Source: an uncultured bacterium
GTDB taxonomy: Bacteria > Bacteroidota > Rhodothermia > Rhodothermales > UBA10348
NCBI GenBank assembly: GCA_943788505.1
Contig: CALSQR010000001.1
Span: 1,315,001-1,379,000, forward strand
Direction: 5' to 3'
Length of the DNA: 64,000 bases
Position 1 is the first letter of the stretch. Every line of letters starts with the position of its first letter. This document shows positions 1 through 64,000 of this stretch, in pieces. The position numbers and the translations under genes were made by a program. The notes beneath the pieces were generated by a model. That model searched no databases and was not told where the DNA came from. It saw only the letters and a program-made list of their open reading frames with translations.

Positions 1-72
1 GTCCTTTCTAGAACCTGTATCCGTTTTATTGGTATGCCAAACAACCGCACGAACACCAACTCGGACCATTGA
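1..72 (+). CDS. C-terminal end of an unidentified upstream gene (partial)
   Basis: Frame 1 is open from the window edge to a TGA at 70-72 and would encode the last 23 residues of a protein ending RTNTNSDH. The TGA overlaps the TTG start of the PASTA gene (TTGA, 69-72), a pattern typical of translationally coupled operon genes, which is the main reason to believe it. The visible fragment is too short to assign a family, and a chance open frame cannot be excluded. Confidence 0.35.
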   Translation, partial: VLSRTCIRFIGMPNNRTNTNSDH

Positions 73-839
73 TCAAGCGCTCTTTAAAACTCGTTCAGGA
101 GTATTTGTCCAACCCTTACCTGTGGATTGGTGTAGGCGCGCTGTCGATTCTGGTCGCGGTGGTCTATTTCGTGTTCAATTCGATCATGATGCCTCGCTAT
201 ACGCGGCACGATGTATCGACTGAAGTACCAGACGTCATGAACCTGTCGGCAGAGGTAGCGGACTCCGTGCTTATCTCAGCAGGCCTCAAGCCGGAACTGG
301 TGGTATTACGTAAGCCGAATCTCCCTTTAAATGTAGTCATTGATCAGATTCCCCCGCCCCGTGCGCAGGTAAAACCCGGTCGCCATATTTATTTGACGGT
401 CAACTCCGGGGATACAACAACTGTCCTCGTGCCTCGGGTAGAAACCTACGGTGTACGCCAGGCGAGAAACATGATCAGCCAGAGTGATCTGCTGGTGGGC
501 ACGGTCTTACCTGATTCAATCCCGTCCGTATATGAGGACATTGTGACCCACCAAGAGCCTGCTGCAGGAGAGCGCGTACCTCCTGGCACGGTCGTTAACC
601 TACTGTTTGGAACAGGTCTGGGCGATGAAATTGTAACGGTACCGGACGTAACCGGCTTGCCTGTCGATGACGCACGAGCTGCCTTGCTTGAGCTGCGACT
701 ACGGTCTATTGTTATCGGTGAAACAGCCGAATTAGATGAGCTACCGATTGTCCTCGAACAAGGCCCGGAAGCCGGTACCAGTGTCAAGGAAGGGTACGAG
801 ATCCGACTTCGCCTGGCTCGTACAAACGAAAACGAATGA
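69..839 (+). CDS. PASTA-domain membrane protein
   Basis: A 256-residue single-pass membrane protein. A short cytoplasmic N-terminus is followed by one membrane segment (about residues 17-40) and three PASTA repeats (about 50-113, 118-182 and 189-250), each built on a VP-x-V-x-G/N-x-x-x-x-x-A motif and ending in a PPG-like or KPG-like turn and a beta strand. PASTA domains bind peptidoglycan stem peptides or muropeptides. In Firmicutes and Actinobacteria they are attached to Ser/Thr kinases or PBPs, but no kinase domain is present here. Stand-alone membrane-anchored PASTA proteins are common in Bacteroidota-type genomes and are presumed to act in envelope assembly. The TTG start at 69 gives a full N-terminal anchor and overlaps the preceding stop. 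It converges with pyrR. Confidence 0.85.
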   Translation: MIKRSLKLVQEYLSNPYLWIGVGALSILVAVVYFVFNSIMMPRYTRHDVSTEVPDVMNLSAEVADSVLISAGLKPELVVLRKPNLPLNVVIDQIPPPRAQVKPGRHIYLTVNSGDTTTVLVPRVETYGVRQARNMISQSDLLVGTVLPDSIPSVYEDIVTHQEPAAGERVPPGTVVNLLFGTGLGDEIVTVPDVTGLPVDDARAALLELRLRSIVIGETAELDELPIVLEQGPEAGTSVKEGYEIRLRLARTNENE

Positions 840-888
840 TGGCGGCTGCTGCGATTAGCAGAAGACCGACTTCCTGACGCGCAGCTCT

Positions 889-1386
889 TTACTCGACCAC
901 ATCTACTGTAAGAACGTTGGTGTCGACTTCGACCCGTTCACGATGTTTTGTTGGCATGATGCGCCCCACGTAGTCCGGCTGAACCGGCACCTCACGGTGC
1001 CCACGGTCGATGAGAACGACCAACTGAATGGTTCGTGGCCTACCTGAACGCACGACTGCATCAAGAGCGGCACGTGCAGTGCGACCTGTAAAAAGCACGT
1101 CATCGACTAAGATTACATCCCGGTCTTCCAACTCAGGAAGCCCAGTCGCGCCGCCTTCGTGCGGAGCATCATCCCTAAACCCTGTGATATCCAGGCTATG
1201 GGATTCGATCTCAGTTCCTTCAATCTGGTTGATGTGGACAATAAGCCTTTTGGCAAGTACTGCACCGGCACGTTCGATTCCCACCACAACCAAGTTGGAA
1301 GCGCCTCGATTGCGCTCGACGATTTCATAGGCGAGCCGATTGAGGGTTCGCCGGACCTGACTGTCTGTCATTAAGCGAGTGCGCAT
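889..1386 (-). CDS. pyrR: Bifunctional pyr regulator / uracil phosphoribosyltransferase PyrR
   Basis: A 165-residue type I phosphoribosyltransferase matching PyrR along its length. It has an N-terminal LNRLAYEIVERN helix, VVVGIERAG, the LDITGFRDD segment, the PRPP loop VILVDDVLFTGRT (about 91-103), and the PyrR-specific IDRGHREVP...DYVGR tail. In Gram-positive bacteria PyrR binds pyr-operon leader RNA in response to UMP and has weak UPRT activity. An RNA-binding role here is inferred. No pyr biosynthetic genes follow. The next gene on the opposite strand is the convergent PASTA gene. An intrinsic hairpin terminator lies only 25 nt upstream of the start codon, so either the upstream gene ends there or pyrR has its own leader attenuator. 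An internal start at Met6 is possible. Confidence 0.93.
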   Translation of the reverse strand: MRTRLMTDSQVRRTLNRLAYEIVERNRGASNLVVVGIERAGAVLAKRLIVHINQIEGTEIESHSLDITGFRDDAPHEGGATGLPELEDRDVILVDDVLFTGRTARAALDAVVRSGRPRTIQLVVLIDRGHREVPVQPDYVGRIMPTKHRERVEVDTNVLTVDVVE

Positions 1387-1410
1387 GGTCCCGATCGAGA
1401 TGGTTGAAAT

Positions 1411-1441
1411 GAAAAAAGCCCCTACATCGCTGCAGGAGCCT
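1411..1441 (-). terminator. Intrinsic terminator or attenuator between the small secreted protein gene and pyrR
   Basis: Read on the minus strand, arm AGGCTCCTGCA (1441-1431) pairs with TGTAGGGGCTT (1426-1416) as an 11-bp stem with three G-T wobbles around a GCGA (GNRA-type) tetraloop. A run of six T follows (1417-1412). It ends transcripts from the gene at 1467-1874. Because pyrR starts at 1386, it also lies in the pyrR leader. An AGAGGCT heptamer overlaps the 5' arm and matches part of the PyrR-binding element known from Bacillus; that match is short. Confidence 0.7.
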
Positions 1442-1466
1442 CTAGTGGCCAGGCGTCAGGCCGACC

Positions 1467-1874
1467 CTACTGAAACATCGCCTTTAAACTCCCCCACGTC
1501 CTGCGGACGGCGGTACTGGTGTAATTGAGGGATTCTGTTCGAATCACTTCCCGTACACCATTGGAGTAAACGGCTTCCAGTTGATAATCCAGCTTGTCGC
1601 TTCCGGATTTGAATACCTGCGAGTCCCTGAATCCATATTGACGATTAGCGCCTTGAGCAGGAGCCTCAAATATCCGGACAAACTGCTCATTGCTATTTGG
1701 AGTGCGACGCATCAATTCATACTGACGCACATCCTCCTCTACCTCCGCTTGCCACGTCACCACAAAATCACGCCCCTCCTCCCGGATCTCGAAAGATGCC
1801 AGGCGCACCCGTCCGGAAAGCATGGATGCCCCGGTCAGGAGTATAAGTAGCGCTATTGTAAAGACTATCCGCAT
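1467..1874 (-). CDS. Small secreted protein with an Fn3-like fold
   Basis: About 135 residues from the ATG at 1874, which puts a signal peptide (MRIVFTIALLILLTG) at the N-terminus. The frame is open for 18 codons upstream, but that extension has no leader character. The mature part contains one beta-rich module: SFEI...GRDFVVTWQAEVEEDVRQYEL...DYQLEAVYSNG. This is the pattern of the fibronectin-III-like, single-domain 'T9SS-associated' surface modules common in Bacteroidota. I do not recognise a named family. No catalytic motif is visible. It is probably exported to the periplasm or surface. It lies between fur and pyrR on the same strand and ends in an intrinsic terminator. Confidence 0.7.
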   Translation of the reverse strand: MRIVFTIALLILLTGASMLSGRVRLASFEIREEGRDFVVTWQAEVEEDVRQYELMRRTPNSNEQFVRIFEAPAQGANRQYGFRDSQVFKSGSDKLDYQLEAVYSNGVREVIRTESLNYTSTAVRRTWGSLKAMFQ

Positions 1875-2029
1875 GGACAAAGTTTGAGTTCTATGCAACG
1901 AGAAACCAATATAGGGCATCATCATCATTCAGCAAATATTGCCTGCCATCTGCCAATGGTGATTACGGCACTGAATGCCCTTAATGTCTGGTAGGGACAT
2001 TCATCACACCAGGCTCCGACATGGTCCGA

Positions 2030-2509
2030 TCAAGCATCTTGTGTGCGATGTTCGCAGTTTTCTCGCTTACACTGACCATACATATTTAGCGAATGTCGAG
2101 AAATGTCAAACTGAAAAATATCTGCCACCATCTCCCGGATGCTCTGGATGCGTGGATCGCAGAACTCGAACAGATGATGACACTCCTCACAGATCAGGTG
2201 ATCATGTTGCCAGAAACTGTAGGACCGTTCGTATTTGGCCTGCTTGTTGCCGAATTGATGCCGGACAACCAGGTTGCAATCAACTAGTAATTCCAGCGTG
2301 TTATAGACCGTAGCACGGCTCACTGCAACGTGTTGCTGTTTCAGTTTTAGGAACAGCTCATCTGCGTCGAAATGGTCAGATGTATCATACACTTCCTCAA
2401 AAACCGACAGCCGCTCCTGCGTCTGACGCAGGTTGCGTTCGCGCAGATAATCCAGATAGCGACTCCGGACGACTTCTAGCTGTTCTTTTGGAAGGGGTGA
2501 GCTCTTCAT
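2030..2509 (-). CDS. fur: Fur/PerR-family metal-dependent transcriptional regulator
   Basis: A 159-residue protein with standard Fur architecture. The winged-helix N-domain includes RQTQERLSVFEEVY, HFDADELF and recognition helix SRATVYNTLELL (about 64-75). The dimerisation/metal domain has HDHLICEEC (about 102-110). The structural zinc cysteine pairs are C107/C110 and C147/C152 (CKRENC). The family represses iron-uptake (Fur), peroxide (PerR) or zinc (Zur) regulons in its metal-bound form. Sequence alone does not separate these; the HDHLIC motif fits Fur best. The gene is followed on the same strand by the small secreted protein gene and preceded by tmk. A possible link to the iron-type signalling locus at 41-46 kb is speculative. 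Confidence 0.9.
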   Translation of the reverse strand: MKSSPLPKEQLEVVRSRYLDYLRERNLRQTQERLSVFEEVYDTSDHFDADELFLKLKQQHVAVSRATVYNTLELLVDCNLVVRHQFGNKQAKYERSYSFWQHDHLICEECHHLFEFCDPRIQSIREMVADIFQFDISRHSLNMYGQCKRENCEHRTQDA

Positions 2510-2564
2510 GTCAATCGTTGATGAGGGGCGGTCTACCGATGCGCCTGAGTGCTGTTCCTACGTT

Positions 2565-3191
2565 TCATGCTGGAAGTGTGGGTAGCAGATCCGCCCAAAC
2601 CTCTGCTGCAACCTCATCAATCGACTGCTGACCATTTATCACAACAAACCGATTGGGTTCAGACGCTGAAAGTCGTTCATAGGCATTAAAAACGCGCTCA
2701 AAAAAAGCCATTCCTGCCGATTCAAGACGGTCCGCAGCTTCGCCAGGTCCTAAACGCTCTGTAAGACGCTGCGAAGCAGTAGCGACGTCTAATCGAATTA
2801 GGTACGTCCGGTCTGGCACTACCCCGTCAGTAACAACACGTTGAAAATCGCCAAGCCAATCCGGATCCGCTACCTGACGCCCTCCTCCTTGATACGCAAC
2901 GGTTGAATCGAAGAAGCGGTCGCAGATCACAATCCCGCCTGCTTCGTGGAAAGGGCGGATTTTTTCTCGAACCAGTTGCGCTCTTGCCGCCGAAAAAAGC
3001 AGCATCTCCGCAAATGGGTCCATAACCAACGAGGGATCGAGTAAAAGCGTACGGATTCGTTCAGAAACAGCTGTCCCCCCAGGTTCGCGTACATATAGCA
3101 CGTCGAGAGAGGATGCCCCTAGTCGATCCAAGAGCCGCTTTGCCTGCGTACTCTTGCCAGAACCGTCTATCCCTTCAAAACTGATGATCAT
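2565..3191 (-). CDS. tmk: Thymidylate kinase
   Basis: Phosphorylates dTMP to dTDP with ATP in dTTP synthesis. The start is placed at 3191 because the protein then begins MIISFEGIDGSGKSTQ, with the P-loop GIDGSGKS at residues 7-14 as in other Tmk enzymes; nine upstream codons in frame have no homology. Other family features are VREPGGTAVSERIRTLLLD, the DRF variant of the DRY/H motif (ICDRFFDSTVAYQGGGR), and a LID region rich in Arg (LTERLGPGEAADRLE). Length 208 residues is normal. It is divergent from the TPR gene; the 234-nt region between them shows no clear promoter. Confidence 0.95.
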   Translation of the reverse strand: MIISFEGIDGSGKSTQAKRLLDRLGASSLDVLYVREPGGTAVSERIRTLLLDPSLVMDPFAEMLLFSAARAQLVREKIRPFHEAGGIVICDRFFDSTVAYQGGGRQVADPDWLGDFQRVVTDGVVPDRTYLIRLDVATASQRLTERLGPGEAADRLESAGMAFFERVFNAYERLSASEPNRFVVINGQQSIDEVAAEVWADLLPTLPA

Positions 3192-3425
3192 GGTCGTTGA
3201 GATGCACCTACGATGCAAAAATAGGAGTTATGCGGGGCGCGATTCCCCAGTTTTTCGACGTTTAATATACAGGGCAGGGAAAGGCTGTTCAGCTTGATTT
3301 TCGCGATATGCTCACATATTATGTCAGTACACGTCGAACCTTTGACAATCGTCGGCTTTCAAGATCCAGCCTCTGCTAACTAAGCAAGCCTTGCTCTTTT
3401 ACCCAGGTACGATTCTACGCACCGT

Positions 3426-4838
3426 ATGAGCAGTTTTAACTTCGGATTCGAAGATTTTGAAGACTTCAAGGACGACAGTCGTTTGGAAAACCTTGCCGCG
3501 CACTTTGAGCGCGAAGGGAGTACCGGATACTTTGACTCAGACACCCTGGAAGAAATAGCATCGTTCTATTTCGAGCAGGGTCGCTTCGAAGAGTCCCTCC
3601 GTGTAGTCGATCGATCACTCGAGATCCATCCTTTTTCTTCCGACGGCTGGATGCGTCGCGGTATTCTACTTAACAACATGGGGCGCCATGCTGAAGCGCT
3701 TGATGCGTACGAGCGTGCCCTTGAGTTGAATCCGACAGACGTTGAGACCATTGTAAACCGTGGAATCACGCAGGACAGCCTCGACGAGCCTGATAAGGCA
3801 TTGCAGTCCTATGAAGATGCCCTCCAGCTAGACCCAAGAAATGAGGAAGCCCTCTTTAATAAGGGTGTAACGCTCGAACGGCTGAACCGAATTGCGGAAG
3901 CTATTTCCGTGTTTATGGAATGTGTGGAAATCAATCCTGAACATCCTGAAGTCTGGTATGAACTCGGCTTCTGCTTTGACAGGATTTCTAAGGAAGAAGA
4001 CAGTATTGGCGCCTACGATAAGCATTTAGATATCGACCCGTATTCTCATGATGCATGGTATAACCGCGGCATCGTGTTGAACAGACTGGCTCGCTACCGC
4101 GAGGCGATCGATTCTTATGACATGTCTATTGTCATCTCAGACGAATTTGCTTCAGCGCACTACAACCGAGGAAATGCGCTTGCCAACCTCGGTGAGCTGA
4201 AGGAAGCCATTCTGAGCTACAAGCGGGTTCTTGAAATTGAAGGCAATGATGCAGCCACGTGCTACAATATTGCGCTCGCATTCGAAGAATTGAAGCTCTA
4301 CGAAAGCTCAATACATTACTTCGAAAAAGCTCTTGAAGCCGACGACACGTATGCCGAGGCATGGTACGGGCTTGGGTGCTGTCACGATGCCCTTGAACGG
4401 TTTGAAGAGGCGCTTGCCTTCTTTAATCGTGCCATAGTGCTTGGACCAGATATTCCGGATTTCTGGCACGCTAAGGCCGATTGCGCCTATAACATGGGTC
4501 GTCTCCCGGAAGCCATAAACGCGTATCGCACCGTGGTGAAGATGGCTCCGAAAAATCGCGATGCTTGGGTAGATTTTGCTGAAACGCTGTTCGAAGCAGA
4601 AATGCTTGAAGAAGCTCTAGAAGCCTACGGAAAGGCACTAACTCTCAGACCAGACGATGCAGAAGCGTATGTCAGTCAGGCTCGTGCACATTTCGCACTC
4701 GGCAATTCGGACGAAAGCATCTACTCTCTGAAGATGGCATTCGGATTGGATCCGAAACAGAAAGAAGACTTCTCACAGTCCTACCCCGAACTGTTCGGCG
4801 ACCAGCGAATCCGCCGGATGTTGGACCTCGACCGCTGA
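3426..4838 (+). CDS. Tetratricopeptide-repeat protein
   Basis: A 470-residue soluble protein without signal peptide. An acidic, Phe-rich N-terminus (FNFGFEDFEDFKDD) is followed by about a dozen TPR units from residue 40 to 460, shown by repeated A-x-x-x-Y/F-x-x-A-L/I-x-L/I-x-P helices such as ALDAYERALELNP (91-103) and ALQSYEDALQLDP. TPR solenoids are protein-protein scaffolds; the partner is unknown. The ATG at 3426 gives the conserved-looking N-terminus. The gene ends 9 nt before the DUF368 gene, so the two are probably one operon. A TPR gene next to DUF368 recurs in Bacteroidota as I recall, which hints at a shared envelope role. Confidence 0.88.
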   Translation: MSSFNFGFEDFEDFKDDSRLENLAAHFEREGSTGYFDSDTLEEIASFYFEQGRFEESLRVVDRSLEIHPFSSDGWMRRGILLNNMGRHAEALDAYERALELNPTDVETIVNRGITQDSLDEPDKALQSYEDALQLDPRNEEALFNKGVTLERLNRIAEAISVFMECVEINPEHPEVWYELGFCFDRISKEEDSIGAYDKHLDIDPYSHDAWYNRGIVLNRLARYREAIDSYDMSIVISDEFASAHYNRGNALANLGELKEAILSYKRVLEIEGNDAATCYNIALAFEELKLYESSIHYFEKALEADDTYAEAWYGLGCCHDALERFEEALAFFNRAIVLGPDIPDFWHAKADCAYNMGRLPEAINAYRTVVKMAPKNRDAWVDFAETLFEAEMLEEALEAYGKALTLRPDDAEAYVSQARAHFALGNSDESIYSLKMAFGLDPKQKEDFSQSYPELFGDQRIRRMLDLDR

Positions 4839-4847
4839 TCTAACTAC

Positions 4848-5729
4848 ATGATCGGTCCCTTACGCTGGTTGGTATGGGCGCTTCAGGGCGTGGGTATTGG
4901 CGTTGCCAATGTGATTCCCGGTGTCAGCGGAGGCACCATGGCGCTGGTGTTTGGCATTTATGAGAAGTTGATCTCCCTTCTGAGTGACGCGGCACGCGCT
5001 GGCGTACTGCTCCTTCGCTTTGATTGGAAGGGGGTTAGGCGTCTAATGGAGTCCATAGACTGGGCGTTCCTCCTTTGGCTGTCTCTTGGAGTACTTGTTG
5101 CTCCCCTACTTGGAGCTAAGCTACTACCTGGTCTTCTCGAATCGTGGCCAGAACAGTCTAGAAGTCTGTTCTTTGGTCTAATCCTTGGTACGCTTCCGAT
5201 CCCTTGGTTGCGGATCCGCTCGAAAGAGTCACGCCACATTGCCGTCCTTATAGTAGCTGCGATTAGCTCTTTTATGGTAGTGGGCATATCACCCTTGGAA
5301 ACGGCGGATCCCGGTCTGATTAAGGTATTCTTGGCCGCTGCGTTGGCCATTTGCGCCATGATCCTTCCAGGCGTTAGTGGTGCCTATATACTGCTCATAA
5401 TTGGCATGTACGCACCCATTTTCGAGGCCATTGATGCGCGCAACATGACTGTTATTGCGGTATTTGCCCTCGGTGCGGGAGTCGGCCTAGCTAGTTTCGC
5501 CGTATTCCTTAAGTGGCTTCTTGAAAGAGCTCACGACGTTACGATGGCTGCCCTCGTCGGCCTTATGGCGGGGTCTCTGCGCTCACTGTGGCCCTGGCTT
5601 GCCGGGGATCGCAGCCTAATGTCACCGGACACGGGTAGTACATTCCCCCTGATTCTTGCCCTCGGCCTGACAGGTCTATTGATATCAGGCGCAATGACAT
5701 GGTGGGAAATCCGCCGGAAAGCGGCTTGA
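4848..5729 (+). CDS. DUF368 polyprenyl-phosphate transporter (PopT-like)
   Basis: A 293-residue polytopic membrane protein with eight or more hydrophobic segments. It carries the two family hallmark glycine-rich signatures, NVIPGVSGGTMALVFGIYEKLI (starting near 21) and ILPGVSGAYILLIIGMY (about 172-188), which suggest an internal duplication. DUF368 proteins were shown to recycle undecaprenyl phosphate across the inner membrane (PopT), alongside the DedA/UptA family; assignment here rests on these motifs. The substrate carrier feeds peptidoglycan and O-antigen synthesis. It follows the TPR gene by 9 nt and converges with the cytochrome lipoprotein gene 20 nt away. Confidence 0.88.
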   Translation: MIGPLRWLVWALQGVGIGVANVIPGVSGGTMALVFGIYEKLISLLSDAARAGVLLLRFDWKGVRRLMESIDWAFLLWLSLGVLVAPLLGAKLLPGLLESWPEQSRSLFFGLILGTLPIPWLRIRSKESRHIAVLIVAAISSFMVVGISPLETADPGLIKVFLAAALAICAMILPGVSGAYILLIIGMYAPIFEAIDARNMTVIAVFALGAGVGLASFAVFLKWLLERAHDVTMAALVGLMAGSLRSLWPWLAGDRSLMSPDTGSTFPLILALGLTGLLISGAMTWWEIRRKAA

Positions 5730-5749
5730 ATCCCCTGTCCTGATGAAGA

Positions 5750-7204
5750 CTAGTTGGTAGTTAAGGGGACGACCACCGATGAGCCCATTGCTGCGGCACC
5801 TGGGGCAGATTCGAGCACCTTCACTACTTCGCCCGTTTCTGTATCGATGACGGAAATAGTCCCAGGAGGAGCATCCTCAGGGAAAGCGAATCTTCCCTTG
5901 TACCAGCCCCCTTCGTTTTCAGACGCTACAAATAGCGTCTTCCCGTCTCGTGTGATGGCCAGTCCGACGGGCTCTCTCATTGCTAGATGATCGATAGGAT
6001 CAGCTGGCACTTCAGCCACAGCATCAATCACGGCGACTCGATCCATACCCCGAATAGCTGCATACACATGCGTTCCATCGGGTGAATACGTGATCTGACG
6101 GGGATCATCACCGACCCATAGAGAGTGGTGCTGAATTACCTGGCTAGGGTTGGATGTACTGAAAAGGGTCAATGTGCTCGTTCCACGCGCACTCCCCCAC
6201 ATTTTGACGCCCCATGGAGCCATGGCGAAATAGATGAACGCGTGTTTGGAGCCCTTAATATCGAAGAATCTGACCTTTTGATCATCCAAATTGACAATCA
6301 TCATCTGATCAACTGACAAACTGGATGAGAAAACGACGTCCCCTTGAGGTCGTAATGCCAACGGATAGGCATCCGGGAAGGTGACCTGCACTTGCTGCCG
6401 GGAGAGATCAGATCGTTTTATCTCAAGAAGATATCGGGGCTCGGTTGTTTCCTCCGGAAATGAACTGACATACAGCATATCGCTATCCGGATGAACGAGG
6501 ATCTGCCCAGGGCTCTCAATTGGAATCGTAGCAACTAAGTGATTACTCCGGCTGAACTTTGCCAAAACCGTTGGATCGGACCAAAGTGTGCTGCCGATGG
6601 TGGCGTACCAGAAGGACCCATCTGGCTCAACCGCAACATGGACCGCCCTCGCATGAGAACTGAAACCTTCGTCGGTTAGGTTAACGCGTGCGAGCACGAT
6701 GCGTGCTGACGATTCGATGACGGTCACCACGGGCGCCGCCGTGTGCGTGACATACACGAGATCAATCGCCGTTTCGATCGGCGTTAGGCCTGCCGGGCCC
6801 TTTGACCCTTCATCAATCCATTGCTTTAGAAGCGCTATTTCCGCTTCGGAAAGTTGGTTTTTCTTGGAAGGATGGGACTTCCGATCAGTTCGCGACATGA
6901 GCCGGATCAAAGCGCTTTCGTCACCCGAAAATGGAATCAGCACTTCACCACCCGCTGAACCTGCTACCAACATTTCCCATGATTCTACGGAAAGACCAGC
7001 TGACGGTGAATCACCTCCGTGACACGCGGCGCAACTACGCTGTAGTAGAGGCTCCACATGATCTGTCCAGGATACCTCGTCAACCGAGGAAACCTCTGGA
7101 ATAAGCCTATCTCCCAATAACTCGCAGCCAGAGAGAGTAGAGAGGCTGAGAACAAGGGCCGCGAATAGTGTAAAGCGGTATGTCAGGAGAGCATGAGAGC
7201 TCAT
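5750..7204 (-). CDS. Lipoprotein with c-type cytochrome domain and YVTN-type beta-propeller
   Basis: 484 residues. A lipobox (LSGC, lipidated Cys27) follows a hydrophobic leader. Next is a small heme-c domain with CAACH (C58, C61, H62) in the context EPLLQRSCAACHGGDSPSAG, typical of planctomycete-type cytochromes that also occur in Bacteroidota. The rest (about 140-480) is a beta-propeller with repeats like SPDGTHVYAAIRGMDRVAVID and TRDGKTLFVASENEGG. Membrane-anchored in the periplasm or surface; likely an electron-transfer or redox-sensing partner, substrate unknown. The usual distal heme ligand Met (an MP-x before the last helix) is missing and the corresponding segment reads KSHPSKKNQLS, so His111 may serve instead. 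Monocistronic on the minus strand. Confidence 0.8.
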   Translation of the reverse strand: MSSHALLTYRFTLFAALVLSLSTLSGCELLGDRLIPEVSSVDEVSWTDHVEPLLQRSCAACHGGDSPSAGLSVESWEMLVAGSAGGEVLIPFSGDESALIRLMSRTDRKSHPSKKNQLSEAEIALLKQWIDEGSKGPAGLTPIETAIDLVYVTHTAAPVVTVIESSARIVLARVNLTDEGFSSHARAVHVAVEPDGSFWYATIGSTLWSDPTVLAKFSRSNHLVATIPIESPGQILVHPDSDMLYVSSFPEETTEPRYLLEIKRSDLSRQQVQVTFPDAYPLALRPQGDVVFSSSLSVDQMMIVNLDDQKVRFFDIKGSKHAFIYFAMAPWGVKMWGSARGTSTLTLFSTSNPSQVIQHHSLWVGDDPRQITYSPDGTHVYAAIRGMDRVAVIDAVAEVPADPIDHLAMREPVGLAITRDGKTLFVASENEGGWYKGRFAFPEDAPPGTISVIDTETGEVVKVLESAPGAAAMGSSVVVPLTTN

Positions 7205-7422
7205 TTTATCGCTTGGAAACCGGAGCGCAGGAAAGGGGCGCTACCATACATGATGACTTTGAAGATCAATTGGTCCGACCTTTTGCGTCGCAACAACCTT
7301 CTTCGCTGGCCGAAGGATCGGACACAGCTGAGCATCAATAGAGTACGTTGAAAACGGTGTTTTTAGGTGTCCAGCGTGAGTAGAATCCTCAGCAGTGACG
7401 GGCTCAAGATGCATAGCCTAGC

Positions 7423-9297
7423 CTAGTGCACGACTACCACTGCCCTGCTATCCGTAAACCGTTCGCCCTGAAATCGAACGTGATAGGTTCCTGCCGGCAA
7501 TCCATTCACAGAAAACGAGATTCGCACTGACCGATCGATTGGAAACGCGCCGTTCCGGATCGATGTGAGTTCTCGTCCTAGTGCATCATGAAGGGTAATT
7601 CTGACGTCTTGCTCGTGGGCCAGGGATAGCTCCAACGACACATCTGTGGTAGCCGGATTCGGCCAAGAAGTTGTCAGGACATGTGTGTCTTGGACAAGAT
7701 TGATGATTACAACCTCAGACATAATCTCTGCGCCATCTATACCAATGGCCGTTACCTGATATTGGGCTATCGCCGCTTCAGGATTTATCGCATGCGAATA
7801 CGAACCTGGCGCAGCCGTTCCAGTCGGGTTAGCGGGAAGGACGGCTTCTACCACCCGATCTCCGGAGCTAAGGACCTGTTCTATCCTGTAAGAGGCTATA
7901 GCATTTTCCGATTGCATGGACCACGAAAGATGAGCTGATTCGCCCTGTGTAACAGCAGTTACGGCACCGAAGCGGGTTCCGAGGATAGGAGAAGGCTGCA
8001 AAAGAAAAAGTCCTTCTCGTCTGCCAGTCACAAGCACGAGATCATCGTCAGGAAACGGCCAGGCGGTCCAAGCACCCTCAAAATTGAGTGCATCCGAAGC
8101 GGGATACGTATCAAACCAACCTGCCGTGAAAGGATGTTCGGGGTCCGATACATCCAATATTCTGAGCCCACTCGAATAATTTGCTTGGAAGGCAAAGCAG
8201 CCTTTTATGTACAAATTGTGATCCGTGGATATGATGTCTGACGTAAAAATGGTCAGCAGCACCGGATCATCTAGATCGTGAAGATCCCAAATAAACGTTC
8301 TGGTCTGTGCAGAATACGCGCGCTCATCCAACTCGTCGTCCTGCACGAAGTAGCGATGATCCTGCGTTAACCAACCCTGATGCACATATGCCGCCGTGGG
8401 GTAGCTCCCGCGGGAAATCGATACGGGGTTGTCCGCGTCCGTCACGTCTGCGATTGAAATGGCTGTTTCGTTTGATCCAATACAGATTTCACGTCCCTGC
8501 CAAATCTGATCCGGTCCATCATAGATGACACACTGCACGTCGTGCGTGTAGCCATCCCGGCCAATACCAGTCCCGATATCGTTAAAGCACCCGGCGAACG
8601 TAGGTTGAAGTGGATCAGCAATATCTACTATATGCAATCCAGCATTACACCCATGGGTGTCGACTCTCGCTCCCACAACGAATGCCCGATGGGTTGCCTC
8701 ATTGATAGCGAGGTTGTGTGCGACCGTAAAATCGGAATAGACCGCATCCGCCTCGAACGAAACTGGCCCTGAAGAAACGTCTCGCAGGCGGCGCAAATCG
8801 AAAACCTGCATGCCATGCCCTCCCCTGCGGCCAGAACTACCGTCGGCTACGATAAATGCATAGTTGCCATCAACTTTGATATCGCGCCAGACGTTGGTTT
8901 GGGCTGTCGATGGCCGCAAAAGCTCACCTATATACGTCGGATTCGTGGGGTCCGATACATCGACGAACGCTGTTCCGTCCTCGCGGCCAACAAGCGCATA
9001 TCTCCTCGACGTTTCCGGGTCGACCCATCCCCAGACGTCATTCAGTCTCAACCCTTGAGGCGTTCCTAAGTCTTGTTTGGGAAGAAAGCCGAGCAGGTGC
9101 ACAGCGGCACAGGGAAAACCTGCCGCCATGCCGTCCATGCATTTTTCGGCAGAAATCGAGGAATCGAACAAGGCTGGCGAAGTATGTATGGCCTTCCCCG
9201 CATCAGAATCGTTCATTTTAGCGTCTTGGCCGTTCGCTAAACCGATGCCGAAGGCCAGCAAAAAACTTAGCGATAGACCGGGAATAGCCAGACGCAT
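7423..9297 (-). CDS. Choice-of-anchor-B family secreted protein with T9SS sorting domain
   Basis: About 624 residues from the ATG at 9297, chosen because it starts the signal peptide MRLAIPGLSLSFLLAFG; the longer frame adds a His-rich 16-residue segment that looks like noise. The body matches the LVIVD-repeat 'choice-of-anchor B' family: DVWGWVDPETSRRYALVGREDG, FVDVSDPTNPTYIGEL, SSGRRGGHGMQVFDLRRL, YVHQGWLTQDHRYFVQDDELDE and RILDVSDPEHPFTAGWFDTYP. An Fn3-like linker follows. The last roughly 75 residues (TSWPNPATTDVSLELSL...GLPAGTYHVRF) form a T9SS type A sorting domain, so the protein should cross the outer membrane by T9SS. Function is unknown. It is a tandem paralogue of the next gene upstream. 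Confidence 0.88.
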   Translation of the reverse strand: MRLAIPGLSLSFLLAFGIGLANGQDAKMNDSDAGKAIHTSPALFDSSISAEKCMDGMAAGFPCAAVHLLGFLPKQDLGTPQGLRLNDVWGWVDPETSRRYALVGREDGTAFVDVSDPTNPTYIGELLRPSTAQTNVWRDIKVDGNYAFIVADGSSGRRGGHGMQVFDLRRLRDVSSGPVSFEADAVYSDFTVAHNLAINEATHRAFVVGARVDTHGCNAGLHIVDIADPLQPTFAGCFNDIGTGIGRDGYTHDVQCVIYDGPDQIWQGREICIGSNETAISIADVTDADNPVSISRGSYPTAAYVHQGWLTQDHRYFVQDDELDERAYSAQTRTFIWDLHDLDDPVLLTIFTSDIISTDHNLYIKGCFAFQANYSSGLRILDVSDPEHPFTAGWFDTYPASDALNFEGAWTAWPFPDDDLVLVTGRREGLFLLQPSPILGTRFGAVTAVTQGESAHLSWSMQSENAIASYRIEQVLSSGDRVVEAVLPANPTGTAAPGSYSHAINPEAAIAQYQVTAIGIDGAEIMSEVVIINLVQDTHVLTTSWPNPATTDVSLELSLAHEQDVRITLHDALGRELTSIRNGAFPIDRSVRISFSVNGLPAGTYHVRFQGERFTDSRAVVVVH

Positions 9298-9418
9298 CAG
9301 ACCATGGTATCCATCGTGTTTATCGTGTTCATGGTGTCGCGTCAAGGTCGCTCACTTAATCTGTGTTTTTATGACGGGCTTCTGAAAATGCGATGGGTGA
9401 TCTGAATACAACCAAGGC

Positions 9419-11002
9419 TTACCGTGCCCGAAGAACCTGACGGGTCATGTCAAATGAGTCACCTGTGATGCGGATGAAAATGGATCCGTTCACAGCCTCG
9501 GGCAGGCTATCCATTGGAATAGCCACCGGTGTCGTCGCCGTGACGAGGCCGTCATATAATTGAGCAACCCTCCTTCCCAGCACATCAAATACGTCGATTC
9601 GAACATGCTCACTCCTGTCCAGCACAAGTTCGATCGTCCCTCGATCTCGGAATGGATTCGGGAAAATGTCCAGACTGGCTACTGAGTTGGGTAACTCTGC
9701 CCCTTCAACGGCTGTACTGCTGCTAGCCTGAGGCTGCACGAGAAATAGCCCATTGTATCTGTCGGTAATAGCGACAACACCATTTGATAGAAATGGATAA
9801 TTACTCCATGAGCCAACCCACACGGACACATTGGTTTGTGGGAGTGTGTCAAAAAACCCGACTTCTACTGGCGCAGTCGGATCAGTTATATCAAGGACAC
9901 GGAGTCCGTCAACGTACTGGCTCTGAAAAAGCCGATTGCCGACAACGTACATGTTGTGGTCGATGGTGGTACGATTTGCGAAAAACTCTGCTACCATCAT
10001 GGGTTCATCGAGGTCTTCAAGATCCCACACCAGAGTCCTTGTCTGACCAACCGCACCTCTCGCTTCATCGAGTTCGTCTCCTTGGAAATAGTAGCGATGA
10101 TCCTCCGTCATCCAGCCTTGATGAGTGTACTCGGTCGCAGGATAGCGGCCCACTGAAACGGTGAGCGGAGCACTTTTGTCTGTTACGTCGGATACGACAA
10201 CTGCATTTTCGTTTGATCCGACGCAAATTTCCCTACCTGACCAATCATCATCTGGTCCGGCGTATGCGATGCAGTGTGCATCATGTGTATAGCCAGTTCC
10301 TGATCGACCGGTACCGGGCTCCGAGAAACAGCCAGCGAATACTGGATTTGCTGGTTCTGCTAGATCGATCATATGCAGCCCCCCACCACATGTCGTACCG
10401 CCAGACCGGCTACCCACCGCAAAGGCGAACCCGGTGTCCTCATTAATTACAATGTTGTGAACGGAACTGACGCCCGTGTACACATTGTCCGACGTGAATT
10501 CAACTGGATCCGTGACGCTTAACAGCCTGGTTAAATCAAAAACCTGCATACCGTGGCCTGACTGCGAGTCAGCCACGATGTACGCATGATCCGCATACAC
10601 TTTCATATCCCTCCATGATGACTTCTCGCCTTGAGTGCTCGCCATTTCTCCAAGTAGCATGGGATTCAGAGGATCGGTTACCTCGACGAATGCGGTTCCG
10701 TCTGTTCGTCCGACAACCAAAAACTCCCGTCCACTTTCTTCATGCGTCCATCCCCAAATATCGTTTAGCGAGAACGTAACACTTGGATTACCGAACGGAT
10801 CTCTTTTAGACGTCAATTCTGATAAGGTCATGCGAGCTAGCAGGTCTACATTGCTGCATGAAAATCCATCAACGGATCCATTTTCGCAGACCTGTTTAAC
10901 CCCGGAATGCTGGGCAAAAACAGGACCGGAAACTGCGACCAAAGCAAGCAGGCAAAAAAGATTGCTCGCGCGGCGGGAGAAGAATGAAACCAGATTATTC
11001 AT
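9419..11002 (-). CDS. Choice-of-anchor-B family secreted protein with T9SS sorting domain (paralogue)
   Basis: About 527 residues from the ATG at 11002, which begins a signal peptide (MNNLVSFFSRRASNLFCLLA..., cleavage near VFA-Q). The frame extends 62 codons further and would run into the divergent SDR gene; that part lacks leader features. The LVIVD-type body contains NDIWGWTHEESGREFLVVGRTDG, GHGMQVFDLTRLL, YTHQGWMTEDHRYYFQGDELDE and RVLDITDPTAPVEVGFFDTLP, clearly parallel to the neighbouring paralogue. It lacks that paralogue's Fn3-like linker. The C-terminus (LDIFPNPFRDRGTIELVLD...) is a T9SS type A sorting domain. The two genes are 121 nt apart on the same strand, consistent with a local duplication. 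Confidence 0.87.
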   Translation of the reverse strand: MNNLVSFFSRRASNLFCLLALVAVSGPVFAQHSGVKQVCENGSVDGFSCSNVDLLARMTLSELTSKRDPFGNPSVTFSLNDIWGWTHEESGREFLVVGRTDGTAFVEVTDPLNPMLLGEMASTQGEKSSWRDMKVYADHAYIVADSQSGHGMQVFDLTRLLSVTDPVEFTSDNVYTGVSSVHNIVINEDTGFAFAVGSRSGGTTCGGGLHMIDLAEPANPVFAGCFSEPGTGRSGTGYTHDAHCIAYAGPDDDWSGREICVGSNENAVVVSDVTDKSAPLTVSVGRYPATEYTHQGWMTEDHRYYFQGDELDEARGAVGQTRTLVWDLEDLDEPMMVAEFFANRTTIDHNMYVVGNRLFQSQYVDGLRVLDITDPTAPVEVGFFDTLPQTNVSVWVGSWSNYPFLSNGVVAITDRYNGLFLVQPQASSSTAVEGAELPNSVASLDIFPNPFRDRGTIELVLDRSEHVRIDVFDVLGRRVAQLYDGLVTATTPVAIPMDSLPEAVNGSIFIRITGDSFDMTRQVLRAR

Positions 11003-11135
11003 ATTGGCTAAGTTGCGATTACAGGAACGGATCGTGATGGGCATGATGGGTAGTTTGATAATAGTGTCTTTTCTTTGACTCTCGCCGATCTTCCCTGCTG
11101 AACAGACTGAATCGGACCTCAAACGGAAACAGAAC

Positions 11136-11918
11136 GTGTACAACCTCGCAAATCGCATTGTGTTCATTACAGGCGCTTCAAGCGGCATAGGAAGATCCTG
11201 TGCCTTTGCTTTTGCCGGAGCCGGAGCCCGGCTTATTCTTGCCGCTCGTAGGGCTGAACGACTACAACCTGTTGTTCAGGAGCTACAAGATCGCTTCAGC
11301 ACAGAATGCCTAGCAATTAGCCTAGACGTTACCAACAGAGAGGCTGTTTTTGCTACCGTCCGCTCCCTGAACAATGAGTGGGGAGATGTTGACATTTTAG
11401 TTAACAATGCTGGGAAGGCGCTGGGCCTCTCGACCTCGTACGAAACAAGTATCGAGCACCTCGACGGCATGATGGAGACCAACGTAAAAGGACTTCTGCA
11501 CATGACTGGCGCCATCGTCCCCGGAATGGTTGAGCGGGACCGCGGACACGTTATTAATATTGGTTCTACTGCAGGGCGCTGGGTGTACCCAGGCGGAACG
11601 GTCTATTGCGCCACAAAACACGCTGTACGAGCCATTAATGAAGGACTCAAAATGGACCTCCACGGTACGCAGGTGCGAGTCAGTTCTGTCGATCCAGGCT
11701 TGGTCGAGACTGAATTTTCTCTTGTTCGCTTCGATGGCGATGCTGAGCGGGCCGACAAAGTGTATGCAGACACAAATCCCCTTACACCGGACGACGTGGC
11801 TGAATCGGTGCTCTGGTGCGCCGCCCGGCCGCCTCATGTCAATATCAGCGAAATCCTGATGATGGCGGTCGATCAATCGCATGCGACGATGATTAATCGA
11901 AGCGGCAGAAAGGCATGA
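11136..11918 (+). CDS. Short-chain dehydrogenase/reductase, YdfG-like NADP-dependent 3-hydroxy acid dehydrogenase
   Basis: A 260-residue classical SDR. It has the cofactor motif TGASSGIG (12-19), NNAG (90-93), catalytic Ser144 in INIGST, and YxxxK with Tyr157 and Lys161 (VYCATKHAV). Basic residues after strand 2 (AARRAERL) favour NADP. The C-terminal segment VNISEILMMAVDQSHATMI aligns with the C-terminus of E. coli YdfG, which oxidises L-allo-threonine, serine and 3-hydroxyisobutyrate and reduces malonic semialdehyde. The exact substrate here is inferred. The start is GTG at 11136, giving MYNLANRIVFITG. Divergent from the choice-of-anchor-B genes; followed by tandem terminators. Confidence 0.88.
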   Translation: MYNLANRIVFITGASSGIGRSCAFAFAGAGARLILAARRAERLQPVVQELQDRFSTECLAISLDVTNREAVFATVRSLNNEWGDVDILVNNAGKALGLSTSYETSIEHLDGMMETNVKGLLHMTGAIVPGMVERDRGHVINIGSTAGRWVYPGGTVYCATKHAVRAINEGLKMDLHGTQVRVSSVDPGLVETEFSLVRFDGDAERADKVYADTNPLTPDDVAESVLWCAARPPHVNISEILMMAVDQSHATMINRSGRKA

Positions 11919-11980
11919 TTGGTTGTGAACTTGCCCCCATAAATCAGCTCGTCAGAGCGGCCAACCAGATTCAACTACGC

Positions 11981-12009
11981 TTGACAGACTCTGACTGATC
12001 TCGTTTATT
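11981..12009 (+). promoter_or_regulatory. Possible sigma-70-type promoter ahead of tandem terminators
   Basis: TTGACA (11981-11986) is followed after 17 nt by TTTATT (12004-12009, four of six matches to the -10 consensus). Start of transcription would be near 12016, only a few bases before the first hairpin at 12024. If real it would produce a very short terminated RNA or an attenuated leader for the amidohydrolase genes. Bacteroidota-type promoters often differ from this consensus, so the match may be chance. Confidence 0.25.
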
Positions 12010-12023
12010 TACTGTTGGAAAAC

Positions 12024-12051
12024 AGCTGACCCTCCCTCTCAGCTCTTTTTT
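12024..12051 (+). terminator. Intrinsic terminator 1 downstream of the SDR gene
   Basis: AGCTGA (12024-12029) pairs with TCAGCT (12039-12044) around a 9-nt pyrimidine-rich loop, followed by C and six T (12046-12051). A short but well-formed rho-independent terminator about 105 nt after the SDR stop codon. Confidence 0.6.
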
Positions 12052-12054
12052 GCC

Positions 12055-12090
12055 GGGCCCGGATCGCAATTTGCGAGCCGGGCCCATTTT
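12055..12090 (+). terminator. Intrinsic terminator 2 (strong hairpin) before the amidohydrolase pair
   Basis: GGGCCCGG (12055-12062) pairs with CCGGGCCC (12078-12085), and inside it TCGCAA (12064-12069) pairs with TTGCGA (12071-12076), a nearly perfect 31-nt hairpin. The tail is ATTTTG. It lies three bases after terminator 1 and 77 nt before the amidohydrolase start. It could act in both orientations, but the T-rich tail favours the plus strand. Confidence 0.6.
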
Positions 12091-12166
12091 GTACGGTTAC
12101 TTTGGGGGGTTGCTGATGCGGATGCCAATGCGCATTTTTGCGGTCTATCAATGACGGACAACTACT

Positions 12167-13813
12167 ATGCGCTCTTTACTGCCTGCTCTGTTTCTTGGGC
12201 TTTTGCTCTCGGCCTGTGCTCCACCCGACCACGATGTAATCATTCGAAATGGGATGATTATTGACGGAAGCGGGGGAACGCCCTATCTCGCAGACCTCGC
12301 TATCAACGCTGATACGATCGCCTTCATCGGCGACCTCTCTCAGGCCACTGCCAGGACGGATGTCGATGCAGCAGGCATGGCGGTGACGCCAGGCTTCATC
12401 AATATGTTGAGCTGGGCCCCGAATGACCTACTTGAAGATGGTCGATCGATGGGTGACATCATGCAGGGCGTCACGCTGGAGGTGTTTGGTGAAGGGGAGT
12501 CTGCCGGCCCACTGAATGATGCCATGAAAGAGGAGTACGACCCCGAAGACCGTCCGACGTGGACTACCCTAAGGGAGTTTCTGGACTTACTCGAAGAGAA
12601 AGGCATATCGACTAATGTAGCCTCTTTCATCGGAGCAACAACTGTTAGGGTACATGAATTGGGCTACGAGGATCGTGCTCCCACTCCTGAGGAGCTCGAA
12701 CGAATGAAAGCCCTAGTCCGCGACGCCATGGAGCAAGGAGCGCTCGGTCTTGGATCATCGCTCATTTATGCACCTGCTTTCTATGCTGATACAGAAGAGC
12801 TGATTGAACTCTCCAACGTGGTCAGCGAGTATGACGGTATGTACATCTCGCACATGCGCTCAGAGGGAAATCAACTACTAGAAGCACTCGAAGAACTAAT
12901 CACGATTGCTCGCGAAGCGGATGTCAAAGCCGAGGTCTACCACCTCAAAGCAGCCGGCGAAAGCAACTGGCACAAAATGGACCAAGCCATAGCGCGAATT
13001 GAAGAAGTCCGGGCAGAAGGCCTCGCCGTGACCGCGGACATGTACACCTACGTTGCCGGCGCTACGGGGCTTGATGCGCATATGCCTCCCTGGGTTCAGG
13101 AAGGCGGCTTTGGACAGTGGCGAGAACGGTTGATGGACCCGAACACCCGGGCTCAGGTGCTCGAAGAAATGAGAACGCCCACCAATGAGTGGGAAAACCT
13201 AGGACTCGGCGCCGGACCAGATGGCATTATGGTGGTCAGTTTTCGCCAGGACTCTCTTCGCTACTTGATTGGTCGTACGCTCGCGGAAATTGCAGAAGAA
13301 AGGGGCACGACGCCAGAAGATGTGGCGATCGACCTTGTCATATCAGATTCTACTCGTGTGGGAACCGTCTATTTTCTCATGTCGGAAGAAAATGTTCGCA
13401 AACAGATCGCTTTGCCGTGGATGGGCTTTGATTCGGATGCTGGCTCGATGGCTCCAGAAGGAGAGAGTCTCAATAATAACCCCCATCCGAGGGCATACGG
13501 CAACTTTGCTCGCTTACTCGGCAAGTATGTTCGGGATGAGGGCGTCACGACGCTAGAAGATGCAGTCCGGCGGTTGACGTCGTTTCCGGCCGAAAATCTT
13601 GGGATTGAAGGTAGAGGACGTCTTCAGCCAGGTTATTTTGCGGACATCACCGTATTCGATCCGGCAACTATCCAAGACCATGCAACCTTTGAAAAGCCGC
13701 ACCAGCTCTCGACCGGCATGTCTCATGTATTTGTGAATGGTGGCCATGTCGTCAATGATGGCGAGCATACAGGCGCATTGCCAGGCCGTGCGGTATTCCG
13801 CGGAGAACGATAG
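12167..13813 (+). CDS. D-aminoacylase-family amidohydrolase lipoprotein lacking the HxH motif
   Basis: A 548-residue lipoprotein (lipobox LSAC, Cys17) of the N-acyl-D-amino-acid deacylase/dihydroorotase-like superfamily: VIIRNGMIIDGSGG at the start, YISHMRSEG, AEVYHLKAAGESNW, ENLGIEGRGRLQPGYFADITVFDP and the closing HVFVNGGHVVNDG. The standard metal site PGFIDxHxH is replaced by PGFINMLSW (75-83), and the Cys ligand region reads EVFGEGESAG. Other candidate ligands (the His of YHLK, the Asp of GFDSDAGS) remain. This variant is a recognisable subfamily in my memory, so it is probably not simple decay, but its metal chemistry and substrate are uncertain. It overlaps the next gene by 1 nt (TAGTG). 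Confidence 0.85.
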   Translation: MRSLLPALFLGLLLSACAPPDHDVIIRNGMIIDGSGGTPYLADLAINADTIAFIGDLSQATARTDVDAAGMAVTPGFINMLSWAPNDLLEDGRSMGDIMQGVTLEVFGEGESAGPLNDAMKEEYDPEDRPTWTTLREFLDLLEEKGISTNVASFIGATTVRVHELGYEDRAPTPEELERMKALVRDAMEQGALGLGSSLIYAPAFYADTEELIELSNVVSEYDGMYISHMRSEGNQLLEALEELITIAREADVKAEVYHLKAAGESNWHKMDQAIARIEEVRAEGLAVTADMYTYVAGATGLDAHMPPWVQEGGFGQWRERLMDPNTRAQVLEEMRTPTNEWENLGLGAGPDGIMVVSFRQDSLRYLIGRTLAEIAEERGTTPEDVAIDLVISDSTRVGTVYFLMSEENVRKQIALPWMGFDSDAGSMAPEGESLNNNPHPRAYGNFARLLGKYVRDEGVTTLEDAVRRLTSFPAENLGIEGRGRLQPGYFADITVFDPATIQDHATFEKPHQLSTGMSHVFVNGGHVVNDGEHTGALPGRAVFRGER

Positions 13814-15402
13814 TGAAACACACATTACATATAGTACTCCTTTTGGGGCTTGGGGCGTGTGCTTCACCTGAACATGATCTGATTATCGAACATGGCCGGA
13901 TTATAGATGGAACAAGTTCGGCTTCTTTCGAAGGAGATATTGGCATCAGAAATGGAATAATCTCCGCAATCGGAGACCTATCAGAGGCTACTGCCACCCA
14001 GCGCATCGACGCCACGGATCTAGTCGTCGCACCTGGATTCATTGACATTCATAGCCACGCCACGTCCAGTAGCATTGATGGAAGCGATATTGTCGAACGA
14101 CCGGAGGCAGAAAATTATGTGCGGCAGGGAGTGACGACCGTGCTTGGAGGCCAAGATGGTTCTTCGATGGATGATGTAGCGGAGTTTCTGGCCTATATAG
14201 ATGAGCACCCACCCACCATCAACGTCGGCGTTTTTTTCGGTCATGGCTCGCTCAGAGCGCGTGTCTTGGGAGAAGATGACATCCAGCCGACCGGTGAGGC
14301 GCTCACTGAAATGACCCGATTGGTGCGCGTTGCGATGGAAGATGGTGCTTTCGGTTTGTCTTCTGGGCTGGAATACACACCAGGCGCTTTTGCCTCAGTC
14401 GATGAACTGGTAGCGCTTACTGAGCCAGTTGCAGAGCACAATGGCATGTATATCTCCCACATTCGGGACGAAGGTGGTCGGCTTCTCGAAAGTGTGACCG
14501 AGGTGTTGGACGTGGGACGCGGCGCCGGTGTGCGCGTGCAGGTCACCCATCATAAAGTCATCGGTAAAGGACGCTGGGGAATGGCTGATCAATCGCTTGC
14601 ATTGGTGGATGAAGCCATCGCTGACGGGGTAGATGCAGCCTCTGATCAATACCCCTATACGGCCTCAAGTACGGGACTAACCATTCTTTTTCCCACTTGG
14701 AGCAAGGACGGCGGATTCGAAGCCTTGCAGCAGCGCCTCCAAGACCCAACCACCCGACAGCGGATCCGCGCGGACGTCATCGACCATATTAATAGGGAAA
14801 GAGGAGCCGACCCCTCAACAATTGTTGCTGCCCGGTGTGCTTTCGATACTTCTTTGAACGGGAAAAGCCTCGCTGACATCCTCGTGGACCGAAATGTACC
14901 AGTAGATGTACCTGGCGCAGCAGATGTTGCCTTGGAGTTAGTGGAAGCAGGAAGCTGTTCAGGAGTCTTTCATTCTATGTCCGATGGGGATGTTCAGACC
15001 ATAATGCGGCACGCGATGACGTCCATTTCCTCAGACGGAGGTATCCCTGAACCTGGAGAAGGAGTGCCCCACCCCCGTAATTATGGGGCGTTCGCTAGGG
15101 TACTGGGCCACTACGTTCGTGACAGCCAGGTCTTGACGCTCGAAGAAGCCATCCGGAAGATGACTTCCCTTCCAGCATCTCGCCTGAACTTGGCAAACCG
15201 TGGCTTATTGCAGACCGGAATGGTGGCCGATTTGGCACTGTTTGATCCAGATACCATTACAGATACTGCCCGCTTTAGTGATCCCCATCATTATGCTGAA
15301 GGTGTCAACTACGTGATTGTAGCCGGTGAGCTAATTCTGGACAATGGCCTTCTAACAGGCATTCGACCCGGCAAAGCATTGCGGCACAGTCGAATCAAAT
15401 AA
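13813..15402 (+). CDS. N-acyl-D-amino-acid deacylase family lipoprotein with intact HxH
   Basis: A 529-residue lipoprotein (lipobox LGAC, Cys16), a paralogue of the preceding gene. It keeps the metal motif PGFIDIHSH (74-82), YISHIRDEG, VQVTHHKVIGKGRW, DQYPYTASSTGL, SDGGIPEPGEGVPHPRNYG, and the C-terminal ADLALFDPDTI. D-aminoacylases hydrolyse N-acyl-D-amino acids to D-amino acids and a fatty acid or acetate. The family also includes dipeptidase-like and hydantoinase-like members, so substrate is inferred only. The Cys ligand of the Alcaligenes enzyme is replaced here (LGGQDGSS). The GTG start at 13813 overlaps the upstream TAG by one base, implying translational coupling. A periplasmic role in turnover of D-residue peptides is plausible. 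Confidence 0.87.
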   Translation: MKHTLHIVLLLGLGACASPEHDLIIEHGRIIDGTSSASFEGDIGIRNGIISAIGDLSEATATQRIDATDLVVAPGFIDIHSHATSSSIDGSDIVERPEAENYVRQGVTTVLGGQDGSSMDDVAEFLAYIDEHPPTINVGVFFGHGSLRARVLGEDDIQPTGEALTEMTRLVRVAMEDGAFGLSSGLEYTPGAFASVDELVALTEPVAEHNGMYISHIRDEGGRLLESVTEVLDVGRGAGVRVQVTHHKVIGKGRWGMADQSLALVDEAIADGVDAASDQYPYTASSTGLTILFPTWSKDGGFEALQQRLQDPTTRQRIRADVIDHINRERGADPSTIVAARCAFDTSLNGKSLADILVDRNVPVDVPGAADVALELVEAGSCSGVFHSMSDGDVQTIMRHAMTSISSDGGIPEPGEGVPHPRNYGAFARVLGHYVRDSQVLTLEEAIRKMTSLPASRLNLANRGLLQTGMVADLALFDPDTITDTARFSDPHHYAEGVNYVIVAGELILDNGLLTGIRPGKALRHSRIK

Positions 15403-15554
15403 AAAAAACATCTACTATAAATTCGGCACAAACATCCCTTTTGACGACGCCAATGTAGGAATTTGCTAGTATTAGATGTGCGGATAAAAAACCTTTACAC
15501 CATATGCGAAGCTCAGACTTGTTAAAATGACGGTTATTTCCGTTTTTTGGGAGT

Positions 15555-15583
15555 TGGACTAGTCAATAACTCGATTTAGTCCA
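15555..15583. promoter_or_regulatory. Inverted repeat upstream of the TonB receptor gene
   Basis: TGGACTA (15555-15561) and TAGTCCA (15577-15583) form a perfect 7-bp inverted repeat with a 15-nt spacer, 91 nt before the receptor start codon. It may be an operator or a leader RNA hairpin. No known consensus is matched. The rest of the 15403-15674 interval shows no gene and no clear promoter. Confidence 0.3.
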
Positions 15584-15674
15584 CACCCTCTCAAAGCGCT
15601 TTGCAATCGATGCGCTCATTTGTCCAATCATTTGATTGGCCCCCCTCTACTTCGATCACTCTCAGGAGACCCTA

Positions 15675-18467
15675 ATGACAAACCTGCTATCACGTTGTTC
15701 AGTTCTTATTGCACTGCTACTGCTAGCCTTCACCCCTACCACTTCAAGTGCCCAGAATGGGAGTGTTGCGGGAACCGTTATTGTGCAAGAGGATGGCATG
15801 CCTCTTCCTGGCGCCAACGTTATTGCTCTTGATGCAAGTGGCGCTGTGAAAGCAGGAGCTGCTACAGATGTTGACGGGAAGTATTCCTTCACAGTAGCCG
15901 TTGGCAGCTATACGCTCCGCGCTCGCTTTGTCGGTTTTCAGGATTGCGAATCTGACATAAATGTGACAGTCGGATCGATAACAACGGTTGATTGTGCCAT
16001 GAGCCAGACCGGCCTTGAGCTCAACACGGTTGTAATTGCTGCTTCTCGGCGTCAAGAGAAAGCGCTCGATGCGCCTGCGTCGATATCTGTGCTTTCCGCA
16101 GACGAGGTGGCCAGCAATGTGGGTGGCTCTTCGATTGAAGCACTTCGCACAACCCCAGGCGTAGATATGCAGCAAACGGGAGTTGACCGACGCGAAATGG
16201 TTCTTCGAGGATTCAATAACGCGTTCTCCGGTGCTACCTATGTGTTGACCGATTATCGTCAGGCTGCCGTTCCTTCTTTGGCCGTAAATATCTATTCGAT
16301 TATGGGCAACCTGAGTCAGGACATTGACCGCGTAGAAGTGGTTCGTGGACCAGGTTCTGCCCTCTACGGAGCAGGTGTTGATGCCGGAGTGGTCCACTTC
16401 ATTACGAAGGATCCATTTACACACCAAGGAACAACGATCAGCATAACTGGTGGAGAACAATCATTCATTTCTGGAGAAATGCGCCATGCCGGTGTCACCG
16501 GAAACGGCAAGCTCGGCTACAAGATTACCGGCGCTTACGGAACCGCCCAAGACTGGGAACTGGATCCTGATGATCCGCACGATGCACAGCAGATTTTAAT
16601 CGACGGTGAGCGCAACCCTGATTACATGAAATCCAACGTGAATGGCACTCTGGAATACCGTTTCAGTGATACCGGCACCATCACAGCTAATGGTGGTTAT
16701 TCGGGGCTGAAGGCCACCATACTGTCTGGTGTTGGTACAGTTCAGGCAGACGGATACGGCTATTCTTATGGCCAGCTTCGCCTAAACGTAGATAATTTCT
16801 TCGCTCAGCTTTATCTGAACAAAAATGATGGCGGTGACTCATTCGTATACGGAGCATTTCCTGTTATTGACAACAGTACGCAGCTTGTTGGCCAAGCTCA
16901 GTATGACATGACCTTGAATGAAGGCAAGCAGAGCCTCATTATGGGTGCTGATTTTGAGTTTATTCGTCCAGACACTGAAGGTACCATCCAAACTGATGAA
17001 GGAATTGACGCGTTTGGAGCGTACATCCAGAGTAGTACCGCTCTAACCCAGAAATTGGATTTCACGGCAGCTTTGCGCGGTGATTATTCCAATGTGACTG
17101 AGGCTTTCGAAATCTCTCCGAGGGCGGCCATTGTGTTCAAGCCAACCAAGAGCAATTCCTTCCGCGCCACGTTCAACCGGGCGTTTTCGTCTCCCTCGAC
17201 GAACTCAAACTTCCTGAATATCGTCGCAGGTCAGATTCCAGGAACGGACATTTTCCTTCGAGGTCGCGGTTCAGCCAATGGATACACGTGGGAACGAAAT
17301 GCAGCCTATTCCGGCTTTGCTGGCACCGATCTAGTCGCCTCTAGCCTAAATCCTGCATCACTGGGAGCGCCTCAGCCTATTGGTCTCCCACTTGATGCTG
17401 TGTATGGTTCTGTTTATGCAGGCTTGTCTGCTATCCCAGCATCAACTCTTGCTGCTATGCTTGATGCAGCTGGTTTACCCGTTGATGAAGCAACGGCCGG
17501 TGGCCTTCAGGCCCTTCTTTCCCCGGCCGCTGGAACCAATGTTCAGGGCTTTACAAACGGCCTTCTCGGGACGCTCAATGCATCGACGTTGCAAGTCGAA
17601 CTATTGCCAGTTCGTGACTTGAAAGACATCCGTTCGCTGGATCAGACGATTACAAATACGTTTGAAATCGGATATAAAGGGGTCATTAACGAGAAGCTTC
17701 TCGTAACCATTGACGGATACTACACGAATCGTGATAATTTTGTAGGACCGTTGTTGGTTGAGACTCCATTCGTGATTGTTCCGAACCTAGCTAACGACCT
17801 CACAGCAGCTCTTGCGGCTGGCATTGCCGGCAACCCAAGCTTGGCTGGTGCACTAGGATCTTTTGGCGTTAGCTCTGCGCAAGCAGCAGGCCTGATCGTG
17901 CAGCTTGCAGGAAGCGGTCTCCCAGATGCTGGGACTCCAGTTGCCATTGTTCAGCCTTTGGAGAACAACCCGGGTGTCGGATCTACGCCAGAGCTTATGC
18001 TTACCTACCGCAATTTTGGGAAGGTATCCTTCTATGGCACAGACATCGCATTCCAATACTTGGCTAATGATAAACTGAGTGTCTTTGGAAATCTGTCAAT
18101 AGTGAGTGATGATTTCTTTGATGACGAAGAACTAGATGAAGAAGGTACTGGTCTCTCACTCGCATTAAATGCACCGACCCTGAAAGGATCAGGTGGATTC
18201 AAATATAAATTTGCTTCAGGCTTGTCAATAAATGCAGCTGGTCGGTACACAGATGGTTTCCCTGTTCTGTCTGGACCATATGTAGGAGATATTGATAGCT
18301 ACTTCCTGCTTGACCTCGGTGCTGGATACGATATGTCTCGCTTCCAGTCAGGTCTGCGTATCGATATTGGCGTTTCTAATGCGCTTGACAACATGCATCG
18401 TGAGTTTATCGGGGCACCACAGATGGGACGCATGGCCATGGGTCGCGTGACCTACTCGATCAAGTAA
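15675..18467 (+). CDS. TonB-dependent receptor with carboxypeptidase-regulatory-like domain
   Basis: About 930 residues from the ATG at 15675, which has a GGAG ribosome binding site six bases upstream and starts the signal peptide MTNLLSRCSVLIALLLLAF (cleavage after SSA). Order of domains: carboxypeptidase-D regulatory-like beta sandwich (28-108, SVAGTVIVQEDGMPLPGANV), plug (about 130-245, with APASISVLSADEV, RGFNNAFSG and VEVVRGPGSALYGAGVDAGVV), then an outer-membrane beta-barrel ending in RVTYSIK. It imports a ligand with TonB energy; the ligand is unknown, and no SusD-like partner is adjacent. Two long Ala/Leu/Gly-rich stretches in the barrel look like enlarged loops. Transcribed alone and closed by a strong terminator. 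Confidence 0.9.
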   Translation: MTNLLSRCSVLIALLLLAFTPTTSSAQNGSVAGTVIVQEDGMPLPGANVIALDASGAVKAGAATDVDGKYSFTVAVGSYTLRARFVGFQDCESDINVTVGSITTVDCAMSQTGLELNTVVIAASRRQEKALDAPASISVLSADEVASNVGGSSIEALRTTPGVDMQQTGVDRREMVLRGFNNAFSGATYVLTDYRQAAVPSLAVNIYSIMGNLSQDIDRVEVVRGPGSALYGAGVDAGVVHFITKDPFTHQGTTISITGGEQSFISGEMRHAGVTGNGKLGYKITGAYGTAQDWELDPDDPHDAQQILIDGERNPDYMKSNVNGTLEYRFSDTGTITANGGYSGLKATILSGVGTVQADGYGYSYGQLRLNVDNFFAQLYLNKNDGGDSFVYGAFPVIDNSTQLVGQAQYDMTLNEGKQSLIMGADFEFIRPDTEGTIQTDEGIDAFGAYIQSSTALTQKLDFTAALRGDYSNVTEAFEISPRAAIVFKPTKSNSFRATFNRAFSSPSTNSNFLNIVAGQIPGTDIFLRGRGSANGYTWERNAAYSGFAGTDLVASSLNPASLGAPQPIGLPLDAVYGSVYAGLSAIPASTLAAMLDAAGLPVDEATAGGLQALLSPAAGTNVQGFTNGLLGTLNASTLQVELLPVRDLKDIRSLDQTITNTFEIGYKGVINEKLLVTIDGYYTNRDNFVGPLLVETPFVIVPNLANDLTAALAAGIAGNPSLAGALGSFGVSSAQAAGLIVQLAGSGLPDAGTPVAIVQPLENNPGVGSTPELMLTYRNFGKVSFYGTDIAFQYLANDKLSVFGNLSIVSDDFFDDEELDEEGTGLSLALNAPTLKGSGGFKYKFASGLSINAAGRYTDGFPVLSGPYVGDIDSYFLLDLGAGYDMSRFQSGLRIDIGVSNALDNMHREFIGAPQMGRMAMGRVTYSIK

Positions 18468-18504
18468 GTATCTTTGCTGGCTGGGAGCCATCGCTCATGG
18501 GCTC

Positions 18505-18539
18505 AAGGGGCGTCGCGCTATGCGCGACGCCCCTTTTTT
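18505..18539 (+). terminator. Strong intrinsic terminator after the TonB receptor gene
   Basis: AAGGGGCGTCGCGC (18505-18518) pairs perfectly with GCGCGACGCCCCTT (18522-18535) across a three-base TAT loop, followed by a T run (18534-18539). It separates the receptor gene from the nuo operon. The remaining bases to 18754 hold no gene that I can support. Confidence 0.9.
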
Positions 18540-18754
18540 GTGTTCGATAATCGTGCATCGGACGAGATTTTTGCTTTCGCCCGCACTGTTTTGAGAACTC
18601 ACGGTCAATTGCCCATTGAATTGCCCTTCTTTCGTTGACCCGCACTGGGCTGTTGGGTACTTTCGAAGCGCTGAAGATCTACCCCGACGAGGCAGTGGGA
18701 CAATCGAGTGTTTGACTGATCCGCCTCCTCCCGGGAATTCAACCCACGGCACTC

Positions 18755-19126
18755 ATGCTCTCCGATTTCATACCCTTCTTCATCCAGCTCGGCATCGCAG
18801 TCGGACTTTCGTTCACGCTGCTGAAGGCTGCCGCCTTGATCGGCCCGAAACGCGATAACGTTATCAAGATGACGTCCTACGAAAGTGGGATGGATCCTAT
18901 TGGATCTGCGAGGGAACGGTATTCGGTGAAATTCTACCTGGTCGCCATGATCTTCATCGTATTCGATGTTGAGATCGTGTTCCTGTATCCGTGGGCCGTC
19001 AGTTTTGACGAGTTCATTGCTGCAGGTGCCGGCCCAGGCGTAATGGCTGTGGTCTTGTTCTTCGTGATCATCCTTGCCATCGGCTTGGTATACGACATTA
19101 AAAAAGGCGGCCTCGAGTTTGATTGA
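18755..19126 (+). CDS. nuoA: NADH-quinone oxidoreductase subunit A
   Basis: A 123-residue membrane subunit of complex I with three hydrophobic segments. Family signatures are TSYESGMDPIGSARERYSVKFYLVAMIFIVFDVEIVF, including the conserved ESG and the Glu of FDVEIVFLYPW that lies near the quinone-binding region. First gene of the nuo cluster, 56 nt before nuoB. The ATG at 18755 gives a normal length. Confidence 0.96.
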   Translation: MLSDFIPFFIQLGIAVGLSFTLLKAAALIGPKRDNVIKMTSYESGMDPIGSARERYSVKFYLVAMIFIVFDVEIVFLYPWAVSFDEFIAAGAGPGVMAVVLFFVIILAIGLVYDIKKGGLEFD

Positions 19127-19182
19127 TACCTGCTTGACAGCCACTCCGCCCCGAACCAGAATTCTCACAAGCGTACAGTCCA

Positions 19183-19764
19183 ATGGGACCTGAAAATGCC
19201 CTCCAGGAAGGGTTTATGACAACCCGCGTTGACGCGGTCGTTAACTGGGCGCGGTCAAACTCGCTCATGCCCATGCCTATGGGCCTTGCGTGTTGCGCCA
19301 TCGAAATGATGGCGTTCGCAGCACCCAAGTATGACGTCGCCCGATTCGGAAGTGAAGCCATGCGGTTTTCACCACGGCAGGCCGATCTCATGATTGTCGC
19401 TGGCTGGGTGAGCTACAAAATGGCTCACACCATCCGTCGCGTCTGGGACCAGATGGCTGATCCAAAGTGGTGCATCGCCATGGGTGCCTGTGCCTCTTCT
19501 GGTGGAATGCACCGCTGTTATGGCGTTGTGCAGGGTTGCGACAACTTTCTTCCTGTCGATGTTTACATCCCGGGATGCCCTCCCCGCCCGGAAGCCGTCA
19601 TCCACGCCCTGATGGATATCCAGGAAAAAATCCGGAACGAATATTCGGTAGCGCAGGATGGTGAGTTCGGCAAAGAAGTGCGCAAAATCACGCCAGCCCG
19701 TCCAACGATTGTTACTCCGACAGGTGAGGATGCTATTTCTCCCTCCGGTCTGTATACCCAGTGA
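19183..19764 (+). CDS. nuoB: NADH-quinone oxidoreductase subunit B
   Basis: 193 residues. Binds the terminal cluster N2, which passes electrons to quinone. The tandem cysteines C37/C38 ([10 protein letters not shown]), C103 (GACASSGG) and C132 ([11 protein letters not shown]) are all present. The C-terminal tail of about 40 residues after the helix MDIQEKI is variable in the family. Its stop codon overlaps the GTG start of nuoC (GTGA). Confidence 0.97.
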
Positions 19765-20453
19765 GCACCATGGCTGATACCAATAAATCCAAGGCGCCCA
19801 GTACCCTGCCGTTCAGCTTTGTCCCGCAGGAACCGGAAACGGCCGTTGAGAACAATCCCCATGCGAAGGCCACCACTCAGGTTGCTGACGTGGTGGAAGC
19901 GCTCAAAGCCTCTTTTGGCGACGCCGTTCATGAGGTTGTTGTCTATGCGGGTGAGCACACCGTTCGTGTTGATCGCACCCGAATCGTAGAGGTCTGCACG
20001 TTCCTCAAGACTGAACAAGGATTCAATTACCTAGCCGATGCCGGCGGGTTAGACCGATTCACCGAGGATGACCGCTACGAAGTGTTCTATAACCTCGTGA
20101 ACATCACGGACATGAAGCGAATCCGCATATCGTTGCGGGTGGACGAGGACGGCATGAGTGTGCCGACGGTCACAGATGTTTACCCGGCAGCTAACTGGAA
20201 CGAACGCGAGTGCTTTGACATGTTCGGCATTTCGTTTGATGGCCATCCGGACCTTCGGCGCATGTTTATGCCCGAAGACTTTGAATATTACCCGCTCCGC
20301 AAGGAATTTCCTTTGTTGGGCGTACCTGGCTCTCTTCCCCTGCCGCCGCAGGTACCGACGGGAGAACTCACGGGAGATCCGTTCCCGGCTGCTCACGGAC
20401 ACAAGCCTCCGAAGAGCTTCCAGGAAGTCAAAAGTGAAGAGGAAAACGGATGA
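19761..20453 (+). CDS. nuoC: NADH-quinone oxidoreductase subunit C
   Basis: 230 residues, 30-kDa-type peripheral arm subunit. The conserved block [47 protein letters not shown] is present in full. An N-terminal stretch of about 50 residues ([21 protein letters not shown]) is longer than in minimal homologues. The GTG at 19761 overlaps nuoB by 4 nt; an ATG three codons later is an alternative. Overlaps nuoD by 4 nt (ATGA), so it is a separate gene, not a nuoCD fusion. Confidence 0.95.
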
Positions 20454-21763
20454 GCTCGATTTCCCAGACCGATTTTTCGGAAACCCTCAAATTCTGGCCT
20501 CGCCACAACGAAGCGCTCTATCGCCGGCTCGAAACCAAGCATTCTTGGTTGGAAGATGTCCCGGGCGATGGTAGCCCTGCAGACCCTCTTGAGCACCAGA
20601 TGGTCCTCAACATTGGGCCGCAGCACCCTGCCACACACGGCGTACTTCGTTGCGTGGTCAAGCTTGACGGGGAAAGGATTGAACGGTGCGTCCTTGATAT
20701 CGGATACCTGCACCGCGGTGTAGAGAAAATCGCCGAAAACAAGACCTACCAGGAGTTCATGCCCTATACGGACCGCATGGACTACCTCTCTCCCTATTCA
20801 AACAACGTGGCTTGGTGCCTTGCTGTTGAAAAGCTTGCCGGTATCGAAGTGCCTGACCGGGCGCAGTGGATCCGGATGATGATGAGCGAACTGGCCCGCA
20901 TTTCAGCTCACTTGCTCTGGATGGGCGTGGGGTTGATGGACGCAGGCGCCGTTTCGGTCTTCCTCTGGTCGTTCCAGTTCCGCGAAGATCTGTATACGAT
21001 TTTTGACGAGGTAGCCGGTGCTCGTTTGACAGTATCTCATTCACGGATTGGTGGAGTAGCCACGGACCTGAATGACACGGGCATTGCCCTTATCGCTGAC
21101 TTTGCAGAGCGTTTTCCTGAAGCCATCGCTGGATGGGAAAAACTGCTCAACCGCAACCGAATCTGGATCGATCGCAACCTCGGCATTGGTTACATGAGTG
21201 CCGAAGACGTCGTAGCTCGTGGCCTTACGGGTCCCAACCTGCGAGGATCTGGTGTGGCGCATGACATCCGCCGTTTCGAGCCATACCTGAAGTATGAAGA
21301 GGTAGACTTCCAGATTCCAATCCGTACCGAAGGAGACGCCCTCGCTCGTTACTTCATCCGTATGGATGAAATGAAGGAGAGCGTCAAGATCATCAAGCAG
21401 TGCCTCGAGGCCCTGAAGACCGTAAAAGGTGCTGTTCGAACTGATGATGCAAAGCGTTCCTATCCGAGCAAAGACGAAGTCTACTACTCGATGGAAGGCC
21501 TCATTCATGACTTCATGTACACCGACACAGGTGTAACGCCGCCTAAAGGGGCGTCCGTCTACCATGCAATCGAAGCGCCAAAGGGTGAGTTGGGCTTCTA
21601 CTTGCAATCAGACGGAACAGGAAGTCCATGGCGTGCGAAAATGAACTCCCCAAGCTTTTCCAACCTACAGGGTCTTGAAACCCTGCTCGAAGGCGCCCAA
21701 ATGGGCGACATGGTGATCCTCATCGGAACCGTTGATCCGGTTCTCGGGGAAGCCGACAAATAA
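20450..21763 (+). CDS. nuoD: NADH-quinone oxidoreductase subunit D
   Basis: 437 residues, 49-kDa-type subunit that forms the quinone pocket with NuoB. It has the signatures NIGPQHPATHGVLR, LDIGYLHRGVEKIAEN, PYTDRMDYLSPYSNN and the C-terminal RAKMNSPSFSNLQGL...DMVILIGTVDPVLGEADK. It is homologous to the large subunit of NiFe hydrogenases. The start ATG overlaps the nuoC stop by four bases. Confidence 0.97.
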   Translation: MSSISQTDFSETLKFWPRHNEALYRRLETKHSWLEDVPGDGSPADPLEHQMVLNIGPQHPATHGVLRCVVKLDGERIERCVLDIGYLHRGVEKIAENKTYQEFMPYTDRMDYLSPYSNNVAWCLAVEKLAGIEVPDRAQWIRMMMSELARISAHLLWMGVGLMDAGAVSVFLWSFQFREDLYTIFDEVAGARLTVSHSRIGGVATDLNDTGIALIADFAERFPEAIAGWEKLLNRNRIWIDRNLGIGYMSAEDVVARGLTGPNLRGSGVAHDIRRFEPYLKYEEVDFQIPIRTEGDALARYFIRMDEMKESVKIIKQCLEALKTVKGAVRTDDAKRSYPSKDEVYYSMEGLIHDFMYTDTGVTPPKGASVYHAIEAPKGELGFYLQSDGTGSPWRAKMNSPSFSNLQGLETLLEGAQMGDMVILIGTVDPVLGEADK

Positions 21764-21783
21764 ACCGATCTGCCCCAGCAATC

Positions 21784-22458
21784 ATGGCTGACTTCATTAA
21801 ACATCCCGTGGTCGAGCTTCCAGACCGGAAACCCGAACCCGTGTTCGGACCGGACGAACTCGTTTTCTCTGAGGATGAAAAAGCTCAGGTAAAAACCTGG
21901 ATTTCGCGGTACCCAACTGCCGACGGCGCCATAATGCGTGGCCTGTGGTTGGCCCAAGAAAAATTTGGCTTCCTACCTCCAGAAGTAATCCAACTTGTGG
22001 CGGACGAAATCGGTATTCCGTACGCGAATGCGTACGGCGTGGCCACGTTCTATACCCAGTATTTTAAGGAGAAAAAAGGTACGTACGTCCTAGACGTTTG
22101 CACCTGTTTCTCCTGTCAGTTGTGCGGTGGGTTTGACATGCTACACTACCTCGAGGAGAAGCTTGGTGTCCACAAAGGGGAAACGACCCCTGATGGCGAC
22201 TTCACGATCCAAGAAGCTGAATGCCTGGGTGCTTGTGGATCGGCCCCGATGTTGCAGATTACGAATGGACCGTTTGTCCATAATCTGACGGAAGAGAAGA
22301 TCGATGCCCTGGTGGATGCTCTGCGCGAAGGTCAGATGCCAGCATTCACGTCCGTCACTCTCCCTCAGGACGAGGACGAACTGGGCGGCAACCGGCGAAC
22401 GGATGTCTCTGCGACAGATACGTATTCCGTCCGTCCAGTAAGCGAGACGGTACGATGA
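21784..22458 (+). CDS. nuoE: NADH-quinone oxidoreductase subunit E, with C-terminal extension
   Basis: 224 residues, 24-kDa-type thioredoxin-like 2Fe-2S subunit carrying cluster N1a. Cluster ligands are C106 and C111 (VCTCFSC) and C147 and C151 (AECLGACGSAPM). The catalytic core ends near residue 185; about 40 further residues (VTLPQDEDELGGNRRTDVS and onwards) are polar, likely disordered, and not part of the standard family. Spaced 20 nt after nuoD and 49 nt before nuoF. Confidence 0.95.
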   Translation: MADFIKHPVVELPDRKPEPVFGPDELVFSEDEKAQVKTWISRYPTADGAIMRGLWLAQEKFGFLPPEVIQLVADEIGIPYANAYGVATFYTQYFKEKKGTYVLDVCTCFSCQLCGGFDMLHYLEEKLGVHKGETTPDGDFTIQEAECLGACGSAPMLQITNGPFVHNLTEEKIDALVDALREGQMPAFTSVTLPQDEDELGGNRRTDVSATDTYSVRPVSETVR

Positions 22459-22507
22459 TCTTCAAATCCGCAAACACCCTTCCTTTGAAGACAGAGCAAA
22501 CGACACG

Positions 22508-23821
22508 ATGAGCAAAGCCGGCGATTGGCGCAATTACCAGCGAGTCCTGCTTCCCCCAGTCAAGGATCTCCACAAATTGGAGGTCTATGAAGCCAACGAA
22601 GGGTATGCAGCCCTGCGTGACGTTGTCACTACTGACAAATGGGACCCAACTTCAGTTACGAACGAAGTCAAGAAAAGTGGCCTTAAGGGTCGCGGTGGAG
22701 CCGGCTTCCCGACGGGGCTGAAGTGGAGTTTCATGCCTCCTGTTGACCCTGACATACCCCGTTTCCTGTGTTGTAATGGAGATGAGTCCGAGCCGGGCAC
22801 CTTCAAGGACCGCCAGCTCATGGAATACAATCCTCATCTGGTATTCGAAGGCATGCTGATTGCCGCCTATGCGATGTCGATCAAGACGACATTTCTCTAC
22901 ATCCGTGGAGAGTTTGCCGACTGGATCACGCTCATGGAGAAGGAACTCGAGAAAGCCTATGAGAAAGGTTTTGTCGGCAAAAACATAATGGGATCCGACT
23001 TCTCGTGTGATATCGTGATCCACAAAGGAGCTGGTGCTTATATCTGTGGGGAAGAGTCATCTTTAATGAACTCCTTGGAAGGCAAACGCGCTTATCCTCG
23101 CATCAAGCCGCCGTTTCCTGCCCAGAAAGGTGTTTGGGGGTATCCAACCACCATTAACAATGTTGAAACACTGGCCTGCGCTCCACTCATCATCCGCAAA
23201 GGCGGTGAGTGGTTTTCAGGAATTGGCTCGGAGAAGCACCCCGGTCCAGTCCTGTACGGAATTTCAGGGCATGTCAATCGCCCGGGAGTGTACGAATTCC
23301 CGACCGGCATGCTGATTACCGACCTCATTGAAGAGGTAGCTGGTGGTATGCGAGGAGGCAAACAACTCAAGGCCCTCATTCCTGGCGGCTCATCTACCCC
23401 AATCCTGCGCGCCGATATGATCGAGGGCGTGACAATGGATGCCGACTCACTGCGTGAGGCCGGTTCCATGATGGGAACGAGTGGTATGCTAATCATGGAT
23501 GAAGACACAGATATCGTGTCTTGGCTGCGTAGGATCACTCATTTCTACCATCACGAAAGTTGTGGGCAGTGCACCCCATGCCGTGAAGGCACTGGGTGGC
23601 TAGAAAATATTGTAACCCGGCTTGACGAAGGCGAAGGCAATCTGCGCGATCTCGATCTGCTCATTGATTTGTGTTCGCAGATGGAAGGTCGGACCGTTTG
23701 TGCCCTTGCAGATGCCGCCGCATGGCCGGTTCGCTACACAATTGATCGGTTCCGTAGTGAGTTCGAGGGCAAGTGTAAAAAGCCTTCCCCCGTGGCCAGT
23801 GCAGAACTAGCGACAGCCTGA
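22508..23821 (+). CDS. nuoF: NADH-quinone oxidoreductase subunit F
   Basis: 437 residues, 51-kDa-type subunit that oxidises NADH at FMN and holds cluster N3. Motifs: GRGGAGFPTG (61-70) for FMN/NADH, NGDESEPGTFKDR, GAGAYICGEESSLMNSLEG, and the N3 site ESCGQCTPCREGT with a later Cys in RTVCALADAAAWPV. A short C-terminal tail follows. Start at the ATG at 22508; an interval of 30 nt separates it from the DUF4920 gene rather than from nuoG as in most operons. Confidence 0.97.
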   Translation: MSKAGDWRNYQRVLLPPVKDLHKLEVYEANEGYAALRDVVTTDKWDPTSVTNEVKKSGLKGRGGAGFPTGLKWSFMPPVDPDIPRFLCCNGDESEPGTFKDRQLMEYNPHLVFEGMLIAAYAMSIKTTFLYIRGEFADWITLMEKELEKAYEKGFVGKNIMGSDFSCDIVIHKGAGAYICGEESSLMNSLEGKRAYPRIKPPFPAQKGVWGYPTTINNVETLACAPLIIRKGGEWFSGIGSEKHPGPVLYGISGHVNRPGVYEFPTGMLITDLIEEVAGGMRGGKQLKALIPGGSSTPILRADMIEGVTMDADSLREAGSMMGTSGMLIMDEDTDIVSWLRRITHFYHHESCGQCTPCREGTGWLENIVTRLDEGEGNLRDLDLLIDLCSQMEGRTVCALADAAAWPVRYTIDRFRSEFEGKCKKPSPVASAELATA

Positions 23822-23851
23822 CCCATAAACCACTTTATTTCAACCCGAAAC

Positions 23852-24484
23852 ATGACGCGTATCCTTCTTTCAGCCTTTATCGGATTGCTCTTTCTTGCTG
23901 GGTGCTCCGATTCTCAGGAAACCTCAACCCCGACATCTTCTGTTGTGGCTTTGGCATCCTATGATGTTTTTGGTGATGGTTTTGATCAAGTTGACGCCGT
24001 TCCCGTGCAGCAGGTTGCGAGTAACCCTTCAGACTATCTTGGCTCACCCGTCAAGGTATCTGGAACGATCACTCAAGTCTGTCAGGGAATGGGATGTTGG
24101 ATGACTCTGCGGGTGTCAGATACACAACTCGTTCGCATTGTCATGCCAAGAGACGATCAGGACAACTACCTGTTCACGTTGGCCAAGGACATCAGTGGAC
24201 GGCGTGCTGTTATTATGGGCACCTTAGACGAGTCAACCCTTGCTGAGTTTGAAGCACCCATGCATCAGGACGGTGATTCTGAAGGGCATCATGCCGATGA
24301 ATATGATGAAGGCGAGCACCATGCTGAGGGGCAAGAAGCCGATGACGACCACCATGCTGAGGAAGAAGAAGCTGATGACGACCACAGCACCGTGGAAGGA
24401 CTCGAATTGCATATCACTGCGAGCGGCGTCCTTGTAGAGAAGCCGGACGAAGCGACAGATGCTTCTGTCGAAACCACCGACTGA
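23852..24484 (+). CDS. DUF4920 lipoprotein with His/Asp/Glu-rich segment, embedded in nuo
   Basis: 210 residues. Lipobox LAGC (Cys18). The core (about 35-136 and 182-196) fits DUF4920: YDVFGDGF, a small OB-like beta domain, and CQGMGCWM with C77/C82. The core is interrupted by about 40 residues (138-179) holding four HH pairs or triplets within acidic runs (GHHADE, EHHAEG, DHHAEEEE, DDDHS), a composition typical of Zn/Cu/Ni-binding stretches. The underlying DNA contains a near-direct repeat (GATGACGACCAC at two sites), suggesting expansion by duplication. The gene is between nuoF and nuoG on the same strand with tight spacing, so it is co-transcribed with complex I. Function unknown; a role in metal handling for the respiratory chain is inference only. 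Confidence 0.85.
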   Translation: MTRILLSAFIGLLFLAGCSDSQETSTPTSSVVALASYDVFGDGFDQVDAVPVQQVASNPSDYLGSPVKVSGTITQVCQGMGCWMTLRVSDTQLVRIVMPRDDQDNYLFTLAKDISGRRAVIMGTLDESTLAEFEAPMHQDGDSEGHHADEYDEGEHHAEGQEADDDHHAEEEEADDDHSTVEGLELHITASGVLVEKPDEATDASVETTD

Positions 24485-24506
24485 GAAACGAATTTCCGTA
24501 CCGATC

Positions 24507-26225
24507 ATGGCCAAAGTCACAATTGACAACCAGACATTCGAATTTGAGGGGCAAGAAAAGCTTCTCCAGTTCTGCTTGGACCACGGCGTAGACCTTCCTC
24601 ACTTCTGCTATCATCCTTCGATGTCCGCACCGGCCAACTGCCGCCAGTGTCTTGTCGAAGTCGGAATGCCGCAGATGAACCGAGAAACAGGTCAGCCTAA
24701 CATGGATGAAGATGGCAATACCGTCATCCAATTCATGCCCAAGCTGCAGACTTCTTGCTCCATGCAGATGTCTGATGGAATGGTCGTAAAGACTCATTGC
24801 TCGAGCGAGACGGTAAAACGCGCTCAGAAGGACACTCTGGAGTTCTTGCTAATCAATCACCCGTTGGATTGCCCAATTTGTGACCAAGCTGGACACTGCC
24901 CGCTTCAGAACCAGGCCTACAAGCATGGTCCTGAAGGATCTCGGTTTGAGTTTGAGAAGGTCCACAAGCCCAAGCATATCGATCTCGGTCCCCGCGTAGT
25001 CCTAGACGGCGAGCGGTGCATCAACTGCACACGATGCATCCGGTTTACGCGCGAAGTCAGTAAGAGCGATCAGCTTACGATCATTGAGCGTGGTGTCAAG
25101 AACTACCCAATGACCCCTCCAGGCGTTGAGTTCGACGAACCCTACTCGATGAACGTGATTGATATCTGTCCTGTCGGCGCACTGACATCAAAGGACCATC
25201 GCTTTAAAGCCCGTATTTGGGAAATGAGCAAGACGGCATCTATTTCTGCCGTCGGCGCGAAGGGTTCCAATTGTGACTACTGGGTCAAAGACAACCTTAT
25301 CCTGAAGGTCACTCCAAGGACCAATATGGATGTGAACGAATATTGGCTAGCCGACGAAGAGCGCGCCGACTATAAGCGTTTTAACGAGGATCGACCGACA
25401 AGCCCGACCGTTTCCGGCGCTGACGTTTCATGGGACATGGCTTGGAAAGCTGCTGCAGACTGTCTCAAAGAAGTCGACGGAAACCGTGTACTCTTCCTCG
25501 GTTCGGCGTATGCCACAGTGGAAGACAATTACCTCCTGTCTCGTCTGGCTGAGGCTGTTGGATCTTCTGCGCCTGTCTATTTGCCACACGTGGAGAATGG
25601 ACATGGCGATGACTGGCTGCGCACCGATGACCGCACGCCGAATGCACAAGGATGCGAGCGTCTTGGAATCCATGCCGTTTCAGCAGATGACTTGAAAGCT
25701 CGTCTTACATCTGGTGAAGTGGACCTTCTCTACGTTATGGAAGACGACCCTGTAGCATCGGGCGCATGTTCTGTTGCTGACCTAGAGGGCATCAAAGTTG
25801 TCCTTCACCACTACAACACGACAAATGCGACGTTGCCAGCAGCAGATGTAGCGCTGCCGGCCGCCACGGCTGTTGAAACGGTCGGTACGTACGTAAATAT
25901 TGACGGTCATGCACAGCGCCTGCGCCCAGCGAAAGCTATTGCAGGAGTAAACCGAACGCTTTCGATGGAAATTGGGAAGTGCCGGGCAGACCGTCACGGC
26001 ACGCCGTTTGACAAGTGGTATACGGAATCGAACCTCGTTAATTGCCACCCAGGATGGGTAACAATTCCGAGCATCGCGGCTGAACTGGGTACAGAAATGA
26101 CCTACAAAGGCCCGAAAGCGATAATGGAAGAAGTCACGGCGTCTGTACTGGCTTTTAAAGGAGCTACGTACGACGCCATGGGAGAAATGGGTGTCCGTCT
26201 AACTGAGGCTGGCGTCACTGCCTGA
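24507..26225 (+). CDS. nuoG: NADH-quinone oxidoreductase subunit G (short form)
   Basis: 572 residues from the ATG at 24507; the frame extends 16 codons upstream into the DUF4920 gene, but MAKVTIDNQTFEFEG is the normal start. Clusters: N1b 2Fe-2S (C34, C45, C48, C84), the His/Cys cluster N5 (HPLDCPICDQAGHC, 118-131), and N4 (C171, C174, C177, C221). A molybdopterin-oxidoreductase-like region follows to the end. It is much shorter than E. coli NuoG (about 900) and appears to lack the cysteines of the extra N7 cluster. Follows the DUF4920 gene by 22 nt. Confidence 0.94.
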   Translation: MAKVTIDNQTFEFEGQEKLLQFCLDHGVDLPHFCYHPSMSAPANCRQCLVEVGMPQMNRETGQPNMDEDGNTVIQFMPKLQTSCSMQMSDGMVVKTHCSSETVKRAQKDTLEFLLINHPLDCPICDQAGHCPLQNQAYKHGPEGSRFEFEKVHKPKHIDLGPRVVLDGERCINCTRCIRFTREVSKSDQLTIIERGVKNYPMTPPGVEFDEPYSMNVIDICPVGALTSKDHRFKARIWEMSKTASISAVGAKGSNCDYWVKDNLILKVTPRTNMDVNEYWLADEERADYKRFNEDRPTSPTVSGADVSWDMAWKAAADCLKEVDGNRVLFLGSAYATVEDNYLLSRLAEAVGSSAPVYLPHVENGHGDDWLRTDDRTPNAQGCERLGIHAVSADDLKARLTSGEVDLLYVMEDDPVASGACSVADLEGIKVVLHHYNTTNATLPAADVALPAATAVETVGTYVNIDGHAQRLRPAKAIAGVNRTLSMEIGKCRADRHGTPFDKWYTESNLVNCHPGWVTIPSIAAELGTEMTYKGPKAIMEEVTASVLAFKGATYDAMGEMGVRLTEAGVTA

Positions 26226-26234
26226 TAATCGACT

Positions 26235-27260
26235 ATGAATCTTGCCTGGTACTGGACTGCTCTGATCGCTTTTGTGATCGTCAACTTCCTACTAATCTCG
26301 GCCTCAGTGCTCGTGTATGCAGAGCGTAAAGTCTCTGGATACATGCAAAACCGACCTGGACCCAATCGTGTGGGACCATTCGGATTCCTACAACCATTCG
26401 CTGACGTGGTAAAGCTGGTGTTCAAAGAGAACATCGTTCCGGCACTGGCTAATCCATTCGTTCATTCGTTGGCTCCAATGATGATGGTGGTTATCGCCAT
26501 GACAGCTGGAGCGCTGATCCCTTTTGCCCACAACGTAGTTATCGCCGACATGGACGTAAGTGTCCTGGTATTGTTGGCCCTTACATCTATTTCCGTATAC
26601 GGAGTTACGCTGGCTGGATGGAGTTCCAACAGCAAGTACTCCCTCCTTGGCGGACTTCGTTCAAGTGCCCAGATGATCTCCTATGAGCTCTCGATGGGAC
26701 TATCAGTACTGTCCGTTGTACTGATCGCTAGCTCATTGAGCTTAACGGAAATTGTAACTGATCAGGCAGGGGGATGGGGTATTCTCGGATGGAACGTCTT
26801 CCGCAATCCGATTGGAGCTATTCTCTTTATTGTCACAGCGTTTGCTGAGACGAACCGGGCGCCGTTTGACCTTCCAGAAGCCGAACAGGAATTGGTTGGT
26901 GGATATCATACCGAGTATTCAGGAATGAAATTCGGGATGTTTTTCCTCGCCGAATACGTGAACTTCTTCATCGCTTCCTTCGTGATCGTAACGCTATTCT
27001 TCGGCGGATACATGCTGCCGTTCGAATCATTGATATTGGCACAGTGGCCCGCATTGGCTGGATCTATTCCGCTGATGATCATGCAGATTGGAACGGTAAT
27101 CATCAAAGCCGGCTTCTTCGCCTACGTATTTATTTGGGTGCGTTGGACGCTACCCCGCTTCAAATATCAGCAGCTCATGACGTTGGGCTGGAAGTACCTA
27201 CTTCCGATCGCTCTAGTAAACGCAATGCTAGTCGCTGTCGGCGTTATGATTTTTTCCTGA
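26235..27260 (+). CDS. nuoH: NADH-quinone oxidoreductase subunit H
   Basis: 341 residues with about eight membrane segments. Connects the peripheral arm to the proton-pumping membrane arm and forms part of the quinone channel. Signatures are ERKVSGYMQNRPGPNRVGPFG near the N-terminus and the loop AETNRAPFDLPEAEQELVGGYHTEYSG. It is the last nuo gene here: nuoI to nuoN do not follow, and rpe comes next 55 nt downstream. Confidence 0.97.
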   Translation: MNLAWYWTALIAFVIVNFLLISASVLVYAERKVSGYMQNRPGPNRVGPFGFLQPFADVVKLVFKENIVPALANPFVHSLAPMMMVVIAMTAGALIPFAHNVVIADMDVSVLVLLALTSISVYGVTLAGWSSNSKYSLLGGLRSSAQMISYELSMGLSVLSVVLIASSLSLTEIVTDQAGGWGILGWNVFRNPIGAILFIVTAFAETNRAPFDLPEAEQELVGGYHTEYSGMKFGMFFLAEYVNFFIASFVIVTLFFGGYMLPFESLILAQWPALAGSIPLMIMQIGTVIIKAGFFAYVFIWVRWTLPRFKYQQLMTLGWKYLLPIALVNAMLVAVGVMIFS

Positions 27261-27315
27261 TCTAACACGTTGAGTGATGCAAGCGAAGGCGAGCATTACG
27301 AAACGATACGGTACC

Positions 27316-27978
27316 ATGCCCATTCTAGCCCCTAGTATTCTTTCTGCTGATTTTTCCAGATTGGGAGATCAATGTCGGGAAGCTGTTTCTGCGGGAGCAG
27401 AGTGGTTGCACGTCGATGTCATGGACGGTCATTTTGTCCCAAACATCACGATTGGCCCTCTTATCGTTCGCTCGCTTCGGCCTCTGGCTGACGAAACCGG
27501 TGCCGTCTTAGACGTACACCTGATGATTGAGAATCCGGACAGGTACGTAGAGGATTTTGCAAAAGCTGGGGCGGATATTATCACTGTCCATGTGGAAGCG
27601 TGTCCTCATCTGCACCGAACCATACAGGCTATTCGAGCAACAGGTGCGCGTGCAGGCGTCACACTGAATCCCGCGACTCCGCTCTCCACGCTGGAGGAGA
27701 TCCTTCCATATGTGGATTTAGTCCTGATCATGTCAGTGAATCCAGGTTTTGGAGGGCAATCTTACATTCCCTCTTCAACGGATAAGATTCGGCGCCTACG
27801 GGCCATGCTTGATGCCATCGGCTCAAAAGCCCATCTTGAAGTCGATGGCGGGGTAAAGGTCGGAAATATAGCCGAAGTGACGAGTGCTGGCGCTGACGTC
27901 ATTATCGCCGGAAGTGCAGTTTTTGGCGGTCAATCGAGCATTTCTGATAATGTATCGAGCCTAAAAGCGGCCTGGTGA
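27316..27978 (+). CDS. rpe: Ribulose-phosphate 3-epimerase
   Basis: About 220 residues from the ATG at 27316, which yields the canonical start MPILAPSILSADFSRLGDQ; 14 upstream in-frame codons are not conserved. TIM-barrel enzyme that interconverts ribulose-5-phosphate and xylulose-5-phosphate in the pentose phosphate pathway. Motifs: HVDVMDGHFVPN (32-43), DVHLMIENP, MSVNPGFGGQSYIP, EVDGGVK and VIIAGSAVFGG. Follows nuoH by 55 nt on the same strand, possibly by read-through. Confidence 0.95.
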   Translation: MPILAPSILSADFSRLGDQCREAVSAGAEWLHVDVMDGHFVPNITIGPLIVRSLRPLADETGAVLDVHLMIENPDRYVEDFAKAGADIITVHVEACPHLHRTIQAIRATGARAGVTLNPATPLSTLEEILPYVDLVLIMSVNPGFGGQSYIPSSTDKIRRLRAMLDAIGSKAHLEVDGGVKVGNIAEVTSAGADVIIAGSAVFGGQSSISDNVSSLKAAW

Positions 27979-27997
27979 CAACTCGAGGCATCACAAT

Positions 27998-28014
27998 CCT
28001 TCGAGAAGGTTTTT
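27998..28014 (+). terminator. Weak intrinsic terminator candidate after rpe
   Basis: CCTT/AAGG with a CGAG loop (27998-28009) is followed directly by TTTTT (28010-28014). A longer alternative pairs CTCGAGG (27982-27988) with CCTTCGAG (27998-28005). The stem is short; position between the convergent rpe and HtrA-like genes supports the call. Confidence 0.35.
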
Positions 28015-28057
28015 ATAATAGCCGATAGGGGGATCGTCGACGGCTAAAGGGGGATTC

Positions 28058-29233
28058 TCAGTTTTCGCTCTTTTGGCTGCCTATAACCATCTCCAACGGT
28101 ACGATTTGTCCATTTCGAATGACTTCGAGTTCGACAACTTCGCCGGGACGATACTCAAACAAATACCCCAGGAAATCCTCCCGCGTATCAACCGCATCGC
28201 CTGAGAAGCTGCGAATGACATCGTAGGGTTTAAATCCAGCCAGATCAGCCGGCGAGCCCAGATCTACTTCTTCTACTACTACGCCTTTGGCCTCTTCGAT
28301 GCCAAGTGCTTGCGCCCATCTAGCTGGTAAGGTGCGTCCTTGAAGGCCTGTATAGTATGCGCGATCAACAAATCCTTTATCCCGCAATTCTTCCAAGACC
28401 CGTACAGCCTTTTCAGCAGGGACGGCAAAACCAATGCCAACGGAGCCTCCCGATTCGGTGAAAATAGCCGTATTTACGCCAATAACACGACCCTCAGCAT
28501 TTAGTAATGGACCTCCTGAATTGCCTCGATTGACGGCAGCATCCGTCTGGATCATATCCATATAGAAGCGATTGTCCTGCGGTTGAAGATCCCTACCTGT
28601 TGCACTCACGACTCCAACGGTTACCGTTGGGTCAGCTGCCTCAAATAGACCGAAGGGATTACCAAGTGCAATAGACCACTCGCCGGCGATCGGGCTACTT
28701 TCCAGCTCGAATTCCAAAAATGGAAGTTGATCTTCCGTATCAACTTTCAGAAGCGCAAGGTCGGTTCCTGGATCTGAGCCTATCAGCCTGGCTTCTCTTT
28801 CCGTTCCATCAGGGAAGGCGATCGTGATCCCTGAGGCACTTCCAGCAACATGATCATTGGTCACTATATAGCCCGAGGAACTGATGACAAATCCAGAGCC
28901 CATTGATTGAACCTGCCGCTCTAGTACGCGACTGCGTTGGCGACCAAAAAAGAAGTCATAAAATGGGTCGTTATACGGATTAGGACTCACTCTGACTTGT
29001 TGGGTCTGCCTGACGTTTACGCTTACCACAGCGGGGGAGGCGGCTTGGACAGCTCTTGTTATGGCTGTCGTTCTGCCGACCATGATTTCGTCCTGCACGC
29101 CCGAGTCAGCCGGACGTTGCTCTGACTTTGAACGGAAACTGTTGTCCGCCTGCTGGTCTTGTGAGCGGACTGGTTGGTCGCAGCCAACTAATAGCGTACC
29201 GAAAATGCAAAGTGCGATCAGTCGTAGACGCAT
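28058..29233 (-). CDS. HtrA/DegP-like trypsin-type serine protease lipoprotein with one PDZ domain
   Basis: About 391 residues from the ATG at 29233, which places a lipobox (LLVGC, Cys18) at the end of the leader. The catalytic triad is visible: His in VTNDHVAGS, Asp in TDLALLKVD, Ser in NRGNSGGPLLN. One PDZ domain follows (about residues 290-385: GRTLPARWAQALGIEEAKGVVV...SPADLAGFKPYDVIRSF). Family members degrade or refold damaged periplasmic proteins. Lipidation and a single PDZ resemble DegS-like or regulatory members more than two-PDZ DegP, so a signalling role is possible. Convergent with rpe. Confidence 0.9.
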   Translation of the reverse strand: MRLRLIALCIFGTLLVGCDQPVRSQDQQADNSFRSKSEQRPADSGVQDEIMVGRTTAITRAVQAASPAVVSVNVRQTQQVRVSPNPYNDPFYDFFFGRQRSRVLERQVQSMGSGFVISSSGYIVTNDHVAGSASGITIAFPDGTEREARLIGSDPGTDLALLKVDTEDQLPFLEFELESSPIAGEWSIALGNPFGLFEAADPTVTVGVVSATGRDLQPQDNRFYMDMIQTDAAVNRGNSGGPLLNAEGRVIGVNTAIFTESGGSVGIGFAVPAEKAVRVLEELRDKGFVDRAYYTGLQGRTLPARWAQALGIEEAKGVVVEEVDLGSPADLAGFKPYDVIRSFSGDAVDTREDFLGYLFEYRPGEVVELEVIRNGQIVPLEMVIGSQKSEN

Positions 29234-29546
29234 CGGATAGGAAAGAATTGAATTAAACAAAAAAGGAAACCCATCTACTCATCAATGGCGCGATAAAAAC
29301 ATAATCCTAGATAGAATCAGGTAGAAGCACCTGCATCGCTTGGCGATGCTCGATAGCTGATACGGGAGCTAACCAAGCCGAGTTTCTATTCAAAAACAAG
29401 GAGTTGCTAAAACGCTTCGCTGCGTACTTTACGCCACTATATAGGCGAGCCTCCATATCTTCTCAGGCGGCATCCAATGGGGTCATGATGCGTTTAACCT
29501 ATACTAGCACCTATCGGACTTCAACTACACCTTTGCCAATCAGGAA
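29234..29546. other. 313-nt non-coding interval between divergent protease and carbamoylase genes
   Basis: No supportable gene. It holds a perfect hairpin GCATCGC-TTG-GCGATGC (29333-29349) without a T tract, and a TATACT box (29500-29505) about 40 nt before the carbamoylase start but no matching -35. It must contain promoters for both divergent genes; I cannot place them with confidence. Confidence 0.5.
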
Positions 29547-30797
29547 ATGTCCAGAATCTCAGCTTCAAGACTGTTATCAAACCTCGACGAACTGGCAACA
29601 ATTGGTTCACTTGAGCACGCTGGCGTTCAACGGCTGGCTTTTTCTGATCTTGATTTGGAAGGACGTAGTTGGGTGGTGAATCGCCTGAAGAAACTGGGAG
29701 TGGAGACTCGAATCGATGCGATCGGCAACCTGTTTGGGGTGTGGAATGCAGAGGCAGACGGTCCCGGCCTGATGATCGGCTCCCATACGGATACAGTTGG
29801 GCGCGCGGGGCGATACGATGGGTCGCTCGGCGTGCTTGCCGCCCTTGAGGTCCTTGAAACCCTGATTGAATCTGGAGAGCGCCCCGCGCGCCCAATCATT
29901 CTAGCATCGTTTGTCAATGAAGAGGGCGTTCGCTTTATGCCCGATATGATGGGTAGTCTTTACCACGTGGGTTCGCTTTCACTGAGCGATGCTCGATCTG
30001 CAGCAGATGCAGACGGTATTACGGTTGGTGAAGAGTGTGATCGCCTGGCCTATACCGGCTCCGCCACCATCGACGATCTTTCCGTCGACACCTTCTTAGA
30101 GTTACATATTGAGCAGGGTCCGCTTCTCGAGCGGGAAGGAATTGACATTGGCGTTGTGACGGGCGTCCAAGGATTGTCATGGTGGGAAGTGACCGTAAAA
30201 GGATCCTCCAATCATGCGGGCACCACACCCATGAACCTGCGGGATGACGCAGGTCTGAAGGCGTCAAAACTCATGACTGCGCTGCGCACACTGCCAAATC
30301 GAATCCCAGATCTTCGTCTGACAATTGGATCAGTACGGTACCATCCAAATCTGGTCAACGTTATTCCAGATACCGTTACGTTTACGGTAGATATGCGTCA
30401 TCCTTCTGAAGAAAAGCTGATTCATGCAGAAAACTACCTTTCGGACCTTTTGTCTGACACTGGCGCCCAGCGGGACGATCCGTCTCGCACCCCGGGTTCG
30501 GAAGCCCGTAGCGACGTTTCGTTCAAGTCACTAGCCCGTGTTTCACCATGTGACTTTGCATCTGAAGTAGTGAAGGCCGTGGAACAAGCGGCAGACGATG
30601 CGGGGCTGACAAGAATGCGCATGATCAGCGGCGCGGGACATGATGCTCAAATTCTACATCGAAGGTATCGTAGCGGAATGATCTTCATTCCAAGTCGAGG
30701 TGGTATTTCCCACAACCCAGAGGAATATTCCGAACCTCGCCACCTAGTTGGTGGTGCCAATGTCCTTCTACAAGCAGTCCTGAGGCTCTCATCTTGA
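29547..30797 (+). CDS. M20-family Zn-dependent amidohydrolase (N-carbamoyl-L-amino-acid hydrolase / allantoate amidohydrolase type)
   Basis: 416 residues, cytosolic. The bimetal site of the hydantoinase/carbamoylase M20 family is present: His80 (GSHTDTV), Asp91 (GRYDGSLGVLAAL), Glu125/126 (FVNEEGVRF), His187 (ELHIEQGPLLE) and the late His in SGAGHDAQ. The dimerisation domain includes GSSNHAGTTPM. Members hydrolyse N-carbamoyl amino acids, allantoate or ureidoglycine; which one applies here is not decided by sequence. No hydantoinase or purine-degradation gene is adjacent. Overlaps the next gene by four bases, indicating one operon. Confidence 0.88.
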   Translation: MSRISASRLLSNLDELATIGSLEHAGVQRLAFSDLDLEGRSWVVNRLKKLGVETRIDAIGNLFGVWNAEADGPGLMIGSHTDTVGRAGRYDGSLGVLAALEVLETLIESGERPARPIILASFVNEEGVRFMPDMMGSLYHVGSLSLSDARSAADADGITVGEECDRLAYTGSATIDDLSVDTFLELHIEQGPLLEREGIDIGVVTGVQGLSWWEVTVKGSSNHAGTTPMNLRDDAGLKASKLMTALRTLPNRIPDLRLTIGSVRYHPNLVNVIPDTVTFTVDMRHPSEEKLIHAENYLSDLLSDTGAQRDDPSRTPGSEARSDVSFKSLARVSPCDFASEVVKAVEQAADDAGLTRMRMISGAGHDAQILHRRYRSGMIFIPSRGGISHNPEEYSEPRHLVGGANVLLQAVLRLSS

Positions 30798-32773
30798 TCA
30801 CCGCCGTTGCACTCCCCATGTTGAACGAGGTAGTTGCCCTGTTCGTGATGAGCGTACTGATGGCGTACGTCTGCTATCGGCTCAAACTCGCACCGGTAAC
30901 TGGATTTCTAGTTGCTGGTGTTTTAATCGGACCCAATGCGCTAGGCCTCGTTCATGACCAGGAACTGGTCGACATGCTTGCTGAAATTGGCGTGATCCTA
31001 CTGCTGTTCACCATCGGCTTGGAGTTCAGCTTGGAAAAAGTCGCTCGTATTCGCCGTGCCATTGTTGTGGGTGGCGGCATTCAAGTGGCATCGACCGTAC
31101 TGATAGTAGCCCTGGTGCTTGTGTTCTTCGGCGTGGCGCCAAACAGCGCTATTTATACGGGATGCCTAATTGCTCTCAGCTCCACGGCTATTGTCCTCGG
31201 ACTCTTGCAAGAGAAGGACGAGACCGATGCGCCGCATGGCAAGCTTTCGCTAGCCGTTCTGATCTTCCAAGATCTGGCGATCGTCGTGATGGTGCTCTTA
31301 ATTCCCCTACTGGCTGGCGGCGATTCAACCGTAACGGACCTTTTGCTGGTCATGGCGAAAGCCCTGGCCGTTATCGCCTCCGTCTTGTTACTGGCCCGCC
31401 GAGGCGTGCCTTGGGTTCTGGAGCATGTGGCCCGAACTAGACGACCTGAGCTATTCTTATTAACCGTCGTAGCCATCTGTTTTGGAACGGCAGCCGTATC
31501 GGCCATGGTGGGTGTAAGCCTGGCCCTCGGAGCATTCTTGGCTGGCCTAATCGTCAGCGAAAGCAAGTACTCGACGCAAGCGATGAGCGAGATACTACCG
31601 CTCAAAACCGTTTTCAATGCCGTGTTCTTCGTCTCTGTTGGCATGCTATTGGATTTCGGGTTCTTCGTGGCCAATCCGCTTATCGTACTGGGCGTTTCTG
31701 TGAGCGTCATTCTGCTGAAGGTGGGTACTACCGCTCTGGGTGTGGCTGTCCTCGGGTATCCAGCGCGAGTCTCATTGACAGTCGGAATTGGTCTTGCCCA
31801 GATTGGAGAATTTTCCTTCGTCCTTGAACGAGCTGGTAGGGCTGTTGGACTGTTTCCGGCCGGAATGGAGTTGGCCGGTGCGCAGACGTTTATTGCGGCA
31901 GCGGTTCTCCTGATGCTGATCACACCTTTTCAGCTCAACTTTGCCCCCAAGATTGCCCGGTTCTTCTATCGAAACCAACCTGAGCCCTCTTCTGACCGAA
32001 AAGCTCGAATGGAAGACCACGTCGTCATTGTCGGCTTTGGAGAAGCTGGTCGAAAATTGACCGGAGTGCTCAAAAATAGAGGTCTTCCATTCTTCGTCAT
32101 CGAATTGAATGCCCAAGCTTCTAGAGAACTGCGGGAAAAGGAAATCCCCTATGTCACAGGCGATGCCCTGCGGTCTCACATCTTGGAAGCTGCCGGAATT
32201 CACACGGCAAAGATGCTAGTTTTGGTACTGAATGACCCTGCAACGGTACCAGGCATTATCAGTCAGGCACGGTTCATGAACCCTTCCGTCCAAATTATTG
32301 CTCGTACGCGATACCTCAGGTCGATGGAGGACCTTCAGAAAAGAGGTGCTGATATCGTGGTCCCCGAAGAACTTGAAACAACAGTTCGCATTTTTTCCCA
32401 TGTGTTAGGCGCGTACATGATTCCAGCAGAAGAAATCGACAGGCAAGTCCGCTTGCTTCGAGATGATGACTACGGTGTCATGCGCGGTAGTATCCAAGAA
32501 GCACACCTGATGGTTCTGCAGGGCCTCGATGAAGATGGCCTCCACACCCGAGCCGTTGCCGTTCGAGAAGGAACTCCTGCCACCGGTCGCACTCTTGCAG
32601 AATTAGCTCTGCGTCGGGATCACGAAATGACCGTTGTTGCCGTCAGACGAGGGCAACGGACCATGGCCAGCCCTTCTGGCGACTTTCGGGTGGAAGTCGG
32701 AGATCGATTAATTATGATTGGACTTGCGGAACGGTTCGCGGCGTGCGCAGATCTTTTTCGACCTTCGACCTGA
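30794..32773 (+). CDS. CPA2-family monovalent cation:proton antiporter with RCK (TrkA) domains, Kef-like
   Basis: 659 residues. About twelve membrane segments (residues 8-390) with family motifs APVTGFLVAGVLIGPNALGL, LLLFTIGLEFSLEKV and GVSLALGAFLAGLIVSES. A TrkA-N/RCK NAD-binding domain follows (DHVVIVGFGEAGRKL), then a TrkA-C domain to the end (TGRTLAELALRRDHEMTVVAVRRG...DRLIMIGLAERF). Exports K+ or Na+ in exchange for protons, gated by nucleotide or thiol adducts in Kef relatives. In an organism with bacillithiol, gating by bacillithiol conjugates is an interesting but untested possibility. TTG start at 30794 overlaps the carbamoylase stop; ATG at 30818 is the alternative. Converges with the S41 protease. 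Confidence 0.9.
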   Translation: MITAVALPMLNEVVALFVMSVLMAYVCYRLKLAPVTGFLVAGVLIGPNALGLVHDQELVDMLAEIGVILLLFTIGLEFSLEKVARIRRAIVVGGGIQVASTVLIVALVLVFFGVAPNSAIYTGCLIALSSTAIVLGLLQEKDETDAPHGKLSLAVLIFQDLAIVVMVLLIPLLAGGDSTVTDLLLVMAKALAVIASVLLLARRGVPWVLEHVARTRRPELFLLTVVAICFGTAAVSAMVGVSLALGAFLAGLIVSESKYSTQAMSEILPLKTVFNAVFFVSVGMLLDFGFFVANPLIVLGVSVSVILLKVGTTALGVAVLGYPARVSLTVGIGLAQIGEFSFVLERAGRAVGLFPAGMELAGAQTFIAAAVLLMLITPFQLNFAPKIARFFYRNQPEPSSDRKARMEDHVVIVGFGEAGRKLTGVLKNRGLPFFVIELNAQASRELREKEIPYVTGDALRSHILEAAGIHTAKMLVLVLNDPATVPGIISQARFMNPSVQIIARTRYLRSMEDLQKRGADIVVPEELETTVRIFSHVLGAYMIPAEEIDRQVRLLRDDDYGVMRGSIQEAHLMVLQGLDEDGLHTRAVAVREGTPATGRTLAELALRRDHEMTVVAVRRGQRTMASPSGDFRVEVGDRLIMIGLAERFAACADLFRPST

Positions 32774-32810
32774 CGAATCGGGCGCTGCCGCAGAGGGAGT
32801 CAAGGACGTA

Positions 32811-34469
32811 TTAGCGCAGCAAGGCCTCCAGACGACCTTCCTCCTGTAACAATGCCTGGGCCTGGGAAATCCATCCGTCGCTTGCTATTTCTTCTGATAT
32901 TTGATCACTCTGCTCGAGAAGACGAGTGTCAATCTCATGCTGGATATGCATGAGAATGCGGTCTTCGATCGAGGCAAGCTGGTCTGATTTAGCCACTTCT
33001 ACCGCTGTTTTTAGCCGCTCCAACTCATCAGTAATTCCGTCAAATCCCGTCTCGACGCTTTCCAGTTCCAAGGCTGATAGGGATAGGTCAAATTCTGTTG
33101 TAATGGATATGTGACTTCGGTCTAACCACTCCAGAAAGGCTGATACTTTCTCATCGCCTGAGGCGGAACACGTCTCGTTTGATTGACAGCGTGTGGCTAC
33201 CCATTCATTAGCAAATAGGAAAAAGGCCGATTCCCGTTGCAAGGCATTTTCAACTTGACCCGGCGGTTCGACTTCAATCGGCACATCCGGTTCTACTCCT
33301 CTGCCACCCCGAACAGTTCTTCCCGCGGCCGTTTCGAATTCAAGGAGGGTTGGATTTGTTGCCGTGGCTGATTCACTGCTGTATCGAGCCGACTGAATTG
33401 TCCTGCCAGTTGGCAAGAAGTAATGAGAGACCGTTAGCTTCAGTGTTGTGTTGTGAGGCAGCGGTTTAAGCACCTGTACAAGGCCCTTTCCGAGAGATGT
33501 TGTACCCATTATTACAGCACGATCCATGTCTTGAAGAGCTCCAGATACGATTTCCGAAGCAGATGCACTGTATTCATTGACAAGGATCACGAGGGGCACG
33601 TCTGGGAAAAGAGGGTCCTCATCCGTTCTGAACTCCTGAACCACTCCATCTATCCGAGATCGGGTAGTAACCACTAACGACCCTTTTGGGGCAAAATTCC
33701 CCACTACATTGACTGCTTCTGATAAAAGGCCGCCTGGATTGCCCCTCAAATCCAAGACCATTCCATGAAGAGGAACGCTTCGGTTCAGTGTTCGAAAAGC
33801 GCGCTTCACCTCCCTTCCTGCTCGATTCCCGAAGCGATCAAGACGAACGTAAGCAATGGCCTCCGACGAGTCTGCACCAAGCCATCCAGCTCGAGAGACG
33901 TTTACAGCTCGAGGCTTGATGCGTGGAAGGACAAACGACCTGGGGGCTACCTCTCCGGTCCGCTGAATAAGAATCTGTACGACCGTCCCAGGCTGACCAA
34001 GCAGCAAATTGGTGGCTTCCATCACGGTTAATCCGTCTGTCGATGTCTCTCCTATCTGGAGAATTATATCGCCAGGACGAACTCCTTTCTGGTAGGCAGT
34101 AGCCTCCCCATCGGGCGCCAATACAGAGAGCCGGCCACCTTTTCGGCCTATCGATAGTCCCACTCCGCCAAGATTTTGCTGTTGAAGGATGCGCGAGTCA
34201 ACCATTGCAGCCTCATCATAGAAGTGCGTATACGGATCGAGTTGCTCCAGCATAGCATCGATTCCCGCTCGCATAAATGGCGTTGGGCGCACGTCGTCTA
34301 CGTATCCCAAAGCGATCTCTTCATATAGTGCCCCGAAAACCTCAAAATTCTTTCTCAGCTCGAACAGATCATCATTTGAGCGAAAGGCGGAAAGAAGAAC
34401 AACGGCGCCCAGTAGGCCGGCAATAGGGAGTGCGAATCGTTTCATAAGTCCTAGAATGGTTTCATTCAT
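32811..34469 (-). CDS. S41-family C-terminal processing peptidase (CtpA/Prc-like)
   Basis: 552 residues. N-terminal membrane anchor (about 11-28), a cap region with LEQLDPYTHFYD, a PDZ domain (about 95-175, GGVGLSIGRKGGRLSVLAP) and the tail-specific protease core with the Ser/Lys dyad Ser303 (NEYSASASEI) and Lys328 (TSLGKGLVQ), separated by 25 residues as in E. coli Prc. Also MVLDLRGNPGGLLSEAV. Cleaves C-termini of periplasmic proteins. A C-terminal region of about 150 residues, helical and acidic, extends beyond the core. Upstream on the same strand is tatC, 122 nt away. Confidence 0.93.
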   Translation of the reverse strand: MNETILGLMKRFALPIAGLLGAVVLLSAFRSNDDLFELRKNFEVFGALYEEIALGYVDDVRPTPFMRAGIDAMLEQLDPYTHFYDEAAMVDSRILQQQNLGGVGLSIGRKGGRLSVLAPDGEATAYQKGVRPGDIILQIGETSTDGLTVMEATNLLLGQPGTVVQILIQRTGEVAPRSFVLPRIKPRAVNVSRAGWLGADSSEAIAYVRLDRFGNRAGREVKRAFRTLNRSVPLHGMVLDLRGNPGGLLSEAVNVVGNFAPKGSLVVTTRSRIDGVVQEFRTDEDPLFPDVPLVILVNEYSASASEIVSGALQDMDRAVIMGTTSLGKGLVQVLKPLPHNTTLKLTVSHYFLPTGRTIQSARYSSESATATNPTLLEFETAAGRTVRGGRGVEPDVPIEVEPPGQVENALQRESAFFLFANEWVATRCQSNETCSASGDEKVSAFLEWLDRSHISITTEFDLSLSALELESVETGFDGITDELERLKTAVEVAKSDQLASIEDRILMHIQHEIDTRLLEQSDQISEEIASDGWISQAQALLQEEGRLEALLR

Positions 34470-34591
34470 GTCTGACGCAGGTCAGTCCATGATGATTCAA
34501 CGTATTGAACGCGAGCTAAGACAATTCTATAGCCCCTATTTGCAGCAGCTGCAGCCTTTGAGAACCATGCAGAAACATCGGAACCGGAGAC

Positions 34592-35467
34592 CTACGAAAG
34601 GGCAGCTTCCAATTCACGTTTGCGCTTTCGCTCAACGAACCCTGCTACAAGGATCGAGGCCTCATACAGAAGCAGCAGCGGCATAGCCACCAGAACCTGA
34701 CTGATTGGATCCGGAGGTGTGAAAAACGCAGCCAAGACAAGGCACGTAATCAATGCGTATTTCCTCGCGCCTCTCAGACGATCAGGCGTTGCAATGCCAA
34801 GCTTTGCTAAGAAGTACACGACGACCGGTAATTCGAAGAGGACGCCGACCCCAAATGACCAGAACGTGATCATTTCGAAGTACTTCGTGATATCGAATTC
34901 GTTGACGATCTCTGGTGAAATCTGATACTGGGCAAAGAACTGCAACGCCAACGGCGTAATGACGAAATACCCGAAACAGATTCCCAACAGGAAGAAAAAG
35001 GAGGCAAAGATGGCAGAAAAGCGCAATCCTTTCTTCTCGGTGGGATAGAGTCCTGGCTCAATAAACTTCCAAACGTAATACACAAAAACGGGCGATCCGA
35101 TGATGGCACCAACGGCCAACGCTGTCCCCCAATCTGTAAAGAACTGTCCGGTCACGGTGCGATTCTGCAGAACGAACTCGGTCGTCTCAATTCCAAAAAC
35201 TCGATAGCTAATGAAATCTGGTTTTTTAGGCCCAAGTAGAATGTTTTGAATAACCCAACGGCGAAATATTGCTGCGACGGCCGTAAAGAAAATGATACCA
35301 CCAATTCCCTTGAACAGGGTCCATCTCAGTTCTTCAAGATGATCCAAGAAACCCATATCAGCTTCTTCAACACCCAAAGGAACGACCTCACCCGTCTCGC
35401 CATCACCTGCGTGCGGCGTGTCGACTTCTTGGCGACTTTTGCTTTTTCGACGTAAAAATGAAATCAT
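34592..35467 (-). CDS. tatC: Sec-independent protein translocase TatC
   Basis: 291 residues with six membrane segments. Has the TatC N-terminal signature MGFLDHLEELRWTLFKGI, needed for recognition of twin-arginine signals, followed by FFILGIFGYFVITP-type helices and the conserved ...FELPVVVYFLAKLGI...LRGARKYALITCLVLAAFFTPPDPISQ block. About 35 extra polar residues precede it (MISFLRRKSKSRQEVDTPHAGD). tatA/tatB are not in the window. In the same orientation as the PRTase, glyA and S41 genes. Confidence 0.96.
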   Translation of the reverse strand: MISFLRRKSKSRQEVDTPHAGDGETGEVVPLGVEEADMGFLDHLEELRWTLFKGIGGIIFFTAVAAIFRRWVIQNILLGPKKPDFISYRVFGIETTEFVLQNRTVTGQFFTDWGTALAVGAIIGSPVFVYYVWKFIEPGLYPTEKKGLRFSAIFASFFFLLGICFGYFVITPLALQFFAQYQISPEIVNEFDITKYFEMITFWSFGVGVLFELPVVVYFLAKLGIATPDRLRGARKYALITCLVLAAFFTPPDPISQVLVAMPLLLLYEASILVAGFVERKRKRELEAALS

Positions 35468-35498
35468 CCTGTGACTGGGCCTTGATGGGAAGGCACTT

Positions 35499-36074
35499 TT
35501 AACGCTCGTTTTCGCGAAGGTTCAGATCAAGAAGCGAATCCACCCACAAGCCTGACTGCTCGAGACGGGGCCTCCCCCCACTCCAGGTGAAGTTGAAGAG
35601 GGTCATCACGCCCACTACCTGAAAACCATCCTTACGCAATAGTTCGACGGCCTTCCAGGCTGAGCGACCGCTGTTGAGGATATCGTCCAGAAGAACTACC
35701 GGCTTTTCACGCATAAGAGGCCCCTCGACCAAGCGCCGACGTCCGTGCAGCTTGCGCGCTTCTCGTACAAATCCACCCATGAACGGCGGGTTTGAGTCGG
35801 AAGACACAACCGACGCTACCAAAGCATAGGAACCAAACCCAAACCCGACCACTTGATCAACCCCTTTGGCACGCAAGCGCTCTCCCAGAACACGACCGAT
35901 TTCTGGCATAATCGTACCGTTCAGCATCGGGATACGCGTATCCAGCAACCAACCTATGGGTTGCCCTCGCGGGTCAGTTATGGCTTCCTGTTCACTTCGA
36001 ACAAGAGCCATATCGTAGAGCTGGCGACCCAGATCCACAAGCTCGTCATACGTGGCAGGCGACAGATTGGACAT
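35499..36074 (-). CDS. Orotate-phosphoribosyltransferase-like PRTase
   Basis: 191 residues. Type I phosphoribosyltransferase fold with PRPP loop VVLLDDILNSGRS (126-138) and the OPRT-type flexible segment FVREARKLHGRRRLVEGPL (102-120), equivalent to the R-K-x-K-x-H-G loop of PyrE. The N-terminal part (GQPIGWLLDTRIPMLNGT) differs from classical PyrE, so either a divergent pyrE or an orotate-PRTase paralogue that acts on another base. Converts a base and PRPP to a nucleotide. It is 19 nt downstream of glyA on the same strand, so probably one operon of one-carbon and nucleotide metabolism. Confidence 0.75.
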   Translation of the reverse strand: MSNLSPATYDELVDLGRQLYDMALVRSEQEAITDPRGQPIGWLLDTRIPMLNGTIMPEIGRVLGERLRAKGVDQVVGFGFGSYALVASVVSSDSNPPFMGGFVREARKLHGRRRLVEGPLMREKPVVLLDDILNSGRSAWKAVELLRKDGFQVVGVMTLFNFTWSGGRPRLEQSGLWVDSLLDLNLRENER

Positions 36075-36093
36075 GGGAAATTTTAGGGTGGGG

Positions 36094-37401
36094 TCAGGCC
36101 GTCACAAAATCATACAGCGGGAAACGATCCGTCATCTCGTGGATGGCTCCCTTTACCTGTTTGATTACGTCTTCGTTGCCAGGATTAGTGATCACGCGAT
36201 CCATCAAGGATACGATCTGTCGAAAATCATCCTCTTTCAAGCCTCGCGTCGTCATGGCAGGCGTTCCTACACGAATACCGCTGGTCACAAACGGACTCTG
36301 GTCATCAAACGGGACCATGTTCTTGTTAACCGTAATGTCTGCTGCCTGAAGAGCGATTTCAGCATCCTTTCCGGTGATATTCTTGTTCCGTAGATCAAGT
36401 AGGGCCAGATGATTATCCGTACCGCCGGACACTGCCTCATATCCCAACTCTAGGAAAGCACTCGTCATTGCCTTCGCATTTGCGATGACTTGCCGACTGT
36501 ACTCAGTGAATGAGGGATCCAGCGCTTCTTTGAAGGCAACGGCCTTGGCAGCGATAACATGCATCAACGGACCACCCTGAAAACCAGGGAAAACGGCCGA
36601 ATCAAATAACTCGCCCCAGTTCTTAACCCGCCCTGACTTGGGTGCCACTTTGCCGATGGTGTTTTCACTGTCCTTCCCGATGAGCAGCATACCTGCGCGC
36701 GGTCCACGAAGTGTTTTGTGAGTTGTGGTAGAGACAATATGACAATGCGGCATTGGGTTGTTTAGCAAACCAGCTGCGATGAGACCGGCAGTGTGTGCCA
36801 TATCCATCCATAGAAAAGCCCCAACTTCATCCGCTATCGAGCGAAACGCCTCGTAATCAAAATCTCTCGTGTATGCCGATGCCCCAATAGAAATCATGCG
36901 AGGGCGAATGGATAGGGCCTTTTCGCGGACCTTATTCATATCAATCCGACCAGCGTTGGGACCATCACGATCCACGCCGTAGTGTTCGGCCCGGTAGAGG
37001 ACTCCTGAGAAATTAACCGGACTGCCATGCGTCAAATGACCTCCATGCGAAAGGTCAAGCCCCAGAAACGTATCACCCGGATTCATGAGTGTGAAGTAGA
37101 TAGCAGCATTGGCGTTGGCACCCGAATGAGGCTGAACGTTTACCCAATCACACCCGAACAGCTCTTTTGCTCTATCTCGTGCGAGATCTTCGACCTGATC
37201 AACAACTTGGCATCCCCCGTAATAGCGCTTACCTGGAAGTCCCTCGGCGTATTTGTTCGTCAAGGGCGAACCCATGGCTTGCATGACGGCACGCGAGACG
37301 AAATTTTCCGAGGCGATTAGTTCGAGCCCTTCATTTTGACGGGCCACTTCTTGATCCAATAGTCCAAAGACAGATGGATCTGAGTCACGAAGATGGGACA
37401 T
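36094..37401 (-). CDS. glyA: Serine hydroxymethyltransferase
   Basis: 435 residues. PLP enzyme converting serine and tetrahydrofolate to glycine and 5,10-methylene-THF. Motifs: [68 protein letters not shown], and the PLP lysine in [15 protein letters not shown]. The C-terminus ([18 protein letters not shown]) is standard. Upstream of the PRTase gene by 19 nt. GcvH of the glycine cleavage system, its metabolic partner, is at the far end of the window. Confidence 0.97.
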
Positions 37402-37469
37402 GAGCAGGCAGATGAATTACAATGAAATGTGGGGGCGAAGTGCGCCCAAGGAAAATAACGTCTTTGGGG

Positions 37470-38153
37470 TCAATTCGTCATGGCATACATGAGAATATTG
37501 GTCCCCATCCTAAGAGCATCCCGACGTAGCGCTTCAGGTTTCTCATGAACCGACATCGGCTCCCATCCGTCACCTAGGTCTGTCTCGAAGGAATAAAAAA
37601 CCATCAAGCGATCATTTGCATCGAACAATCCAAACCCTTGGGGTGGATTACCGTCGTGCTCATGCACCTTGGGCAGTCCGTTTGGAAAATCATAGGACGT
37701 ATGGAAAATTGGATGATCAAAGGGCAGTTCCACGAAATCAAGCTCGGGAAATACCTTTTTCATTTCCCGTCTCATCGGCACATCGAATCCATAATTGTCG
37801 TCAATGTGCAGAAAGCCACCCGCTTCCAAATAGTGGCGCAGTCGCAATGCTTCTGACTCCGAAAACCGAACGCTACCATGCCCCGTCATATATATGTAGG
37901 GGAAGGAATACATGTTATCCGACGCCAGTTCCACTACCTCCTCGCGAGGAGCTACGTCCATCAGCGTCTCTCTTCGTACGAAAGACAGTAATTCTGGAAG
38001 AGATTCCGGGTCCCCGTACCAGTCCCCGCCGCCATCATATTTAACGCGAGCGATCGTAAACGCATGTGCATCCTGCGCAGTAGCTGAGGTCGGCAACATC
38101 AACGCTAGGACCAGTCCCAATAAGGTGACGATATGTACGGCTCGGGAATTCAT
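37470..38153 (-). CDS. Secreted DUF4159 protein
   Basis: 227 residues with signal peptide 1-27 (cleavage at ATA-Q). The DUF4159 core is complete: FTIARVKYDGGGDWYGDPESLPELLSFVRRET, SFPYIYMTGHGSVRFSESEALRLRHYLEAGGFLHIDDNYG, ELPFDHPIFHTSYDFPNGLPKVHEHDG. The family has a class-I glutamine-amidotransferase-like (ThuA-like) fold; no enzymatic role is established. Periplasmic. Often found next to MoxR/DUF58 genes in Bacteroidota; not the case here. Divergent from argS; the intervening 282 nt hold no clear gene. Confidence 0.87.
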   Translation of the reverse strand: MNSRAVHIVTLLGLVLALMLPTSATAQDAHAFTIARVKYDGGGDWYGDPESLPELLSFVRRETLMDVAPREEVVELASDNMYSFPYIYMTGHGSVRFSESEALRLRHYLEAGGFLHIDDNYGFDVPMRREMKKVFPELDFVELPFDHPIFHTSYDFPNGLPKVHEHDGNPPQGFGLFDANDRLMVFYSFETDLGDGWEPMSVHEKPEALRRDALRMGTNILMYAMTN

Positions 38154-38435
38154 GTTCGTGCGCGGTAGTACGGAGCGGATCGAGATTGGTTTTGCCGTTC
38201 GTCTACGAAAATTAGCTCAATCCGAATGTCTCGGCGCTATCCCTTACCCTTCACAGGGTCCAATCACTCTTTTTGCGAAGCGTATGTGGACTTTGAGTGA
38301 TCCTGAGTGGGAATGCGTATCCATGAGGGCTGAATTTGGTAGATTCCGGTCTACGGTCTGGTACGACAACCGGATTGATCTAGACTACCACCGCATTCCA
38401 ACCGATTTTTCATTCCCGGCCCGGGTAGGATATCA

Positions 38436-40127
38436 ATGCAGGATTATCTCAGCGACAGTATTCTTCGCGCTCTCGAATCTATGGGCGGAGCGCCTAAAGG
38501 CTTCGAACCGGAGTTCGAACAACCAGCCAATCCGGACCATGGCGACCTGTCGTGTAATGCTGCCTTGAAGCTGGCTCGGCATTTTCGAAAGGCACCTCGT
38601 CAGATTGCGGAAGAGATCAGTACACAATTGATCGGGTTACCGCTCGACTCGTCCCGGATTTCTGCTGTTGAAGTAGCTGGCCCTGGCTTTCTGAATTTTC
38701 GATTTTCAACCGCCCATTTGAATGAAGCCCTCGCGACCATTCTAGCTGCAGGCGATTCATGGGGACGATCTGAGGACGGCCGTGGCCGACGGGCCCTCGT
38801 CGAATTTGTCAGCGCTAATCCTACTGGCCCCTTGACCGTCGGCCACGGCCGAAATGCGGTTCTGGGAGATACCATGGCCACACTCCTTGAGTGGAGTGGC
38901 TTCGATGTCGACAGGGAATATTATTTCAACGATGCTGGTCGACAGATGCGCATCCTGGGAGAATCAGTTCGCGCAAGGTACATGGCTCATGTCAACCCAG
39001 CTATTGAAACGAAGGTAATCGGCGATGAGGATGAACGCCTAACTGTGCCTATCTCTTTCCCCGAGGATGGTTACCGAGGAGACTATATCGATGAGATCGC
39101 TCGAACGTTGCTTACCAAAGACGGCGCTGATCTAGATACGGATGCAGATCCTGCTCCCTTCAAGAAAGCAGCTGAAAAGGCAATTTTCGCCGATATAGAA
39201 ACGACATTGGAGCGCCTGAAGATCAAGATGGATTCGTTCTTCAACGAACGGACGCTGTATGATTCGAACCGGGTCTGGGAAATAGTAGAGCAGTTCCGCG
39301 AAAAAGACCTCGCCTACGATAAAGATGGTGCTGTATGGCTGCGGACTACCGCATTCGGAAAAGAAACCGACACGGTGCTGGTCAAGAGCACTGGTGAGCC
39401 GACTTACCGGTTGCCTGACATTGGATACCACGCCGATAAACTTGATCGCGGGTATGACTTATGCTTGGATGTGTTTGGCGCTGACCACATAGCCACATTC
39501 CCCGACGTAATTGATGGCATTCGATCCCTCGGCTATGAAGCCGACAAAGTAGATGTCGTCATCTACCAGTTCGTGACGCTGGTCAGGGGTGGACAACCTG
39601 TCAAAATGAGCACTCGTAAGGCAACCTATGTGACGCTTGATGAGCTCATGGATGAGGTAGGTGAGGATGTCACGAGATATTTCTTCCTGATGCGATCACC
39701 TAACACACATCTTGAATTTGACCTCGATTTGGCCAAGGAAGCATCAGACAAAAATCCAGTTTTTTATCTGCAATACGCGCATGCTCGAATCGCATCGATC
39801 CTTAGAAAAGCCGAGGAAGTGGGGCTCAGTTACCAAGAGGATGCTGACCTTTCCCTGCTTTCTCATGAAACAGAACAGGCGCTCATCAAAGAACTGATGG
39901 GACTCCCGGAAGTCATCGCCCGGGCCGCTGAAAACCGTGAGCCACACCGCCTGTCTAACTACCTGCGCGAAGTGGCTGTAGCTTTTACTCAGTTTTACGG
40001 TAACTGCCGCATCATTGGGGAAGAAGAAGGCCTGGCTCGGGCTCGCATGAAGTTGGCCTTGGCCGCCGGTCAAGTTTTGAGAAACGGACTTACGGTACTA
40101 GGATTATCCGCACCGGAGAGGATGTAA
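38436..40127 (+). CDS. argS: Arginyl-tRNA synthetase
   Basis: 563 residues, class Ia synthetase. N-terminal Add1 domain (1-90, ANPDHGDLSCNAALKLAR), HIGH variant in FVSANPTGPLTVGHGRNAVLGD (HGRN at 137-140), KMSKS variant in PVKMSTRKATYVTLDEL, and DALR anticodon-binding domain at the C-terminus ending VLGLSAPERM. Charges tRNA-Arg. ATG at 38436 gives MQDYLSDSILRAL. Three nt before pheA. Confidence 0.97.
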   Translation: MQDYLSDSILRALESMGGAPKGFEPEFEQPANPDHGDLSCNAALKLARHFRKAPRQIAEEISTQLIGLPLDSSRISAVEVAGPGFLNFRFSTAHLNEALATILAAGDSWGRSEDGRGRRALVEFVSANPTGPLTVGHGRNAVLGDTMATLLEWSGFDVDREYYFNDAGRQMRILGESVRARYMAHVNPAIETKVIGDEDERLTVPISFPEDGYRGDYIDEIARTLLTKDGADLDTDADPAPFKKAAEKAIFADIETTLERLKIKMDSFFNERTLYDSNRVWEIVEQFREKDLAYDKDGAVWLRTTAFGKETDTVLVKSTGEPTYRLPDIGYHADKLDRGYDLCLDVFGADHIATFPDVIDGIRSLGYEADKVDVVIYQFVTLVRGGQPVKMSTRKATYVTLDELMDEVGEDVTRYFFLMRSPNTHLEFDLDLAKEASDKNPVFYLQYAHARIASILRKAEEVGLSYQEDADLSLLSHETEQALIKELMGLPEVIARAAENREPHRLSNYLREVAVAFTQFYGNCRIIGEEEGLARARMKLALAAGQVLRNGLTVLGLSAPERM

Positions 40128-40129
40128 TC

Positions 40130-41002
40130 ATGATGAGGATCGCTTTTCAGGGAGAAATAGGCGCTTACAGCGAAGAAGCGCTTGCCGCCTTGTATCCGGG
40201 TGCTGAAAAAGTGCCGTTTCCGAGTTTTGAAGCGGCTTTTGATGCAGTAGTTCGCTCCGATGTTGACCGAGCTGTATTGCCCATTGAAAACTCGCTGTTC
40301 GGAAGTGTCCATCAGAACTACGACCTACTTCTCGAGCATGACCTCAAGATTTTGGCCGAAGTACAGCTCAGAATTCGCCATCAACTGCTCGCAGTTGCAG
40401 GAGCGAGTCTGGGGGATATTCGGACGGTAACGTCCCATCCACAGGCTATTGGACAATGTCGGTCCTTCCTTAAAAAGCATCTACCAGATGCTCACATTGT
40501 CCCTGCATACGACACTGCTGGAGCGGCAAAAATGATCGCTGAGGCTGGCGATGTCAGCTCTGCTGCCATCGCCAGCCGTGCAGCAGCAAGTGAGTACCAT
40601 CTCCAGACACTTGCCGAGGACATCGAAAGCAATCACGCCAACTACACTCGTTTTTTGGCTCTTGGACGGCCGGATGCTAATGCAAACGAGGGATTAGCCC
40701 AATCATCCTTGCCCGCAAGCTCGCACGATCCAACGTTCAAAACGTCATTGCTGTATGCTCAAAAAGAAAACGTACCCGGTGGCCTATTCAAAAGTCTAGC
40801 TGTTTTTGCACTTCGAGATATCGATTTGTTCAAAATCGAAAGTCGTCCTCTAGTGGGGAGTCCCGGGCAGTATGTATTCTATTTGGACCTAAAGGGTCAT
40901 CTCGATGAAGAGCCGATCCGCCACGCGTTACGTCATCTTGAGGAGGTGGCGGCTAACGTAAAAGTCCTTGGCAGCTTTCTCCAAGGCCAAACTGTAGAAT
41001 AG
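40130..41002 (+). CDS. pheA: Prephenate dehydratase
   Basis: 290 residues, stand-alone enzyme without chorismate mutase. Catalytic domain: RIAFQGEIGAYSEEAL, VLPIENSLFGSVHQNYDLL, VTSHPQAIGQC, and the TRF motif in NYTRFLALG. A regulatory ACT domain follows with ESRP (KIESRPLVGSPGQYVFYLDLKGH), which binds phenylalanine for feedback inhibition. Converts prephenate to phenylpyruvate. Directly downstream of argS (spacing 2 nt), likely co-transcribed. The start is the first of two adjacent ATG codons. Confidence 0.95.
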   Translation: MMRIAFQGEIGAYSEEALAALYPGAEKVPFPSFEAAFDAVVRSDVDRAVLPIENSLFGSVHQNYDLLLEHDLKILAEVQLRIRHQLLAVAGASLGDIRTVTSHPQAIGQCRSFLKKHLPDAHIVPAYDTAGAAKMIAEAGDVSSAAIASRAAASEYHLQTLAEDIESNHANYTRFLALGRPDANANEGLAQSSLPASSHDPTFKTSLLYAQKENVPGGLFKSLAVFALRDIDLFKIESRPLVGSPGQYVFYLDLKGHLDEEPIRHALRHLEEVAANVKVLGSFLQGQTVE

Positions 41003-41056
41003 TCGACATCGTCATCGTTAAAACCTGCCTTCAACGGCCTGCATCTGATCCGTCAC

Positions 41057-41611
41057 ATGGAGAATCTAACCGAACTCGTATCAAAAGCCAAGGAGGGTGA
41101 TGAAGCAGCACTCTCCCAGTTGCTGCGAGCACTCGAGTCACCCATACGCGCCTTCTTCATCTCAAGAATAGGCAGGCGGGCTGATGTTGACGATCTCGTT
41201 CAGAACACGCTCCTCCGGGTACACCGCGGACTGAAGGACCTCAAAGACAATGCACGGCTCAAAGCCTTCGCCATGAAAGGAGCCCTCTATGAACTCCAGG
41301 ACTTCTATCGGGGAAGATATACGGCCAAAGAGACGCTGTTCGACGTTCATGATGCCCCTGAAATAGAGGATTCAAACTCAACAGCTGGAGCATCGATTGA
41401 TGTTGAGCGAGCTCTCTCCTCGCTGTCGGATAAAGCTCGGGAGATCATCGAGCTCAGGGAGTATGGATATAGATATGAGGAGATTGCCGAAATGATAGGA
41501 TCTACAGAGGCCGCCATCAAGATGCAGGTGAAGCGCGCTTTTGACCGAATGCGTGATGCACTTGGCTTATTTCTTCTTTGGGCATCAGGTATCGTGTTTC
41601 TCCAGAAATAG
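41057..41611 (+). CDS. ECF-type RNA polymerase sigma factor with hydrophobic C-terminal tail
   Basis: 184 residues. Region 2 (about 20-88: RADVDDLVQNTLLRVHRGL, DFYRGR) and region 4 (about 115-166: LSSLSDKAREIIELREYGYRYEEIAEMIGSTEAAIKMQVKRAFDRMR) are complete. The last 15 residues (GLFLLWASGIVFL) are unusually hydrophobic and could form a membrane-associated or partner-binding helix, unlike most ECF factors, which end soon after region 4. Followed by a FecR-like anti-sigma gene, an STN-domain TonB receptor and a DUF4249 lipoprotein, which together form a cell-surface signalling locus. It should drive transcription of the receptor genes when ligand binds. Confidence 0.92.
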   Translation: MENLTELVSKAKEGDEAALSQLLRALESPIRAFFISRIGRRADVDDLVQNTLLRVHRGLKDLKDNARLKAFAMKGALYELQDFYRGRYTAKETLFDVHDAPEIEDSNSTAGASIDVERALSSLSDKAREIIELREYGYRYEEIAEMIGSTEAAIKMQVKRAFDRMRDALGLFLLWASGIVFLQK

Positions 41612-41703
41612 TAGATGTTACTTTTTTGCGGCTCAGAGCGGCTTTTCCATCTGCACGCTACAACCGTGTTTTTTACTAGAACGAATACCCTGCGCTGTGC
41701 GCC

Positions 41704-42888
41704 ATGCGTCTGACACTAGACGACATATTGATGCTTGACGATTGGACGGACGCTGACCTGCTTTCCGTCCGCTCTGCTATCAAGGCTGATCCTGAGTTGG
41801 GAAAAGCTCTTTTGAACTGGTTTGCCCTACTATCAGAAGCAGGTCAGCAATGGCTGAAGGACGTTCCAGCACGCGAAGGGTTGGTCTTACTGGCATGTCG
41901 TGACCTGATTTCTGCCTCTGAACTGAGTGAAGCCGAGGCTGCAATGATGGCCGATGCAGAAACTCGTCTCGAACAGGCAATACAACGTCATCCGGCAGTT
42001 AGTCGTGTCATGGATCGAATTCGTCTGGATGCATTAGCATTTGAAACGGCTTGGGCGCAAGCAGCCTCAGGGCAAACGACCTCCACCTCATCCACATCTG
42101 GTACTTATTCGATGGGGAAAGTGGCAGAAATGGAGCCAGATAGAGGGCCTTTGCGGCCGCGCGGACCTATGCGCCTCGTCAGAATCGCGATGGCAACAGC
42201 TGCCGTGATTGGTTCGTTTTTCGTAGGTCGCACATTGATGAACGATAGCGCTCAACCCAACTTACCTACGTTTGCAGCGGTAGATTCTTGGAAGAATGTC
42301 ACGCTGGAAGATGGTACACAGATTCGATTGGCGCCTGGAGCAGCTCTAGACTTGCTGACACCTCCTGGGGCATTTGATCGTCAAGTCCTGTTTACAGGAG
42401 AAGCATATTTCGATGTGACGAGCGGGGTTGATCCCTTTGTAATTACTTCGGAAGACGCTGTTACCACAGTATTAGGGACCTCTTTTGGTGTTCGCACGCA
42501 AGAAGGGACTGAGGTGACATTAGTCTCTGGGCGCGTTTCATTGGCTCCTGCTGGAAGTCCTTCTCAGGCCGTTATTCTGCTGCCAGGTCAACAGGGACGC
42601 ATTACTGAGCCGGGCATTCAGCCCTTGGTTAAGGACGTAGAATTAGTTCGAGAACTCAGTTGGACAGGTCTACTCATTTTCAGAGAGACCCCAATGTCGG
42701 ACGTTGTTAAGCAACTCGCCGACACGTTCGAGGCCGTCATAACGGTTTCTGACTCTTTAAAAGACGCTCCACTTACCGGAACGTTTGAAGCAGATCGCGG
42801 ATGCCGCTCCATTCTGGAGATTATGGCATCAGCCCTTGGAGCGGAGCTCATCGAGAACGAAGATGGCTCCTTTGAACTGAGCCGCTAA
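41704..42888 (+). CDS. FecR-family anti-sigma factor with DUF4974
   Basis: 394 residues. A long cytoplasmic N-terminal region (1-157) contains two acidic helical segments and a Ser/Thr-rich linker. One membrane segment (about 158-178, LVRIAMATAAVIGSFFVG) is followed by the periplasmic FecR domain (about 190-285: VTLEDGTQIRLAPGAALD, GEAYFDVTSG, VLGTSFGVRT) and a DUF4974/secretin-like domain (about 320-393: LLIFRETPMSDVVKQLADTF). It should hold the ECF sigma at the membrane and relay the signal from the STN domain of the receptor. The N-terminal cytoplasmic domain is longer than in canonical FecR. ATG at 41704. Confidence 0.9.
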   Translation: MRLTLDDILMLDDWTDADLLSVRSAIKADPELGKALLNWFALLSEAGQQWLKDVPAREGLVLLACRDLISASELSEAEAAMMADAETRLEQAIQRHPAVSRVMDRIRLDALAFETAWAQAASGQTTSTSSTSGTYSMGKVAEMEPDRGPLRPRGPMRLVRIAMATAAVIGSFFVGRTLMNDSAQPNLPTFAAVDSWKNVTLEDGTQIRLAPGAALDLLTPPGAFDRQVLFTGEAYFDVTSGVDPFVITSEDAVTTVLGTSFGVRTQEGTEVTLVSGRVSLAPAGSPSQAVILLPGQQGRITEPGIQPLVKDVELVRELSWTGLLIFRETPMSDVVKQLADTFEAVITVSDSLKDAPLTGTFEADRGCRSILEIMASALGAELIENEDGSFELSR

Positions 42889-43005
42889 GGATTTTCGCAC
42901 GTCCTAAAGCAGAATACACAATACTGGCACATTCCTATGGAACGTGCCAACGTGGCATGTCTATAATCGCTTCCGTCTCGATCTAGTAATCGCATCGGTT
43001 GCCGC

Positions 43006-45642
43006 GTGCACCTCAAGTCCTGCCTGCTACTTCTTTTTTTATCTCTGACTCTGCATGTGCAAGTCGGAGCGCAGACTGTGCGCCTACAATTCGAGGATGA
43101 ACCTCTCGAATCAGCACTTACTGCCTTCTCCGAAGAAACGGGAATCGACGTCGTCTATAGCCCATTGCTGACCAAAGGGCTAACCACTTCCTGCCGCTAC
43201 CGTGGGACGTCAGCAATGGATGCCTTGATCTGCATTATGTCAGGTCATCAGTTTCGTGCACAACCTATAGGGCGCCGGCAATTTGTTTTGATTCCGTTGG
43301 GTGAAGATGTTCTCCCAGAGGCCTCGGCTGATCGATCTGTGCTCAATGGATTCGTACTTGATGCAGAAACGGGTGAATCATTAATCGGGGCGCATGTCAT
43401 CCTTCCAGGACTTGGAGTCGGAACGATTACAAATGAAGCGGGATTTTTCGCCTTGCCGGGGGCCCCGCGGCGAGCCATAAATGCAGCCATTACCTATCTC
43501 GGCTATACCCGCCTAGATACTACAGTTGTCGCACGAGAAGAACCCGGCCAATTCTTCCTACATCCGGCCACGTACACTGTCGATGGCGTCATTATTGAGG
43601 AATCTTCCGATCGGCGTGCCGATGTTACCATAACCCCAGGGCTTCTCGCCATCAGTAGTCGCGAATTACAGCGCCTACCAGGGACATTGGGTAACAGTGA
43701 TGTATTAGAGTCCTTGCGTTGGATGCCAGGCATCCAACGAACCGGCGAAGCAACTGGAGGGCTTCTTATTCGTGGTAGCGGACCGGACCAGAACTTGTAT
43801 TTGATTGACGGCGCGCCCGTCTATCACCCCTGGCATGCGTTCAGCCTTATTTCGACTTTTCAGACCGATACATTTAAAGACATTGCTCTCTATCGGGGGG
43901 CTTTCCCCGCAGAGTTCGGGGGCCGTCTTTCTGCCGTCTTGGATGCAGAATTACGCGATGGATCACTTTCTCAGCCCAGCGCGACAGTGGGTATTTCGGG
44001 ATTGAACGTGAGCTTCATTATGGAAAGCCCCATCAGCAACAAGAGCTCATTTATGCTTTCGGGGCGGCGCTCCTATATCGATCGCATCATCGGTAGAAAA
44101 CACGCCGTTGAAGATGATTTCGGCCGACAAGACACGCTACGAACGGGATACTATTTCTACGACTGGAGTGCAAAATTCACCTTCCGCCCTGACGCTCGCA
44201 CGTCCGTGTCCGTGTCCTATTACACGGGAAAGGATGCCCTAGATCTTCGGCTTCCTTTTGACCTTTCGCTTGATTTTTCTTCTTGGTTACGTCCAGCTGA
44301 CCTGTTTTTTGAAGTAGATCAGCAATGGGGTAACAGAATCCTAAGTATTCGCTATCAACGTTTGATCTCAAGCCGACTATTCTTGACTGGGACGCTTTTC
44401 AGTTCCGAATACAATGCCTACGAAAATACGTACGTCCGACCAAGTCAGAGTTCGGCTGTAGAGAGCGCTTATGACGTAGACCTACAGGACGTGGGCGCTC
44501 GAGTGGTCTTAGACTGGTACCCATCGCCCTCTCACCAAGTCCGTACCGGAATAGAGGCTGTGCATCATCGTTTTGGATCGGACCTCGATGCAATCATCAC
44601 CTACTCCCCAACGCTTAACGAACCTCTTAAACAGAGGAGTCGGTCTGAAGCAACAGAGATTTCCGCGTTCATACAGGATATTTGGACGCCGCGTTCAGCA
44701 CTGCGGGTTCTTCCTGGAATTCGCGTTTCTTGGTTTGACAACGGGCGCTATTTGAGGCTCACACCTCGACTTTCAGCTCAATGGGTCATTGACCCAGCAT
44801 GGTTGATAGTGCGCGCAGCGGCAAGTTCACATGTTCAGTTTATGCAGCGCATTCGGGACCGAAATTCCTACCTGTATGACTTGGTGTCTAGTCGTTGGAT
44901 CCCTTCAAGCCCTACGACCGGTCCAGCCCGTTCGGGTCAGCTTTCCATCGGTGTTGAAAGTCACATCATCCCTAAGTCGGTCTTCCGTTTAGATGCATTT
45001 GCCCGAGAAGGACGCGGTACACTTTTGCCAGAAGACGAATTCCAAAGTAAGAGCGGACTTCTGGGACCAGGCATTGAAGTCGCTACACTGTTGGGGCAAT
45101 ACGATCGTGGAGAAGAGCGATCCTATGGCTTGGAAACTGGGCTGCAGTCTTCGTTAGGTCAATGGGCCTTTCTCTTTTCCCTGACTCGAATGAGATCGGA
45201 AAACCGTATTGTTGCTGATCAACCTGCTTCCTTCAGACCGGCACGATTTGACATTCCATGGGGATCCGGACTCGTTGTTTCTAGAATATCGAAGCAATGG
45301 CATGTGGGATTTTCTATCGATTGGCGCAGTGGATATCCTGTCTCCGTTCCCGATTCCAGGTATAGCCTTACGGACCCAATCACAAGCGAGACGACGTGGT
45401 TTTACCATCGTCCTACCCTGAACAACGGCCGTCTGCCTCCCTACTTTCGCCTCGACATTCGAGCCAACCGACGTTTCCGGATGGCTAATGCCGATTGGTC
45501 TGGCGGTGTTAGTGTCTACAACCTGTTGAATCGGCGCAATGTGACCAGTCAGGTATGGGATCCTGGCCTCGATTCGGCACGCCCGAAAAACCGCGTAGGC
45601 CTTCCGATTCTGCCCATGCTCGAACTTATAATGACGCTATAA
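43006..45642 (+). CDS. TonB-dependent receptor with STN signalling domain
   Basis: 878 residues. Signal peptide 1-22; STN domain (25-97, LQFEDEPLESALTAFSEETGIDVVYS), which contacts FecR in the periplasm; carboxypeptidase-regulatory-like domain (112-195); plug (about 205-320: LGNSDVLESLRWMPGIQ, GGLLIRGSGPDQNLYLIDGAPVY, PAEFGGRLSAVLDAELRDG); and an outer-membrane barrel ending in PILPMLELIMTL. Unlike the receptor at 15.7 kb it carries STN, so it should both transport and signal. GTG start at 43006, the only start that precedes the leader. Ligand unknown. The DUF4249 gene follows after 13 nt. Confidence 0.9.
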   Translation: MHLKSCLLLLFLSLTLHVQVGAQTVRLQFEDEPLESALTAFSEETGIDVVYSPLLTKGLTTSCRYRGTSAMDALICIMSGHQFRAQPIGRRQFVLIPLGEDVLPEASADRSVLNGFVLDAETGESLIGAHVILPGLGVGTITNEAGFFALPGAPRRAINAAITYLGYTRLDTTVVAREEPGQFFLHPATYTVDGVIIEESSDRRADVTITPGLLAISSRELQRLPGTLGNSDVLESLRWMPGIQRTGEATGGLLIRGSGPDQNLYLIDGAPVYHPWHAFSLISTFQTDTFKDIALYRGAFPAEFGGRLSAVLDAELRDGSLSQPSATVGISGLNVSFIMESPISNKSSFMLSGRRSYIDRIIGRKHAVEDDFGRQDTLRTGYYFYDWSAKFTFRPDARTSVSVSYYTGKDALDLRLPFDLSLDFSSWLRPADLFFEVDQQWGNRILSIRYQRLISSRLFLTGTLFSSEYNAYENTYVRPSQSSAVESAYDVDLQDVGARVVLDWYPSPSHQVRTGIEAVHHRFGSDLDAIITYSPTLNEPLKQRSRSEATEISAFIQDIWTPRSALRVLPGIRVSWFDNGRYLRLTPRLSAQWVIDPAWLIVRAAASSHVQFMQRIRDRNSYLYDLVSSRWIPSSPTTGPARSGQLSIGVESHIIPKSVFRLDAFAREGRGTLLPEDEFQSKSGLLGPGIEVATLLGQYDRGEERSYGLETGLQSSLGQWAFLFSLTRMRSENRIVADQPASFRPARFDIPWGSGLVVSRISKQWHVGFSIDWRSGYPVSVPDSRYSLTDPITSETTWFYHRPTLNNGRLPPYFRLDIRANRRFRMANADWSGGVSVYNLLNRRNVTSQVWDPGLDSARPKNRVGLPILPMLELIMTL

Positions 45643-45655
45643 TACCTCTAAATTC

Positions 45656-46594
45656 TTGTTTCGAATTGCCCGAACATATCACCTCCAAATCGCTTCGCCG
45701 GTTACGACTCTCCTAGTCATAACCCTCGTGCTTGTGTCCAGTGTGATAGCTGTTGGATGTGATTCGGTTGTGCCAGAAGGGACAGAGCAATTAGTCGTCG
45801 AGGGATGGATCGATGCTGGTAAACCGTTGCCTCCCATCAGGATTGCCTTGAGTCGTACTGCGGACATACCCCTTTCCGAGCCTGATCAGATACCGCCAGA
45901 ACTGGAGGTCCTCATGACGATCGGTGACGTTCAAGTTCCATACGCTCGAAATCCCGAGTCCGTATTCGAATACCTTCCAATAGCTGCAAACTCTATGATT
46001 GCGGAAGAGGGAAATTCGTTCGGCCTCAGCATCAACGGACCTCAAACCTCAGTATCGGCTTTTGGTCAAATACCACGTCGTATTTTTTTGGATGAGGTCT
46101 TTCTTCATATTCCTGATAGCCCCATATCAGCTGTCCTGCTAGACTCGCTAGACATCGGCTTGGATTCCTTGAATCTCGCCGTGAATGCATCGACTGGCTA
46201 TATCTATCCTGTGGAGGTTGATGTATCCTGGACAGGTGTTGAAAGCGACGATTGGGTTGAAATAAGGCTAGATCCTGTTACCACATTCTCCTCGTCGTTG
46301 ATCGATTTTTTCCTGCTTCCTACGCAAGTTTTCCCTGAGAATCGGGCGACTGTATCTGAACTCGGTGGTCGTCTTTGGTCGGGAATTTATGCCGTCCCTG
46401 TACCTTCTTCTGACTCGCCTATGCCGAATCACACCTTGAGGGTCACGATATTGCGAGGAGACCAGCGATTTGCCAACTATGCCACTAGCCGTACCTCTCC
46501 CGAGAGGCGTGAGCCTGAGTCCAACGTGAATGGTGGACTTGGTTTTGTTGGTGGTGTTTCCATTGATTCCATCCGGGTACCTGTCCGAAACTAA
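45656..46594 (+). CDS. DUF4249 lipoprotein
   Basis: 312 residues. A hydrophobic leader ends in a lipobox-like IAVGC (Cys35). The body fits DUF4249: EQLVVEGWIDAGKPLPPIRIALSRTADIP..., beta-rich, with SVSAFGQIPRRIFLDEV and SWTGVESDDWVEIRLDP. In Bacteroidota this family commonly follows a TonB receptor gene and is thought to be a surface-exposed accessory, comparable in place to SusD but unrelated. The start is TTG at 45656, 13 nt after the receptor stop; no better start exists upstream of the leader. Adjacent recX begins two bases later. Confidence 0.82.
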   Translation: MFRIARTYHLQIASPVTTLLVITLVLVSSVIAVGCDSVVPEGTEQLVVEGWIDAGKPLPPIRIALSRTADIPLSEPDQIPPELEVLMTIGDVQVPYARNPESVFEYLPIAANSMIAEEGNSFGLSINGPQTSVSAFGQIPRRIFLDEVFLHIPDSPISAVLLDSLDIGLDSLNLAVNASTGYIYPVEVDVSWTGVESDDWVEIRLDPVTTFSSSLIDFFLLPTQVFPENRATVSELGGRLWSGIYAVPVPSSDSPMPNHTLRVTILRGDQRFANYATSRTSPERREPESNVNGGLGFVGGVSIDSIRVPVRN

Positions 46595-46596
46595 GT

Positions 46597-47259
46597 ATGC
46601 GCCCCATCAAAGCGATTGAACTTCCTGCCATTCCTGAATCGGGAGGCATGATTACGGAAATAAGTGTCCAAGTAAAGGACGCTAACAGGTGTTCTGTATA
46701 CCTAGATGGGGCTTTTGCGTTCGGCTTGCACATGAATGTGGTGGCTGATGCAGGCCTAAAAAAGGGCATTGAATTGTCCTATGAAGACTGCCAGAAGCAT
46801 CTAGAGGATGACCTTTACTATAAGGCCTTTAAACGATGCCTCGACTACATATCGTATCGACCACGCTCACGATTCGAAATCAAACGTCGTTTAAAAGATC
46901 TAGGTGTTCCAGAACCAATCGCTAAACGGATCGAGGAACGACTGGACAGTCTAGGCTACCTGAATGACGAATCGTTTGCCGAACTTTGGGCTTCATCCCG
47001 GTTCAGGTCAAAAGGGTATGGCCCTGCCCGGCTGCTGGCTGAATTGAGGACCAAGGGAATCGATGCGGACGTTGCACGTCAAGCCGTAGAGGCTGTTTGC
47101 CCTCCTGACAAGATGGAAGAGCAATTGGCGGCATTAGTAGTCAAAGCACAGCATCGCTATCGAACAGAAAATGATAGCGCCAAGAAAAAGCAAAAAATCA
47201 TTGCCTTCCTGGCTCGACGTGGTTTCTCCATCAGCGACATCCTAGCTGCCCTCAACTAA
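46597..47259 (+). CDS. recX: Regulatory protein RecX
   Basis: 220 residues. C-terminal about 150 residues match RecX: AFKRCLDYISYRPRSRFEIKRRL, IEERLDSLGYLNDESFAELWASSRF, KGYGPARLLAELRTKGID, then KKKQKIIAFLARRGFSISDILAAL. RecX caps and modulates RecA filaments. An N-terminal beta-like domain (MITEISVQVKDANRCSVYLDGAFAFGL) is common in Bacteroidota RecX. Starts 2 nt after the DUF4249 stop, so probably read-through from the signalling locus. recA is not in the window. Confidence 0.92.
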   Translation: MRPIKAIELPAIPESGGMITEISVQVKDANRCSVYLDGAFAFGLHMNVVADAGLKKGIELSYEDCQKHLEDDLYYKAFKRCLDYISYRPRSRFEIKRRLKDLGVPEPIAKRIEERLDSLGYLNDESFAELWASSRFRSKGYGPARLLAELRTKGIDADVARQAVEAVCPPDKMEEQLAALVVKAQHRYRTENDSAKKKQKIIAFLARRGFSISDILAALN

Positions 47260-47438
47260 GCATTCTGGACAAGGCAAATATTTTATTTTGAGCTGACCGT
47301 AGGGACATCTTGCTGCATATCGCGGTCGTCAGACCTTGTCCAATCCATCAATTTGGCGGAAATTGGGATCAATTGAACACAAATCACTATAGTACCCTGA
47401 ATCTCCGGTAGCTCCGGATTACCTCATCTTCGACCTGC

Positions 47439-50096
47439 ATGGCCAAGGAACGTCATTCATTGCCATCTCCTTTCCGTTTCAGCGGAATGGACCTTGCAGT
47501 CCTCCTTCTTGGACTTGCAGGCCTAATCGCTTGGGGCTCACTGTTGGGAAATCAGCACCCGGACAGCACGGCTGAATACGAGATATCAGAAGAAGAGGCC
47601 TACAATCAGGCCAATCTGTTCCTGGCAGGTCAAGGCTACAATATGGACGGTCTGTCCCATACCGTTGACTTGCGACGGAAAGTAGACCTTCTCACCAGCC
47701 TACAAGAAACTCTCGGCCGTCCCACCACGGTAGAGTTTTTAGCATCATCTCAACGCAATGTGGTCAGTGCCTACTACTGGCAGGTGGCCTACCATCCCTC
47801 CAGACAAGAAAGTGGCGGTAGTTTAAATAATTCAGAAGAGCCGGTCTTTGAAGTACAGCTTGCTCAGGATGGGAAGGTTCTCGCCCTTCGAAACAACACG
47901 CTAAAGATGGGTGCAGCAGCGCAACAATATGGCTCAGCATCTGAACGAGTAAACCGAACGGCTCTCTCATTTATTCTACGAGCAGACTCATCCTCAGACA
48001 GCGAGGCCCGTACGGCATTGTCGGCCATTTCCGACTCGATGTTTCACTCCAATGTCCGGTTTTCTCTAGATGCAGGATGGACTGTTGGACCAGAGGAAAA
48101 ACTAAATCAACTGCTCAATGGAGGGAGCGTTACCCTGGATTCAACATCCATTTTAACGCTGTTTGATCATCTTTTGTCCAGAACTGCCTATGCAAATACG
48201 GACCTGAAGCTCGACTCCTTAAGTGTTGCTACCAGTCTTAGGAATCCGAGCGCACGGATCAAGATGATAACGGAACCGCCTATTGCAGGTCACGTGGTTG
48301 TGTTGGAAGCGGGGCTGTCCCCGACCGGCACTCTTGCTCGTCTCAATGTCAGCTACAAACCCACCCAGGAAAAAACATCAAGCCTCGCATCTGTTCTTTC
48401 AGGTGTAAATATTGGTTTGATGGGTTTGTTGGGATTCGTTTTTATGGTCGTTTTCTTCAGACGACTTATTGCCAGATTGCTAGATATGAAGAGCGCATTG
48501 GTCGATGCCATGTTACTCGGAATCATGGCTGGTTTATTGGTTTCGCTAAGCACTAACGCATTAAGTGACTTGGTTTCCGGCCTGCCTGTCTGGGGTGACG
48601 TCTTGGTTCGATTGATTCTTTTCTCCGTTGTCGCGGGTGCCGTTTCAATTTTTGCGTTCATGGTGGCAGGCGTTACTGACTCTGTTGTTAGGGAAGCCTA
48701 CGAGGGGAAATTGGGGACGCTTCTTCTTCTCCGACACGGTGATTTCCAGAACAAACCCATGGGGTCCAGTCTGGTGAGAGGCATGTCTCTTGGTGGCATC
48801 CTTTTGGGCATTGCCGTAGTTGCGCTTCGCTTTTCCGATACACTCTACTTGACTCTCGAAGAAGGTTTTTTGATTGACGGTTCTTTCCGTCCTGTTCTCT
48901 CGAGCGTGTTCGCTGGTTTTGAGAAATCCTACTTTCTCACGCTTCTGTGGATAGTCGGAATCGGCTCTCTTGCTCACAAAATGAAGAATGGCTCCGTACT
49001 TCCGATCCTGTTGCTGACCGTAACAGGCGCCTTCGTGGGTGCGGGCCCAGCTCCTACTGAACCAGGACTAGCTGCCCTCATTTTAGGAGCTGCATCAGCA
49101 TTCGTATTGGCTTGGGCTTTCATGCGGTTTGATATCATTACGGTGATGGCTGCCATCTTTTCTTCCGAAGTCCTTTGGTACATATCCGAAGGGTTCCTTG
49201 TTGATGGTTCCGGGGCTTGGATCGACCTTCTTCTTGGCGGACTTTTTCTGGGCTCCATCCTTTTACTAGGTTTTAGTGGCGTTTCGAGTAAACGCACCGG
49301 CCAGCAGGTGAACAACTACGTTCCAGAATATGTGTCTGAAATGGCCGGGCAGGAGCGTGTCAAAAGAGAGTTAGAGATTGCCCATCAGGTTCAATCGTTC
49401 TTCCTTCCACGGAGGATGCCTGACATCCAAGGATTGGATATTGCTGGAATGTGTCTCTCGGCCAACGAGGTTGGCGGGGATTATTATGATTTTATTGAGC
49501 TTGACGATGGGCGATTGGCATTTGTACTCGGTGACGTGAGCGGTAAGGGCATTCAGGCTGCTTTTTTCATGACGCTAGTCAAGGGAATTGTCCAAACACT
49601 CGCTCGGCAGCAACTTTCTCCGGCAGAAATCATGCGCCGACTTAACCATCTGTTTTGCCAAAATGTACCCGCGGGAACGTTCATCTCCGTTGTGTACGGC
49701 GAGATCGATCCAAAAGCACGCTCTTTCACGTTTGCACGAGCTGGACATAACCCCGTTATCTGGTTTGATGCTGACCAAAAGACATCTACAGCACTTCGGC
49801 CAAAGGGTATGGCTATTGGATTTACGGATGGTCCTGCATTCGATGACTCGATTGAAGAGTCAACTATTTCTCTGGCTGAAGGAGATACTCTGGTATTCTA
49901 TACCGATGGGTTCTCAGAGGCCATGAATCGAGCCCGCGATCTCTACGGGGATGACAGACTAGTTGATAAAGTGACCCAGATTGGCGGCCGGTCTTCTTCG
50001 GCCATTCTCCGAATGATGACAGAAGATGTTCACCATTTCATCGAAGGAATGGGGCGTGCGGATGACATGACTATGGCAGTCATTAAACTGATTTAA
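47439..50096 (+). CDS. Membrane-bound PP2C-type (SpoIIE/RsbU-like) serine phosphatase
   Basis: 885 residues. A first membrane segment (about 17-36), an extracytoplasmic domain of about 280 residues (40-315), then a block of eight to ten membrane segments (about 320-615) and a cytoplasmic PP2C/SpoIIE phosphatase domain (about 640-885). Phosphatase motifs with metal-binding aspartates: ANEVGGDYYDF (675-685), LGDVSGKGIQAA (697-707), AGHNPVIWF, YTDGFSEAMN (821-830) and GRADDMTMAVI. The linker helix (KRELEIAHQVQSFFLPRRMP) is the typical SpoIIE-phosphatase lead-in. Likely a sensor that dephosphorylates an anti-sigma antagonist (STAS) protein; none is adjacent. Two bases before punA. Confidence 0.9.
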   Translation: MAKERHSLPSPFRFSGMDLAVLLLGLAGLIAWGSLLGNQHPDSTAEYEISEEEAYNQANLFLAGQGYNMDGLSHTVDLRRKVDLLTSLQETLGRPTTVEFLASSQRNVVSAYYWQVAYHPSRQESGGSLNNSEEPVFEVQLAQDGKVLALRNNTLKMGAAAQQYGSASERVNRTALSFILRADSSSDSEARTALSAISDSMFHSNVRFSLDAGWTVGPEEKLNQLLNGGSVTLDSTSILTLFDHLLSRTAYANTDLKLDSLSVATSLRNPSARIKMITEPPIAGHVVVLEAGLSPTGTLARLNVSYKPTQEKTSSLASVLSGVNIGLMGLLGFVFMVVFFRRLIARLLDMKSALVDAMLLGIMAGLLVSLSTNALSDLVSGLPVWGDVLVRLILFSVVAGAVSIFAFMVAGVTDSVVREAYEGKLGTLLLLRHGDFQNKPMGSSLVRGMSLGGILLGIAVVALRFSDTLYLTLEEGFLIDGSFRPVLSSVFAGFEKSYFLTLLWIVGIGSLAHKMKNGSVLPILLLTVTGAFVGAGPAPTEPGLAALILGAASAFVLAWAFMRFDIITVMAAIFSSEVLWYISEGFLVDGSGAWIDLLLGGLFLGSILLLGFSGVSSKRTGQQVNNYVPEYVSEMAGQERVKRELEIAHQVQSFFLPRRMPDIQGLDIAGMCLSANEVGGDYYDFIELDDGRLAFVLGDVSGKGIQAAFFMTLVKGIVQTLARQQLSPAEIMRRLNHLFCQNVPAGTFISVVYGEIDPKARSFTFARAGHNPVIWFDADQKTSTALRPKGMAIGFTDGPAFDDSIEESTISLAEGDTLVFYTDGFSEAMNRARDLYGDDRLVDKVTQIGGRSSSAILRMMTEDVHHFIEGMGRADDMTMAVIKLI

Positions 50097-50098
50097 TC

Positions 50099-50902
50099 AT
50101 GGTTGATGACGACATCCGAGGATCGCTGGAAGCCATTCTCCCTCAACTGGACGAGCGTCCATTATTTGGACTCATCTTGGGCTCCGGCCTATCAGATTTG
50201 GCAGAGGTGGTTGAAAATGCGCTGGTGGTCGAAACATCAGATCTTCCCGGTTACCCACATGGTACGGTGCAAGGCCATCAGGGGCGGCTGGTGTTCGGAC
50301 GGCTTGAAGGCGTTCCCATCGTGTTCGTGCAAGGAAGGCTACACATGTACGAAGGGCATTCCCTTTCGTCGGCCACCTTTCCCATCCGATTACTTGCGGC
50401 TTTGGGCGTATCTCGAATGATTGTCACTAATGCAGCAGGTGGGATTCGTGCATCCTTCGCGCCGGGTACTCTTATGTGGATCACGGACCATATCAACATG
50501 GCCTTCAGAGGGCCACATACAAACCGAACGCCTGATCGTCGCTCGCACCCCTACGACCTGAATTGGACAAAACGGGCTAAATCCATTGCGGATGAATTGG
50601 GGATTCAAACAGAAGAAGGGACGTATATCTGGACCCTTGGGCCCAGTTACGAAACCCGCGCTGAAATTCGGATGTTTGCCGGGTTGGGTGCTGATGCGGT
50701 AGGAATGAGTACCGTGCCGGAAGTACTAGAAGCATCGCAGCGAGGCATAAAGGTCTTGGGCCTCTCGACTATTACGAATCATGCAGCAGGTCTGGGGCAT
50801 GAATCCCTAAACCACGAAGAGGTCCTGGAGGTTGGTAGACAAGTCAAAACCAAGTTGCAGCAACTGATTCGCGCACTCGTGCGCGATACCGAATCACACT
50901 AA
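50099..50902 (+). CDS. punA: Purine-nucleoside phosphorylase (family I)
   Basis: 267 residues. Trimeric-type PNP that phosphorolyses inosine/guanosine to base and ribose-1-phosphate in purine salvage. Motifs: LILGSGLSDLAEVVENAL, DLPGYPHGTVQGHQGRLVFG, GRLHMYEGHSLSSATFPIRLLAALGV, VTNAAGGIR, ETRAEIRMFAGLGADAVGMSTVPEVLEA, and ITNHAAGLGHESLNHEEVLE. The Asn of TNHAAG predicts preference for 6-oxopurines. Follows the phosphatase gene by 2 nt. Confidence 0.95.
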   Translation: MVDDDIRGSLEAILPQLDERPLFGLILGSGLSDLAEVVENALVVETSDLPGYPHGTVQGHQGRLVFGRLEGVPIVFVQGRLHMYEGHSLSSATFPIRLLAALGVSRMIVTNAAGGIRASFAPGTLMWITDHINMAFRGPHTNRTPDRRSHPYDLNWTKRAKSIADELGIQTEEGTYIWTLGPSYETRAEIRMFAGLGADAVGMSTVPEVLEASQRGIKVLGLSTITNHAAGLGHESLNHEEVLEVGRQVKTKLQQLIRALVRDTESH

Positions 50903-51046
50903 TTCGGACTGTGATTCCTCTCGTCTTTGCGTTTTTCCGGACTTCTTGTGCATATTCAGCTTAGATGCAGTCCTCAGCGCATCAAACCCAAGCAACCATG
51001 CCATCATCGACGGGAATCCTCGCAAGGGGACCGCGTGGAGTTCACG

Positions 51047-51457
51047 ATGAATGAAGACGAGAAAGAGCCGTACTACGACGATTATCAGGATGAAAACGAT
51101 GACGGGTATCAGGATGATCGCCCGCAGCGTACTGAGCGTTATAGAGATGAGATATTTTCGAAGAGGGTTCCAGCCGGTAAGCGAACGTATTTCTTCGACG
51201 TCAAATCGACCCGCTCAGGTAGTGATTTTTTTCTGACCATTACGGAAAGCAAGAAAGTGGGCGAAAACCGTTACGAAAAGCACAAGGTGTTCCTGTACAA
51301 GGAGGATTTCGGCAAGTTTGTTTCGGCGATGCACGAAGCGGTTCGATTTATCCAGGACGAGTGCCTACCAGACTATGAGTTTCGCGGTCTTCCCGATGTT
51401 TCCAAAATGGATGGGGAACAGGACGATGCCTATAGAGGTGAAGAGGACTCGTACTGA
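51047..51457 (+). CDS. DUF3276 / PUR-alpha-like nucleic-acid-binding protein
   Basis: About 136 residues from the ATG at 51047; a GTG four codons upstream (51035) is an alternative start, and earlier in-frame codons lack homology. Acidic N-terminal tail (YYDDYQDENDDGYQDDRPQR) precedes one PUR repeat: IFSKRVPAGKRTYFFDVKSTRSGSDFFLTITESKK, KHKVFLYKEDFGKFVSAMHEAVRFI. DUF3276 proteins are short PUR-domain ssDNA/RNA-binding proteins widespread in Bacteroidota, with an unknown cellular target. Ends in another acidic tail. Lies between punA and hisC; the 144-nt gap to punA holds no obvious promoter. Confidence 0.85.
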   Translation: MNEDEKEPYYDDYQDENDDGYQDDRPQRTERYRDEIFSKRVPAGKRTYFFDVKSTRSGSDFFLTITESKKVGENRYEKHKVFLYKEDFGKFVSAMHEAVRFIQDECLPDYEFRGLPDVSKMDGEQDDAYRGEEDSY

Positions 51458-51492
51458 GTACCCTTCCCCCTATGCGCTTCCCGCCCATCTGA

Positions 51493-52581
51493 ATGGATCA
51501 TACCGTCTCTGACACCCTGCTATCGCTGTTTCGCCCAGCTGTTCGTGCCGAACGACCTTATTTGGTACCTGGCGCAAGACCCGTTGCTGTCAAACTAAAC
51601 CAGAACGAGAGTCCTTTCGATCTACCGCCAGATCTAAAGCGAGAGCTACTTGAGGCATTCTTCCAGATCGACTTCAACCGATACCCGGGGGAGCAGCCGT
51701 CCCGATTGATCGATGCCTTAGAGAATGAATGTGGCACGGGTGCTGGAAGTGTGCTGGTGGGCAATGGCTCGAATGAGCTTACCTACACGCTTGGAATGTC
51801 GTTCATTGAGCCCGCAGACAAGGTCGTTGTCCCTTGTCCGATGTTCGCTCTATATGAGTCCATGATACGGTTACATGGCGGTATACCCGTCCGTGTTACT
51901 TGCTCCACGGACCATCAGGTGAGAACAGATGCCATCATCGCTGCAATCGAAGAAAGTCAGCCAAAGCTGACCATTCTGGCTACACCCAACAACCCAACTG
52001 GACTAGCCATCCCAAGAATGGACGTCGAACGCATCATTCGGGCTTCTAAGGGATTTGTGGTGATAGATGAGGCCTACCACGAATTCAATCCCGAAGGATC
52101 GGCCGTGGATATGCTTTCCCACTATCCTAACGTCATCGTGATGCGCACCTTTTCCAAGGCATTCGGACTGGCAGGTTTACGCGTTGGTTACCTGATTGGA
52201 CGTGCGCCAGTAATAGGCGAAATGATGAAAGCTCGACTTCCGTTTATGGTTGACCGGCTTGCAGAGCAGGTTGCCCTCTTGCTACTACGCCACAAAGACC
52301 TCGTACGTGAACGTATCGAGTCCATACAGGAAAACACATCCGCTTTATTTGAGGCAATGTCCGAAATCGAGGGCCTCGAGGTGTTGCCATCTCATACAAA
52401 TTTCCTGCTTTTTCGAACCGGACAAGACCCAGCAACTCTTTTAAATGCCTTGGCAGATCGAGGCGTGCTGGTTCGCAACATGGGTGGGTACGAGGAATTG
52501 AAGGGCTTCCTGAGAGTTACCAGTGGCACAACAGATGAGAACAAGGCGTTTCTGGACGCGTTAACCCCGCTTCTCGGCTGA
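51493..52581 (+). CDS. hisC: Histidinol-phosphate aminotransferase
   Basis: 362 residues, PLP fold-type I class II. VKLNQNESPFDLP (34-46), GNGSNELTYTLGMSF, TPNNPTG (164-170), IDEAYHEFN (191-199) with Asp192 and Tyr195, and the PLP lysine Lys222 in RTFSKAFGLAGLRVGY. Converts imidazole-acetol phosphate and glutamate to histidinol phosphate. It stands apart from any his operon here, and a broader role as aromatic or phenylalanine aminotransferase cannot be ruled out. Starts 36 nt after the DUF3276 gene. Confidence 0.9.
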   Translation: MDHTVSDTLLSLFRPAVRAERPYLVPGARPVAVKLNQNESPFDLPPDLKRELLEAFFQIDFNRYPGEQPSRLIDALENECGTGAGSVLVGNGSNELTYTLGMSFIEPADKVVVPCPMFALYESMIRLHGGIPVRVTCSTDHQVRTDAIIAAIEESQPKLTILATPNNPTGLAIPRMDVERIIRASKGFVVIDEAYHEFNPEGSAVDMLSHYPNVIVMRTFSKAFGLAGLRVGYLIGRAPVIGEMMKARLPFMVDRLAEQVALLLLRHKDLVRERIESIQENTSALFEAMSEIEGLEVLPSHTNFLLFRTGQDPATLLNALADRGVLVRNMGGYEELKGFLRVTSGTTDENKAFLDALTPLLG

Positions 52582-52646
52582 TTTCCAGCACCATTCCTAC
52601 TTCCCACTAATTGGAGGGCCTTTTCGGCCCGGAACCCGTTTTGCCC

Positions 52647-53249
52647 ATGGACCTGATCCAGGTAGACATCATCGGCTTGTCAACAAGTCCTTCTAGCGGT
52701 GGCGCATACGCTCTGGTCCTCGGAGAAGTGGATGGAAATCGTCGGCTACCGATCATTATCGGAGCATTTGAGGCTCAGGCCATTGCGCTTGAATTGGAAA
52801 AAATCCAACCGCCTCGTCCCATGACGCACGATCTCATTCGGGACCTGTTCGACTCCGTTTCAGCAGATGTAACTGACATTCTGATTGATGAACTAAGGGA
52901 AGGCACGTTCTTCGCCAAGATCCGCTATATCGTGGGTGGTGCCGAAGCGCAATTGGATTGCAGACCAAGCGACGCTGTGGCGCTCGCTGTACGAGTTGGT
53001 GCACCCATTTATGTATCGGTATCAGTCCTAGATGAAGCAGGGATACCAACAGAAGAAGAGGAGAGCCTGACATCCGTTGAATCAAGCGAAACGGAGGTAG
53101 AAGCCGACCCAGAACCGGCAGAAGAACAGCCACGCAGCCCGCTGGAACAACTTGAAGAAGATCTTGCCGGTGCCATTGCCGACGAGGACTACGAGCTGGC
53201 GGCCAAGCTGCGCGATGATATCACGCGACTAAATAGCGAACAGAATTGA
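52647..53249 (+). CDS. Bifunctional-nuclease-domain (BFN/DUF151) protein with C-terminal UVR motif
   Basis: About 200 residues from the ATG at 52647 (MDLIQVDIIGLSTSPSSGGAY...). BFN domain to about residue 133: LPIIIGAFEAQAIALELEKIQPPRPMTHDLI, LREGTFFAKIRY, LDCRPSDAVALAVRVGAPIYV. BFN proteins in plants and Thermotoga bind or cleave nucleic acid in vitro; activity here is inferred. An acidic linker leads to a UVR motif (about 160-198, LEQLEEDLAGAIADEDYELAAKLRDDI), the UvrB-UvrC contact type helix pair, suggesting a link to nucleotide excision repair or to Clp adaptors. Overlaps bshC by 4 nt (TTGA). A GGGCC-TTTTC-GGCCC hairpin lies just upstream (52616-52630). Confidence 0.86.
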   Translation: MDLIQVDIIGLSTSPSSGGAYALVLGEVDGNRRLPIIIGAFEAQAIALELEKIQPPRPMTHDLIRDLFDSVSADVTDILIDELREGTFFAKIRYIVGGAEAQLDCRPSDAVALAVRVGAPIYVSVSVLDEAGIPTEEEESLTSVESSETEVEADPEPAEEQPRSPLEQLEEDLAGAIADEDYELAAKLRDDITRLNSEQN

Positions 53250-54856
53250 CCCGCTTACCTTTCTCGTCCTTCCAGTCCTTTTCCTGCCTTTTTCGGGACT
53301 ACACAGAAAACTCTGCTAGTCTCGCCTCCTTCTTTAACGGAGATTATCGCTCCGATGAAGACTTGATCGCGTCATGCAAAACCGCTGCAAGCAATCACCC
53401 TGAGCGGGATGTGCTGATTCGTGTTTTACGACGTCAGGCAGCATCATTTGGAGTAGAGGAGTCATCTCGAGCGCTTATCAGCAAACTGTCTGATCCTACA
53501 GCATCTGCCGTGGTGACGGGGCAGCAGCTTGGACTGTTTGGGGGCCCGCTCTACACCTTGTACAAGTCCATTTCAGCCATCCAACTGGCTGAAAAGATGG
53601 AGTCCTTGAGTGGAACACCCGTCGTTCCTGTTTTTTGGCTAGAGGGAGAAGATCACGATTTCGAAGAAATTGCCTACGCGGGTTTTCTCAACGGTGATGA
53701 CCCGACCAAAGTGACGTATGAGCCGGCTGATGCTCATTCCACCACTGCAATCGGGCGGCGTGTTCTGACGGAAGACATCACTCGGACACTTGACGAGCTG
53801 GAGAACCTTCTCCCCCCTACGGATTTCCGAAATGACCTTATGGCTAGGCTTCGAGAAGCCTATGCCCCCGGTCGTTCGATGCTCCAGGCGTTTGTTCAGG
53901 TCGTCGATGAATTCATTGGCCCCGGTCATATTGTGTATATCAGTCCAGATGACGAGGAGCTCAAGGATTCAGTCTCTTCCTTATTCGAAAAGGAATTGAC
54001 CGATTATGCGGCCTCCTCTGCTGCTCTGGCCGAGGCTAGTGCCCGGCTCGAAGGCTCCTGGCATGCACAAGTAAAGACGAGTCCGACCAACCTATTCCTC
54101 CATTCAGAATCAGGCAGATCAGCTATCGATGCAGAAAACAATGCCTTTCGCACGCGGGATGGACACGCTTTCACGAATGATGCGATGATCGATCTGCTAA
54201 GGGCAGATCCAGGAGCGTTTTCGCCCAACGTTGTCATGCGACCCCTTATGCAAGACAGCACCCTCCCAACGGCTGCCTACGTCGCTGGACCAGGAGAGGT
54301 GGCTTATTTTGCCCAGTTCAAGGGCCTTTATGAATGGGCAGGACTACACATGCCCATTATCTACCCACGGGCCTCCCTGACCCTCATGGAGCGTCGGATC
54401 GATAAGGTTCTTCAGAAAAACGAACTACCATTAACGGCGTTTGAAGAACAGATCGACAAACTGTTCAACGACGTAGTTAAGCAACGTATGGATGGAGACC
54501 TTGAGGCGGATTTCAAGGCGGCCTCAGCTCATTTACACCAAGCGATCAACGACATAAAACCGGTCATCGAGCGGGTCGATCGCTCCCTCGTAAAATCGAC
54601 TGAGGCAACACGGGCTGCCTTAATGAAAGAGTGGGGGCAGCTGCAAGGCCGCGTCTTCAAGGCGGAAAAGCAGCAGCACGATACCCTTCGCGAACAATTA
54701 GAGCGTGCATCTTCGAGCCTTTTTCCTTCAGGAATACCTCAGGAACGCTTCCTTTCGCCCGTATATTTCGCCAATAAATACGGTCCGGACTTCACACGGA
54801 CACTGATGGATCGGATGGATCTTGATTCTTCCGAGCACCAGATACTCGACATTTGA
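53246..54856 (+). CDS. bshC: Bacillithiol biosynthesis cysteine-adding enzyme BshC
   Basis: 536 residues. Adds cysteine to glucosaminyl-malate, the last step of bacillithiol synthesis. Family signatures are clear: VVTGQQLGLFGGPLYTLYKSISAIQLAEKME, VFWLEGEDHDFEEI, QDSTLPTAAYVAGPGEVAYFAQ, YPRASLTLMERRIDKVLQK, followed by a coiled-coil segment (about 390-470) and LFPSGIPQERFLSPVYFANKYG. TTG start at 53246 overlaps the BFN-UVR stop by four bases. bshB1 is two genes downstream, after leuS, while bshA is not in the window. Confidence 0.94.
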   Translation: MTRLPFSSFQSFSCLFRDYTENSASLASFFNGDYRSDEDLIASCKTAASNHPERDVLIRVLRRQAASFGVEESSRALISKLSDPTASAVVTGQQLGLFGGPLYTLYKSISAIQLAEKMESLSGTPVVPVFWLEGEDHDFEEIAYAGFLNGDDPTKVTYEPADAHSTTAIGRRVLTEDITRTLDELENLLPPTDFRNDLMARLREAYAPGRSMLQAFVQVVDEFIGPGHIVYISPDDEELKDSVSSLFEKELTDYAASSAALAEASARLEGSWHAQVKTSPTNLFLHSESGRSAIDAENNAFRTRDGHAFTNDAMIDLLRADPGAFSPNVVMRPLMQDSTLPTAAYVAGPGEVAYFAQFKGLYEWAGLHMPIIYPRASLTLMERRIDKVLQKNELPLTAFEEQIDKLFNDVVKQRMDGDLEADFKAASAHLHQAINDIKPVIERVDRSLVKSTEATRAALMKEWGQLQGRVFKAEKQQHDTLREQLERASSSLFPSGIPQERFLSPVYFANKYGPDFTRTLMDRMDLDSSEHQILDI

Positions 54857-54886
54857 CCACCGGGATATTCCGGTTCCCTAGCAGGC

Positions 54887-57592
54887 ATGGCTGACTACCC
54901 TTTCAAGGATATCGAACAGAAGTGGCAGAACTTCTGGGAAACCGAACGCACGTTCCGCATGGCGGACGATCCTGATACTTCTCTTCCCAAGTACTACGTG
55001 CTGGACATGTTTCCTTACCCATCTGGCGTAGGATTGCATGTAGGACATCCGCTCGGGTACATCGCCACAGATATCATATCACGCTACAAGCGGATGAAGG
55101 GCTTCAATGTCCTACATCCTATGGGATTTGATGCGTTTGGATTACCGGCAGAGCAATTTGCCGTTGAGCACGGCGTGCACCCTCGCGTCACGACCGAAAA
55201 AAATATCGACAACATGCTCCGGCAGCTGAAGGCGCTGGGGCTGAGTTACGATTGGGATCGCAAGTTGGCGACCACCGATGTTGACTATTACCGCTGGACG
55301 CAGTGGATTTTCTTGCAGCTGTTCAACTCGTGGTATGATGCTGAGGCTGATCGTGCCCGTCCAATTGACGAGCTGAAGGAGCGTTTGGCATCTGAGCGTG
55401 ATGATTGGTCAAGTATGACCTCGTCAGAACAAGAAGCAGTTCTGGCAGAGTACAGGTTGGCGTATCTAGCCGAAGTACCTGTCAATTGGTGCCCTGCGCT
55501 CGGCACCGTGCTTGCGAATGAGGAAGTCACAAATGAAGGTCGCAGCGAGCGGGGCAACCATCCCGTGTTTCGTCGGCCCTTAAAACAGTGGATGCTTCGC
55601 ATCACCGCCTATGGTGACCGCCTCATCCATGACTTAGACTCAGTTGACTGGCCTGAACCAGTCAAAATGATGCAGCGCAACTGGGTAGGACGCAGCGAAG
55701 GAGCCAATGTAGACTTCAAAGTCGATGGGCATGATGCTACAATTCGCGTCTTTACCACCCGCCCAGACACGTTGTTTGGAGCCACCTACATGGTCCTGGC
55801 ACCCGAGCATGACCTGGTTGATCAACTAACAATTTCAGATCAGCGTGCAGCAGTCGACGCGTATCGAAAAGAGGCTTCCGGCAAGACCGACATCGACCGC
55901 ATGGCCGACTCAAAGGTCAAAACAGGAGTTTTCACGGGAGCTTTCGCCATCAATCCAGCCGGCGGCGAACGAATTCCAATCTGGGTCGCAGACTACGTCC
56001 TGATGGGATATGGAACGGGTGCCATTATGGCCGTTCCTGCTCAAGACGAGCGCGATTGGGAGTTTGCTGAAGTATTCGGCTTGCCGATCATACGTACCGT
56101 GCAGCCTCCGGACAATTTCGACGGCAAGGCCTTCACGGGGGATGGCCCTGCCATCAATTCAGACTTCCTGAATGGGCTTCGCATCAAGGAGGCGAAAACC
56201 CGCATGATTGAGTGGCTCAATGCCGAAGGTCATGGCGAAGGGACGATCATCTACAAATTGCGTGACTGGCTATTTAGCCGGCAGCGCTATTGGGGCGAAC
56301 CCTTTCCTATCCTGCACGGCGAAGACGGTACGGTTCGCGCTGTCGACCCAGAGGACCTGCCCGTTGCACTACCTGCGATGGAAGACTTCAAGCCAACCGC
56401 CAGCGATGACCCCAACGCTCCGCCTCGTCCACCACTTGCCCGCGCTCCGGAATCCTGGCGCGTGATCGAAAAAGACGGTCAGCGATTCGAACGGGAGTTG
56501 AATACCATGCCTCAGTGGGCCGGTTCATGCTGGTATTACCTGCGTTTTATCGACAACAAAAATGATGATGCGTTCGCCGATCCCGAACGGGAATCGTATT
56601 GGATGGGCGACAATGGGGTAGACCTCTATATCGGCGGTGTCGAGCATGCGGTTCTTCATCTGCTTTATGCCCGATTCTGGCACAAAGTGCTATACGATCT
56701 GGGACGTGTATCGACGAAAGAACCCTTTGGCCGCCTGTTCAACCAAGGCTATATCCAGGCCTATGCGTATCGTGATGAGCGCGGTATTGCGGTAGATGCC
56801 ACTATGGTGGTCGACCAGGACGGTCGACCCGCGATGGATGTTCAGGACCAGCAGGGACGCAAGTTCTTTTATGAAGGACAACCCGTCACGCAGGAGTACG
56901 GTAAGATGGGCAAGAGCCTCAAAAATTCCGTTTCTCCCGACGAGATCAATGAAATGTACGGGTGTGACACGTTACGCTTGTACGAAATGTACATGGGGCC
57001 TCTGGAAGCATCCAAGCCATGGAATACTCGGGACATCGTAGGCGTAAATCGCTTCCTACGTCGGGTATGGCGCAACTTTGTGGATGATGAATCTGGTAAT
57101 TTACTGGTATCAGATGAACCGGCATCCGACGATTTGATGCGCAGCATCAACAAGACGATTGAACGAGTTTCCACTGACATGGAACGTCTTTCCTTCAATA
57201 CCGCTATTGCTGGATTGATTGAATGTCTAGCTGACTTGGTCCCTCTACATAGCATTCCACGCAACATAGCCAAGCCTTTTATTCTTTTGATGGCACCTCT
57301 CGCTCCGCACATGGCAGAGGAAATATGGCAGCGCATGGGACACGAAGATTCGTTGGCTTATGCTTCTTGGCCCGTAGCCGACCCTGCATGGCTTGTCCAA
57401 GATATTCTTTCCCTCGTGGTGCAGGTGAACGGTAAAGTTCGCTCGACTATTCAAGTACCGGCTGATGCCTCGAAAGAAGACATCATTGCAGCTGCGAAAG
57501 CAGACGAAAACGCAGCTCGGCACATGCAGGACAAGACTATTAGGCGCGAAATCTATGTGCCTGGTCGCCTTGTCAATATCGTAGTAGGCTGA
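54887..57592 (+). CDS. leuS: Leucyl-tRNA synthetase
   Basis: 901 residues, class Ia. HIGH motif HVGH (51-54, in PYPSGVGLHVGHPLGY), CP1 editing domain with TTRPDTLFGATYMVLAPEHDLV and GTGAIMAVPAQDERDW, and the KMSKS loop as KMGKS (near residue 674, YGKMGKSLKNSVSPDEI). The anticodon domain ends in VQVNGKVRSTIQVPADAS. Charges tRNA-Leu and proofreads mischarged tRNA. An insert of roughly 65 residues near 160 (RARPIDELKERLASERDDWSS...) is seen in some Bacteroidota homologues. Two bases before bshB1. Confidence 0.97.
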   Translation: MADYPFKDIEQKWQNFWETERTFRMADDPDTSLPKYYVLDMFPYPSGVGLHVGHPLGYIATDIISRYKRMKGFNVLHPMGFDAFGLPAEQFAVEHGVHPRVTTEKNIDNMLRQLKALGLSYDWDRKLATTDVDYYRWTQWIFLQLFNSWYDAEADRARPIDELKERLASERDDWSSMTSSEQEAVLAEYRLAYLAEVPVNWCPALGTVLANEEVTNEGRSERGNHPVFRRPLKQWMLRITAYGDRLIHDLDSVDWPEPVKMMQRNWVGRSEGANVDFKVDGHDATIRVFTTRPDTLFGATYMVLAPEHDLVDQLTISDQRAAVDAYRKEASGKTDIDRMADSKVKTGVFTGAFAINPAGGERIPIWVADYVLMGYGTGAIMAVPAQDERDWEFAEVFGLPIIRTVQPPDNFDGKAFTGDGPAINSDFLNGLRIKEAKTRMIEWLNAEGHGEGTIIYKLRDWLFSRQRYWGEPFPILHGEDGTVRAVDPEDLPVALPAMEDFKPTASDDPNAPPRPPLARAPESWRVIEKDGQRFERELNTMPQWAGSCWYYLRFIDNKNDDAFADPERESYWMGDNGVDLYIGGVEHAVLHLLYARFWHKVLYDLGRVSTKEPFGRLFNQGYIQAYAYRDERGIAVDATMVVDQDGRPAMDVQDQQGRKFFYEGQPVTQEYGKMGKSLKNSVSPDEINEMYGCDTLRLYEMYMGPLEASKPWNTRDIVGVNRFLRRVWRNFVDDESGNLLVSDEPASDDLMRSINKTIERVSTDMERLSFNTAIAGLIECLADLVPLHSIPRNIAKPFILLMAPLAPHMAEEIWQRMGHEDSLAYASWPVADPAWLVQDILSLVVQVNGKVRSTIQVPADASKEDIIAAAKADENAARHMQDKTIRREIYVPGRLVNIVVG

Positions 57593-57594
57593 TC

Positions 57595-58362
57595 ATGAGC
57601 ACGCTTTCCAAGTTTGACGTCCTTGCTATTGGCTCCCATCCTGACGATGTCGAAATCTGTGCCGGCGGAACGATTGCTTCGCTGACAGCAGCCGGGCATC
57701 GGGTTGGAATCGTAGATCTTACGCAGGGTGAACTGAGCTCGAGAGGAACACTAAAAGGGCGGGAAAGCGAAGCAAAGCGGGCAGCCGAGATATTGAAAGT
57801 AGATCGCCGGGCCAACCTGGGTATTGCCGATGGCAATATTCGTCCTTCTAAAAAGAACCGCTTAAAGGTAATTCATGAGTTACGCGCAACTCGGCCCGAC
57901 ATTCTACTAATTCCAGCACCTGATTGCCGCCATCCTGACCATCCAGCAGGAGCCAGATTGGTGACCGAAGCAGTTTTTCAGTCAGGATTGGTCAAGATTG
58001 AAACGACCAACAGCGATGGAACAGCACAGGAGCCTTGGCGCCCTTCGCACGTGCTCCACTATATGCAGTCTATTCCCTTTGAGCCAACGCTCGTCGTCGA
58101 TGTAACTGACTTTTGGGCGCAGCGCACTGAGTCTGTACGAGCCTTTGCCTCGCAATTCCAGCTAGAGGACGCATCTGCAGAGGAGAATGAACCTGAGACG
58201 TTTATTTCCAATCCGGCTTTCATGGAATGGTATGAAGCGCGTGCACGCACCTACGGATATCGCATCGGTGCTACGTACGGCGAGCCATTTCTTTACCGTC
58301 ACGGGCCCATTGGAACAGATGACCTAGTAGGAATGCTAAAAAAGGAAAAGCCGCACCGCTAG
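57595..58362 (+). CDS. bshB1: Bacillithiol biosynthesis deacetylase BshB1
   Basis: 255 residues, PIG-L/LmbE family zinc deacetylase. Hydrolyses N-acetyl-glucosaminyl-malate to glucosaminyl-malate. Motifs: IGSHPDDVEICAGGTI with the metal-binding HPDD at 15-18, DLTQGELSSRGT, REAEIL-type helix, RANLGIADGNI and PAPDCRHPDHPAG, with His of the second zinc motif. C-terminal YEARARTYGYRIGATYGEPFLY matches BshB1. Starts 2 nt after leuS. An AAGCCG/CGGCTT inverted repeat spans the stop codon region (58348-58376) but has no T tract. Confidence 0.92.
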   Translation: MSTLSKFDVLAIGSHPDDVEICAGGTIASLTAAGHRVGIVDLTQGELSSRGTLKGRESEAKRAAEILKVDRRANLGIADGNIRPSKKNRLKVIHELRATRPDILLIPAPDCRHPDHPAGARLVTEAVFQSGLVKIETTNSDGTAQEPWRPSHVLHYMQSIPFEPTLVVDVTDFWAQRTESVRAFASQFQLEDASAEENEPETFISNPAFMEWYEARARTYGYRIGATYGEPFLYRHGPIGTDDLVGMLKKEKPHR

Positions 58363-58528
58363 AAGCAGAACGGCTTGTTACATCGTAGGCGCCCTGCGCG
58401 TACTTCGCTGGGCTTCGGCATCATGAAGAAGCAGGCTATCGGCGCCAGGTAAGCGTTACGCGATTAGCCCCAATATCGAGCGTGGGCAGAAATACATACG
58501 TTACGTCGAGTTCTTCGACATACTGTGT

Positions 58529-59212
58529 TCACCCTTCGCCACCAGAAATGCGCATACTTTTGTACTGGCCTTCCCGGCCTCGGATTTCCATGACCAAGCC
58601 GGATAATGGCGTTTCACTGTCATTGATAAGGTCCAAGTGCATTTCATCCCGACCAATGGCAGCGATCACAGGCCGAACCTGATCGCGCCGGCGCCACCAA
58701 GTAAGCACTTCCGAGGTAGAGGCAATCCACGCCCCTTCCCTGCGTGCACGAGCCAACGTGGTTTCCAAATCAGCGGCTTGAACAGAACGAGAAATGTAAG
58801 TTTCCGGAAAATAAGGGAGCACGTAGTATCCGTGGGCTCTTCTAACCACGTCATATGAGCCCTCAAATGTCGGTGCTAGTCCTTCCGTAACTGGAATGAT
58901 GGATAGAGGATCAGGCAGTTCTTTTACCTGCTGCGCTGACATTGGCGCCGATGGCACATTTTCCTCACCCGGAATGAAAAGTGGCGTCAATATCGATGGG
59001 ACTGCAAGCGCCTTAGATGCACCATCGCCGGACGCAGCAGCATCCATTGCGACCTGAGCCATCGCGAGGAGATCGCGGGCTTCATCGCTAGAAGCGATAT
59101 AGGCTATAATTTCTTGGCGTAGAGAATGGGGTAAATCTCCGGCCATAAATGCGGCCAGGATGTACTCATCCGCTTGCTCGAGAGGTCGAGGCATGGAGTC
59201 GGGAGTGCGCAA
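58529..59212 (-). CDS. Hypothetical protein, probably C-terminally truncated by an in-frame TGA
   Basis: 227 residues, not recognised as a whole. The N-terminal 55 residues (PLEQADEYILAAFMAGDLPHSLRQEII) resemble the helical, cysteine-free end of anti-sigma or zinc-finger-like domains. A Pro/Ser/Ala linker follows. From about 125 the protein reads GYYVLPYFPETYISRSVQAA...EGAWIASTSEVLTWWRRR, which recalls the C-terminal accessory region seen after polysaccharide-deacetylase domains. After TGA (58531-58529) the same frame stays open for 30 codons to a TAG at 58436, with a beta-strand-like sequence (YVEELDVTYVFLP, NRVTLTWRR). This suggests a nonsense mutation, a sequence error, or a decayed gene. 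ATG 59212 or 59194 could be the start. Confidence 0.5.
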   Translation of the reverse strand: MRTPDSMPRPLEQADEYILAAFMAGDLPHSLRQEIIAYIASSDEARDLLAMAQVAMDAAASGDGASKALAVPSILTPLFIPGEENVPSAPMSAQQVKELPDPLSIIPVTEGLAPTFEGSYDVVRRAHGYYVLPYFPETYISRSVQAADLETTLARARREGAWIASTSEVLTWWRRRDQVRPVIAAIGRDEMHLDLINDSETPLSGLVMEIRGREGQYKSMRISGGEG

Positions 59213-59352
59213 CGCGCTGTTTCGTAGCAGTTTGTCTACTGTCTCAATACGAGATATTTATCATGATTTGCGCTACTGCATTTAGCCATGGAACAATTTC
59301 TACTCAAAATTCCGCTTGAACGGCAGTTCGCCACGGCGCATATTGGCCCTCC

Positions 59353-61059
59353 ATGGACAATGACCTCTACTCAATACAGCAAGCGCGGACACTGCTCCGA
59401 AAATCCCGATCTGCTTGGGAAGCGTACCACACGTTTTCCCAGGAAGCTGTAGATCGAATTGTTCGGGATATGGTAAAGGCTGGTATCGAGGCTAGTGAAC
59501 GGTTGGCGAAACAGGCGGTTGACGAAACCGGGTTCGGACGTGTTGAGAGCAAGGTCCAAAAGAACCTATTTGCTACGAAAACGCTTTCCGAGCGCATGGC
59601 AGGCATGAAAACCTGTGGTGTAATCAACACCACGGATGATGGGAAAGTCTGGGAAATTGCATCTCCGATGGGCGTTGTTGCTGCACTCATACCGTCTACT
59701 AATCCGACCTCGACGGCCATGTACAAGGCCATCATAGCAGCAAAGGCTCGGTGCGCCATTGTTCTAAGTCCGCACCCAAGGGCAAAGGAATGCACGCTTG
59801 AAGCACTCAGGGTAGTAGCAACTGCTGCCTATCGGGCAGGGGCACCGGAAGGGCTGTTTGCCTGCATGTCAGAAGTGAGCGTGGAGGGTACGAACGCTTT
59901 ACTGGAAGACCCTGAGACTGACCTCATCTTGGCAACGGGTGGTTCGGCCATGGTGCGGGCCGCCTATTCTAAAGGAAAGCCGGCGTATGGCGTTGGATCC
60001 GGAAACGTACCCGTTTATGTGGATCGATCCGCTAATCTCCAGAAGGCAGCTGATGACATTCTCTACGGTGTTTCGTTCGATTGGGGAACGCTTTGCTCAA
60101 CTGAGCGCAGTATTGTTGCCGATCAGCCAGCCCTACCTCGTCTTAAAGAGGCCCTTCGGAAGGGTGGTGGGTATTTTCTCAACGAAAAAGAAGCCGACCT
60201 TCTTAGGCGTTATATCGCTCCTTCAGGCAAACTGAATATCGACCAAGTTGGGCAGTCTCCAGTTGTTATTGCCGAAAAGGCAGGGTTTTCTGTCCCAAAA
60301 ACAACCAGAGCTCTGATTGCGGAAGTCACCGAAGTCGGACCGCAGGAGGCTCTTTCGATGGAAACCCTCTCTCCTATCCTGAGCCTGTATGTTGAAGATG
60401 GATGGGAAGCTGGATGCGAGCGATGTAAAGCCATTCTCGCATATGGCGGCATTGGTCATACGCTGGGTATACACGCAACAAGTGAGCGTATTATCGAAGC
60501 CTTTGCGCTTGAAAAGCCGGCTATGCGCATTGTGGTTAATACAGTCTGTGCTCTTGGTTCGGTAGGCTATACCACGGCGCTATTTCCAGCAATGACCCTC
60601 GGACCCGGTACTGTGGGTGGGTCGATTACTGGAGATAACATCTCGCCATTGCACTTGGTCAATATCAAACGTCTCGCATTTGAAACATCGCCCATCAACG
60701 CGGCAAAAACACCCGTTGCGATGTCTCCTTCAGACTCCAGAACATCACACGGTCGAAAAGGAACGCTTTGGACCGAAACACGACCGACCAAACCATGGAT
60801 GGAAGAAATTGATGCTCGGCTCAGAGAGCGCGCCGGAAATACCACGTTCCGCTCCTCTACTGTAGACCGTCAAAAGCACAACTCCCCCTCCTCTCTTCCC
60901 GGAACCGGGCGTTCTGCAAAAGACGCTGCGGTAGTGAACAATGGATCTCAACCAATAAAAGAAACACCGAAAGCAGATCCTTCTGGACCGTCAAACGTTG
61001 ATAAGGGCCTCTCTGAGGCAGAAATCGATCGCATCGCTTCCCGCTTTCGAAAGCCTTGA
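59353..61059 (+). CDS. Acylating aldehyde dehydrogenase (EutE/PduP/SauS-like) with C-terminal tail
   Basis: 568 residues. CoA-acylating aldehyde dehydrogenase core (about 1-445): PMGVVAALIPSTNPTSTAMYKAIIAAKARCAIVLSPHP, DLILATGGSAMVRAAYSKGKPAYGVGSGNVPVYVD, catalytic Cys248 in FDWGTLCSTERSIV, and GHTLGIHAT...VCALGSVGYTTALFPAMTLGPGT. Converts an aldehyde (acetaldehyde, propionaldehyde or sulfoacetaldehyde in relatives) plus CoA and NAD+ to acyl-CoA. Best match by motif is to the SauS/AdhE-N type. A tail of about 120 residues follows: a basic linker, a short helix (PWMEEIDARLRERAGN, 481-496), a low-complexity stretch and a terminal amphipathic helix (GLSEAEIDRIASRFRKP, 552-568). Such a layout resembles microcompartment encapsulation peptides, but no shell gene is in the window. 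Confidence 0.85.
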   Translation: MDNDLYSIQQARTLLRKSRSAWEAYHTFSQEAVDRIVRDMVKAGIEASERLAKQAVDETGFGRVESKVQKNLFATKTLSERMAGMKTCGVINTTDDGKVWEIASPMGVVAALIPSTNPTSTAMYKAIIAAKARCAIVLSPHPRAKECTLEALRVVATAAYRAGAPEGLFACMSEVSVEGTNALLEDPETDLILATGGSAMVRAAYSKGKPAYGVGSGNVPVYVDRSANLQKAADDILYGVSFDWGTLCSTERSIVADQPALPRLKEALRKGGGYFLNEKEADLLRRYIAPSGKLNIDQVGQSPVVIAEKAGFSVPKTTRALIAEVTEVGPQEALSMETLSPILSLYVEDGWEAGCERCKAILAYGGIGHTLGIHATSERIIEAFALEKPAMRIVVNTVCALGSVGYTTALFPAMTLGPGTVGGSITGDNISPLHLVNIKRLAFETSPINAAKTPVAMSPSDSRTSHGRKGTLWTETRPTKPWMEEIDARLRERAGNTTFRSSTVDRQKHNSPSSLPGTGRSAKDAAVVNNGSQPIKETPKADPSGPSNVDKGLSEAEIDRIASRFRKP

Positions 61060-61136
61060 ATGCCCCTTTAAGCCTTTTCAATACGCTTTTGGGTACATTT
61101 AAGAGTGCTATCCCCCGGATCTTCGCTTTAGCCAAA

Positions 61137-61166
61137 TTGACTGGTAAAAGCGCCCCTCGGTATATT
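61137..61166 (+). promoter_or_regulatory. efp: Sigma-70-like promoter upstream of efp
   Basis: TTGACT (61137-61142) and TATATT (61161-61166) with an 18-nt spacer, 49 nt before the efp start codon. This is the best consensus match I saw in the window and sits in a 156-nt gap after the aldehyde dehydrogenase gene. It probably drives efp-accB-accC-gcvH. Confidence 0.45.
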
Positions 61167-61215
61167 TACTGATCTGATACGTTTTCTAACCTGACCTTTA
61201 AATAGGTAGTGCCTG

Positions 61216-61785
61216 ATGGCCGATACAAGCGATTTCAAGAATGGCTTCACGATGACCTGGAATAATGGCATCTGGACCATCATCGAATTTCAGCACGTTA
61301 AACCCGGAAAAGGGGGAGCTTTCGTTCGCACGAAGCTCAGAAATGTGACAAACGGGAAAGTTGTTGACAATACCTTCCGTGCTGGTGAAAAAGTGGAACA
61401 GGTGCGCGTTGAACGTCGCACGTTTCAGTTTCTCTACGAAGATGACCTCGGACTTCACTTCATGAATACCGATACCTACGAGCAGATCAACCTTCCGGTT
61501 GACGCGATTGAGGGACGTCGGTTCATTAAGGAAGGAGCCAATATTGATATATTGGTCCATGCTGAAACGGAAGAGGCATTGACAACGGAAATCCCAGCTT
61601 CCGTTGAATTGATGGTCACGCAATGTGACCCTGGTCTGAAAGGTGATACCGCCACAGGTGCCACCAAGCCAGCTACCCTGGAAAGTGGTGCAACCGTCTA
61701 TGTACCGCTCTTCATTAACGAAGGCGATGTCATCCGGGTTAATACGGAACGCGGAGACTACATTACACGCGTAAGTGCTGGCTGA
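61216..61785 (+). CDS. efp: Translation elongation factor P
   Basis: 189 residues with three beta-barrel domains. It relieves ribosome stalling at polyproline. [38 protein letters not shown] places the tip residue at Lys32 (PGKGGA), the position modified by beta-lysylation or 5-aminopentanolation in other bacteria; Arg variants use rhamnose. The modifying enzymes are not in the window, so which one applies is unknown. C-terminal S1-like OB region ends in YITRVSAG. Begins the efp-accB-accC-gcvH series. Confidence 0.97.
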
Positions 61786-61826
61786 CCCCCTGGTCAAGCC
61801 CCCCCACCCAAGCGAGAGGAATACCG

Positions 61827-62288
61827 ATGGATCTCAAACATCTGAGAGAAGTGCTTGAATTAGTCGCTGAATGCGACGTGTCAGAAGTCGAGATTGAAGA
61901 AGAGGATCTCAGGCTCGTAATACGCAAGCATGCTCCTGCTGCGGCACCGCAGATAACGTATGCGGCAGCACCCCAAACGGTTGCGCCCGCTGCTGCGGTA
62001 GCAGCTCCAGCCGCTGCGCCTGAAGTCGCTGCGCCTGCAGGCCCGAAGGGTACTGAAGTACGCGCCCCCATTGTTGGCACGTATTACGAAGCTCCTAATC
62101 CAGATTCACCTGCCTTTATCAAGGTGGGACAGAAAGTTGGTGTGGGAGATGTACTCTGCATCATTGAAGCTATGAAGCTCATGAACGAAATCGAGTGCGA
62201 AGTATCCGGTACCGTTACCGCGATTCTGATTGATAACGGCACACCCGTGGAATACGACCAGCCCCTGTTCGTCATCGACCCGAGCTGA
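61827..62288 (+). CDS. accB: Acetyl-CoA carboxylase biotin carboxyl carrier protein
   Basis: 153 residues. N-terminal helical part (1-34), Ala/Pro-rich linker (36-72), and the biotinyl domain with EAMKLMNE, where Lys117 is biotinylated. Carries carboxylated biotin between AccC and the carboxyltransferase in malonyl-CoA synthesis. ATG at 61827 with an AGAGGA ribosome site. Its stop overlaps the accC start by one base (TGATG). Confidence 0.97.
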
Positions 62289-63664
62289 TGCCCACCAAAA
62301 GCCAACCAATCAAGAAAGTACTGATCGCCAACCGTGGCGAAATTGCGCTGCGTATTATTCGGACCTGCCATGAGATGGGTCTGGAAACTGTTGCAGTGTA
62401 CTCAACAGCCGACCGGGACTCGCTCCACGTGCGGTTTGCCACGGAAGCGGTATGCATTGGCCCACCTGCTGGACGTGATTCCTATCTCAGGATTGATCGC
62501 ATCATCGCAGCGGCCGAGGTAACCGGTGCTGACGCAATCCATCCCGGATACGGCTTCCTAGCTGAAAATGCAGATTTTTCTGCCATTTGCCAGGATCACG
62601 ACATTAAGTTCATTGGTCCATCGCCCGAGACGATCCGCCTAATGGGTGATAAGAGTCTCGCTAAAGACACGATGTCAAAAGCAGGCGTTCCGGTCGTGCC
62701 AGGGTCAGATGGAGAGGTGAAGAACGCAGCTGAGGGAAAGAAGCTAGCAGATGCCATGGGATATCCCGTAATGGTTAAAGCCAGTGCTGGTGGTGGAGGA
62801 CGCGGGATGCGTGTTGTCCACAAATCAGAAGATTTCGAAAGCCAGTTCAATACCGCCAGCAATGAAGCCGAAGCAGCTTTCGGTAACGGTGGTTGCTACG
62901 TAGAAAAGTTCGTTACCGGACCGCGACACGTCGAAATTCAGGTTTTGGGAGATGGTAAAGGGAATGTTCTCCACTTTGGGGAGCGGGAATGCTCCATTCA
63001 GCGCCGCCACCAGAAACTGCTCGAAGAGTCTCCATCACCGATTGTCGATGAGGATCTTCGACGCCGTATGGGCGAGGCAGCTATCAAAGGTGCCAAAGCC
63101 GTTAATTACGAGGGTGCCGCTACTGTAGAATTCCTTGTCGACTCGAATGGTGAGTTCTATTTCATGGAAATGAATACTCGTATCCAGGTAGAGCACCCGG
63201 TCACGGAGGAAGTTGCAGACTGCGACCTCGTCGAGTATCAAATTCGGGTGGCGATGGGAGAAGGTATTGAAGAGCGTGATATTCGACTGGATGGTCATGC
63301 GATAGAGTGCCGCATTAATGCTGAGGATCCTTTCAAGAATTTCAGTCCTTCTCCGGGCGTCATTAAAACATTTCACCCCCCAGGGGGACACGGCGTCCGT
63401 GTTGACACACATGTGTATGCCGGCTACATGATTCCGCCTTATTACGATTCGATGATCGCCAAACTCATCGTGAGAGCACGCACGCGTGACCTCGCCATCC
63501 AGAAGATGCTGCGAGCGTTAGATGAGTTTGTAATTGAAGGCATCAAGACCACAATCCCGTTCCACCAGCAACTGCTTCGGAACGAGGACTTCAAACAGGG
63601 AAACTTCGATACAAGATTCCTAGAAACTTTCAAGCTCGAAGAGAAGGACAATGCAATTTCCTGA
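62288..63664 (+). CDS. accC: Acetyl-CoA carboxylase biotin carboxylase subunit
   Basis: 458 residues. ATP-grasp enzyme that carboxylates biotin on AccB. Motifs: [36 protein letters not shown], the ATP-binding [12 protein letters not shown] (164-175), [61 protein letters not shown] and [13 protein letters not shown]. Starts by overlapping accB (TGATG), so translation is coupled. The last 14 bases overlap gcvH. Confidence 0.98.
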
Positions 63665-64000
63665 AGGACTGTATTACACGAAAGACCACGAGTGGATTAA
63701 AGTCGAAGGCGACACGGGAACGATCGGGATTACCGATTTCGCCCAGTCTGAACTTGGTGACATCGTCTATGTCGAAGTAGACACGATGGATGAATCGGTT
63801 GCCCAAGATGACGTCTTTGGTACCGTAGAAGCCGTTAAAACGGTTTCTGAGCTGTTCATGCCCATTAGCGGAACGGTAACGGCATTCAACGAAGACTTGG
63901 AAGACAGTCCGGAAACAGTCAACGAAGACCCCTACGGAGCCGGATGGCTCATCAGAATTACCATTGAGGACGCATCCCAGCTGGATGGCCTCCTTTCCGC
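63651..64000 (+). CDS. gcvH: Glycine cleavage system H protein (3' end cut by window edge)
   Basis: The first 116 codons are present and the frame is open to the window edge; the full length should be about 125-130. [36 protein letters not shown], then [19 protein letters not shown] with lipoyl-lysine Lys63, then [11 protein letters not shown]. Carries the aminomethyl arm between the P, T and L proteins in glycine breakdown, which is metabolically linked to glyA at 36 kb. The ATG at 63651 lies inside accC, a 14-nt overlap, so the two should be co-translated. gcvP and gcvT are not in the window. Confidence 0.97.

Follow-up and report, generated by a model that had tools for sequence, protein, structure and literature searches.

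Does the position of an envelope lipoprotein gene between nuoF and nuoG, two genes of respiratory complex I, indicate that its product works with this complex, or does the protein have a task of its own? The gene in question is an open reading frame of 210 amino acids (23852-24484; ATG at 23852, stop codon ending at 24484) in a 64,000-nucleotide stretch from an uncultured bacterium of the order Rhodothermales, hereafter the window, on whose plus strand all the window features given below are located. In a Pfam profile search, residues 67-128 match PF16267 (DUF4920) with 37.6 bits, against a curated cut-off of 25 bits, and the N terminus holds a predicted signal peptide with the lipobox FLAGC (23852-23905), whose lipidated residue, Cys18, is invariant in a 23-row alignment. 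Profile match and lipobox together back the initial annotation of the gene as a DUF4920 lipoprotein, for which the coordinates, the lipobox (F-L-A-G-C18), and the CxxxxC motif (C77-C82) are as claimed, and the lipobox also supports the proposed location in the envelope, outside the inner membrane. The cysteines belong to a CQGMGCW motif (C77, C82, and W83; 24080-24100) in a turn between two strands, with C77, G81, C82, and W83 invariant in 58 sequences. The window protein thus has both traits of the family, the C-x4-C-W motif and a conserved His further downstream (the H146 column), along with a score above the cut-off and a lipoprotein signal; it differs from the family in that the conserved His loop has grown to a long His/Asp/Glu tract and in that the gene is located in the nuo operon. 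A literature search found no paper naming DUF4920 or PF16267, and PDB sequence searches found no solved relative; the analysis presented here offers a structural and comparative frame for this common but uncharacterized family.

An AlphaFold2 model built with 58 sequences predicts an OB fold, with a core at residues 66-129 (24047-24238; pLDDT of about 95 and above) and, at residues 184-196 (24401-24439), the last strand. In this model the CQGMGCW motif is flanked by strands 66-76 and 83-87, and the His/Asp/Glu loop (residues 138-178; 24263-24385) is predicted to be disordered, with a pLDDT of 44-64. Foldseek returned the OB folds of RPA14, RPA32, and aminoacyl-tRNA synthetases (probability about 1.00, E near 0.005), matches that support the predicted OB fold, not homology. 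The heme chaperone CcmE is also a periplasmic OB-fold protein with a functional His late in its chain. Its likeness to the window protein, with a predicted OB fold in the periplasm and a late-chain His, is a lead only: the 50 top-ranking Foldseek matches do not include CcmE, and there is no sequence match either.

The tract that fills the disordered loop contains eight His and 20 Asp/Glu residues; the initial annotation had correctly described an acidic, His-rich stretch at residues 138-179 but had counted seven His. This His density is unmatched in the window, where the other stop-to-stop frames of at least 150 amino acids (67 frames) hold at most five His per 42 residues. The direct DNA repeats that had been noted as compatible with expansion were recovered by Tandem Repeats Finder as a 33-bp unit present in 2.2 copies with 87% matches (24313-24385; score 111). 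Under synonymous recoding of the two repeat peptides, the observed identity of 26/33 was reached with a P of about 0.02; the DNA repeat therefore exceeds by a modest margin only what the peptide repeat implies. The tract aligns to the HYAED loop of DUF4920, ahead of the last strand, and the His of this HYAED-like motif is near-invariant across 58 DUF4920 sequences, the H146 column being at least 90% conserved. Within the order, the window's own family repeats HHAE/HHDE-like units in the loop, with lengths that differ between genera and expansions that vary in length and repeat among G015, G019, and G000. Comparing the His tract across relatives, as had been proposed, we counted a median of six His (4-13) between the motif and the end of the protein in the window's own family (n=10) versus two (1-7) among the other members of the order (n=48), with a Mann-Whitney P of 4e-6 for rows that are phylogenetically related and not independent. 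Because some members of the order have just one or two His in the DUF4920 domain, the His tract is, judged from these sequences, dispensable for the basic job of the family.

Both neighbors of the gene were identified by Pfam and TIGR profiles, which bears out its placement between nuoF and nuoG. Upstream lie nuoA-nuoE (18755-22458; NuoE matching PF01257, and NuoD matching PF00346 at G000:C1:1335939-1336760) and nuoF (22508-23821; TIGR01959, 590 bits); downstream follow nuoG (24507-26225) and, at the end of the gene run, nuoH and rpe (26235-27978; PF00146 and PF00834). NuoG matches TIGR01973 over residues 4-354 with an E value of 8e-117, below that model's cut-off, and Pfam Fer4_Nqo3 and NADH-G_4Fe-4S_3 above theirs; its real start is likely 24507, where the sequence MAKVTIDN aligns with the relatives. 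The DUF4920 gene is separated from nuoF by 30 bp, and its stop codon from nuoG by 22 bp. Between nuoE and nuoG we found no sigma-70-like promoter and no terminator-like site on the plus strand, and hence none of the signals for separate transcription that had been named as counterevidence by the initial annotation; a Bacteroidota-type promoter pattern was found nowhere in the 64-kb window. A strong terminator-like hairpin (18505-18535; 14-pair stem with a T tail) stands after the TonB receptor gene and before nuoA. The lack of internal signals, together with this hairpin, the gaps, and the common strand, makes it likely that nuoF, the DUF4920 gene, and nuoG form one transcription unit. In the same genome, three nuoL/M/N-like antiporter-type subunits are encoded at G000:C2:182153-188521, on a contig other than that of nuoA-H, so that the complex I genes are split.

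Across the order, DUF4920 is present in 65 of 114 genomes. The synteny counts are based on 63 readable DUF4920 loci, 48 of which have the nuoF-DUF4920-nuoG arrangement, while two keep the nuoF side only and 13 lie elsewhere. The synteny, whose absence in all close relatives had been named as speaking against the annotation, is thus widely shared, and because 48/63 loci have it, its presence in the ancestor of the order is the best reading. That ancestor would have gained the DUF4920 gene inside the nuo operon, likely by a single insertion, on a tree of 104 columns with many open forks. The 13 loci elsewhere comprise five of a second subtype, three that cluster with Bacteroidota sequences, four from one genus whose other members keep the nuo position, and one from G005, a genus-mate of the window's genome. 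The second subtype (motif KVxDGxIVFP; L088, L090, L237, L238, and L251) groups with Acidobacteriota sequences, which suggests a separate acquisition. Two genomes from a different family within the order, G026 and G040, carry in this slot the gene for an unrelated protein of 144 amino acids (L047:2816-3247; also L046), which has no match in Pfam and two stretches that look transmembrane.

The link to complex I that the initial annotation had considered was not borne out. Among 41 relatives, DUF4920 and NuoF occur together in 20, DUF4920 alone in two, NuoF alone in 17, and neither in two, so that their presence shows no association; DUF4920 is absent in 17/37 NuoF-bearing relatives, and in 15 relatives nuoF adjoins nuoG with 28-65 bp between them and nothing inserted. 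The opposite loss is seen in G005 (97% complete; 245-kb contig), which lacks NuoF, NuoD, and the antiporter-type subunits, that is, every complex I marker sought, and carries an NQR2-type subunit that is absent from the window's genome. Gene order at its locus follows that of the window through an amidohydrolase (73% identity), a TonB receptor (75%), DUF4920 (58%), rpe (Rpe, 85%), an HtrA-like protease (81%), a hydantoinase-like gene, and a KefB-like transporter, the flanking gene names coming from sequence reading except for the TonB receptor and Rpe. On either side of the intact DUF4920 gene, nuoA-F and nuoG-H are gone, and a search for nuo remnants nearby matched only the post-TonB terminator region, DUF4920, and rpe. 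The G005 gene is sister to that of the nuo-bearing G006 (support 100/95), and the two differ with a pN of 0.15 and a pS of 0.76 (pN/pS about 0.2). Losses on both sides that spare DUF4920 would be expected if it had a function of its own, and the protein probably has a job apart from complex I. G005 thereby serves as a natural deletion experiment, in which a conserved gene position is separable from a functional link, although G005 is the single genome in which complex I is gone and the orthologue retained, and there is a small chance of an assembly gap in it. Searches of G001, which is of the same genus and 85% complete, recovered neither NuoF nor NuoD, nor the antiporter subunits or NQR2, gaps that may reflect an incomplete genome or another NADH dehydrogenase. 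G031, too, is without complex I but was set aside as a second case of loss because its DUF4920 is a different subtype.

DUF4920 is therefore found neither only with complex I, as G005 keeps it without the markers, nor wherever complex I occurs, as the 15 relatives with adjacent nuoF and nuoG demonstrate. Comparative genomics, in showing that each has been lost while the other stayed, indicates that the protein is neither a subunit nor an assembly factor of complex I. Such an order-specific accessory role, to which the conserved slot would point, is largely refuted by G005 and in our estimate very improbable: NuoF and NuoG are subunits of the cytoplasmic arm, whereas the lipobox marks an envelope protein and argues against contact with that arm, and none of the outside loci that we read adjoins nuo. 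Operon position alone, we caution, is a poor guide to complex I function. The reading that we favor, and to which we give about an even chance, is that of a periplasmic OB-fold lipoprotein with a putative metal-buffering loop, co-transcribed with complex I and functionally separate from it. The protein is lipid-anchored in the envelope, and its body is, in the confident model, a small OB-fold barrel, one turn of which bears the invariant C77 and C82; alignment and model show that, ahead of the last strand, the window's family has expanded the loop with the near-invariant HYAED His to a disordered His/Asp/Glu tract. The loop may loosely bind a divalent metal, perhaps together with the cysteines, and the protein may buffer or pass on periplasmic metal such as zinc or copper, while co-transcription would bring about its expression alongside respiration. 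Metal binding by the tract is plausible and fits the conserved Cys/Cys/His positions as well as the recurrent HHAE-like repeats. A flexible His/acid loop is also found in ZnuA, a periplasmic zinc-binding protein, but its fold and sequence are unrelated, and no ABC transporter partner lies beside the window gene. Another periplasmic zinc protein, PA4063 of Pseudomonas aeruginosa, has a ferredoxin-like fold, measured zinc binding, and His-rich loops that are disordered in the metal-free state (PMC8561739). The window protein displays the traits of such periplasmic metal proteins, being exported with a disordered loop of eight His in 42 residues, and differs from PA4063 in that its fold is a predicted OB fold and its zinc binding is inferred; PA4063 is a works-like analogue only, by which a metal-buffering loop would be the simplest functional reading. 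The acidic His tract might instead have expanded neutrally, by repeat slippage, or for solubility, as an acidic surface, and so have no metal role and leave the work to the OB core, an account that suits the 33-bp tandem repeat, the strong variation in length among near relatives, the disorder in the model, and the absence of long tracts from the rest of the order. However, it is His that is specifically enriched, at 8/42 residues versus at most five in other frames, at least four His persist in the region in all type-A members of the window's family although the repeats differ, and the loop expanded at the site of a near-invariant His; we consider a neutral tract unlikely, but a serious contender.

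DUF4920 is common in Bacteroidota beyond the order, and 199 of the 394 genomes sampled from this phylum carry it; it is also present in Acidobacteriota, Planctomycetota, and Gammaproteobacteria. Directly after it, 14 of the outside loci have the gene for a small lipoprotein that matches no Pfam family above cut-off and has an invariant heme-type motif, CxxCHxxxCxGP; this lipoprotein is hosted by Balneolia, Chitinophaga, and Flavobacteriia-type genomes (L155:5465-5893, L139, L168, L190, and others) and suggests a tie between DUF4920 and periplasmic electron transfer. The protein could accordingly be imagined as a thiol or electron-transfer accessory of the periplasm, its two invariant cysteines cycling through a C77-C82 disulfide across the hairpin turn and its partners being c-type cytochromes or thioredoxin-like lipoproteins; cytochrome c is encoded upstream of DUF4920 in three loci, and Redoxin or thioredoxin/rhodanese proteins lie close by in some. 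Yet the neighbors are diverse and the majority of loci have no such partners, the heme-motif lipoprotein was not found in 17 genomes of the order, a fold search with its model gave no convincing match, cytochromes included, and CxxxxC differs from the CxxC of thioredoxin, so that we hold this role to be quite improbable. Co-occurrence with heme-copper oxidases is uninformative because COX1 is present in 371 of the 394 genomes. More speculatively, and unlikely as it may be, DUF4920 proteins might constitute an undescribed family of OB-fold lipoproteins of the periplasm that are related to metal or heme and serve aerobic respiration generally; their genes would neighbor those of complex I in one order and that of a new monoheme lipoprotein elsewhere, and the His tract would be a lineage-specific metal store. 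A literature search on Rhodothermus nuo genes yielded nothing useful. Elsewhere in the family, a Planctomycetota protein of 454 amino acids (L156:2909-4270) contains three DUF4920-like units in tandem.
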